The notes: a model not told the origin generated them from the sequence alone. Shown: positions 1-37,498, counted from the first letter of the stretch. The stretch: DNA of 37,498 bases from Gemmataceae bacterium (GCA_019694755.1 JAIBBI010000037.1:1-37498), one strand, 5' to 3'. Numbers and translations: made by a program.

Positions 1-105
1 CCGGCCGAAATCGCGCAGGCCGTCGCCTTCTTGGCATCCGGTGCGGCACAGTACTGTCAGGGGGCAATCTTGGATGTCGATGGAGGCCAGACGCGGACCC
101 TTTGA
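1..105 (+). CDS. SDR family oxidoreductase, C-terminal fragment
   Basis: This is the 3' end of a gene cut by the window edge. The 34 visible residues run from PAEIAQAVAFLAS through ILDVDGGQT to a TGA stop. This is the usual C-terminus of classical short-chain dehydrogenases/reductases, which read 'PeEIA.av.FLaSd.a.yitGq.l.vDGG'. Such enzymes reduce or oxidise small substrates with NAD(P)H in the cytoplasm. The Rossmann motif and the catalytic Ser-Tyr-Lys lie outside the window, so neither substrate nor activity can be judged. It is unrelated in style to the small genes that follow. Confidence 0.8.
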   Translation, partial: PAEIAQAVAFLASGAAQYCQGAILDVDGGQTRTL

Positions 106-589
106 GGCTGGGGTCGCAGCGGCGGGTAAGGGGGTTTCGACCGAACCGCTCTATGGCCACCGAAGTCAAGAGCCCGGAGGTTGAGCGGGGACGGAATTCG
201 GGAGTTTGAATTCGTCGGTCGCGGGGCGAATATCATCGATTGCGTCATCCGCGGGTCGGCACCGGGATCATTCACTTCGGAGCGTACGCCGGTCGGGGCC
301 GCGCCCGACAGATTGATGCGGTCGGTCCGCTGCGTTGTCAGCGACTGCTCCCGTCGTCCCCGGCTGGCGTTGAGCGCCAGCTGTGTTTGGCGGCGGGGGC
401 GTACTGTATGGTCCAGCTAGCGACACGGACAGATTCGACCAACTTCACGGCCCCACTCGCGATCACAATTGGCGGACGACCAAAAACTCACAGACAGTAC
501 CCACCTGAAATCCCGAGTACGATTTGTAATTCCTTGACGTGGCAAATTCGCCGGCAGTAATATGTGCCGGAGAGGTCAGAGAAACAGAA
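106..589. other. Non-coding stretch before the cassette array
   Basis: About 480 nt without a convincing gene. Short open frames exist on both strands but have no ribosome binding site and low-complexity Arg/Pro/Ser-rich translations typical of out-of-frame GC-rich DNA. The only structure I see is a short inverted repeat at about 550-570 (GCCGGCA ... TGCCGG) just before the first GTTCGGC box at 590. If the following block is an integron array, this is where an attI-like site or a decayed attC would lie. Confidence 0.5.
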
Positions 590-596
590 GTTCGGC
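590..596 (+). repeat. Orphan attC R'-like box (GTTCGGC)
   Basis: GTTCGGC followed by a purine-rich GGCGGAGGCGGAGG run, the same arrangement as at 1987, 2382 and 3200. The left half of a palindrome is not recognisable upstream; there is only a small hairpin at 550-570 and an AGAGGT near 571. It could be the right edge of a decayed attC or an attI-like insertion point. It marks the left border of the repeated architecture. Confidence 0.4.
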
Positions 597-611
597 GGCG
601 GAGGCGGAGGT

Positions 612-1037
612 ATGTTCGCAATCCGTTTGCTGACCCCGAATCGGCTTGGGGCTGACGGCGAACGGCTGGGCGAGATAGTCGTCGGCGAGTTCCGCGAGGG
701 CTTTGTTTGCCACCTCGCTGGCGCAGTCTCAAACCTGGAAGCGAGTTGGCGTCCGGAACTGGCGGCTTTGGTTCGTGGCGCGCCGGTGGCCATCCTTCAG
801 CACGACCCGCGGGTCGCGTGGCTCGTCTATCGCGAGGGCCGTGAGTGCTTCGTGCAGCAGCGGCTCTCGCTCGATGGGACGTTTGGGGGCCTTGTGCCGC
901 GGGTCGTCACGAATGAGGACGGGGACGCAGTCAGCACATGGGTCACGAGCCTCGCAGCGGTACAATGGTTTCTCGACGCCGAACCGGGTAGCCCAGACGC
1001 CGAACAAGGTGCTGCACCTAACCCGGCGGGCATTTAG
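612..1037 (+). CDS. Hypothetical protein, cassette gene 1
   Basis: 141 residues from ATG at 612. I preferred this over an upstream in-frame ATG at 564 because a GGAGGCGGAGG run sits immediately before it. The product starts MFAIRLLTPN and looks soluble and globular (alternating hydrophobic strands, WLVYREGRECFVQQRL in the middle), with no signal peptide or membrane segment. I do not recognise the family. Its last residues (NPAGI) and its TAG stop are encoded inside the following attC-like palindrome (999-1095), as is common for integron cassette genes. The gene starts 22 nt after the GTTCGGC box at 590. Confidence 0.6.
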   Translation: MFAIRLLTPNRLGADGERLGEIVVGEFREGFVCHLAGAVSNLEASWRPELAALVRGAPVAILQHDPRVAWLVYREGRECFVQQRLSLDGTFGGLVPRVVTNEDGDAVSTWVTSLAAVQWFLDAEPGSPDAEQGAAPNPAGI

Positions 1038-1095
1038 GCTTTCCAAAGGCCATAGCTCCCCGCGCCCGCCGGGCAGGAGAGCTTCGTCGTTCTGC
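999..1095 (+). repeat. attC-like site A
   Basis: 97 nt imperfect palindrome. Left outer box GCCGAAC (999-1005), 5 nt spacer, GCTGCACCT, AA, then CCCGGCGGGC. Right side GCCCGCCGGG, C, AGGAGAGC, TTCGTC, then GTTCTGC (1089-1095). The inner CCCGGCGGGC/GCCCGCCGGG stem is perfect over 10 bp. The left inner box carries an extra G relative to the right one, as attC sites carry an extrahelical base. The right outer box has one change from GTTCGGC. Confidence 0.65.
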
Positions 1096-1107
1096 GGCAG
1101 GTATACG

Positions 1108-1527
1108 ATGGTTAACTTGCGACTGCCCATCCTGTGTTTGACCAGTTTGATGGCCGCGTCCGGCTGTTCAACGAGAGAAGGTACGGCTGTGGCAAAAGAC
1201 AACCAGTCAATCCAGGTTGGCGGCCTCTACGCCTCCGAGAACAAAGATGGTACTTGGCGCGTTACGAAGGTGCTCGCAGTCGATGAATGCGCCGTGCATC
1301 TCCGCACTTATGCCAACAAGTTTCCGGAATTACCAGCGGATGTTGATCCAGCTACGCTCACGCTTGGCAGAGTCGGTGATCCAGGCGGATTCGGCATTGG
1401 TCATTATCCCGTGACAAAGGAAGGCTTCTTGAACGAAAATCGCGTCCTCATCAAAGTCGTGCCGGTAATGGAAGAAGAACTCGAAGGATACAGGTACTAT
1501 CTCGAAGCTATGAAGGAAGATCGCTAA
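1108..1527 (+). CDS. Putative lipoprotein, cassette gene 2
   Basis: 139 residues, ATG at 1108, thirteen bases after the GTTCTGC box of attC-like site A. The N-terminus MVNLRLPILCLTSLMAASGC is a short positively charged leader, a hydrophobic core and a lipobox-like ASGC with the modifiable Cys at residue 20. This predicts a membrane-anchored exported lipoprotein. The mature part contains VGGLYASENKDGTWRVTKVL, a strand-rich pattern found in small secreted planctomycete proteins, and ends ...EGYRYYLEAMKEDR. The function is unknown. Codon use is slightly less GC-rich at third positions than in neighbouring genes, which fits a separate origin. Confidence 0.65.
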   Translation: MVNLRLPILCLTSLMAASGCSTREGTAVAKDNQSIQVGGLYASENKDGTWRVTKVLAVDECAVHLRTYANKFPELPADVDPATLTLGRVGDPGGFGIGHYPVTKEGFLNENRVLIKVVPVMEEELEGYRYYLEAMKEDR

Positions 1528-1905
1528 CCGTTCTCATGGTCTGCCGGCTCAAGAGACAATGAGGTCCCGGGGGCGGATTCCTCCACCGTCTGATGTTTCA
1601 CCCGGCACCGGCGATCCCATCTAACACTTTTGGCGTTCAAACGGGCTGCGATCGTCCGGCAGCGTCGAGCTCGTTGACGAACACCGTCCTGGCATCCAAA
1701 TCGACGCCACAGTAACATGGGGGTTGCGCCTGGTACACACGCATGGTCCCGGCTTCCGTGGTGACGGACCGGCCTGATCCCGCATCGTGGTCGTTGAGCT
1801 TCGGCTCGACTGAAGATTCCATGCCGGAGACCGGGCCACCCGTGATCTCGTTTTACCTTGGCGACAGGCCCGGCCCGTCGCCATCAAGGCCATGACAAGT
1901 ATCCA
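1528..1905. other. Long 3' part of cassette 2, no intact gene
   Basis: About 380 nt between the lipoprotein stop and the next attC-like site. It is much longer than the gene-to-attC distance in the other cassettes. The only recognisable content is the leftward IS110 transposase scrap at 1637-1744. The sequence on either side of it may be further remnant of the same element, but I cannot define its ends. Confidence 0.5.
1637..1744 (-). pseudogene. IS110-family transposase N-terminal remnant
   Basis: On the minus strand an ATG at 1744 opens MRVYQAQPPCYCGVDLDART, followed by VFVNELDAAG, and stops after about 35 residues. The YCGVDL.ART..v..LD pattern is the start of the DEDD (RuvC-like) domain of IS110-family transposases, where the D of GVDL is the first catalytic acid. 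The rest of the domain and the C-terminal Transposase_20 part are missing, so this is a fragment. The IS1111 branch of this family is known to target attC sites, which makes its presence in a cassette array notable. The assignment rests on a short match. Confidence 0.45.
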
Positions 1906-1993
1906 GCCGATGCAGCAGACCGGCGGGGCATGTAGGCTATCCCAGTGTTCAAGCTCTGTCCGCCCCGCCGGCAGGTGAGCTTGATCGTTCGGC
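1906..1993 (+). repeat. attC-like site B (left half degraded)
   Basis: Right half intact: GCCCCGCCGG, C, AGGTGAGC, TTGATC, GTTCGGC (1987-1993). The inner stem CCGGCGGGGC/GCCCCGCCGG is perfect over 10 bp. The left outer box is not recognisable; GCCGATGC at 1906 and GATGCAGCAGACCGGC line up only partly with the GCTGCACCTAACCGGC of other copies. Followed by GGTGGAGGGCG and the GTG start of the next gene. Confidence 0.55.
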
Positions 1994-2011
1994 GGTGGAG
2001 GGCGTCGGGGC

Positions 2012-2314
2012 GTGACAGCCGAGGATGAGTTGCTCCGGCTGCTGGATGACGCGGCGGCCGTCGTGGTTGGTTACGGCGAGATGAAACTGTGTTGCGGGTT
2101 CGACACCGCGGCCGAGTTCGCGGCCGAGTTGCGGTCTCTCCGGGAGCGGGTCGCCCGACAGGACTGGTCAGCCCTCGGCCCGTTGGTCGGCATTTTCGCC
2201 CCGACGGGTGCCTGGGACGACGGCGTCGGCGCCCCCGGTATGCACCTCGCCAACAGTGTCATTGGGGTGCTGGATCGGATGGAGTGGTCGCGCCGAACCG
2301 GGCGCTGCACCTAA
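2012..2314 (+). CDS. Hypothetical protein, cassette gene 3
   Basis: 100 residues from a GTG at 2012, preceded by GGAGGG and only 18 nt after the GTTCGGC box of site B. The product (MTAEDELLRLLDDAAAVVVG...) is acidic and helical at the N-terminus with a Cys pair (KLCCGFDTAAEF), and has no signal peptide or membrane segment. It resembles no family I can name. Its TAA stop lies inside attC-like site C (CACCTAA), so the site supplies the end of the reading frame. Confidence 0.55.
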   Translation: MTAEDELLRLLDDAAAVVVGYGEMKLCCGFDTAAEFAAELRSLRERVARQDWSALGPLVGIFAPTGAWDDGVGAPGMHLANSVIGVLDRMEWSRRTGRCT

Positions 2315-2388
2315 CCGGCGGGGCATGATTCGTTTTCCCTGACTAAAGCCCCCCGGTGCCCCTCGGCAGGTGAGCTTGGTCGTTCGGC
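2292..2388 (+). repeat. attC-like site C
   Basis: 97 nt, the best conserved outer boxes: GCCGAAC (2292-2298) and GTTCGGC (2382-2388), perfect complements over 7 bp. Between them lie CGGGC spacer, GCTGCACCT, AA, CCGGCGGGGC, then a variable centre and GCCCCTCGGC, AGGTGAGC, TTGGTC. GCT-G-CACCT against AGGTGAGC pairs fully if one G is left unpaired. Same length as site A. Confidence 0.7.
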
Positions 2389-2479
2389 GAAAGAGGGCGA
2401 ACCTGGACGGGTGTATCGGCGTCTGACAAGATGGAGTCTGGCCTGCCAACCCCGTCCGCGATTGCTGGAGTAGCTGACG

Positions 2480-3127
2480 ATGTTCGCGAGCGTCACGCCC
2501 GATAGGTTGCTCGCCATGTCCGAGCAGGAACTTCGGTGGCTCGACAACTTGAAGAAGGCGTTCTACGAAAGCGACCGCGCGTACACTGACGGCCGAGCCC
2601 ACAACCACTGTTTCCCGGAGTTGTGCAAGGCCGTCGATACGGCCAAGACGCTCCGCCGGTCTCTCCGCGGGGAGGACGTATCTTCCCGTGACAATAAGAA
2701 GCGGTTTGTGGAGTTCCTCAACCTTGAACTGCCGTCCCCGGAGTCGGGCGGTTTCCAAGTTCAACTCGTCGATGCCCGGTCCGGGACGCCGGTGACGTAC
2801 TCGTTCGCGCAACTGGTCTACGACATCCGGTGCATGGTCCACGAGAACGAGAACTTGAACGCCGCGGAAGCGCCGAACTACCACATCCTGATCGACTGGT
2901 CGCAGCCGCACATGTTCTACTTCGGGTCGATCGCCGACGGCCGACTGACTTGTAACGGACAAATGATCTGGGAGCGGGTGCGGCAGATCTTGGCGAAGTT
3001 CATTACCGGCATTGACGGGATGATCGCGTATGCCAAGATCGTTGCCGGACAGCAAGAGGGTTCGTTCAGCATCACGATTTCGCCGCCGCTCGGCTCGGTC
3101 CGCCCGGGTCGTACGGGCCAGGGGTGA
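2480..3127 (+). CDS. Hypothetical protein, cassette gene 4
   Basis: 215 residues, ATG at 2480 with GGAG nine bases upstream. The product starts MFASVTPDRLLAMSEQELRW. A helical, charged first half (to about residue 75) is followed by a mixed region with FQVQLVDARSGTPVTYSFAQ and HILIDWSQPHMFYFGSI. It is soluble, without signal peptide. A helix near residues 105-120 (LVYDIRCMVHENENLN) resembles small HEPN-like nuclease or toxin-antitoxin proteins, with an 'R....H' spacing, but this is only a suggestion. It starts about 90 nt after site C, farther than the other cassette genes. Confidence 0.6.
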   Translation: MFASVTPDRLLAMSEQELRWLDNLKKAFYESDRAYTDGRAHNHCFPELCKAVDTAKTLRRSLRGEDVSSRDNKKRFVEFLNLELPSPESGGFQVQLVDARSGTPVTYSFAQLVYDIRCMVHENENLNAAEAPNYHILIDWSQPHMFYFGSIADGRLTCNGQMIWERVRQILAKFITGIDGMIAYAKIVAGQQEGSFSITISPPLGSVRPGRTGQG

Positions 3128-3137
3128 GGTCCCGGGC

Positions 3138-3206
3138 GCCAAACCAGGCACAGCACCTGACCCGGCCCGCATAGCCCTGCCGGGCAGGTGAGCTTAGTCG
3201 TTCGGC
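3138..3206 (+). repeat. attC-like site D (short form)
   Basis: 69 nt. Left box GCCAAAC (3138-3144), CAGGC spacer, ACAGCACCT, GA, CCCGGC; short loop; GCCGGG, C, AGGTGAGC, TTAGTC, GTTCGGC (3200-3206). The variable inner part is shortened compared with A and C while the outer boxes and spacers are kept, which is how attC sites vary. Confidence 0.6.
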
Positions 3207-3222
3207 GAAGGAGGGCGCACGT

Positions 3223-3741
3223 GTGTACGAGGTGGATGATCGGGACACAGTGGTCGAACTGCACGACGCCCCCAGCCCAGACGTTGGCGCTCCCCTGCCG
3301 CATCTGATCTGCGACGAGCATCACGTTTTGTTGGCTTACCTCGTCAACGAGCCTGACCCGGCATGGGACGGCAGCTACGTCAATGTGGTCGGCCCGGACT
3401 CGGACGGCTACCCGGTCGCGATCGTCCGCTTCGAGAGACCGTATGCGCACATGCTCGGGCCGCCCAACGACGAGGCGTTCTACGGCCACCCGCTAGCCAA
3501 CCGCGGTCTCGAACCCTACGCCGTCTTTGAAGTCAAGGATTCGTCGTGGTTGCGGCGTCTGGAGCGGATGAATGCCGTCCACCCGTATCATGACCGAGAG
3601 CGGTTCCTGGCCGGTCGCCGCCACTTCGTGTTCGCGTTCCACGACACGATGTTCGAGTGCATCGCCCAAGGGTTCACGTTCGAGGTTGTGCGTGGGTCGT
3701 TGCGGTCGGTTCTGCCTCGCATGTTGGCGTCGCTGGAGTAA
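3223..3741 (+). CDS. Conserved hypothetical protein, cassette gene 5
   Basis: 172 residues from GTG at 3223, with GAAGGAGGG as ribosome binding site directly attached to the GTTCGGC box of site D. The protein reads MYEVDDRDTVVELHDAPSPD, then HLICDEHHVLLAYLVNEPDP, YVNVVGPDSDGYPVAIVRFE and a His-rich stretch YHDRERFLAGRRHFVFAFHD. It resembles small proteins of unknown function seen in planctomycetes and actinobacteria. No signal peptide. The conserved Asp/His/Glu residues could bind a metal, but no known catalytic motif is present. Confidence 0.65.
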   Translation: MYEVDDRDTVVELHDAPSPDVGAPLPHLICDEHHVLLAYLVNEPDPAWDGSYVNVVGPDSDGYPVAIVRFERPYAHMLGPPNDEAFYGHPLANRGLEPYAVFEVKDSSWLRRLERMNAVHPYHDRERFLAGRRHFVFAFHDTMFECIAQGFTFEVVRGSLRSVLPRMLASLE

Positions 3742-3748
3742 AGGCGCC

Positions 3749-3815
3749 GCCGAACCAGTCGCTGCACCTAGTTTCGGCCCATTGGGCTTTCAGGGTGACA
3801 ACAGGGACGTTTCGC
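3749..3815 (+). repeat. attC-like site E (degenerate)
   Basis: The left half is intact: GCCGAAC (3749-3755), CAGTC, GCTGCACCT. The right half is altered: GGCCC ATT GGGC stem, AGGGTGAC, then GTTTCGC (3809-3815), with a nine-base instead of six-base spacer. The total of about 67 nt matches site D. It ends the repeated block, and nothing after it resembles a cassette. Confidence 0.4.
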
Positions 3816-4107
3816 GGGAACCTCTTGAGGAATAAGGACTTCCGCCACTTCCGCGTGGCATCTACATTGTAGGCAGAAGGGGTTCACAGGGCCAGCATTG
3901 GCGGAAAACTGGCGGTAAAATGTCAAATGACGTACCTATCTCACAGGTGCCCACAATAACGCGATTACCGCCGGTCCCTGTTTGGTGGCGACGATCCGCG
4001 ACGATCCGGCCCTGTCCAACAACGCTACCACGACCGTGATACCCCTGGCACCACACGCCATAGATCTCTGAGCACCAGTCGTCCTCCCTACCGGGGGCGG
4101 CGGCTTC

Positions 4108-4325
4108 GGCACGCCCCGACATCCACTTCTCTAGTTCGCCGAGCGCGAACACGGCGACGGCCACCACGAGCATCCGCGCCCACGCGGACGCGAAAATCGG
4201 GGCGGTGTGGAAGGCGGTGTTCATGAGCGACGTGAAGGTGGCCGACCCCAACTGCGTTCACACGGCAATGCCGGCCAGGGAACCGGTGCTGAGTGAGAGG
4301 GTGCGCTCCACCTCATCCTTGCGCC
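4108..4325 (-). pseudogene. P-type cation ATPase C-terminal remnant
   Basis: The minus-strand frame reads RRKDEVERTLSLSTGSLAGI, AV, an in-frame TGA (4258-4260), then TQLGSATFTSLMNTAFHTAP and LVVAVAVFALGELEKWM. The last part has the last transmembrane helix and ELEKW ending typical of P1/P2-type cation-transporting ATPases. The premature stop and the absence of the catalytic DKTGT and other domains show it is a relic. The frame stays open to 3862, but the rest has no resemblance to anything. It lies between the degenerate attC-like site E and the ABC operon. Confidence 0.4.
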
Positions 4326-5447
4326 TCAGTTCATCGTGCCGATGGTCTTGCGGAATCGGACCAGGGCCACGCCAAAGAAGGTGGTCCCGATCAGAATGAG
4401 CGCGAGGAACTGCGGCCAGACGACCGAGATGTCCGCCCCGCGGTAGAGAATCCCCTGGGCGAGCATCACGAAGTGTGTGTTCGGGGCCACCAGCATTACG
4501 GTCTGGACCCATTCCGGCATGCTCTCGCGCGGGGTCACACTGCCGGAGAGCACCTGAAGCGGCAACAGCACGAGCATCATCAAGAGGCCGAACTGGGCCA
4601 TCGACCGCGCGAACGTGCCCATGAGGATGCTGATCGACGTGACCGCGAACAGGTGCACCGCTACGCCGCACAGGAAGAGAGGGATCGAGCCCTGGAGCGG
4701 GACTGACAGCAACCCTCGCACGACGACGAATAGGGAGAAGCTGGAGGCGACGAGAACGACCAACCCCATCGACCACACCTTACTCGTCATGATCTCGAAC
4801 GGCGTCACCGGCATCACGAGCAGGTGCTCGATGGTGCCGCGCTCCCGCTCCCGGATGAGCGCGGCACCGGTGACTACGATTGCCAGCATCGTGATCATGT
4901 CCGCGAGTTTCATCACCGCCTGGAACCACGACTTGGTGAGATTCGGGTTGGAAACCACCCGCACCTCCAACTCCACGGGCGTCTGCGCGTTGGCGCGGTA
5001 TCGCTGCACGAACGCCTGGACCTCCAGGTTGACGATGTTACGGACGTAGCCGCTCCCGTTAAACGCCTGGCTCATGCGGGTGGCGTCGACGTTGAGTTGG
5101 AGCGCCGGGGAGCGGCCGGCCAGCACGTCGCGCTGGAAGTCGGGTGGGATGACCAGGGCGAACGTGTCCCGCCCGGCGTCCATTCGGGCGTCCATCTCGG
5201 CCGGGGTAATCCGCTCCGGTGGCAGGAACTGAGGCGGGTAGAACGCGCCGGTGATCCGCTCCGATAGCGGCGACTGGTCGTAGTCCACCACCGCGATCGG
5301 GGCCTTGTTGAGCGTCTCTGGGATCGCGGTCGCGGCCGAGTAGACCGTCGCCGTGAAGCCGAAGGCGATCAGCACCAGCATCACCGGATCGCGGGCCAAG
5401 CTCCACAGTTCCTTCACGCCCAGGTGCAGAATAGTCGCCGGACGCAT
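4326..5447 (-). CDS. ABC-2 type permease, YhhJ-like
   Basis: 373 residues. One N-terminal transmembrane helix (about residues 20-42, VMLVLIAFGFTATVY) is followed by a periplasmic domain (to about 180) and then five membrane helices, the ABC2_membrane_3 arrangement. IRERERGTIEHLLVMPVTPF is the conserved signature loop after the second helix. It resembles E. coli YhhJ, the separate permease that accompanies the RbbA/YhiH fusion and the HlyD protein YhiI. Start ATG at 5447 has GGAGG upstream, inside the end of the preceding gene (3 nt gap), so it is the last gene of the operon. It probably forms an export channel; the substrate is unknown. Confidence 0.85.
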   Translation of the reverse strand: MRPATILHLGVKELWSLARDPVMLVLIAFGFTATVYSAATAIPETLNKAPIAVVDYDQSPLSERITGAFYPPQFLPPERITPAEMDARMDAGRDTFALVIPPDFQRDVLAGRSPALQLNVDATRMSQAFNGSGYVRNIVNLEVQAFVQRYRANAQTPVELEVRVVSNPNLTKSWFQAVMKLADMITMLAIVVTGAALIRERERGTIEHLLVMPVTPFEIMTSKVWSMGLVVLVASSFSLFVVVRGLLSVPLQGSIPLFLCGVAVHLFAVTSISILMGTFARSMAQFGLLMMLVLLPLQVLSGSVTPRESMPEWVQTVMLVAPNTHFVMLAQGILYRGADISVVWPQFLALILIGTTFFGVALVRFRKTIGTMN

Positions 5448-5450
5448 GGC

Positions 5451-8252
5451 TCAGACCTCCTGTTTTTTCAGCAGCGCCACGCTGAGCCCGAGCAACACCG
5501 CGTAGGCGATCAGGAGCGGAAAGTACGAGGCATAAAGTTCGGCGAACCCAAGCGCCTTCGAGAACGTGCCCCGCGAGATCGTCAGAAAGTGCGTGGTGGG
5601 GTAGATGCTCCCGATCACGGCACCGGGGCCTTCCAGGGACGAGACCGGGTCGATCACGCCCGAAAACTGCATGGCCGGGATGATCGAGAGGATCGTCGTC
5701 CCGAAGATCGCCGCGACCTGGCTGCGCGTGAATGTCGAGATGAGGAGACCCATGGCGGTCGTACACGCCACGTAGATGAGCGCCCCCGCGGCCAGCGCCA
5801 GAAAGCTGCCCTTCAGGGGGACCCCGAACACGGTGACCGCGAACGCCGTGAGTAGCAGGAAGTTGAGCATTCCCAGAATCACGTAGGGGAGTTGCTTGCC
5901 CAACAGGAACTCCAGCCGCGTCACCGGCGTGACGTAGAAGTTGGTGATCGAGCCGAGATCCTTCTCTCGGACGACCGAGAGTGCCGCGAGCATGGCCGGG
6001 ATGAGCAGGAGCATCAGTGCGATCACCGCCGGCACCATCGACACGATGCTCTGGACGTCGGGGTTGTAGCGGAACCGCGTCTCGATCGTGGCGGGGGCAG
6101 ACGTTCCCCGCTGACCGAGCCGACGGCGGGCCGCGTCCGTTTGCCACTGGGCGTGGACACCCTGGACGTAGCTCCGGACGGTCTCGCCCCGTGCCGGCAT
6201 GGCCCCGTCGATCCAGACGCCGACCGCGACCGGCCGGCCGCGCTCCAGGTCGCGCCCGAAACCGGGAGGGATCTCAAGGACCATGCTCACCTCCCCCGAC
6301 CGCATCCGCCGGTCGAGGTCTTCGTAGTCGGCGACCGGCGGCCGCTGGGTGAAGTACCGCGACCCGGACAGGTTAAGGGCGTAGTCACGGCTGACGGTGG
6401 TCTGGTCGCGGTCGAGCACGGCGAAGCGCAGGTTCTCGACGTCCATGCTGATGCCGTAGCCCATGACGAACATCAGCACGAGACTGCCGAGACACGCCAT
6501 CGCCAGGCGGATCGGGTCGCGGCGCAGTTCCAGTGCCTCGCGCCGGCTGTAGCTCAGAAGCCGCCGGAGGCTGAAACGGGAATCGGTTGTCGGTGAGCCG
6601 CTTCCGCCCGCTTCTCGACTCTCCACCTCCGGTTCCTGACTCCTTGCTTCCGGCGTCCGATCCCCGGCCTCCGCCCCCCGATCCGTAGCCGCGGCGTCTT
6701 CCAGGTAGCCGATGAAGGCCTCCTCCAGGGCCGCCGTGCCCCGCTTCTCGACCAGCGCGGCCGGTCTGTCGCTGACCAGCACCCGGCCGGCGTGCATCAG
6801 GGAGATGCGGTCGCACCGGGCGGCCTCGTTCACGAAATGGGTCGAGACGAAGATCGTGACCTTGTCCCGGCGGGACAGGTCGGCGAGGTGCTCCCAGAAG
6901 CCGTCGCGGGCCACCGGGTCGACCCCGGACGTAGGCTCGTCGAGGATGAGCAACTGGGGCCGGTGGACGAGCGCTACCGCGAGCGACAGCCGCTGCCGCT
7001 GGCCGAGGGGGAGCGAGTCCGGCAGAGCGTCGATGACCTCGCGGAGACCGAACCGGTCGACCAGCTCATCGATCCGACCGGGGATCTCCCCCTTGGGCAC
7101 CTGGAAGAGCCGGGCGTGCAGCACAAGGTTCTGCCGCACCGTCAGCTCGGAATACAGTGAGAACGCCTGCGACATGTACCCTACCTGCCGACGGGTCTCG
7201 ATGTCGCTGGCGTCCACCTCGTGCCCGAACAGCCGGGCGTGTCCGTCGCTGGCCGGCAGGAGCCCGGTCAGCATCTTCATGGTCGTCGTCTTGCCACAGC
7301 CGTTGGACCCGAGAAAGCCGAAAATCTCCCCCCGCTCGATGCGGAAGTTGACGCGGTTCACCGCCACGAAGTCGCCGAACCTCTTGGTCAGATCGACCGC
7401 CTCAATCGCCACCTCGCCGCCAGTCGCCGTGCGGGGCGGGATGACCACCTCCCGGTGGCCGCTGCGCTTCTCCGGCGGCAGGAGGGCGATGAAGGCCGCC
7501 TCCAGCGACGGGGTGCCGGTCCGAGCGAGTAGCTCCCGAGGTGTGCCGGTGGCGAGAACCCGGCCGGCGTCCATCGCCACCAGCCAGTCGAACCGCGCCG
7601 CCTCATCCATATACGCGGTGGCGACGACCACGCTCATGCCCGGCCGGTCGGCCCGGATGCGGTCGATGAGTTCCCAGAACTGGCGGCGGGAAAGGGGATC
7701 TACCCCGGTGGTCGGCTCGTCGAGGACGAGCAGGTCGGGGTCGTGGATGAGCGAGCAGCACAGGCCAAGCTTCTGCTTCATGCCGCCGGACAGTTTCCCG
7801 GCTGGTCGCTCGGCGAACGGGTCCAACCCCGTACTTGCCAGCAGGTCGGCGATACGGCGGTGTCGTTCCGCCTGGTCGTGGCCGAACAGCCGTCCGAAGA
7901 AGTCCACGTTCTCGAACACCGACAAAGTCGGGTAGAGGTTCTTGCCCAACCCTTGCGGCATGTACGCGATCCGCGGGCACACCCTCCGGCGGTGCGCGGC
8001 GCTCGACATGTCGCCGCCGAGAACCTCGACCCGACCCACCTGGAGCCGACGGACCCCGGAAACCAGCGCGAGCAGGCTCGACTTGCCGACCCCGTCGGGA
8101 CCGATCAGCCCGACCATCCGGCCGGCCGGCAGGTCAAGAGTGACGCCGTCGAGGGCACACGTCTTGCCGTACCTCAGACCGGCGTCCGTCAGGCGCGCGA
8201 CCACTGCGCTGTCGGGCGAGCCTCCGACGTTGTCCGGCAGTGAGGTGCTCAT
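5451..8252 (-). CDS. RbbA-like ABC-ABC-permease fusion
   Basis: 933 residues carrying two ATP-binding domains and an ABC-2 permease in one chain, the order of E. coli RbbA/YhiH. Domain 1: Walker [10 protein letters not shown], signature [11 protein letters not shown], Walker [13 protein letters not shown]. Domain 2: [11 protein letters not shown], signature [12 protein letters not shown] (a Q in place of the usual second G), [13 protein letters not shown] charged linker rich in Glu/Arg/Ser follows (around residue 520-560), then a first membrane helix, a periplasmic region and a cluster of helices with [21 protein letters not shown] chose ATG 8252 because it overlaps the stop of the upstream gene as ATGA. 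It is likely an efflux or export ATPase working with the HlyD protein; RbbA's reported ribosome link need not apply. Confidence 0.88.
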
Positions 8253-9331
8253 TCGGGCACCTTGAGGCGGAGGTGATCGGGCCACTCGGCCTGCGGGTCG
8301 AGTTGCACGTAGGCCACCCCCGGCAGCCCGGTCTTGACGCGCTTGATGTGCTTCTTCAGTAGTTCCGGGTCGATCCGGGCCTTGATGCGGAACATGAGCT
8401 TCTCCCGCTCCTGGGCCGTCTCGACCGTCTTGGGGGTAAACTGGGCGACATCGGCGACATACGACACCCTCGCCGGGAGGACGAACTGCGGGATCGCGTC
8501 GAGCACGAGGTGGACCTCGGTCCCCATTCGCACCCGCCCGGCCTCAGCGGTCGGGAGGAAGAAGGTCATGTACACGTCGGCGAGGTCGACCATGTTCAGC
8601 ACCTTCCCTCCCGCCGTAAGTACCTCGCCTGGCTGAGCGACGCGGTACTGCACTCGGCCGTCGCGCGGCGACCTCAGTGTGCAATCGTCAATGTCCGCTT
8701 GGAGCCGTTCGATCCGCGACTTGGCCGCGTCGACGGCTGCCTCCGCTTGGATCACCTGAGATTTGGTGGTGGTGATGGCCGCCTCACTGGCCGACACGTT
8801 CGCCTCCGCCGCCTTGACTGCCGCCTCCGCGCCGAAGAATGCCGAACGCCGCTCGTCGCGTTCTTCGGCGGATACGGAACCTGACATCGAGAGGCTATCC
8901 GCCCGCTCTTTGCGCTTACGGGCGAGGTCGAGTTCAGCCTTCCGCTGCGAAACGACTGCTTCGCCAGCGGCCTTTTCGTTCTCACGCTGCTTGACCCCGC
9001 TCCGCGCGGTGTCCACTGCGGTCTTCGCCCGCCGTAGGTCGGCTTCGGCCTCCCGGAGCTGGGCGTTAAGGATGTCGGTGTCCATCCGGGCAAGCACCTG
9101 GCCGGTAGCGACGAAGTCGCCCTCATCGACGAGCACCTCCTTGAGTCTCCCCGCGGTCTTCGTGGCGATGTCGATCTCGACCGCCTCGACCCGACCGTTG
9201 CTGCTGACGAACCCGTCGGGCAGCTTCTTGGGTTGAGTCGATTTCCACCCGAAATAACCGATCACGCCGGCCACGATCACCGCCATGAGGAGTAACAGGT
9301 TTCGTCTGAGTAGCAGGTTTCGTCTGGTCAT
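8249..9331 (-). CDS. HlyD-family membrane fusion (periplasmic adaptor) protein
   Basis: 360 residues. N-terminal membrane anchor (about 12-28, [17 protein letters not shown]), biotinyl-lipoyl-like half ([20 protein letters not shown], residues about 46-65), a long Ala/Glu-rich coiled coil (about 85-210) and the second lipoyl half starting at [19 protein letters not shown] beta-barrel region with [14 protein letters not shown] follows. It would bridge the inner-membrane ABC complex to an outer-membrane channel. Closest in plan to YhiI. Start ATG 9331 has GGGAGAG upstream. Second gene of the operon, overlapping the ABC gene by 4 nt. No outer-membrane partner is encoded here. Confidence 0.88.
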
Positions 9332-9376
9332 GCGTCTCTCCCGTTTCGACCCGGTACCGCCTCCCCCACCAATCGC

Positions 9377-9976
9377 TCACGGCTCACTCCCGCCGATCCC
9401 GGTCCACAACAGGTCGATGAATCGCTCCACGTAGTGCTCGCCAACTGAAGGGGCCATCGTGTGGCCGAAGACAACTGCGGTGAGCTCCCACCCGTGCAAT
9501 GCCCCGAGGATGGTCGCGGCCAGCGTATCGATGTCGCATCCGGCCAGTCGCCCCTGCTGTTGGGCCCGCCGGAGCCACGCGGTGAGTGCGCGGAACCCCT
9601 GGACGGGCGGCGGCTCGCTCTTGCGGCCGCGCTGGACCTTTGCGGGAGTGATGCCGGCGGCCCGCAACACGGTGAGCCCCGCCTGGAGGTGGTGGAAGTA
9701 GGCCGACATCACCTGGCCGTGCTCCACGAGCTGTTCGCGCAGCGGGCGGTCGTCGGGCCCCGCCTCAAGCGTGGCTGTCCACGGCACCGTCTCCGGTGGG
9801 CCGAGCGCGGCGATCATCAACCGCTCCTTCGTACCGAAGCGGTTGAAGATGGTCGTGTGGCTCGTCCCGAGCTGGCCGGCTATATCCGCGACCGACACGC
9901 CCGCGCCGTGTTCCAAGAAGCACCGCCGCGCGGTGACAAGGATCTGCTCGTCGGTTATTTCCTTCGGTCTTCCCAT
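9377..9976 (-). CDS. TetR/AcrR family repressor of the efflux operon
   Basis: 199 residues from ATG 9976 (MGRPKEITDEQILVTARRCF); a longer frame from 10015 lacks a ribosome site. The N-terminal TetR_N helix-turn-helix is clear (VSVADIAGQLGTSHTTIFNR, residues about 28-47), followed by KERLMIAAL and an all-helical ligand-binding domain. It is the first gene of a leftward set with HlyD, ABC fusion and permease (45 nt to the next gene), so it most likely controls them and itself. The perfect palindrome 46 nt upstream is its probable operator. The inducer cannot be told. Confidence 0.88.
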   Translation of the reverse strand: MGRPKEITDEQILVTARRCFLEHGAGVSVADIAGQLGTSHTTIFNRFGTKERLMIAALGPPETVPWTATLEAGPDDRPLREQLVEHGQVMSAYFHHLQAGLTVLRAAGITPAKVQRGRKSEPPPVQGFRALTAWLRRAQQQGRLAGCDIDTLAATILGALHGWELTAVVFGHTMAPSVGEHYVERFIDLLWTGIGGSEP

Positions 9977-10021
9977 GGCTGCCAGCATAGCCGGCTTGAC
10001 CGACCGGATAGTCAAGGATAT

Positions 10022-10041
10022 ATTTCTTTCCAGAAAGAAAT
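10022..10041. promoter_or_regulatory. Probable TetR operator
   Basis: Perfect inverted repeat ATTTCTTTC-CA-GAAAGAAAT, 9-bp arms with a 2-bp centre. It lies in an AT-rich patch in the 140-nt gap between the divergent repressor (start 9976) and the plus-strand gene at 10117. Position, size and symmetry fit a TetR-dimer site covering the repressor promoter. It could also act on the rightward gene. Confidence 0.65.
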
Positions 10042-10116
10042 CAAGCGCACCGTGGTCTCAAGGCCACCTGCCGGCCACCCCCTGGCCCTTCTCAAATCTG
10101 TTCAAGGAGTTTATCC

Positions 10117-10572
10117 GTGATCCGCCTCAACTCAGACCCACATAGCGGCGGGTTCGTGTACGTCCCGACGGGAGCCGTCACCGGATTCTTCCCGGTCGGG
10201 GTGAGCAACCAACCCGCCATCGACGCTCTCACCGCCGCCGGCTTCGACAAGGACCGCATCGAGGTGCTTTCCGGCCCCCAGGGGGCTGACATTCTCGACG
10301 TGGAAGGCAACCAACACGGGATGGTGGTCCGCTTCAAACGGTCGCTCCAGGAGGTCTTTGCGAGTGAGTACGGGCTCATCTCTAAAGCTGATGCGGTGCT
10401 CCGCTCGGGGGGCAACGTCGTTGCCGTGTTCAGTCACGGGGACGAGCACATGCGGCGGAAAGCGGCTCAGGTGCTAGTGGCGAACGGGGGACAGGATGTC
10501 ACCTATTGGGGACGATGGGTGCTGGAATCCTTCTCCGTCGGCGCGTCTGCCGTTCCAGGGGCCAAAGCTTAG
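10117..10572 (+). CDS. Hypothetical protein, stress-protein-like fold
   Basis: 151 residues from GTG 10117 with AAGGAG eight bases upstream. The middle part reads AIDALTAAGFDKDRIEVLSG and ISKADAVLRSGGNVVAVFSH, a ferredoxin-like beta-alpha-beta pattern. This resembles the 'general stress protein 17M-like' and similar small proteins in which an alpha/beta repeat handles oxidative or envelope stress. The fold comparison is my inference. No signal peptide or membrane segment. It is divergent from the TetR repressor and shares the intergenic palindrome, so it may be co-regulated with the export operon. Confidence 0.7.
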   Translation: MIRLNSDPHSGGFVYVPTGAVTGFFPVGVSNQPAIDALTAAGFDKDRIEVLSGPQGADILDVEGNQHGMVVRFKRSLQEVFASEYGLISKADAVLRSGGNVVAVFSHGDEHMRRKAAQVLVANGGQDVTYWGRWVLESFSVGASAVPGAKA

Positions 10573-10614
10573 TTAGCTAGACAATGGGATCCCCCTCACA
10601 GGAGGATTCGTGCC

Positions 10615-10863
10615 GTGACGGGTTGTCCCTTGCTCGACCGGTTGTGGGATCTGTACGTCTGTTGCGTCGGACTTAGCGACGAGGATGCCTACCGGCAGTC
10701 CGCATGCTCACAGGTGGGTCACCTCGCGGGGTATCACCTGTGGGGCAACTGCTTCACCGCCGACAGCGAGACCGTGCTATCAACATCCCCCCACCTGCGC
10801 AACGTCCGATCAAGCCTGGGTCGCATTGCGGCCGGGCAGGTGAACCGACCGGGGCGTCAGTAG
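10615..10863 (+). CDS. Small hypothetical ORF, uncertain
   Basis: 82 residues from GTG 10615, with a strong AGGAGG nine bases upstream and 42 nt after the preceding gene. The translation is Cys-rich at the start (MTGCPLLDRLWDLYVCCVGL) and becomes low in structure towards the end. The ribosome site argues for translation; the sequence itself matches nothing I know. It may be a fragment of a once longer gene. Confidence 0.35.
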   Translation: MTGCPLLDRLWDLYVCCVGLSDEDAYRQSACSQVGHLAGYHLWGNCFTADSETVLSTSPHLRNVRSSLGRIAAGQVNRPGRQ

Positions 10864-10953
10864 TCTGCCGGGCCGATCCTCTCGATGTGAACGACATCCA
10901 ATCTTCGACGGTTTCGCAGACACCACCGCCTCACAATCACGCTTCCGAACAAG

Positions 10954-11235
10954 CTATCGCCCATTGCAGCCCGCGGGTCGTAATGAAAGTAACCCTTCGT
11001 TCCTGAAGCGATTCAGTTCCTCGTGGGAGACGAGCCATTCGCCACCTTTTCCTCGACCGCACGGCTTCTTCCTCGCCCGGATCCGGCCTTGCCGGCACCA
11101 TTCTCTGACTGTGTACTCTGCACGCCCGAGGAGTCCACCGACTTCAGCGGTCGTGTACCATTCTTTTATCGTTTGCTGCTGTACCAGCGTAGCCAGCATC
11201 TGCTCGATGCGTTCCAGCCGTTCTTCGACGCTCAT
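10954..11235 (-). CDS. Helix-turn-helix (excisionase/MerR-like) DNA-binding protein
   Basis: 93 residues from ATG 11235. The N-terminus MSVEERLERIEQMLATLVQQ is a short coiled coil, probably for dimerisation. It is followed by WYTTAEVGGLLGRAEYTVRE and WCRQGRIRARK, the winged-helix HTH_17 pattern of excisionases and MerR-like adaptors. The wing ends with GEWLVSHEELNRF. The frame stays open far upstream, but only because it runs antisense through the isomerase gene. It may be a recombination directionality factor or a repressor; no integrase is nearby, so its role in excision is not supported by context. Confidence 0.75.
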   Translation of the reverse strand: MSVEERLERIEQMLATLVQQQTIKEWYTTAEVGGLLGRAEYTVREWCRQGRIRARKKPCGRGKGGEWLVSHEELNRFRNEGLLSLRPAGCNGR

Positions 11236-11517
11236 CGCGGCACCATCGAGATGGTGTAGCTGATTCGCGACGAGCGTATTCCTTGCTTTGGTCGCTTCAT
11301 TGAAACCTCTGTCTCCAGACTTCGCGTCAACCATTGCGGGGAGTGCAACCCCGTCACCCTTTACTTCCCATGAAACACCCCTGTGGATGGGAAAGAGGTC
11401 TTGGGGGGCTTGTGGTCGCCTTTGGGCGGCTACACCCGTGTTCCGGTAAAATTGAGCGTGGCGGGAACTGCTTCCGATCGTGTACGGGCACGCCTTCGCT
11501 GCGCGGAAGGAGGATTT

Positions 11518-12303
11518 ATGAGGGTCGGTGCGATGAACCACCCGGCGAAGGACCCGCTGGGCGAGATTGAGTGGATTGGAAAGAACGCCTTCGATTTCGT
11601 GGACTTTACATTCGAGCCGCCCGCTGCGGATGCGAGTCAGGTCGATACCCGCGCGGTTCGTGCGGCCCTTGAACGAAACGGTCTCGGTGTCGTGGCGCAC
11701 ACGGCCTGGTACCTGCCATACGGCACCCCGTTCGGAGGAATTCGGGAGGCGTGCCTTGCCGAGTTCCTGCGGGTGTTGCCCGCGGCCCGCGAGATCGGGG
11801 CCACGGTCCTGAACGTCCACTACGCCAAGCCGCCGAGCTTCTTTCCCGACGAGCAGGTCATTGGCTGGCACGTCGAGGTCTTGTCTCGCCTCTGCGACGA
11901 GGCCGCGGCCGTGGGCGTGACCATCGTGCTGGAACACGTACCGTTCGCAGGAAGCGGGCAGCTCGAGCACATCGCCGCGGTGATGGAACGGGTTCCGCTC
12001 CTGCGGTTCCACCTGGACAGCGGGCACGCCAAACTGGAGCGTGGTTACGATCGGTGGGACGAGTACCTGTCGGCCTTGGGCGGAAAGCTCCGGCACGTTC
12101 ACCTGTCGGAAAACGACGGCACGGCCGATCAGCACCTGCCGATTGGATCGGCACCGCGCAGCGCGACCAAATGGCCGGAGCATATCAGGAAGCTCAAGGC
12201 GACCGGCTATGACGGGACGATCACGCTGGAAGTCTTCTCGCCGCAGAAGGAGTATCTGTTCGCAAGCCGGGATCTGCTGCGAAAGTGGTGGGATGAGGCG
12301 TAG
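11518..12303 (+). CDS. Sugar phosphate isomerase/epimerase (xylose isomerase-like TIM barrel)
   Basis: 261 residues from ATG 11518, behind a strong GGAAGGAGG. It shows the AP-endonuclease-2/xylose-isomerase-like barrel features: VLNVHY (strand), VGVTIVLEHVPF with the metal-binding Glu of LEH, LRFHLDSGHAK with D and H ligands, and LRHVHLSENDG with the His pair, then ITLEVFSP with the last Glu. This set of Glu/His/Asp residues binds a divalent metal in the family. Likely cytoplasmic carbohydrate epimerase or isomerase; the substrate is unknown. It is convergent with the coupling ATPase gene (88 nt apart) and seems a host gene rather than part of the element. Confidence 0.85.
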   Translation: MRVGAMNHPAKDPLGEIEWIGKNAFDFVDFTFEPPAADASQVDTRAVRAALERNGLGVVAHTAWYLPYGTPFGGIREACLAEFLRVLPAAREIGATVLNVHYAKPPSFFPDEQVIGWHVEVLSRLCDEAAAVGVTIVLEHVPFAGSGQLEHIAAVMERVPLLRFHLDSGHAKLERGYDRWDEYLSALGGKLRHVHLSENDGTADQHLPIGSAPRSATKWPEHIRKLKATGYDGTITLEVFSPQKEYLFASRDLLRKWWDEA

Positions 12304-12391
12304 TCGGTTCAGCCCCATCGACGACGAACATGCCGAAGCGTCCTGGGCCGAGAGCTTGAAGCACCCCGGCCGAGAACACGGAGGGCTGTGG

Positions 12392-14347
12392 TCAGCCGTT
12401 CCTGTCGTTCCGGCTTCCTCTCCCCACGAGGCGAGGTCTGTCCGGATCGTTCGTCGCGCCGGGGTTCCGAGCGCCCCGCTGTTGCCCCGGAACAAGTCCC
12501 AGGCGTCGGTAGTCGTCCTCTGTCCAGGACAAGAGTTCCTGGTGGTCCTTCGGCCTCGGCACGAAGTTCGGCACGTCTGCTCGGGCGAGGCGGCGCGACT
12601 TGGCGATCTCGGAACCCGGAACCGCGTGGGTGTAGGCCCCCGTGTACGGGGTGATGAAGACCCCGCCCACCCCTGTCTGGAGCGATGGCGGTGGGAGTTC
12701 CATGAAATACTCAGGCAACAGCGCCCGCCGTTTCACAATGCTCGTCGAGGTGTTGGCCCCGCCAAGGCCGACCGTCTCTTCAAACTCCACTTCACCCACC
12801 AGTTTCGACGCCCACTCCGCGCTCACGTCGCCGCCCATCCGGCAGAGCGCCCAGTTCCAGATGTTGTCGTTGATCTCGTCCGCGATGTGGTCGCCGACCG
12901 CGGCCTTCATCCCGGAGGGCGTCTGGTAGCCGCCGCAGAAACAGGCCCCTTTCGAGCGGGCGGTGTTGAGGAACCGGGACAACCCGTCCAGTTGACCCAG
13001 CTCCCGAACCTCATCGACGATGAGCCAGGTGCGCCGCGTCGGACTGTCGCCGCCGCGGAGGATCAGTTGGGTGGCCCGGGAGAAGATAGCGCGATTGATC
13101 GCGTCCATCTGCACCCGGATCGAGTCGTCCTGCCCGAGCAGCAAGACGTACTCGCCCCGCATCCAGTGTTCCAGACTCACCTTGTCGGCGGCCCGGTGCC
13201 AGCACGCCGCGATCGGCCGGTAGCGGCGCATCCAGTTCGCCACGGTGCTCCGCACGTTGGCGAAGGTATCTTCTGGCTGGAAGTACTCTTCCACCAGCGC
13301 AGCCGTCTCCGGGTATCGCTCCAACGCCTGCCGTAGCAACTCCGACCGCTCCATGATGAAGATGGCGTCCCTCAAGTCCCACTTCCCGGGTACGGCCTTC
13401 GTGAGGAAGGTGAAGACACCGGCCAGGAGTTGCTGGGCCGCGATGGAGAAGAACGGGTTTTTGCTGTCCTTCTCTTCGGGGATGAGTACCGCGGCGACTT
13501 GCTGGGCCGCCGTCGCGCTGGTGATGTCGGCGGCCAGGTCCCATGCGCACCCGCGGATGTCGAGCGGGTGGAGCACCCGCACTTTCGGGCCGAGGCCAAG
13601 GCCGTGGAGGAAACCGAGCAGTTCGGTCTTCGGGTCGTAGACAAGGGCCCGCTGGTCCGGCTTCCGCCCGATCCAGACGAGCACGCTCGCCATGAACTGG
13701 AGGAGCAGGTTCGTTTTCCCGCTGCCGGTCATCCCCGCCGCGAGGAAGTGCCGCGGCCCCGACGACCACGGCAGTCCGACCCCTCCCCAGACGATCTCCG
13801 GTTCCCCCGGCTCCCGATGGCGGATGAGCTCCTTGCGGGCGTCCTTCTTCTCCTTCACTCGCCGTCCCCGGAGGACCGAACTGGTTTGCCCGAAGAGCAA
13901 GTGACGGCCGCACAGGTAGGTGACGTAACCGAACACGGAGGAGATCATCACGGCCGCGATCATCTGTGCGTCGCTCGTCTCACCGAATCTGATCTGGACG
14001 AAGCGGGCGTCGAGGTAGCGGGTTGCGATCAGGAACCCGACGGATATCCCCGCTGCCAAAATGAGGTACAGTTCCAACAGCCGGCCGAGGCCGCGGAGCT
14101 TTGCCTCCGGTCGGCTGACTTTTCCGCCCGGCGTCACGACGGCTTTGTCGAACCGACAGAACTTCTCCAGGAGCGATTTCGCGTCCTTCTGAAGGAGGTA
14201 GCCGACGACGAGTGCGACTCCCACCGACACCCACACAGGCCAGGAGAGCGGCAGAACGGTCGACATCCAAAAGAGCCACCCTGCGAAGAGCCAGGGGAGA
14301 ACGAACCTCCCGACGGCGGCGGCGATGGCCTTGAATAGCTGAAGCAT
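12392..14347 (-). CDS. Type IV secretion coupling ATPase (VirD4/TraD/TrwB-like)
   Basis: 651 residues. The N-terminal part has about four membrane helices (about 10-30, 36-52, 90-108, 127-147). The cytoplasmic ATPase follows: Walker A AGMTGSGKT (204-212), LVYDPKTE (236-242), Walker B LIVDEVREL (442-450) and GGYQTPSGM (472-480), the arrangement of the TrwB/TraD AAD-binding family. It would couple the relaxase-DNA complex to a type IV secretion channel in the inner membrane. The Arg/Gly/Asn-rich tail (from about 620) may contact the relaxase. Start ATG 14347 has AAAGGAAC upstream. No VirB-type channel genes are in the window. It is the leftmost gene of the transfer region. Confidence 0.9.
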   Translation of the reverse strand: MLQLFKAIAAAVGRFVLPWLFAGWLFWMSTVLPLSWPVWVSVGVALVVGYLLQKDAKSLLEKFCRFDKAVVTPGGKVSRPEAKLRGLGRLLELYLILAAGISVGFLIATRYLDARFVQIRFGETSDAQMIAAVMISSVFGYVTYLCGRHLLFGQTSSVLRGRRVKEKKDARKELIRHREPGEPEIVWGGVGLPWSSGPRHFLAAGMTGSGKTNLLLQFMASVLVWIGRKPDQRALVYDPKTELLGFLHGLGLGPKVRVLHPLDIRGCAWDLAADITSATAAQQVAAVLIPEEKDSKNPFFSIAAQQLLAGVFTFLTKAVPGKWDLRDAIFIMERSELLRQALERYPETAALVEEYFQPEDTFANVRSTVANWMRRYRPIAACWHRAADKVSLEHWMRGEYVLLLGQDDSIRVQMDAINRAIFSRATQLILRGGDSPTRRTWLIVDEVRELGQLDGLSRFLNTARSKGACFCGGYQTPSGMKAAVGDHIADEINDNIWNWALCRMGGDVSAEWASKLVGEVEFEETVGLGGANTSTSIVKRRALLPEYFMELPPPSLQTGVGGVFITPYTGAYTHAVPGSEIAKSRRLARADVPNFVPRPKDHQELLSWTEDDYRRLGLVPGQQRGARNPGATNDPDRPRLVGRGSRNDRNG

Positions 14348-14381
14348 ATTTTCACCAGTTCCTTTCGTGATTCGAGTGATG

Positions 14382-14414
14382 CGGCGGAGCGAGTCGCGGG
14401 CGGCCGCTCCGCCG
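14382..14414 (-). terminator. GC hairpin after the secreted protein gene
   Basis: Perfect 10-bp stem CGGCGGAGCG / CGCTCCGCCG with a 13-nt loop, eight nt beyond the stop of the leftward gene ending at 14423 and before the start of the coupling ATPase. No T run follows, so it may be a partial terminator or an RNA-processing hairpin that lowers expression of the downstream ATPase gene. Confidence 0.4.
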
Positions 14415-14422
14415 GGCGAGCC

Positions 14423-15496
14423 TCACGGCTCTCGTGTGAACAGAAGCTGCTGACCTGCCAACTTCGATTCCAGGACGTTGTTCAGAATCCGGTACGACCA
14501 CTGATCCTTCCCGAGGAAGGTGGCCGTGCCGGTCTCGACTTGCATCCCGGCCTGGTAGAAGGAGAGGGTGCCGCCCGCGTCCATGCGGTACGACCCACTT
14601 CCAAACCCCACAAGCTGTCGCTTCCCGTTCGGCCCCACCGCGTAGGTGGACTGCGAACATGTACCGCCCTTGTCGAAGCGGATGACCGTCACGCACTTCG
14701 CGCCGGCGACCGTGACCGGGGCCGACCACGACGCGCCGTCGAGCGATCCCACCGTCTTCGCGGAAGCACCCGCCGGCCGCCTGAACTCAGGCGAATCGGA
14801 ATCCTGAAGGAGCGTTTCGGCCGATCGGCGAAGCTCCTCGGCCAGCGCCTTGCACCGTTCGCCGTGCTTCCTGAGTCGTGCGGCAATGGCCCCGCGTTCC
14901 GCCTGGGTCATCGGGCCGACGGTCAGGGCTTCGAGGAGGCGTTCGAGGAAGAGGTTTCCTTCGTCGATGACGTCCGCCTTCGTCTCGGTCCCGGACGGCA
15001 TGCCGATCTTCCGGCCCCGCTCGGCCGCGGCCGTCGCCTTTCGCTCGTACGCCTTCGCAAGTTCCCGGTAGTCCTCTTTGACCTCTCCCGATTTCGCCTT
15101 GTCGGCGTGGGACTTGTAAAGAGCCGCCACCTCCCGGTAGTTCTCGGCCGCCTTGTTCAACGCGACCTGGAATCGATCCAGGTCGGTACTCATCTGCTTT
15201 CGGTCCGCCAGCAACTTCTTCGCTGACGTGAGAAGCCGACCGGCCTCGTCGCGGAGAAAACCGTCCGAGTCGGTTCGGTCCGCGACCGCAAAGTCCGCCT
15301 GACACTTGGCCAGGCGCTCCGCCATTTTTGTCCATTCCCGCTCGGCCTCGGTGAGGTGGCGGGTCGCCTCTTTCGCAAACTGAAGGGCCGGTTCCGGGAG
15401 CTTGTCGCCGGGGAGGTCGTCCCCGGCGAAGATTTCCCGCCCGCCCAAAGTCAGAACGCACACGGCGGCCAGGGCCGCCGCAATCGCTCGTCGCAT
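14423..15496 (-). CDS. Secreted helical protein with C-terminal beta domain
   Basis: 357 residues from ATG 15496, chosen because AAGGAG lies just upstream and a clean signal peptide follows (MRRAIAAALAAVCVLTLGGR, cut near IFAG). Residues about 35-230 are charged and helical, likely coiled coil (LTEAEREWTKMAERLAKCQA). The last 100 residues are beta-rich (SWSAPVTVAGAKCVTVIRFD, GSGSYRMDAGGTLSFYQAG), recalling a calycin-like barrel. No enzyme motif. It shares general plan with the next gene upstream and lies downstream of the kinase and vWA genes, suggesting an exported partner of that pathway. Confidence 0.7.
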   Translation of the reverse strand: MRRAIAAALAAVCVLTLGGREIFAGDDLPGDKLPEPALQFAKEATRHLTEAEREWTKMAERLAKCQADFAVADRTDSDGFLRDEAGRLLTSAKKLLADRKQMSTDLDRFQVALNKAAENYREVAALYKSHADKAKSGEVKEDYRELAKAYERKATAAAERGRKIGMPSGTETKADVIDEGNLFLERLLEALTVGPMTQAERGAIAARLRKHGERCKALAEELRRSAETLLQDSDSPEFRRPAGASAKTVGSLDGASWSAPVTVAGAKCVTVIRFDKGGTCSQSTYAVGPNGKRQLVGFGSGSYRMDAGGTLSFYQAGMQVETGTATFLGKDQWSYRILNNVLESKLAGQQLLFTREP

Positions 15497-15530
15497 GTGG
15501 TTACTCCTTGCCACCGGATGGTGGCGCATC

Positions 15531-15562
15531 AAAATGCCCTCCCTCTTGGCCGAGGAAGGGCA
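15531..15562 (-). terminator. Rho-independent terminator after gene 15582-16340
   Basis: On the minus strand the stem TGCCCTTCCTC / GAGGGAGGGCA (one mismatch) is followed directly by TTTTGATG. It lies between the two secreted-protein genes, so the downstream gene probably gets reduced read-through or has its own promoter. Confidence 0.55.
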
Positions 15563-15581
15563 CACGGGCTTATTCCACCCT

Positions 15582-16340
15582 TTACTTGGAACCGTCCCCG
15601 GCCTGGGAACCGGTCTTGAGCTTGTCCCGGAAGAGCTTGAGTTGTCGCTCCAGTTCGTCGGAGCGTTCCGTGTGCTTGCGGAGCACCGTCATCAACTCCC
15701 CGTAGCGGTCGCCGCCGCCGCCCGAGAGGCCCGGCAGCGCATCGAGCGTCTTGCAGAAGTCCTCCAGGAAGGTCAGCTCTTCACGCAGCAGTTCGGCTAC
15801 CTTTTTCGTGCCTTGTTCGAGACCCAAATCCTTGGACCGCTGCTCGGCTTTCGCCGCGAGTTCGTCCCAGATGTCGGCGCTCAAGAGGTAGCGCTGCTTG
15901 ATGACGGCGAACTTCATCGTGTCGGCCTTCTCCCGCATCGCCTTGCCGGCCGCCCGGTAGTACGCCGGGGCCTTTCGCAAGGTGTCGTCGAGGCCCTCGC
16001 TCGCTCGGCCCCACTTGTCGTGGAGGGCGAGAAGGCTTCGACCGCTCTCCGTGAGCTTCCCGCAATAGTTTCGGAACGCTTCCAGCGACTGCCCTTCCGG
16101 CAGCACGTTCAGGGAGGCGGGGTTGTACTGTTCGACGGCCTTTTGCAGTTTCTGGGTCACGTCGGCCCACGCCTGCTCGTCGCGGTCGAGTTTCTTCGCG
16201 GCCCGGGCCGCGAGTTCGAGTTCCGGTTCGGTGCCCGGTTCGGCCTGTTTTCCGGGAGCGGTGTCACCGGCCCGGATCGTCGAGCCGCCAAGTCCGATCA
16301 CAACCGTCAGAAGGGCCGCAACGGCCCGAAAACTTGTCAT
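15582..16340 (-). CDS. Secreted coiled-coil protein
   Basis: 252 residues from ATG 16340 (GAAGGAAAT upstream). Signal peptide MTSFRAVAALLTVVIGLGGS, cleavage near TIRAG. The mature protein is almost entirely helical and charged, e.g. DEQAWADVTQKLQKAVEQYN and GELMTVLRKHTERSDELERQ, with a Gly-rich break (LSGGGGD) near residue 205. It has the same layout as the first two thirds of the neighbouring secreted protein and may be a distant paralogue. Function unknown. It starts about 50 nt after the kinase-like gene and is probably cotranscribed with it. Confidence 0.7.
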   Translation of the reverse strand: MTSFRAVAALLTVVIGLGGSTIRAGDTAPGKQAEPGTEPELELAARAAKKLDRDEQAWADVTQKLQKAVEQYNPASLNVLPEGQSLEAFRNYCGKLTESGRSLLALHDKWGRASEGLDDTLRKAPAYYRAAGKAMREKADTMKFAVIKQRYLLSADIWDELAAKAEQRSKDLGLEQGTKKVAELLREELTFLEDFCKTLDALPGLSGGGGDRYGELMTVLRKHTERSDELERQLKLFRDKLKTGSQAGDGSK

Positions 16341-16390
16341 GGGTATTTCCTTCTTCGTAACAACTGAAACCAGGCAGCCCGACCATCGGG

Positions 16391-17617
16391 CTACCGTTGC
16401 TTCCGATTGAGTCGCTGGGCTTCTTTCCAAAGCCACGGCGTCTCTTCACCTTCCACTTCCCGCAGGGTTCCCTGATTCGTGGGACTGCCCGCGTTCCCCG
16501 GTCGCGGCGATTCCGTGCTTCTCGGCAAGCAGACGGCCGCGACGACGAGGAGGGTGACGACGAGGGCACACGCGGCCGTCGCCCACACATTTCGCGGCAA
16601 GCGAGTCACCGCCGACCGCAGCCGTTCGGGGACGACGACGAGGTTTCCTGCCCAGCCTCGTGGTCTGAGTACTCGGTAGTAGCAGTACCGGAGCCTCGCA
16701 CGGATCTCGTTCCACTCGACTTCTGCTTCGTCGAGCGCCCGGTGCCAGTCGTCCGCCGACGGGCGACAGGTCGGGTTCGCGTGCCCCGTCTCAAAACAGT
16801 CGCGTACGAGTCGCTGGATTCGAGGGGAGAGACTTTCGAGCGGCGGGGCCTGCCGTCGCGGCAGGTACGCACCGGTTCGCCGAGCGCTGTAGGGCCACTG
16901 GCCCTGGGCGATCCGCTGCGTCTGCGTTTGCCGCCCGGCCGTTCCCACATACCGCGCGGCGAACGGGTGGTTGCCGTCCATGAGGAGCAGGAAGATCAGC
17001 ACCGAAAGACCGAAAGCGTCGTGGTGTAGATTCCGGTCCACCTGACTGAAAGACATGCCGCTTTGGATGAGTTCCGGCGGCGTGAACTCGGGCTTGCCGA
17101 CCTGACAGCGGAAAAGCTCGCGTGGTGTTCGCACCTGGATCGAGTCCGTATCGACCACCGCCACGGATGCGTCCGGCCCGATGAGGACGTTGAACTCGTT
17201 GAGATCGCCGACAACGTACCCGTGCCGGTGGAAGGCGCTCACCGCGAGGGCGACGTTCTTCGCGGCGCGGAGCAGACAGGGATAATCGGCCCACCGGGGC
17301 CGCGTTCCGGGATGGGACACCGCGAAGAGCGATTCCTTGTCCCGCACATATGGCATGACGTAGCCGACGCACTCGCCCGTCCCGTTAAGGAGCCGGTCCT
17401 GCGGCCAGGCGATGACGGCCGGGGCGTTGCCCGCGACGACGGGCGGGTTGTCGAGCATGGCCCGGAGTTTCTCCGCCCGCTCGCGGGTCGGTTGAGTGAA
17501 CACCTTGGCGACCACACCCGGATCGCCGGAAACCGGGTGGATGCTCCCTTCTCCGCCGCGCTTGATCGCGGGGAGAAGGGAAACCTCGGTGCCCCTCCGT
17601 TCGAGGAGCAGCCGCAT
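16391..17617 (-). CDS. Membrane-anchored protein kinase-like protein (TerY/YegI-associated type)
   Basis: 408 residues. Kinase-like domain at about 15-300: glycine loop GGEGSI (21-26), VVAKVF with Lys38, catalytic loop YVVGDLNEFNVLI (D138, N143; the usual HRD is VGD) and VVDTDSIQV with D156-T-D in place of DFG, followed by GKPEFTPPEL as the activation-segment end. A single membrane helix lies at about 346-364 (ATAACALVVTLLVVAAVCLP) with a short tail, so the catalytic part probably faces the cytoplasm. It begins 3 nt after the vWA gene. This kinase subtype with a vWA protein and a PP2C phosphatase forms the TerY-P / YegI-YegK-YegL type signalling sets; no phosphatase is present here. Confidence 0.8.
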   Translation of the reverse strand: MRLLLERRGTEVSLLPAIKRGGEGSIHPVSGDPGVVAKVFTQPTRERAEKLRAMLDNPPVVAGNAPAVIAWPQDRLLNGTGECVGYVMPYVRDKESLFAVSHPGTRPRWADYPCLLRAAKNVALAVSAFHRHGYVVGDLNEFNVLIGPDASVAVVDTDSIQVRTPRELFRCQVGKPEFTPPELIQSGMSFSQVDRNLHHDAFGLSVLIFLLLMDGNHPFAARYVGTAGRQTQTQRIAQGQWPYSARRTGAYLPRRQAPPLESLSPRIQRLVRDCFETGHANPTCRPSADDWHRALDEAEVEWNEIRARLRYCYYRVLRPRGWAGNLVVVPERLRSAVTRLPRNVWATAACALVVTLLVVAAVCLPRSTESPRPGNAGSPTNQGTLREVEGEETPWLWKEAQRLNRKQR

Positions 17618-17620
17618 GGG

Positions 17621-18319
17621 TTACGCCTCCCCCCATCCGTCAGCGATGGGGCTCGTGAGCAGCGTCCGATCACCGATCTCCGTCCGGGACACGCGGGTCA
17701 GGCTCTGGCTGACCCAGCGGAACATGCGGGCGAAACTCAGCCCGCGCAGCTTCAGCGGCGGCCGTTTGGAGATGCGGGAGAGCCGCTGCATGTTGGCCCC
17801 CTCGACCCCCACCGCGAAGAACGCGATCCGTCGGCCGCGGTCCTGGGCGTCGGCCTGCCGAATGCGCTGAATCGCACTCTCCAGCACCTCGGCCGGGTCG
17901 GTGGGGTCGCCGTCCGTCACCATGAAGACCCACGGCTCGTAGCTGTCCAGGTCGCTCGCCTCGTAGCGAGCCTTTCGCTTCTCGACCAACTCGTAGGCGC
18001 GGAGGATGGCGGCACCCATCGGCGTGTCGCCGTCGGCCACAAGGACCGGCGGCTTGAACTCCGAGGGCAAGGCGAAGTCCTGTGCGACCTCGACCTTGCC
18101 GCCGAACGTGATGACCGCCAGTTCCACGCGGCGGGCGGCCTGTTCGTCTTTGAGCAATTCAGTCCGGATCGTGTCCAGGCCGGCGTTCAGTTCCTGAATC
18201 TTGTCGCCGCTCATCGAACCCGACACGTCGAGGAGCAGCACGCACGGCACACGCGGTTCCGGGTTGCCGTCGCGGAGCCGCGCGGCCGCACCCTTCACCA
18301 CCCGCAGTTCATCAGACAT
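17621..18319 (-). CDS. vWA-domain protein (TerY/YegL-like)
   Basis: 232 residues from ATG 18319 (AAGGGAAC upstream; a longer frame to 18337 has no better site). Almost all of it is one von Willebrand A domain: MIDAS motif VLLLDVSGSMSG (D31, S33, S35), T99 in DGDTPMGAA and D136 in VFMVTDGDPTD, so metal binding should be intact. The C-terminal part keeps ISKRPPLKLRGLSFARMFRW, a feature of the TerY/YegL branch. No signal peptide, so cytoplasmic. First gene of the vWA-kinase-secreted-protein unit. In related systems the vWA protein is a partner of the kinase and phosphatase in metal- or stress-linked signalling. Confidence 0.85.
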   Translation of the reverse strand: MSDELRVVKGAAARLRDGNPEPRVPCVLLLDVSGSMSGDKIQELNAGLDTIRTELLKDEQAARRVELAVITFGGKVEVAQDFALPSEFKPPVLVADGDTPMGAAILRAYELVEKRKARYEASDLDSYEPWVFMVTDGDPTDPAEVLESAIQRIRQADAQDRGRRIAFFAVGVEGANMQRLSRISKRPPLKLRGLSFARMFRWVSQSLTRVSRTEIGDRTLLTSPIADGWGEA

Positions 18320-18499
18320 GGTTTGTTCCCTTTGCAATTCATGGATAACGAGGGAGAGTGGGTGATCCGAAAGTGACCGGCAACGACCGGCCCAATCCCT
18401 TCGGACACCGGCCCCTCACTTGGCACTTCCCCATGAAGGCATTCACTCGTGGGAAAGCCTGGGGGGCAAAATGGAGTTGGATGTTGACGGGTTCGGAAA

Positions 18500-18538
18500 A
18501 CGAAACGACCCCCGGCTGCGGATTGCAGACGGGGGTCG
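18500..18538 (-). terminator. Rho-independent terminator
   Basis: Perfect 9-bp stem CGACCCCCG / CGGGGGTCG with a 15-nt loop; on the minus strand it is followed by TTTCGTTTTCC. It lies 40 nt beyond the stop of the small gene at 18578, closing the three-gene unit 19783-18578 and separating it from the vWA gene. Confidence 0.7.
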
Positions 18539-18577
18539 GGAATACTTGGGGCCGGCGAGCGTGTTCGCCGGTTTCGG

Positions 18578-18790
18578 TTACTTGTCCTTGACCGGCGGCA
18601 CGACAGGGCTGCTCGCGGGCGTCCGGTCGTCGCCCGTGACCTTAAACCGGATCGCACACCGCAGATCGTTCCAGCACATCGGGCCGCTGAAGGACTGGTC
18701 ACCAAAGACGACTGCGAACACTTCGGGTCGCTGTTTCCGGCACCAAGAGCAGGCCCCGGGGCCGTAGCTCTTAAACTGTACACTGATCAT
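18578..18790 (-). CDS. Small Cys-rich hypothetical protein
   Basis: 70 residues. ATG 18790 overlaps the upstream stop as ATGA, strong support for translation by coupling. The sequence MISVQFKSYGPGACSWCRKQ contains a CxxC, and a third and fourth Cys follow in GPMCWNDLRC. These four cysteines could bind one zinc ion. I know no named family. Last gene of a three-gene unit inside the transfer region. Confidence 0.65.
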   Translation of the reverse strand: MISVQFKSYGPGACSWCRKQRPEVFAVVFGDQSFSGPMCWNDLRCAIRFKVTGDDRTPASSPVVPPVKDK

Positions 18791-19278
18791 GGTAAAGCCT
18801 CGTTTCGCTGCAAATACTGGATAGGGATGACCTCGCCGGTCGCTCCACTGCTTGAGTCGGGGAGCGATCGGCCACCTGTCTCTTTCCGTTCGTTCGGTGG
18901 CATTGTGGGAACCTTTCGCATTACCTCAGAAGCACTCGCGCCGAATTCACGGACAAGTTGGTGGACCCGGGTCAGAAGGAATTCGAGGCTCCGCACGTCT
19001 CGCTCCGAGAGGACGAAGTCCACCAAATCCGGGCGATCGTCCGGATGCTCTTCCAGACAGGCCCCCTCTCCGCGACGCATCGCGGTGATGGCGTACCCGG
19101 CGAACGGTTTGTCATCGCAATGAATCGTCACGGCGTGCCGGGCACCTTGTTGGTGTTCCAGAGTCCCCGGCTCGACCAGACTGATGGCGATCCCCCAGCG
19201 ACCGGCGCTGAGGGTGCAAAGCTCTTCCACGGTCAACTCCTTCCTGCCGACGCCAATGAGGGACTGCCGGGCGGCCAT
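18787..19278 (-). CDS. Hypothetical protein
   Basis: 163 residues from ATG 19278 (MAARQSLIGVGRKELTVEEL). I rejected the open frame reaching 19368, which would overlap the upstream gene. The core reads GRWGIAISLVEPGTLEHQQG and AVTIHCDDKPFAGYAITAMR, followed by a helical part LVDFVLSERDVRSLEFLLTR. The C-terminal 40 residues are Pro/Ser/Gly-rich and probably disordered. No signal peptide. Family unknown. It sits between two other uncharacterised genes and overlaps the next by 4 nt. Confidence 0.65.
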   Translation of the reverse strand: MAARQSLIGVGRKELTVEELCTLSAGRWGIAISLVEPGTLEHQQGARHAVTIHCDDKPFAGYAITAMRRGEGACLEEHPDDRPDLVDFVLSERDVRSLEFLLTRVHQLVREFGASASEVMRKVPTMPPNERKETGGRSLPDSSSGATGEVIPIQYLQRNEALP

Positions 19279-19306
19279 GCCGCCCGTCCTTCTGTGCAGC
19301 CCCGCT

Positions 19307-19783
19307 TCACCGATAGAGTCCGCCCCGCAGTTCCCGTTTCGCCTCGCGGGCCAGCGGGGGTGTGACAAGGAACCACAAGCCGTCCGCCTGGATCGCGAGG
19401 GCGCTGGGCCGCCCCGGCTTTCGCCGCAGTTTCCGTTCGCGTAAGGGCCGGAGGCCGTGCCTCGCGCACAACCGCGGAACGGTTCCGCCGTCGTGAAGGC
19501 ACTGGCAGAGGGTGTCCGTGACCGACATCAGATGCAGCAGGTCGCCGATATCCAAGTCGGAGAGGGAGAACTCGAACAGGTCCACGTAGTCCAGAACGGT
19601 CGATCTATCGCTCGTATCCGCCGCGCGCTTCTGCTCGGGGCAGAAGCCGAAGCACATGATTTGCACACGGCCGCAGAAGATTTTCACCTGGAGGTCGAGT
19701 TCCGGATCCCCGAACGTCCCCGGTTCAATCTTCCTCACCGCGGCGGACCAGCGTCCGCCGCTTATCCTGAACATTGCTTTCAT
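19307..19783 (-). CDS. Hypothetical protein
   Basis: 158 residues from ATG 19783 with AGGGGAAA just upstream. It starts MKAMFRISGGRWSAAVRKIE and contains LDLQVKIFCGRVQIMCFGFC and VLDYVDLFEFSLSDLDIGDL, then a basic segment RPLRERKLRRKPGRPSALAI. The first half looks beta-rich, the second is basic and could bind nucleic acid. I do not recognise the family. First gene of the unit that ends at the terminator 18500-18538, 47 nt after the relaxase stop, so it may be read from the relaxase transcript. Confidence 0.65.
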   Translation of the reverse strand: MKAMFRISGGRWSAAVRKIEPGTFGDPELDLQVKIFCGRVQIMCFGFCPEQKRAADTSDRSTVLDYVDLFEFSLSDLDIGDLLHLMSVTDTLCQCLHDGGTVPRLCARHGLRPLRERKLRRKPGRPSALAIQADGLWFLVTPPLAREAKRELRGGLYR

Positions 19784-19812
19784 GCTTTCCCCTGGAATCA
19801 CTCGTGAATGCC

Positions 19813-19829
19813 CGGCGGGGTTCCCGCCG
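19813..19829 (-). other. Hairpin just after the relaxase stop
   Basis: CGGCGGG-GTT-CCCGCCG, 7-bp GC stem with a three-base loop, immediately beyond the relaxase stop codon. No T run follows. It may protect the 3' end of the relaxase message or weaken read-through. Confidence 0.35.
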
Positions 19830-19830
19830 C

Positions 19831-22377
19831 TCACCCGACTCGCTGCACCCGAACGGTGCGCGACGTCATCTGTTCCTTTCCCGGCCGCTCCAGGAGGTCG
19901 TGGGAAAGATTCTTCTGCCGGCTGTGCTCCAGTTGCTTGCACAGATCTCGCAGGTCGTCTCCCGCTTCCACCTTGTCGAGGAAGAACCGGGTGGTTCCCC
20001 GCGCCCGCGACGCCTGGACGTAGGACAACTCCCGGTCCTGGCCCGGACCGCCGAGCAGCACGTAGGCGTTCTCCGTGGTCGCGCCCTGGGCTTTGTGCGT
20101 CGTCAGGGCGTAGCCGAGCTTGAGGTGGGCGTAGTCCCGGACCGGCACCATCACGAGCTTCCCCCGGTCCAGGTTGACGGTCAGGAGTCCGTTCGCCACG
20201 TCCACCTCGGTAACGGTGCCGAGCGAGCCGTTCTGGACCCCGTACCGCTTCGAGTTGCGGGTAAACAGCACCCGGTCGCCGTGGTGGAAGACCGATCCCG
20301 CAACACTGAGGGACTGCTTTCCGAGCCCACCGGCCAGCGTCCGCTGCGTCTGCGCCTTCCGGTTGAGAAGCGAGGCGTCGGCGTTGCTGGACGCGAGAAT
20401 CAGATGGTCGCGCGGGTTGGCCGCGCCATCCCGCTTCCACCTGTTGATCAGCGCCCGCATCGCCTCGTGCCGGTCTTCCGTCACGGTGATCCAGCCGCGA
20501 CTCGCGTATTCCCGGAGGGCCGCCCGCGCCTCGCCCCCGGCAATCTGTTTGACCGCTTCTCGCGCCCACGGCTCCCGTTGGCGCCGGATCTCGGTAAGCG
20601 TCGCCCGCCCGAGCCGATTGCCGAGTGAACCGAATGGGCCGCCAGCATCGATCGCCTGGAGTTGCTTCTCGTCGCCGACGAGCACGAGGCGTGCCCCCGC
20701 CGCGAGAACCTTTTCGGTCAGTCGCTCCATCTGGCGGGTGCCGACCATGCCCGCCTCATCGACCACCAGCACGGCCTTGGGCGTGAGCCGGATCGGTTCG
20801 ACTGGCCAAGTGTTCTTGCCCAGCGCGGCCCTTCCCACCTGACGGGCGTGATCCTTGAGCGTGTCGAACGGCTCCCGGTCCAACTCGCCGCGGAAGCCGA
20901 CCTCGGGCATCCCGAGGAGTTTCGCCAACGTGTTGCTCCGGATCCCGGCCCCCTCTTCCAGCCCTTGAGCGGCTTTCCCGGAAAGGCAGGCCCCGTAGAC
21001 CTCGAACCCTTCGCGTTCAAAAGCTTCCCGCGCCGCGCGAAGCATGGAGGTTTTGCCGGTGCCGGCCAGGCCGGAAACAAGTTGGATCGAGCCGCCCGAC
21101 TGAGTGAGGTGGCGGAGGGCCTGCTTCTGCTCGTCCGCGAGTGGTCCTTCGACGGCCCGAATGGTTTTCTCGGCGAGCGGGGTCGAGGGGAGACTTTTGA
21201 GCGACTCCACCTGGCCAAGCAGCTTCTTCTCCATCGCGAGCATTTCCCGCGTCGTGTAGCGGATCTCCCCGTCCGACCGGCCGAGACAGACGAACTCCGG
21301 CGACCGGCTGAGTTCCTGCTTGATCATGTGGCGTAGTGCCGAGGCGGGAACACCCATCGTCTGGGCTTCCTCGGCCGCACGCCGCACGAGTTCGCGTTCG
21401 GGGAAGTGGCTCTCCTGCCGCGTGATCCGCTCGGCCGCGGCCCGGATGGAGGCCCCGACTCGCGCGGCCAAATCCTGCCGGGGTAGTTGCCGCCCCATGA
21501 GCGAGTTGACGTTCTCGGACGTGAAACCGTGCCGCCGGCCGACTTCCTGCCACTCGGGAAGGAGTTCGGCGCGCGGCAGGTGCTCCTTCGCTTGGCGTGT
21601 GGCGAGGGCCAACTTCGCCGCCGCTCGGGCTCCGGTCGCGCCGCGGTCCGCGAGCGCCTTCTCCACCTGCTCCCGCCGTTTCGAGAAGTCATCGGTCAGT
21701 TCGGCCGGGATCCCCTCGACCTCGAACCAACTCTGCCGCCGTTCGAGCACGACCCCCAGCCGCTTTTCAAGCTGGTTGGAAAGCTCGGCGCGGTACACGG
21801 CCCCGGCGGCGAGCTTGTGGGCGTAGAGCGGCTGGCTGAGGATCGTCCCGGTGGTCCCGTCCACGCGCACGCCGACGTTCAGGACGAGGCAGTGCGTATG
21901 AAGCTGGGGGTCTTGGGCTCGGCTCGTGCCGTGGTCGAACGCCGCGACGACCAGATTCGTCGGCTCCCTCGTCTGGCCGCCCCGGCCGCGCCGGGTGAAT
22001 GCTGCCGCGTCCTGAAGGTAGTCGAGCGCCTCGCGGACGGCCGCGGTTTGCGCCTCCTGGATCACTCGCCGCACGTCCGGATCGGCCTGCGACCAGAGTG
22101 CCGACACCGACTTGGGTGAACTGAACGTGAGGTCCCAGCCCGGTTGGTGTTTGAGACTGCCGGCTCCCTGAATCAGCGGCTGGGTGCCGTCTGAAGAGAA
22201 CCCGCGAAGAAGCTGCTTGAGTTCTGGTCCGCCGATCTGAGCGGTCAGCCCGAGACGCTCGGCCCCCTTGCCGAGCCACTGCCCCGGCGGCTCACCGCCT
22301 TTCAGGTAATAGTCGTCACGGGCGAGGGCCAGGTAGTAGTTGCCCTGACCCCCGGAAAGTGCCGCGATGGATAACAT
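19831..22377 (-). CDS. MobF-family conjugative relaxase-helicase (TraI/TrwC-like)
   Basis: 848 residues from ATG 22377 (MLSIAALSGGQGNYYLALAR). I chose this start because the catalytic tyrosine pairs (Y14/Y15 and Y23/Y24) follow directly and longer versions lack family character. The relaxase HUH site is FDHGTSRAQDPQLHTH with H149, H160 and H162. The second half is a RecD-like helicase: Walker A GLAGTGKT (about 436-443), VLVVDEAGMVG (about 536-546), VGDEKQLQ (567-574) and LTTHKAQGAT (758-767). It would nick the transfer origin, stay attached to the 5' end and unwind the strand. At 848 residues it is shorter than F TraI (about 1,750) but close to R388 TrwC (about 970). Confidence 0.93.
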   Translation of the reverse strand: MLSIAALSGGQGNYYLALARDDYYLKGGEPPGQWLGKGAERLGLTAQIGGPELKQLLRGFSSDGTQPLIQGAGSLKHQPGWDLTFSSPKSVSALWSQADPDVRRVIQEAQTAAVREALDYLQDAAAFTRRGRGGQTREPTNLVVAAFDHGTSRAQDPQLHTHCLVLNVGVRVDGTTGTILSQPLYAHKLAAGAVYRAELSNQLEKRLGVVLERRQSWFEVEGIPAELTDDFSKRREQVEKALADRGATGARAAAKLALATRQAKEHLPRAELLPEWQEVGRRHGFTSENVNSLMGRQLPRQDLAARVGASIRAAAERITRQESHFPERELVRRAAEEAQTMGVPASALRHMIKQELSRSPEFVCLGRSDGEIRYTTREMLAMEKKLLGQVESLKSLPSTPLAEKTIRAVEGPLADEQKQALRHLTQSGGSIQLVSGLAGTGKTSMLRAAREAFEREGFEVYGACLSGKAAQGLEEGAGIRSNTLAKLLGMPEVGFRGELDREPFDTLKDHARQVGRAALGKNTWPVEPIRLTPKAVLVVDEAGMVGTRQMERLTEKVLAAGARLVLVGDEKQLQAIDAGGPFGSLGNRLGRATLTEIRRQREPWAREAVKQIAGGEARAALREYASRGWITVTEDRHEAMRALINRWKRDGAANPRDHLILASSNADASLLNRKAQTQRTLAGGLGKQSLSVAGSVFHHGDRVLFTRNSKRYGVQNGSLGTVTEVDVANGLLTVNLDRGKLVMVPVRDYAHLKLGYALTTHKAQGATTENAYVLLGGPGQDRELSYVQASRARGTTRFFLDKVEAGDDLRDLCKQLEHSRQKNLSHDLLERPGKEQMTSRTVRVQRVG

Positions 22378-22418
22378 GGTCGCAACTCCGTTTGGAACAT
22401 TTTCGGTGTTCTTCACAA

Positions 22419-22712
22419 TCACGAAAGGTTGTCGCGCACGAACGCTTCCGCGTCCTCGACACTCGCCTTTCCGGCGTCGGCGAGGATGGCGACCAGCCCG
22501 ATCTTCCACCGGCTGTCGAGCAGCAGGACGAGCTGCCTGAGTTCGCGCACCTCCTGAAGGAGGAGGCGCACCTTTTCATCGTTGAGCCCTTCTTCGGTGA
22601 TCTGCCGGAGGCATTCGCTTCTGGTGACACTGCGAGTCTTCGCCTCGTCGTCGAGGCGTTTCAAAAGGGGCGGCTTCAGCCGGACCCCCACCGTCGTTGT
22701 GCTTTCCTTCAT
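22419..22712 (-). CDS. Ribbon-helix-helix accessory (CopG/MobC-like) protein
   Basis: 97 residues from ATG 22712 (GGGGGAACC just upstream; an in-frame ATG at 22736 is less well placed). The start TTTVGVRLKPPLLKRLDDEA, followed by KTRSVTRSECLRQITEEGL, is a ribbon-helix-helix domain. A helix EKVRLLLQEVRELRQLVLLL then probably mediates oligomerisation. Encoded 41 nt upstream of the relaxase in the same direction, it is placed like the TrwA/TraY/MobC proteins that bind the transfer origin, help the relaxase and repress their own operon. Confidence 0.8.
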   Translation of the reverse strand: MKESTTTVGVRLKPPLLKRLDDEAKTRSVTRSECLRQITEEGLNDEKVRLLLQEVRELRQLVLLLDSRWKIGLVAILADAGKASVEDAEAFVRDNLS

Positions 22713-22924
22713 GGTTCCCCCGCTCGGTTTTGTCATGGCATCGGGCTGACCCCGCCCGGCCGGGAAGCCTGTCGGCTTCGGTCCCGACCCGTGTGGGGCC
22801 TCTGAATCTCTTCCCGGCGCGGGTAGGATGGGGTGGGAAAGTGAGTTCCCCTTCTCGCCACACCGCAGGGGAGGGGAGCCGACTCGTCGTCCGCGAGTTG
22901 ATTAGCAACGGCGTTTCTGGCAAC
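22713..22924. promoter_or_regulatory. Divergent intergenic region, possible transfer origin
   Basis: 212 nt between the leftward ribbon-helix-helix/relaxase pair and a rightward small gene. It holds the perfect hairpin GAAGCC-TGTC-GGCTTC at 22764-22779, a GCCCGGCCGGG block and a GC-rich direct-repeat-like stretch. MobF transfer origins normally lie next to the accessory and relaxase genes, so this is the best place for oriT, but I recognise no nic consensus. Promoters for both directions should lie here too. Confidence 0.3.
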
Positions 22925-23212
22925 ATGAACCGCATGAGAAACAGACACACGCAACAACACGAAGCCAACGAGCCACAAAACGTCTGGGAGGAATTCGGCC
23001 TGACGCGGCCGAAGTACGAGGACGAACGCACCGCACCGCCGGTGGACCGGGAGCGGCTCCGCGCACTGGTTGAGAAGCGACTCCCGGAGGAGGAGCGGCG
23101 GGAACTCTACCGACTCACGATCCGTTTTCGGTCGTGGGCCGAAGCGCTCGCCGAGATCGATGCCGGGGATTTGCGAAAAGAGATGTACGAAGACGGCAGC
23201 CCGCGGGATTAG
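22925..23212 (+). CDS. Small hypothetical protein
   Basis: 95 residues, ATG 22925 (a second ATG nine bases later is possible; neither has a clear ribosome site). Polar N-terminus with many Asn/Gln/His, then VWEEFGLTRPKYEDERTAPP and a helical RLPEEERRELYRLTIRFRSW. It is acidic and probably cytoplasmic. The helical part resembles small proteins placed next to regulators in planctomycete genomes, but I cannot name a family. Divergent from the relaxase operon and convergent with the sigma-like gene. Confidence 0.55.
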   Translation: MNRMRNRHTQQHEANEPQNVWEEFGLTRPKYEDERTAPPVDRERLRALVEKRLPEEERRELYRLTIRFRSWAEALAEIDAGDLRKEMYEDGSPRD

Positions 23213-23311
23213 CAGGCGAGCCCCAGGAGAGCCGTTCCTGTTTCACCGATTTCTTTGGAATGACTGGGGTGAGCGCCGAGCGTTCGGTGCTCACCCCAAC
23301 TGACCTGACTC

Positions 23312-24082
23312 TTACTGACCTTTCCGTTTCTTCAACTTGGCTTCGAGAACGATCCTCGCCCGCTCCACGGCGTATCGCACCTGCTCGAAACTGATCCGCA
23401 ACTTGGCGGCGATTTCCGGGTAGTTGTACCCCTCCACCGCGGAGAGCCGCATTACGGCTCGTTGTCTTGGATCCTCCAGCCCGTCCACCAGCATCGCGAC
23501 GTCGAGCCGGGCGTCCATCAGTACGTCTTCGTCGTCCGGCTGCCGGGCGAGGGTTGCGGCGTCGGAGAGTACCCTGACGTCCTCCCTCGGCTGCTTCCAC
23601 TTCTGATCTTGCCGCCGGAGCCTGTCCGCGGCCCGTATCGCTTTGAACTCGACGATCCGCCGCCAGTAAGGCCCGACCTTCGGTCGCTCCGGGTCACAGC
23701 GGAACATCCCGCCCCGTCGGCACGACTTGATCAGTTCGCAGACCGTCTCACTCCGCCAGTCGTCCCGACCGTCCCAGTTGTTGGCAAGTCGGTCTTCCCA
23801 ACCGGCCGGGAGGTGGGGCGTCCACCGGGGTTTGCCACCGGCCTCGCTCGGGCTCTCTGCTGTTTTCTGCCCCGAGACCCCGCCGGTGTTCCTTCTCTTT
23901 GCCAGGTAGTCTTTTTTCGTCACCCACCAGACGAGTCCGAGGATGTATGGGCTACGCGCCACCTCGTCGGCAATCGTCTGGCTGCTAGCATTCTCACGTT
24001 TCAGCCGGAGGAGAGTTTGTCGAAAACCCTCTTCCGCCTCCGACCAATCAATCCGCTGACCATCACCTCGTTGACTGTCCAT
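23312..24082 (-). CDS. Sigma-70 region 4-like DNA-binding protein
   Basis: 256 residues from ATG 24082 (AAAGGTG upstream; a GTG at 24145 is possible but lacks a ribosome site). The C-terminus holds the sigma region 4 fold: LEDPRQRAVMRLSAVEGYNY, PEIAAKLRISFEQVRYAVER, ARIVLEAKLKK. The middle part (KSCRRGGMFRCDPERPKVGP, YWRRIVEFKAIRAADRLRRQ) could hold a reduced region 2, as in ECF-type sigma factors. The N-terminal 100 residues are element-specific. Either an alternative sigma factor or a DNA-binding regulator for the transfer genes. Confidence 0.65.
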   Translation of the reverse strand: MDSQRGDGQRIDWSEAEEGFRQTLLRLKRENASSQTIADEVARSPYILGLVWWVTKKDYLAKRRNTGGVSGQKTAESPSEAGGKPRWTPHLPAGWEDRLANNWDGRDDWRSETVCELIKSCRRGGMFRCDPERPKVGPYWRRIVEFKAIRAADRLRRQDQKWKQPREDVRVLSDAATLARQPDDEDVLMDARLDVAMLVDGLEDPRQRAVMRLSAVEGYNYPEIAAKLRISFEQVRYAVERARIVLEAKLKKRKGQ

Positions 24083-24300
24083 CTCCGACACCTTTTCTCC
24101 CGTGGTGTCGGCGGGCCTCTCCGGTGGAGGCTCACGCCGCCACACGAGGGATTCGTTGATTTGTAACTGACAGCTAGTGATGTCCGATGCAGAACCACGT
24201 CAGATGGACACGAGGCGGTTCCGCGGAAGTGTCGAAGTTTGAGCCGGGCACCCACGGATTCTCGGGGACTCCCGACAACCGCTCGACTTGCGGTATCTTA

Positions 24301-24328
24301 CTTATCGACTCGTCGGCTGAAAAGTCAA
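24301..24328 (-). promoter_or_regulatory. Candidate sigma-70-type promoter for the sigma-like gene
   Basis: On the minus strand TTGACT (24328-24323), 16-nt spacer, GATAAG (24306-24301). It points towards the sigma-like gene at 24082, leaving a leader of about 200 nt. The plus-strand words CTTATCG here also occur in the palindrome at 37153-37172. Confidence 0.3.
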
Positions 24329-24352
24329 GGGCCTGACTCTGTTTCAGCCGTA

Positions 24353-24520
24353 TCACTCTTCACCAGATCGAGTTGCGATGAACCTCACCGTCTCCTGAAG
24401 GTCGAAGTCGTTGCTGATTGCTCCGATCCCACTCCCATTAATGACGGCCAGACCCGGCCAATGGTTCGCCACGGATTGGTCAAATCTCTTCTTGACTCCC
24501 GGTGACTGCGAGAAGGTCAT
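24353..24520 (-). CDS. Short ORF or gene fragment
   Basis: 55 residues from ATG 24520: MTFSQSPGVKKRFDQSVANH, then WPGLAVINGSGIGAISNDFD and ETVRFIATRSGEE. Unlike other short frames here, it has a balanced composition and less GC-biased third positions, so it may be a real small gene or the end of a decayed one. It has no obvious ribosome site and no family I recognise. Confidence 0.25.
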   Translation of the reverse strand: MTFSQSPGVKKRFDQSVANHWPGLAVINGSGIGAISNDFDLQETVRFIATRSGEE

Positions 24521-24984
24521 GCAACCCGTGGCAGCGGCAGGGGAGGAGGGCGCGCAGCCACTCATACCGAACGCTCTTCCCTGGCCAACTTGCGCGGTCG
24601 TCCGCACACGGTTACCGAGAAGCGGTCCCGGTGTGCCGAATCGCGGTTCCTTGTTCGCCGTGGGAAACGGTCGGTGGTTCGCTTCGGTCGTCTTTCCCCG
24701 TTGGGTTGGCCGGACGGACTTCGCTCCGGTCGCTGCTCAAGTGTCACGCCAGCAAGCTGTCATGCTCCTTGAGGCGGGCGCTCCCGTCGCTTCGCCTGAC
24801 TCCGCCCCGAGCGGGCCGGCGGTCTTTCGTTCCTCGGATCCCGTTCGGAGTGGGTCATCCGGGGTTCATCAGCCAAGGTGAATGAACTCCGTTGCCCCTT
24901 CCGAACGGGTCCAAACCTTCGGAACGAAAAAACAACCGCCGGCTTCGCGGGGGTAGAGGCTGGCCAACAACAAAAGGAAAGACC

Positions 24985-25245
24985 ATGACGAAAGCAAAAC
25001 CCACCACCGAAATCCGCATTGGCAAAATCAAAGCCGCCGTTTGGGCCAACGAGAACGGAGGCATCATCCGGTACAACGTCTCCTTCAGCCGCCTGTACAA
25101 GGACGGCACCACCTGGAAGCGGTCGGACAGCTTCGGCCGCGACGACCTCCTGACCCTGGCGAAGCTCGCCGATCAGGTCCATTCCGTCCTCCACCAGCAA
25201 CTCCCGGAGCCGGAAGAAGAGCCGACGCCAGCACCAGCCGCTTAA
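24985..25245 (+). CDS. Small element protein, paralogue 1 of 4
   Basis: 86 residues, ATG 24985 behind AAAAGGAAAG. Core: IRIGKIKAAVWANENGGIIR, YNVSFSRLYKDGTTWKRSDS, FGRDDLLTLAKLADQVHSVL, then a Pro/Glu tail. The same K-x-A-x-W ... (Y/F)-x-(V/I)-x-(F/L)-(S/T)-R-(L/I)-(Y/F)-K ... F-x-R-(D/N/Q) pattern is found at 29941, 30420 and 30885. Predicted four beta strands and one helix, a plan shared by PC4- and PUR-like single-stranded-DNA-binding folds. That comparison is my inference. No signal peptide. It is followed by a strong terminator. Confidence 0.8.
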   Translation: MTKAKPTTEIRIGKIKAAVWANENGGIIRYNVSFSRLYKDGTTWKRSDSFGRDDLLTLAKLADQVHSVLHQQLPEPEEEPTPAPAA

Positions 25246-25254
25246 CAAACCACG

Positions 25255-25273
25255 GGCCGGGCTCAGCCCGGCC
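25255..25273 (+). terminator. Hairpin terminator or attenuator
   Basis: GGCCGGGCT / AGCCCGGCC, a nearly closed 9-bp stem, then TCTTTCAT. It lies 10 nt after the small gene at 24985-25245 and before the methyltransferase gene, whose ribosome site follows right after it. Read-through is likely, since no other promoter is evident. Confidence 0.6.
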
Positions 25274-25293
25274 TCTTTCATAGGAGACAAAAC

Positions 25294-26115
25294 ATGATCA
25301 GCAGAAAGCAAATACTCGACATCCAGTGCGGAGCCGTCATGGCCACCGTCCGCCGGAACACCACCACCAACGCAGCTCGCAGGATGCAGCCTGAAAGACG
25401 AACCCGACGCGAACCGCCGGTGTACGCCCGACTCCCGCGAGCGCCGAAGAACGCGAGTCCCGTGCCGGAACTCACGAGCCTTTACCACAAGAGCGACCCC
25501 GGCGACTACGGCAGCCGCCGTTATCCCGGCAACTGTCCGGGAAACTTCATCAAGGACTTGCTCCGGTACTTTCAGCCCCGGAACGTCATGGACCCGATGA
25601 CCGGCTCCGGCACGTGCCGGGACGTCTGCCAGGAACTGCGGATTCCCCACTTCTCGGCCGACCTGAAGAGCGGCTTCGACGCCTGTGATCTCGCCAGCTA
25701 CCCCGCCGAGAAGTTCGACTTCGTGTGGATTCACCCGCCGTACTGGCGGCAGAAAGTCTACAGCCACGACCCCCGCGACCTGTCCACGACGCCGACGCTG
25801 GACCAGTTCCTGAACCGCTACGAGTTACTGATCCGAAACTGCGCTCGGGCCCTCAGCCCGGGCGGGCGGCTGGCCGTCCTGATGGGCGACTACTCCGACC
25901 GCGATGCGGGATATGTCCCGCTGACGTGGCACACCAAGCGGCTGGCCTTCGAGGCCGAGTTGCGGCAGTGCTGCACCGACATCGTCCGCTTCAGTCACGG
26001 CGCGAGCAGCAGCAACAAGGTCTACCGCAGCAGCTTCATTCCGGGCCTGCACGACACCTGCGTGATCTTCACCCAAACCGAATCGCGAAACAGCATAGAA
26101 GGAGTCTATCCATGA
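25294..26115 (+). CDS. DNA methyltransferase (N6-adenine/N4-cytosine type)
   Basis: 273 residues, ATG 25294 behind AGGAG. A basic N-terminus (to about 50) precedes the SAM-dependent domain: YPGNCPGNFIKDLLRYFQP (motif X-like, 77-95), motif I MDPMTGSGT (99-107) and motif IV HPPYW (147-151). The catalytic motif begins with His rather than Asp, Asn or Ser. The order X-I-IV differs from the common beta-class order in which the PPY motif comes first. The C-terminal half has GGRLAVLMGDYSD, the usual strand before a metabolite-like ending. It probably methylates element DNA to escape host restriction; no restriction nuclease is encoded nearby. It overlaps the next gene by 4 nt. Confidence 0.82.
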   Translation: MISRKQILDIQCGAVMATVRRNTTTNAARRMQPERRTRREPPVYARLPRAPKNASPVPELTSLYHKSDPGDYGSRRYPGNCPGNFIKDLLRYFQPRNVMDPMTGSGTCRDVCQELRIPHFSADLKSGFDACDLASYPAEKFDFVWIHPPYWRQKVYSHDPRDLSTTPTLDQFLNRYELLIRNCARALSPGGRLAVLMGDYSDRDAGYVPLTWHTKRLAFEAELRQCCTDIVRFSHGASSSNKVYRSSFIPGLHDTCVIFTQTESRNSIEGVYP

Positions 26116-26531
26116 AACACATCGACACCATCCTGACCGACATCGCCGTCAAACACCTGCGTATTCCGACGCTGGCGGAACGGCACTCCGACAGCCTGGA
26201 CTTCCACTGCGTGAGCGTCTGGGGAATCCGAGACGCCTTGCGAGCCGCGTTCGACGCAGGGGCGACCAGCGCCTTGTCTCGGCCTGTGCCTGAACAGGGA
26301 CTGCCCATTCCATACGACGCCTACGAGATTGAGGGAGTAGCTTCCTTCGTGGACGAACACGATACGTACTACGAACCGACTGAAGACGCCGATGCCGAAA
26401 TGTGGACCCTGTACGGGCACATCCCCGGCCGAGGGGTCGAAGCGATCGGCGATTTCCGCACACGCGAGCACGCCGAGGAGGTCTTCGCACGCATCACGGG
26501 CCGTCGCTATCGAGACGGCACGAAATCGTGA
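26112..26531 (+). CDS. DUF6900-like protein
   Basis: 139 residues, ATG 26112 with AAGGAG and a 4-nt overlap with the methyltransferase gene, so translationally coupled. The first 50 residues, MKHIDTILTDIAVKHLRIPT, LAERHSDSLDFHCVSVWGIR, DALRAAFDAG, match the short DUF6900 domain seen mainly in plasmid and phage proteins. The remainder (YEIEGVASFVDEHDTYYEPT, GDFRTREHAEEVFARITGRR) is specific to this protein and looks like a small alpha/beta domain. Function unknown; the pairing with a methyltransferase suggests a role in DNA maintenance of the element. Confidence 0.75.
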   Translation: MKHIDTILTDIAVKHLRIPTLAERHSDSLDFHCVSVWGIRDALRAAFDAGATSALSRPVPEQGLPIPYDAYEIEGVASFVDEHDTYYEPTEDADAEMWTLYGHIPGRGVEAIGDFRTREHAEEVFARITGRRYRDGTKS

Positions 26532-26624
26532 ACCGCGTCGCTCTCACCGGGAGGCACGACGATGTGCTGCATCACCGGGGCCGGCGAGATGATTGTCGAG
26601 TCGGCTTCCTGAACTCTGCATTCG

Positions 26625-27554
26625 TTACTTGCCCGCGCGGGTCCACGGTCCTCCCGGTGGCCATGTCGCGGCAAACGTCTCCCCCGTTGCCGACGCCCGA
26701 GACGGCGGCATGAGGAAGGTTTCGAGGAACGCGACTACGTCCGCCAACTCCGCCGGGTCGGCCTTGAACTTCCCTTTCTGGACGAACGCGCCCCACTGCT
26801 TGACCTTCGTGGGATCCGTCCCGAACTCTCCGGTTAGCGCGAGCGGCACCTCCGTCGGGGGTTGCGATTTTCTCCGGCGGAAGGTGCCGGCCATCGCCTT
26901 CACGAGTGTCGCCCCGTCGAACGCGAACTCCCGGCACAGTACCCAGAGGTCGAAGAAGTCTTTCAGCCGGCTGTTGGTCATGCCGAGGGCGACCATCGCC
27001 TGGAACTTCTCGGCCACGACCGTTTCCTTGGGGTACGCCTTGAGGACCGGGGGCGGCAAGTCGAGGATCGTCGGGTAGTCCACCCGGATCGGGGGCGGCG
27101 TGACCGCGTCCCCGAACCCCACGTCGATTTGGAGCATGACGCGAGCCTGCCCGAGGCGCACCACGCACGTGACCCGCACGCCCTCGTACTCCTGGTCCTC
27201 TTTGATCCGGTCGGCGGACACCATGGCCGGGTCGAAGTCGAGGCCGTCCTCCGGAACGGCGACCGAACACACGGCCCGCACCATGTCGGCCAGTCGCTCG
27301 ACCGAACTGTCCCCGGTCCCGAGGAGGTCCACGTCCCTGGTCGCCCGGTGCGGTTCGGCCGCCCAGAGTTGGAAGAGCATCGCCCCCTTGAGAACAAACC
27401 CGTCCCCGTGAGGAGAGACGCTCAGGCGGTACAGGAACCGCTCGATGGCGTACCGGGTGAGTACGAGCTGGAACTCGTCCCCGCGTTTCCGGGCGAACTC
27501 GGTCAGGCGAGCACGAACCGACGCCGGGATGTTTTTGGGCTTGTCCTTGCTCAC
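26625..27554 (-). CDS. abiEii: AbiEii-type nucleotidyltransferase toxin
   Basis: 309 residues. Conserved nucleotidyltransferase (DUF1814/AbiEii) motifs are present: FVLKGAMLFQLW (53-64), ATRDVDLLG with D74 and D76, VMLQIDVGFGDA with D144, and TVVAEKFQAMVALGMTNSRL with K183, followed by KDFFDLW. In the family these residues transfer nucleotides and stop growth when the antitoxin is lost. The start ATG 27554 overlaps the stop of abiEi by 4 nt. The pair gives phage abortive infection and plasmid stabilisation in other hosts. The C-terminal 20 residues are Gly/Pro-rich and variable. Confidence 0.9.
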   Translation of the reverse strand: MSKDKPKNIPASVRARLTEFARKRGDEFQLVLTRYAIERFLYRLSVSPHGDGFVLKGAMLFQLWAAEPHRATRDVDLLGTGDSSVERLADMVRAVCSVAVPEDGLDFDPAMVSADRIKEDQEYEGVRVTCVVRLGQARVMLQIDVGFGDAVTPPPIRVDYPTILDLPPPVLKAYPKETVVAEKFQAMVALGMTNSRLKDFFDLWVLCREFAFDGATLVKAMAGTFRRRKSQPPTEVPLALTGEFGTDPTKVKQWGAFVQKGKFKADPAELADVVAFLETFLMPPSRASATGETFAATWPPGGPWTRAGK

Positions 27555-28174
27555 GTGATCGTGGCCTCCAGATACGGGCGCATGACGTTCGCCATCCGCC
27601 GGGCCTTGGCGGCGCGGTAGAGGTCATCGGGCGACGCCAGTTTCTGCCGCAGGCAATCCCGGAGGGCTTCGAGGGCCACGTCGGTCCCGACCGTGTTCCG
27701 GTAGGCGAAGCAGTCCGCGACCGTCCGCGCCGGATCCGTCACCCGGACTGTCACCCCCTCGACGTGGTGGGTCACCACCCCGACCGCGAGATCGGGGGCA
27801 GAGAACCGGACGACCCGAAGGGGCGGGTAGTCCACTTTCGGGAGCCGCGCCTTCCGGTCGATCGCCAGCCAGACCTCGAACGGCGATTGCGTCGTGAGGC
27901 CGTGGAACCGCAGCGCGGAGAGGAGGCAAACGACCCCGTGCGGAACCCGTCGGCACGCTTCCGCGAGACCGTGGTTCTCCGTCACCTCGGCCTCGGCGAG
28001 GACGTAGACCCCCCGCGACGACCGTTCCAGCACGCCGTCACCGACCAGCCGGGTCAGGTAGACGCGCGGGATGCCGTGCTCCTTGAGGTCGCCCGCCCGG
28101 AGGACACCGAGCCGCCGGGCGAGGTCCGCCAGTCGGTGGGAGTGGGTGTTGTCTATGTTCCGTTTCGTTGGCAT
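27551..28174 (-). CDS. abiEi: AbiEi-type antitoxin and repressor
   Basis: 207 residues. N-terminal winged helix (RRLGVLRAGDLKEHGIPRVY, LTRLVGDGVLERSSRGVYVL, residues about 16-60), the antitoxin DNA-binding domain. The C-terminal domain, VCLLSALRFHGLTTQSPFEV and VTDPARTVADCFAYRNTVGT, resembles the AbiEi_4/AbiEi C-terminal region that is needed for toxin neutralisation. It represses its own promoter in known systems. ATG 28174 with AACGGTGGTATATGCC upstream; overlap with the toxin by 4 nt. Confidence 0.9.
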   Translation of the reverse strand: MPTKRNIDNTHSHRLADLARRLGVLRAGDLKEHGIPRVYLTRLVGDGVLERSSRGVYVLAEAEVTENHGLAEACRRVPHGVVCLLSALRFHGLTTQSPFEVWLAIDRKARLPKVDYPPLRVVRFSAPDLAVGVVTHHVEGVTVRVTDPARTVADCFAYRNTVGTDVALEALRDCLRQKLASPDDLYRAAKARRMANVMRPYLEATIT

Positions 28175-28249
28175 ATACCACCGTTGCCGACATTATGAAA
28201 CAAATGCCTCGCCCCGTCAAGGCCACTGCCGTCCCGCAGGACTGCCTGC

Positions 28250-28459
28250 TCACCCGCGGACCAGCGGCTCGTCTCGTTCCCGGTCGGTCCGGTCATCGAT
28301 TCGTAAGCAGTTAAGACATGCCACACCTGATGCACCTGACCGTGCCACTTCCTCGCCGCGTAATCGCCGCAAGTCCAACCCGCACCAAGTCGCGGCGCTG
28401 TTATCGGGGTGTAAGCGAAACACGTATTTTTCGGGCCTCAAGTCATCTCTCCAAAGCAT
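28250..28459 (-). CDS. Small CxxC-type protein, uncertain
   Basis: 69 residues from ATG 28459; a TTG 18 nt downstream with GGAGA in front is also possible. The core RPEKYVFRLHPDNSAATWCG, LDLRRLRGEEVARSGASGVA, CLNCLRIDD carries a lone Cys after TW and a CxxC, the pattern of very small zinc-binding proteins in actinobacteria and planctomycetes ('T.CG ... C..C'). Not a known family by name. No strong ribosome site; moderate doubt remains. Confidence 0.4.
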   Translation of the reverse strand: MLWRDDLRPEKYVFRLHPDNSAATWCGLDLRRLRGEEVARSGASGVACLNCLRIDDRTDRERDEPLVRG

Positions 28460-28594
28460 GTTAGCGCTGTAAACGCGGGTTGTTAGCGGCCGGGACCGCA
28501 CGACGAGGGGGTGATCTCGGCCGCTGCGTCGATCTTTTTTAACGCCGTTATGCAACACGCTTCGGGTGCCGTGCATAACCCTCTTTCAAAGGCG

Positions 28595-28610
28595 TTCCCG
28601 CATGCGGGAA
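28595..28610. promoter_or_regulatory. Perfect palindrome, candidate operator
   Basis: TTCCCGCATGCGGGAA, 16-bp perfect palindrome in the region between the abiE operon and the DUF932 gene. It could be the site of AbiEi (which normally binds inverted repeats in front of its own gene) or of another regulator. It is about 420 nt from the abiEi start, which is far. Confidence 0.35.
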
Positions 28611-28848
28611 TGCCCGGTTACGGTTCGCTTCACAACTCAATACGGGTAGTCGAAAACAACCCAACCCGTCTCTCGGGAGTGGGGCTGTCCGCAGGGTTTG
28701 CGCACGAGCCAACCCCTCTTCAAATGCTGCTCACCATTTGAACGTTCGTGATCCTTGCGGCACCCCGTTCCACGCCCGAGAGGCAGGTGGTGCAATTCAG
28801 GCTTTTCAACGGTTTTTCCCATTCCTTTTCCCCCACTTGGAGGTGCCC

Positions 28849-29880
28849 ATGAGCAATCTGACTCGGGCGCATTTCGAACTGTTTCGGCGGACCCCGGACG
28901 AGTGCTTTTCGTCACTGCGAGACCTCGGCGAACACTGCCGCGGGCAGAGGGACCGGTCGTTCGACCGGTGGCATCTGCCCCAGGCGATTCGGCCGAGGCC
29001 GCTGGCAACGAACAGCCTCGCGGTGGAGGCCGGAACGGACGGCGCGTTCACCATGAACGCCTGGTCGTTCGGCCAACTCTGCCAGCTCGCGAAGGTGAGC
29101 AAGGACACGGTGAACCGGCTGTCCCCCGGGACGGCCGCCCGCGTGTTCGAGGAGACCCTTCCGGCCGGCAAGAAGCCGCTGCAACTGCTCACGGAGGGCG
29201 ACACGGTTCGGTCCGTTCACGGGACCGCGTACACGAGGCTGCACAACGCGGACCTCGTCGCGATCCTGCACGAGTTCGCGACCGATTTCGGGCCGCCGCA
29301 GCGGGCAAGCACCGGCGGAACCGGGCTCTACTGCGGGGAAGAAGACATGTTCTGCTTCCTCATCGACCCGCTCGGCTGGGTCGAGATCGACGGCGAGGCG
29401 TTCGCCCCCGGATTCTTCCTCTGGAATTCGGAGGTGGGCAAGCGCTCGCTGGGGATCGAAACCTTCTGGTTTCAGGCGGTGTGTCAGAACCACATCGTCT
29501 GGGATGCCGTGGAGGTGGTCGAGTTCGCGCGCAAGCACACGGCCAACGTCCACGAGTCTCTCGCGGAGATTCGGCGGATCATCGAGCGGCTGGTGCAGAA
29601 GCGCGACGAACGGAAAGACGGCTTCGCGAAAGTCGTCCGCAAGGCGATGGAAACTCGCCTCGGCGACGACGCGGAGGAGGTCGCGGACGTTCTCGCGAAA
29701 GCGGGCGTGAGCCAGGTGCTGCGCAAGCAAGCCCTGGACCTCGCCCGCGAGCAGGGACGCTTCACGATCTTCTCCCTGGTGGACGCCTTGACCCGGCTCT
29801 CCGGCGCGTTCAAGAACGCCGGCGACCGGACCGAGGCGGATCAAAAAGCGGGGCGGCTGCTTCAGCTCGCCGCCGCGTGA
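28849..29880 (+). CDS. DUF932-domain protein (phage/plasmid-like)
   Basis: 343 residues from ATG 28849 with GGAGG seven bases upstream. DUF932 core at about 60-290: AWSFGQLCQLAKVSKDTVNR, ADLVAILHEFATDF, DMFCFLIDPLGWVEIDGEAF, GFFLWNSEVGKRSLGIETFW, FQAVCQNHIVWDA. The last 80 residues are helical. The family is carried by phages and conjugative plasmids and occurs near recombination and replication genes; its biochemical role is unsettled, and DNA-end or recombination functions have been suggested. No signal peptide. It is the first gene of the rightward run to 37078. Confidence 0.88.
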   Translation: MSNLTRAHFELFRRTPDECFSSLRDLGEHCRGQRDRSFDRWHLPQAIRPRPLATNSLAVEAGTDGAFTMNAWSFGQLCQLAKVSKDTVNRLSPGTAARVFEETLPAGKKPLQLLTEGDTVRSVHGTAYTRLHNADLVAILHEFATDFGPPQRASTGGTGLYCGEEDMFCFLIDPLGWVEIDGEAFAPGFFLWNSEVGKRSLGIETFWFQAVCQNHIVWDAVEVVEFARKHTANVHESLAEIRRIIERLVQKRDERKDGFAKVVRKAMETRLGDDAEEVADVLAKAGVSQVLRKQALDLAREQGRFTIFSLVDALTRLSGAFKNAGDRTEADQKAGRLLQLAAA

Positions 29881-29940
29881 ACTGTTCGATGACTTCAGGT
29901 GTTCGATGTCCCAATCACTCACGAAAGGAAGGGTTTTCAC

Positions 29941-30261
29941 ATGGCAAAAACGAACGGTGCAACTCAGGCCCGCCCCGCCCCGAAACCGGAGCGGCAGCGG
30001 CCGGCCCACGAGGTCCGTCTCGGACGCATCAAGGGGGCCATCTGGGCTAACACCACGGAGCAAGGGGTCCGCTACGGCGTGACGCTCTCCCGGATCTACA
30101 AGGACCAGGAGAGCGGCGAGTGGCGGAACTCGGCGAGCTTCGGCCGGGATGACCTGCTGCTGGTCGGCAAGGTCTGCGAACTGGCGCTGCTCTGGGTCTA
30201 CGAACAGACCCAGTCGCAGAGCCCGAGCCAGACCCCCGACGGCGACGACATCCCGTTTTGA
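29941..30261 (+). CDS. Small element protein, paralogue 2 of 4
   Basis: 106 residues, ATG 29941, GGAAGG ten bases upstream. After a Lys/Pro/Ala-rich leader of about 35 residues comes the shared core: EVRLGRIKGAIWANTTEQGV, RYGVTLSRIYKDQESGEWRN, SASFGRDDLLLVGKVCELAL, LWVYEQ, then a Ser/Gln/Asp tail. Closest to the copy at 24985. The long basic leader is special to this copy. Located 60 nt after the DUF932 gene. Confidence 0.8.
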   Translation: MAKTNGATQARPAPKPERQRPAHEVRLGRIKGAIWANTTEQGVRYGVTLSRIYKDQESGEWRNSASFGRDDLLLVGKVCELALLWVYEQTQSQSPSQTPDGDDIPF

Positions 30262-30285
30262 CGAGAGGTTTTCTCCCAAGGTTTT

Positions 30286-30310
30286 GAGGCCCACCGCACC
30301 ACCGGGCCTC
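30286..30310 (+). terminator. Hairpin terminator
   Basis: GAGGCCC / GGGCCTC, 7-bp stem with an 11-nt loop, 25 nt after the stop of the 29941 gene; the following bases TCTACTT are only weakly T-rich. Probably partial. Confidence 0.45.
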
Positions 30311-30419
30311 TCTACTTAACGACCGCCCGACGAACGAGGAGACCGGACGCGGCCGAAGCGAGTCGGCCCGACGGCCCCGATCGGCACGGAGGTCATTTTT
30401 GACGGGGAGAGAAAGAGAC

Positions 30420-30683
30420 ATGAAACGACCATTTTTGGAACTGAACGACGGCATGGTGAAGGCCACGATCTGGCACGAAATCATCGACGGCGAGAAGCAC
30501 TTCAACATCGCCTTCACGCGGCTCTTCAAGGAGAGCGACCGCTGGTGGGACGGGGCGTGCTTCCAGCGGCAGGACATGGCGTCGCTCTGCCGATTGGCGA
30601 CCGACGCCGAATTGTGGATCAGCCGGCAGCGGGAACTCGAAGGCCACGCCGACGACGACGGCGGGGTCGGGGAGGCTTCGTGA
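30420..30683 (+). CDS. Small element protein, paralogue 3 of 4 (divergent)
   Basis: 87 residues, ATG 30420 behind GGGGAGAG. Core: LELNDGMVKATIWHEIIDGE, KHFNIAFTRLFKESDRWWDG, ACFQRQDMASLCRLATDAEL, WISRQ. The pattern W...(F/Y)N(I/V).F.RL(F/Y)K....W ... F.R.D is kept, but it is the most divergent copy (RQDM in place of RDDL/RNEL) and lacks the Pro-rich tail, ending in an acidic stretch. Lies between copies 2 and 4. Confidence 0.75.
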   Translation: MKRPFLELNDGMVKATIWHEIIDGEKHFNIAFTRLFKESDRWWDGACFQRQDMASLCRLATDAELWISRQRELEGHADDDGGVGEAS

Positions 30684-30884
30684 GCAGACGGCCCACCGGT
30701 GCCAGCCGTCGCGGCCGCCGCGCCGCGCGTGACTGCGAGCGAAGGCCCGCCCCGCCACGAAGGCGGAAACGGCCGCCGGGATGGGTTCGTGCCACCGGGA
30801 AACTGGGGGCCGGAATCCGCGTCTCGGCGATCAACAACCCGACCGGTCGGACGTACCGATTCGGTCTTTACGAGGAGTACGAAC

Positions 30885-31139
30885 ATGACCAACCCGAAGC
30901 CGATCCACGAGATCAAGAAGGGCAGCATCCGGGCCGCGATCTGGCAGAACGCGCTGGAGGACGGCCGCGTGATGTACAGCGTCACCTTCAGCCGCCTCTA
31001 CAAGGAGGACGGCGCGTGGCGCGACTCGGCGAGCTTCGGGCGGAACGAGCTCCCGCTCGTCGCCCGGACCGCCGACGCGGCGCTGGACTGGATCTACGCC
31101 CAGCCGAGCGGCGGGAACCTGCCGCCGACCGAGGAATAG
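30885..31139 (+). CDS. Small element protein, paralogue 4 of 4
   Basis: 84 residues, ATG 30885 with GAGGAG seven bases upstream. Core: IHEIKKGSIRAAIWQNALED, GRVMYSVTFSRLYKEDGAWR, DSASFGRNELPLVARTADAA, LDWIYAQ. Of the four copies it is nearest to copies 1 and 2. An upstream open frame exists but has no ribosome site. About 150 nt before the next small gene. Confidence 0.78.
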   Translation: MTNPKPIHEIKKGSIRAAIWQNALEDGRVMYSVTFSRLYKEDGAWRDSASFGRNELPLVARTADAALDWIYAQPSGGNLPPTEE

Positions 31140-31290
31140 CGGCGGGCGGCTGTGCTGAGGGAAAAGCGTCCGCCACCGCACGACAAGGCACCGGCCGACG
31201 CCGGCGAACCGGCACCCGCCCCCGACACGTCGCGGCCCGATTCGCAGGCATCGGATCTCGACACCCCACTGTTTTCGCAAGGAGTTAACC

Positions 31291-31608
31291 ATGAACTACC
31301 GGACCATCGTCCTGAGACTCATTCAGCGGCACCAACTGACCTACCAGCACCTCTGCAGCAGCCAGCGGCTCATCCCGACGGTCGACCTGTACGCCGACCA
31401 ACTGAAGGCGAATCACCACAGTTGGAACGACCGCCTCGTGAAGGCGAACCCGGGGTGCAGTCCGGTCCAACTCCTGAGCGAATCGCTGGAACTCGCGATC
31501 CGGGACCTGGAGAACTACCTGGTGGCGCACTTCCAGGCGAACGACAACAACCGCATCTCCCTCGACTCCGCAATGGCGTACATCCGCGCCCGCACCCCGT
31601 TCATGTAA
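31291..31608 (+). CDS. Small helical hypothetical protein
   Basis: 105 residues, ATG 31291 behind AAGGAGTTAACC, an excellent ribosome site. MNYRTIVLRLIQRHQLTYQH starts it, followed by PTVDLYADQLKANHHSWNDR and a long helix LSESLELAIRDLENYLVAHF. It has low GC-bias amino acids, as a genuine gene would. It ends ATGTAA exactly where the giant methyltransferase-helicase frame begins to look like protein. I do not know the family. Confidence 0.75.
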   Translation: MNYRTIVLRLIQRHQLTYQHLCSSQRLIPTVDLYADQLKANHHSWNDRLVKANPGCSPVQLLSESLELAIRDLENYLVAHFQANDNNRISLDSAMAYIRARTPFM

Positions 31609-31742
31609 AAGCCGCCACCCGCCAGCCGACACTCTTCGATTTCCTCGACGCGGATCCGGACGATCACGAGTCCCCGGAACCGCCACCAACACCCGCACGG
31701 CCGGAACTCGTCGGCACCGCCGAGGCCGTTCGCGCTCCCCGT

Positions 31743-34700
31743 TTGCCCGAACATGAGCGGGAAATCGCTCCATCAGCGCCACCGATTGTCATCGCCAGTG
31801 GCGAAAAGGAGAAGGCCCGGGACATCCTCGAAGCCGTCCGCACAGCGAACCGGATCGAGGGCGATTCACGGCCGGCCACGGCGGCCGAGCGGGACGCACT
31901 GGCCCGCTTCGCCGGGTTCGGTCCCGTCGCCCTCTCGATCTTTCCCGATCCCGCAACCGGTCGCTACAAGGACGCCGCCTGGAAGGCCCTGGGCGAGGAA
32001 CTGAAATCGGTGCTCTCGCCCGCGGAATACGAGAGCGCGAAGCGTACGACGTTCAACGCCTTTTACACCTCTCCGACTGTCATCGCCGCCATCCACGACG
32101 GGATTGCTCGTCTCGGCGTCCCGGACGACGCGCTCGTTCTGGAACCCGGCTGCGGAATCGGCAACTTCATGCGGATGGCCCCTGCGGGAATGCGGTTCGT
32201 CGGCATCGAACTGGACCAGACCTCCGGCCGCATCGCCCGACTCCTCCATCCCGGTCACGACATCCGCATCGAGAACTTTCGGGACACCCGCCTCCCCGCG
32301 GACGGCGTGGACGCCGTGATCGGCAACGTGCCCTTTGCCGACCTGAAAATGCCCTACCGCGGTCAGAAGTTCTCGCTGCACGACTACTTCTTCGTCAAGT
32401 CCGTCGACGGCCTGAAACCCGGCGGCGTTCTCGCCCTGGTGACGACCCACTTCACGCTCGACAAGCAGAACGCCGCGATCCGCGAGTACCTGGCTTCCCG
32501 GGCTGATTTCGTCGCCGCCATCCGCCTGCCGTCCGACGCCTTCAAGCGCGAGGGCACGGCGGTGGTCACGGACATCATGTTTCTGCGGAGACGAGGCGAG
32601 GGCGAGCCGGCGAAGCACGACGACCCGGACTGGCTCGGCGTGGCCCCGCTGTCCGTCGAGGGGCGTAGCGTCACGATCAACCGCTACTTCCACAACCGAC
32701 CGGAGATGGTGCTCGGCGACTGGAGCGGCAAGGACACGCTCTACGGCCACGAAGGCTACAGCGTAATCGGCAGCGGCGACCTCGCCGAACGACTCCATGC
32801 GGCAATCCGTCGCCTGCCGGAATACGCGCCGTACCGCGCCTCTCCCGAGCCGGAACCGGCCACCGTTTTCGCCCCGCCGCCGCTCGACCGTCACGTCGGG
32901 GAGGGCAGTTTCTTCGTGACCGGCGACCGGACCATTTGCCAGCTCGTGGACGGACAGGCCGCCCCGGTCGTCTACGGCGGCACGACGCTGCGGGCGAACG
33001 GCACGCTGACCGGCCGGCGGCTGGCCGCGCTGGTCGAAATCCGCGACCGCGCCCGCCGGGTGCTGCAATCCCAGAACGAGGGCTGGCCGGACGACCACCG
33101 CGCCGACGCCCGCCGGGAACTCAACCGGGCCTACGACGGTTTCGTGGCCGCTTACGGACCCGTCAACAAGACCACCTTCGGCGAGTCCGCGCACGGCACG
33201 GTGGTGCGGCGGATGCCGAACCTCGTGAAGTTCCGCGAAGACCCCGACGCGATGCTGGTGATGTCGCTCGAAGACTACGACGAGGTGACCGGCAAGGCGA
33301 CCAAAGCGGTCGTCATGACGAAGGACGTTGTGGGGCGAACGCCGCCCGTCACCCGGGTCGAAACTGCCGAGGAAGGACTGCTGGTTTCCCTGAACCAGTG
33401 CGGCACGGTGGACTTGCCATACATCGCCGCGCTTTACGACAAGCCCGAGGACGAGATCGTCGCCGAACTCGGAGACTTGATCTTCCGCGATCCGGAGTCC
33501 GAAACCTGGCAAACGGCCGACGTGTACCTGTCCGGCAACGTGCGGGCGAAGCTCGCCGTCGCCGGGTCCGCCGGCCCGGAGTACGACCGTAACGCCGAGG
33601 CGCTGCGCCGGGTGCAGCCGGAGGACGTGCTGCCGGGCGACATCGACGCCAACCTCGGCGCGCCGTGGATCCCGGAGGGCGACGTGCAGGCGTTCGCCGC
33701 CGACCTGTTTCGCGTCGAACCGTCCGCCGTCCCGATCGCCCACCTGAAGATCGACGCGGTCTGGAGCCTCGCCGCCGACTACGCTGCCCGGCAGTCCGTC
33801 GCCGCGACCTCCGAGTACGGGACGCCGCGGGCCAACGGCACGACGCTGTTCGAGCTGGCCCTCAACATGAAATCGCCCGCCATTTACGACGTCATCAACC
33901 ACGGCGACCGGGAGGAGCGGGTGCTGAACCAGGAGGAAACGCTCGCCGCCCGCGAGAAGCAGAAGCTCATCAAGGAGCGGTTCCGCTCGTGGGTGTTCGC
34001 CGACCCCGACCGCACCGAGCGGCTCGTTCGCATTTACAACGACACCTACAACAACTTGCGGCCGAGGCTGTTCGACGGCTCGCACCTCGACTTTCCCGGT
34101 ATGAACCAGACCATCCGACTCCGGCCGCACCAGAAGGATGCCGTGTGGCGGGCGATGAGCAGCGGCAACACGCTGCTGGCGCACGCCGTCGGGGCCGGCA
34201 AGACGTTCACGATGGCCGCCACCGGCATGAAGATGAAGCAGGCCGGGCTGATCCGGAAGCCGATGTACGTGGTGCCCAACCACCTGCTCGAACAGTTCGC
34301 CCGCGAGTTCATGCAACTCTACCCGAACGCCCGGCTGCTCGTCGCCGCGAAAGAAGACCTCACGCGGGACCGCCGCAAGTTCCTGACGGCCAAGATCGCC
34401 ACCGGCGCGTGGGACGGGATCGTCGTCACCCACAGTTCGTTCGAGCGGATCGGCATGTCGCGGGACTTCCAGGAGCGGTTCCTGACCGCGCGGATCGCCG
34501 AGTACGACCAGTTGCTCCGCGAACACGCGGCCGACAAGGGGGCCAACCGCAACCTGATCAAAACCATCGAGAAGCAGAAGGCGGCCCGCGCCGAGCGGCT
34601 CAAAGACCTGCTGGCCGAGGAGAAGAAGGACGACGGCCTGGTGTTCGACGAACTCGGGGTCGATCACGTGTTCGTGGACGAGGCCCACTACTTCAAGAAC

Positions 34701-36746
34701 CTGGAAACGCCCACCAAGATGGAGCGCGTGGCCGGCATCCAGACCGGCGGCAGCGAGCGCGCCTTCGACGTGCTCATGAAGGCGAACTACCTGCACGAGC
34801 GGCACCCCGGCCACGGAGTCACGTTCGCCACCGGCACACCGATCTCGAACACGATGGTCGAGATGTACACGATGCAGCGGTTCCTCGACCCCGTGGGGCT
34901 GCGGGAGCGCAACCTGGAGCACTTCGACGCCTGGGCGGCCACGTTCGGCGAAGTCATCGACACGATGGAGATCTCGCCGGACGGGGCGTCTCTGAGGCCC
35001 CGGAGCCGGTTCGCCCGCTTCACGAACCTGCCGGAACTCCAGCAGATGTTCCGGGCCTTCGCGGACGTGCAGACGGCCGACATGCTCGACCTCCCGAGGC
35101 CCCGGCTGGAGACCGGCAAGCCCGTCGTCGTCGCCTGCCCGATGTCCGACGAACAGCACGCCCTCCAGCGCGAGTTGGTGGATCGCTACGAGCGGTTGCG
35201 GTCACAAAAGGTGGACCCGCGCGAGGACAACGCGCTGAACATCACCACCGACGGCCGCAAGCTCGCCACGGACGCCCGGATGCTGTCCGCGACCGCGTGC
35301 GATTTCGCGGACTCGAAAATCAACGCGCTGGTGGAAAAGGTGGCGGCCATCTGGGAACGCACCGCGCACACGCGCGGCACGCAACTGGTCTTCTTCGACA
35401 TCGGCGTTCACCCGACGCCCTGGGGCTACTCGGCCCGCGACGACATCGTGACCAAGCTGGTCGGCCACGGCGTCCCCCGCGAGCAGATCGCGGCGGTCGG
35501 CGACGCCGACTCGGACGCGAAGAAGCAGGCGCTGTTCGAGCAGGTCCGAACCGGGCAGGTGAGGGTGCTGCTCGGCAGCACGATGAAGATGGGCACCGGC
35601 ACGAACGTGCAGAAGCGGCTGGTGGCGTTGCACCACCTGGACGCGCCCTGGAAGCCGGCCGAGGTCGAGCAGCGCGAGGGCCGCATCCTCCGCCAGGGAA
35701 ATCAGAACGAGGAGGTCGCCGTCTACCGCTACGTCACGGAAGGGAGTTTCGACGCCTATATGTGGCAGGCGCTGGAAACCAAGGCGCGGTTCATCACCCA
35801 GGTCATGACCGGCGACACGGCGGCCCGCCGCGCCGAGGACATCGGGGGCCAGGAACTGTCCTACGCCGAGGTCAAGGCGATCGCGTCGGGCAACCCGGCC
35901 GTCCTGACGCTGGCCCAGGCCGACGCCGAATTGCAACGGCTGACGCTCCTCAAAAAGAACCACCTGGACGAGCAGTACGTCGCCCGGCGCAACGTGAAGA
36001 GCCTGCCGACGATCATCGCCAGCCTGACCGAGCGGTTGGGCAATCTCGCGGCCGACCAGGCGACCGCCGCGGCCCACGTCGGCGACCCGGTCACGGTCGG
36101 GAATCGCGTCATTTCTCCGGACAAATCGCTGACCGCGTTGGGCCGTCTGCTCGACACGTTGCCGTTCACCGTCCGCGAACTCCGCCGCGTTCCGCTCGGC
36201 GTCTACCGCGGGCTGCGCTTCGGCCTGGTGCTGCACCCGCACTTCCCTCCGGACGTGTACCTGGAGGGGGAGACCACGCGCCGGTCGATGCTCTCGAAAG
36301 AGCACCAGGGGCCGCGGGCCGTTTTGAACGCCGCGGAACGTCTGGCCAGTTCCTACGGGACGGAATGCGAACGGGTCAATGACGACCTCCGCATCGCCCA
36401 ATCTCAGTTCCGCGACTATCAGGACCGGCTGGGCAAACCCTTCCTCCACGACCGCTACCTCGTGGAATTGACCGCGCTACGCGACGAACTCAAGGTCCGA
36501 CTTTCCGCCCCCGATCCCGATGGCAAGCCGGGATCAGAATTCGATGCTCATGAGCCTGCCGGGCGAATCAAGGCGCTCATCGAGGACCAAACCACCACCG
36601 CGACGGCCGAGCGCCCCGGCCGCCGTCACGTCTCCGCGGAGGAGCCGATCACGCTCCGCATCCGCCGGCGGGCCGAGAACTCGACGGACACGGCGTTCGG
36701 GGGCGAAGGAGGCGACCCGGCGGCTCGGTTCGGGGAACGGGAATGA
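31743..36746 (+). CDS. Giant methyltransferase-helicase (DarB-like)
   Basis: At least 1,667 residues. N-terminal N6-adenine methyltransferase-like domain: LVLEPGCGIGNFM (motif I, nt about 32132-32170) and VIGNVPFADL (motif IV, an NVPF variant of NPPF, nt about 32317). C-terminal superfamily 2 helicase: AHAVGAGKTFTM (nt about 34180-34215), FVDEAHYFK (DEAH, 34670-34696), TFATGTPISNTM, QREGRILRQGNQNEEVAVYR (motif VI, about 35668). This fusion resembles phage P1 DarB and similar plasmid/ICE proteins that protect incoming DNA from type I restriction. The start is unresolved: the frame is open to a GTG at 31152, but that stretch overlaps another gene; protein-like sequence (PTLFDFLD) begins near 31608 and the first later start codon is TTG 31743. 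It overlaps the next gene by 4 nt. Confidence 0.88.
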   Translation: MPEHEREIAPSAPPIVIASGEKEKARDILEAVRTANRIEGDSRPATAAERDALARFAGFGPVALSIFPDPATGRYKDAAWKALGEELKSVLSPAEYESAKRTTFNAFYTSPTVIAAIHDGIARLGVPDDALVLEPGCGIGNFMRMAPAGMRFVGIELDQTSGRIARLLHPGHDIRIENFRDTRLPADGVDAVIGNVPFADLKMPYRGQKFSLHDYFFVKSVDGLKPGGVLALVTTHFTLDKQNAAIREYLASRADFVAAIRLPSDAFKREGTAVVTDIMFLRRRGEGEPAKHDDPDWLGVAPLSVEGRSVTINRYFHNRPEMVLGDWSGKDTLYGHEGYSVIGSGDLAERLHAAIRRLPEYAPYRASPEPEPATVFAPPPLDRHVGEGSFFVTGDRTICQLVDGQAAPVVYGGTTLRANGTLTGRRLAALVEIRDRARRVLQSQNEGWPDDHRADARRELNRAYDGFVAAYGPVNKTTFGESAHGTVVRRMPNLVKFREDPDAMLVMSLEDYDEVTGKATKAVVMTKDVVGRTPPVTRVETAEEGLLVSLNQCGTVDLPYIAALYDKPEDEIVAELGDLIFRDPESETWQTADVYLSGNVRAKLAVAGSAGPEYDRNAEALRRVQPEDVLPGDIDANLGAPWIPEGDVQAFAADLFRVEPSAVPIAHLKIDAVWSLAADYAARQSVAATSEYGTPRANGTTLFELALNMKSPAIYDVINHGDREERVLNQEETLAAREKQKLIKERFRSWVFADPDRTERLVRIYNDTYNNLRPRLFDGSHLDFPGMNQTIRLRPHQKDAVWRAMSSGNTLLAHAVGAGKTFTMAATGMKMKQAGLIRKPMYVVPNHLLEQFAREFMQLYPNARLLVAAKEDLTRDRRKFLTAKIATGAWDGIVVTHSSFERIGMSRDFQERFLTARIAEYDQLLREHAADKGANRNLIKTIEKQKAARAERLKDLLAEEKKDDGLVFDELGVDHVFVDEAHYFKNLETPTKMERVAGIQTGGSERAFDVLMKANYLHERHPGHGVTFATGTPISNTMVEMYTMQRFLDPVGLRERNLEHFDAWAATFGEVIDTMEISPDGASLRPRSRFARFTNLPELQQMFRAFADVQTADMLDLPRPRLETGKPVVVACPMSDEQHALQRELVDRYERLRSQKVDPREDNALNITTDGRKLATDARMLSATACDFADSKINALVEKVAAIWERTAHTRGTQLVFFDIGVHPTPWGYSARDDIVTKLVGHGVPREQIAAVGDADSDAKKQALFEQVRTGQVRVLLGSTMKMGTGTNVQKRLVALHHLDAPWKPAEVEQREGRILRQGNQNEEVAVYRYVTEGSFDAYMWQALETKARFITQVMTGDTAARRAEDIGGQELSYAEVKAIASGNPAVLTLAQADAELQRLTLLKKNHLDEQYVARRNVKSLPTIIASLTERLGNLAADQATAAAHVGDPVTVGNRVISPDKSLTALGRLLDTLPFTVRELRRVPLGVYRGLRFGLVLHPHFPPDVYLEGETTRRSMLSKEHQGPRAVLNAAERLASSYGTECERVNDDLRIAQSQFRDYQDRLGKPFLHDRYLVELTALRDELKVRLSAPDPDGKPGSEFDAHEPAGRIKALIEDQTTTATAERPGRRHVSAEEPITLRIRRRAENSTDTAFGGEGGDPAARFGERE

Positions 36747-37078
36747 AGGTGACGACCGAGCGCAATGGCGAACTGATGACCGGCATCTCGAACAACTCGT
36801 ATGTGAAAATCGCGTTCGTCGCCCAGACGTTGCCGTGTCTGCGTGGCGTGCCCGGCATCTCGCCGTGGAATGCCGTGGCGTTGGACGCCTGGGCGACACG
36901 ATCGAGGCCGAGACCGAGTCCGGAACAGCACTACGCCGTGCAGTTCCTTCTGTCCGTCTGGGACTCGCAATCCGAATGGCGGTCGGGCTGCTTCGACGTC
37001 ATGAGCGCGCTTCGCGTCTGGGACCACCAACACCGAGAAGCCTTCCTCAGTTGGGCGCGCAACCCCTGGTGGATCTGA
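36743..37078 (+). CDS. Small hypothetical protein
   Basis: 111 residues from ATG 36743, overlapping the stop of the helicase as ATGA, so translationally coupled. The sequence KVTTERNGELMTGISNNSYV is followed by WNAVALDAWATRSRPRP and a Trp-rich C-terminal half, LLSVWDSQSEWRSGCFDVMS and FLSWARNPWWI. Probably a partner of the helicase. No family recognised. Confidence 0.7.
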   Translation: MKVTTERNGELMTGISNNSYVKIAFVAQTLPCLRGVPGISPWNAVALDAWATRSRPRPSPEQHYAVQFLLSVWDSQSEWRSGCFDVMSALRVWDHQHREAFLSWARNPWWI

Positions 37079-37152
37079 AATCGGTTGCGGGTCTCGACGG
37101 CCCGCCCGGACGACGGCGAAGCCGTCCGTTCCTTCCATCGCGTCCCCGATGC

Positions 37153-37172
37153 CCGATAAGTTTACTTATCGG
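37153..37172. promoter_or_regulatory. Perfect 20-bp palindrome
   Basis: CCGATAAGT-TT-ACTTATCGG, 9-bp arms with a 2-bp centre, AT-rich inside GC-rich surroundings. Spacing and symmetry fit a dimeric regulator or a recombinase core site. It follows the last element gene by 74 nt. The half-site ACTTATCG also occurs at 24299-24306 in front of the sigma-like gene. Confidence 0.45.
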
Positions 37173-37370
37173 TCGCTCGGTCGCACCTTTCCGCCTTGCC
37201 GACAACCGAACCGGCCCTCGCCCGGCATCCGTGCCAAGAGCGTTGGCGTCCTGCCAACGGGATTTTCGAGGCATGGCTCCGGTGTTCGATGGACGGGATA
37301 CCGCGACGATGAGACACGATTGAGATGACGATGTTTGTGCGGCACACCGTCCAAGCCGAGAACCTTCCTG

Positions 37371-37412
37371 AAAAAAGCGAAAACCCCGGACACACACAAG
37401 GTGCGCCGGGGT
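37371..37412 (-). terminator. Rho-independent terminator for a leftward gene
   Basis: On the minus strand GCGAAACCCCGG, a 16-nt loop and CCGGGGTTTTCGC form a long stem (one bulged base), followed by TTTTTTCAGG. It stands 34 nt beyond the stop of the leftward frame that enters at the right edge. Confidence 0.7.
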
Positions 37413-37445
37413 TTCGCGGCGTCCATCGACGCACCGTCGGCCCGG

Positions 37446-37498
37446 CTATCCCTCGGTCAGGTTGCGTCCCCGCAGAGCCTGCCTCCGTTTCACCGGGC
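37446..37498 (-). CDS. C-terminal end of a leftward gene, cut by the window
   Basis: The last 16 codons read PVKRRQALRGRNLTEG and a TAG stop (37446-37448). A well-formed terminator follows, which supports this frame over the other two. Too short to identify. Confidence 0.4.
   Translation of the reverse strand, partial: PVKRRQALRGRNLTEG

Follow-up and report, generated by a model that had tools for sequence, protein, structure and literature searches.

The window, i.e., the entire stretch of 37,498 nucleotides that was analysed, makes up contig C64 in its entirety, in a MAG assembly of 5.6 Mb and 335 contigs (genome G000). Between positions 590 and 3770, it contains five ORFs that are all on the plus strand, as are the other features of the array, and that are separated by attC sites A to E, in agreement with the original prediction of five small same-direction genes lying between palindromic sites. 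The leftmost feature is GTTCGGC (590..596), the R'-type 5' border of cassette 1, which is the exact complement of the R'' box (GCCGAAC) in site A; no attC body was found upstream of it in the window by the covariance model described below. The cassette 1 ORF (612..1037, 141 aa) has its stop codon within site A (999..1095), which possesses R'' GCCGAAC, L'' GCTGCACCT, L' AGGAGAGC and R' GTTCTGC and scores 79.1 bits. The cassette 1 protein weakly resembles the CdiI_N immunity domain of Pfam (PF18228, E 0.0005, which is under the curated cut-off). The called ORF of cassette 2 (1108..1527) encodes 139 aa with no match in Pfam or NCBIfam and is followed by ~370 nt of non-coding DNA and then by the degraded site B (1899..1993, 40.4 bits), in which R'' is gone and an L'' of the GCAGCA subtype faces L' AGGTGAGC. 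The stop codon of the cassette 3 ORF (2012..2314, 100 aa; no family match in Pfam or NCBIfam) is found within site C (2292..2388, 97.1 bits, E 1.8e-22), an intact site with R'' GCCGAAC, a 5-nt spacer, L'' GCTGCACCT, L' AGGTGAGC, a 6-nt spacer and R' GTTCGGC. The two remaining ORF calls are those of cassette 4 (2480..3127, 215 aa) and cassette 5 (3223..3741, 172 aa). Between them lies site D (3138..3206, 54.7 bits), with R'' GCCAAAC, L'' ACAGCACCT, L' AGGTGAGC and R' GTTCGGC, while the array ends with half-site E (3749..3770, 15.9 bits, E 0.054), which consists of R'' GCCGAAC, a spacer and L'' GCTGCACCT and whose right half is missing.

The ORFs start 13–19 nt past the R' box, except that of cassette 4 (92 nt), and stop within the next site or a few nt before it, except that of cassette 2. 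No integrase gene is found on the contig, and an intI gene with attI beside the array is thus not part of the window.

Anatomy of the attC sites

The right half AGGTGAGCTTNGTCGTTCGGC is found four times in the window with ≤3 mismatches, always within 1075–3206, compared with 0 copies expected from shuffled sequences. Sites A, C and D all have complementary outer boxes, with R'' ending in AAC and R' beginning with GTT. The boxes originally predicted for these three sites are present, although only site C carries them fully intact: site A deviates in L' (AGGAGAGC) and R' (GTTCTGC), and site D in L'' (ACAGCACCT) and R'' (GCCAAAC). Partial degradation of B and E was also correctly recognized, given the lost R'' and mixed L subtypes of B and the left half to which E is reduced, and the looped-out extra G in L'' is confirmed. 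A second extra base, A, is found six paired bases further in than the L'' G in site D and most related sites.

A covariance model was built from 17 sites of the same genome, three of which are window sites; B and E were excluded from it. Scoring with such a model, a check named in the original prediction, placed all five sites (C 97, A 79, D 55, B 40 and E 16 bits) above the next-best window position (12.9 bits). In the alignment of these 17 sites, which come from contigs C64, C68, C97 and C109, the spacers are 5 and 6 nt. The loop of the sites is ~49 nt. Stem cells are paired in 88% of cases, compared with 28–47% with slid partners, 11 pairs are changed on both sides, and the covariation score is 0.255 vs. 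0.099 after shuffling. The co-changing pairs of L'' and L' are CACCT/AGGTG, CAGCA/TGCTG, CAGTG/CACTG, CAGTT/AACTG and AAGCT/AGCTT. Over 141 sites, 90.6% of the cells are paired, in an alignment that is itself fitted to the model. Single sites fold as DNA moderately better than shuffled sequences (z about -0.5 to -2.7; for site C, -2.65 on the top strand and -2.21 on the bottom strand). Given these moderate z values, it is comparison, rather than folding energy, that carries the argument.

Integrase genes and related arrays

In the same genome, a half-site pattern gave 16 matches vs. 1 for the reversed control pattern, and the covariance model located ~50 sites that are in same-strand clusters, mainly on C109 and C97, whose arrays are longer and better preserved than that of the window. 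A few single attC-type sites are on other contigs. An integrase with the IntI-specific extra helix, which had been proposed as something to look for, is encoded on C68 (1762–2862, 366 aa). It matches TIGR02249 with 355.5 bits (cut-off 265), and the best match among proteins of solved structure is VchIntIA/IntI4 (2A3V, E 1.6e-71), in an alignment that spans the extra-helix region and the catalytic residues. The reading frame is open and contains all of these residues, assigned as R, K, H, R, H and Y as is established for tyrosine recombinases. This intI is divergent from the adjoining cassette, and attC of the same type lies beside it. The intI-adjacent cassette starts with GTTAGGT (L017:1619-1613) and ends with R'' ACCTAAC, which pairs with the beginning of this same cassette rather than with the subsequent GTTCGGC; such pairing is a trace left by insertion of a circular cassette at attI. 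A second tyrosine recombinase, with a 534-aa open frame and not of IntI type, is found ~0.8 kb from the end of the C97 array (G000:C97:28255-28788).

Compared with VchIntIA, the MAG IntI has W in place of H240 and R in place of Y210, and the loop before H240/H241 is ~25 aa longer. The residues of its T12'' and G20'' pockets are thus non-canonical, and these differences together with the longer loop mean that its activity is not assured. Other Gemmatales IntIs retain HH, and most of them retain KY.

Among 41 related genomes, including that of the window, attC-type sites were identified in 30 (E ≤ 1e-4) and IntI above the cut-off in nine. An intI gene directly adjoins arrays of the same type in G003, G009, G017 and G019, and fragments of intI do so in G008 and G031. 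The gene is divergent in the window's own genome, G003 and G019 and is co-directional with the cassettes on contigs C501 and C1483 of G017 and in G008 and G031. When the phylum was sampled evenly, only nine of the 149 genomes gave matches at E ≤ 1e-8, which indicates that this attC subtype is concentrated in the order to which the window belongs; scattered matches of the pattern in unrelated taxa are probably due to chance. In G019, ~28 near-identical attC sites of 112–114 nt are distributed over several small contigs (L105-L108), like a large array of Vibrio type with a homogenized repeat. In two other cassette-rich genomes, intI carries one in-frame stop (G017:C1483:11497-12438 and G011:C303:2632-3573), which suggests that the integrase decays while the arrays persist.

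Since four of the five sites are changed or reduced, the stretch may be a decaying remnant. The most extreme form of this explanation, which is a sub-case of the cassette-array reading, is a fossil of true attC ancestry that no integrase can move. Consistent with it are the mismatches or losses in A, B, D and E, a contig without intI and the non-canonical T12'' and G20'' pockets of the only IntI in the genome. We nevertheless consider a dead array rather unlikely, as site C is fully intact, sites B, C and D still have GTTCGGC together with the right half, C97 and C109 of the same genome bear arrays that are longer and better preserved, and the IntI frame is open with all catalytic residues.

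Cassette borders and homologous cassettes

The organization of the cassettes was evaluated over 231 related sites. All 188 pairs of neighbouring sites are on the same strand, and none are on opposite strands. In 153 of 175 cassettes, the longest ORF runs in the direction of the cassette, compared with 76 of 173 control segments, and the ORFs start at a median of +17 nt after R' and stop at a median of -7 nt before R''. The R' box is GTTCGGC in 158/231 sites and the R'' box is GCCGAAC in 156/231, while GTTAGGC, GTTAGGT and GTTGGGC are other R' boxes of the same or related arrays. The departure from GTTRRRY that had been noticed at the fourth base, which is C in GTTCGGC, is therefore the common state of these sites. 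The GTTRRRY consensus is common but not strictly defining, and the box varies among attC sites.

Because a comparison of all boxes is biased by the majority box, the border test was restricted to the minority boxes, and it has no discriminating power within the window, where nearly all boxes are GTTCGGC. Among 28 minority-box cassettes, R'' is perfectly complementary to the cassette's own 5' border in nine and to R' of its own site in none. A better match to the border was found for 17 of the 28, and a better match to the own-site R' for 0. Shuffling the borders gave a mean of 0.34 matches and reached nine in 0 of 10,000 trials. Read from the sequences, the pairing of R'' with the border is the predicted footprint of circular cassettes that are cut at G/TT, and the borders (nine own-border matches vs. 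zero) behave as if they were joined there, at the joint position named in the original prediction.

The same observations bear on dispersed palindromic repeats, REP-like or other, that lie between genes. The attC-type sites are imperfect palindromes in intergenic positions, and a few single ones are indeed on other contigs of the genome, but such repeats are a highly improbable source of them. Instead of being scattered without relation to ORF borders, which is the pattern that had been expected of REP-like elements, the sites form long same-strand clusters (188 vs. 0) with one site per ORF and fixed borders at the ORF ends, they adjoin intI in several genomes, and their R'' is complementary to the border upstream instead of to the same site, something that REP models do not predict. 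The clustering, the single strand and the pairing at the borders therefore led to the rejection of REP elements. Transcription terminators or processed RNA hairpins within one operon are similarly very improbable: GC-rich hairpins do follow each stop codon of co-directional genes, but the stems are without a U-run, the outer boxes and spacers are conserved beyond pairing, the extra base and the spacing are fixed, some ORFs stop inside the sites, no Rfam family matches at the sites, and the pairing between R'' and the border is left unexplained.

A further indication of integron cassettes is that homologues of window cassettes lie in separate arrays of other genera. A homologue of cassette 5 in G110 occupies exactly one cassette between sites L225:1371-1481 and 1972-2067, and a homologue of cassette 2 in G059 is a single cassette between sites L229:1903-1993 and 1391-1486; no other window cassette was found at these two loci. 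At 36–37% identity (tblastn), these homologues indicate that gene families are shared between different arrays and do not date an exchange. Homologues of cassette 4 (79%, 77% and 60% identity) are found in three genomes of the family only, among 102 in the order; those of 77–79% are in two genomes of one other genus, and one of them is followed by only a weak site (E 0.008). The distribution is patchy and distinct for every window cassette. The interpretation as an integron array is upheld by the IntI in the genome, the clustered same-strand sites, their placement at ORF borders, the cassette-border pairing and these homologous cassettes. The array thus consists with high confidence of integron cassettes, and its portion in the window is a CALIN or a fragment that is partly decayed. 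That 590–3770 is an integron cassette array, forming part of a chromosomal integron and locally a CALIN (attC sites that lack a neighbouring intI), is in our judgement almost certain.

Each cassette consists of one small ORF and its downstream attC. In the integron model, an IntI supplied by another locus of the same genome or by another cell would cut R' at G/TT, after which the circular cassette could be joined to attI or another attC. Actual single-strand recombination by the MAG IntI, its activity on sites that are partly decayed and gene expression are inferences.

A proposed attC dialect of planctomycetes

Integron arrays of this kind are already known, and reports of integrons in Planctomycetes go back at least to 2008 (PMC2426708). 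A Planctomycetes attC model was built from sites found by HattCI (PMC8352920), which argues against a blanket miss of GTTCGGC sites by standard searches, a miss that the original prediction had considered possible. With sedentary chromosomal integrons and CALINs, including planctomycete ones (PMC2426708, PMC8352920, PMC9668308), the arrays described here share a TIGR02249 IntI that includes the additional-helix region, attC sites in tandem, a single small ORF in each cassette, G/TT cassette borders and intI-less arrays elsewhere in the genome, but differ in that the commonest R' is GTTCGGC, not GTTRRRY, and that the second extrahelical base of the bottom strand is C, not G. The class 1 attC of aadA1 (T-N6-G) has the same R''/R' pairing, L''/L' stem, 6-nt extrahelical distance and first base T, whereas its second extrahelical base is G, compared with C here, and its stem sequence is unrelated. 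As in Treponema-type integrons (PMC3607928), intI is in the direction of the cassettes at G017 C501 and C1483, G008 and G031, whereas the window's genome, G003 and G019 have the usual divergent layout. What the arrays add is a well-documented integron-bearing lineage, i.e., Gemmataceae and its neighbours, with large cassette pools whose genes are almost wholly of unknown kind, and the T-N6-C dialect is worth the attention of specialists.

The extrahelical bases of the bottom strand are T-N6-C in site D. The same holds for 90 of the 116 sites that could be scored, and C occupies the second position in 106 of these 116. T-N6-C was also found in ten other planctomycete genomes with a finder that does not specify the bases, the genomes having been picked by the covariance model or by kinship; one of the ten is a distant planctomycete with R' GTTGGGC. 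The same script returned T-N6-G for the aadA1 control site, as published. According to Larouche and Roy, most attC sites have G at the second base, and blaVIM-2 was the sole cassette example with C known to them (PMC3053210). In assays on a mutated site, several integrases excised T-N6-C at least as well as T-N6-G, or better (PMC3053210), while substituting the second extrahelical base had mostly small effects (Bouvier et al., PMC2727003). Our literature search, whose scope ended before the supplements of PMC8352920 that belong to its Planctomycetes attC model, found no paper on this base for planctomycetes, and the usage of T-N6-C looks under-described.

The motif GGAGG occurs within 16 nt after R' in 83/231 sites vs. 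~19 in shuffled sequences, as if each cassette carried a ribosome-binding site at its 5' end. The nine bases that directly follow R' tend to be GGCGGAGGG (window positions 590–604, 1987–2001 and 3200–3214 and the 231 related sites). We tentatively propose, at somewhat less than even chances, that planctomycete integrons have an attC dialect of their own, with a nearly fixed T-N6-C, an R' that is mostly GTTCGGC in the window's order and a shared cassette 5' end GTTCGGCGGCGGAGGG with the ribosome-binding-like GGAGG. If this is true, the pool of cassettes in this dialect could, given the published excision of T-N6-C sites, show unusual mobility or be attuned to an IntI lineage of its own. A phylum with C as the rule, compared with mostly G elsewhere, would provide a natural test of the role of the second extrahelical base. 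Co-variation of the IntI pocket with the extrahelical C was considered and dropped, as other Gemmatales IntIs retain the HH pair and KY and their sites still have C. In a distant planctomycete, 28 near-identical attC sites with R' GTTGGGC and T-N6-C are found within 19 kb (L234, G119:C8:39500-58500).
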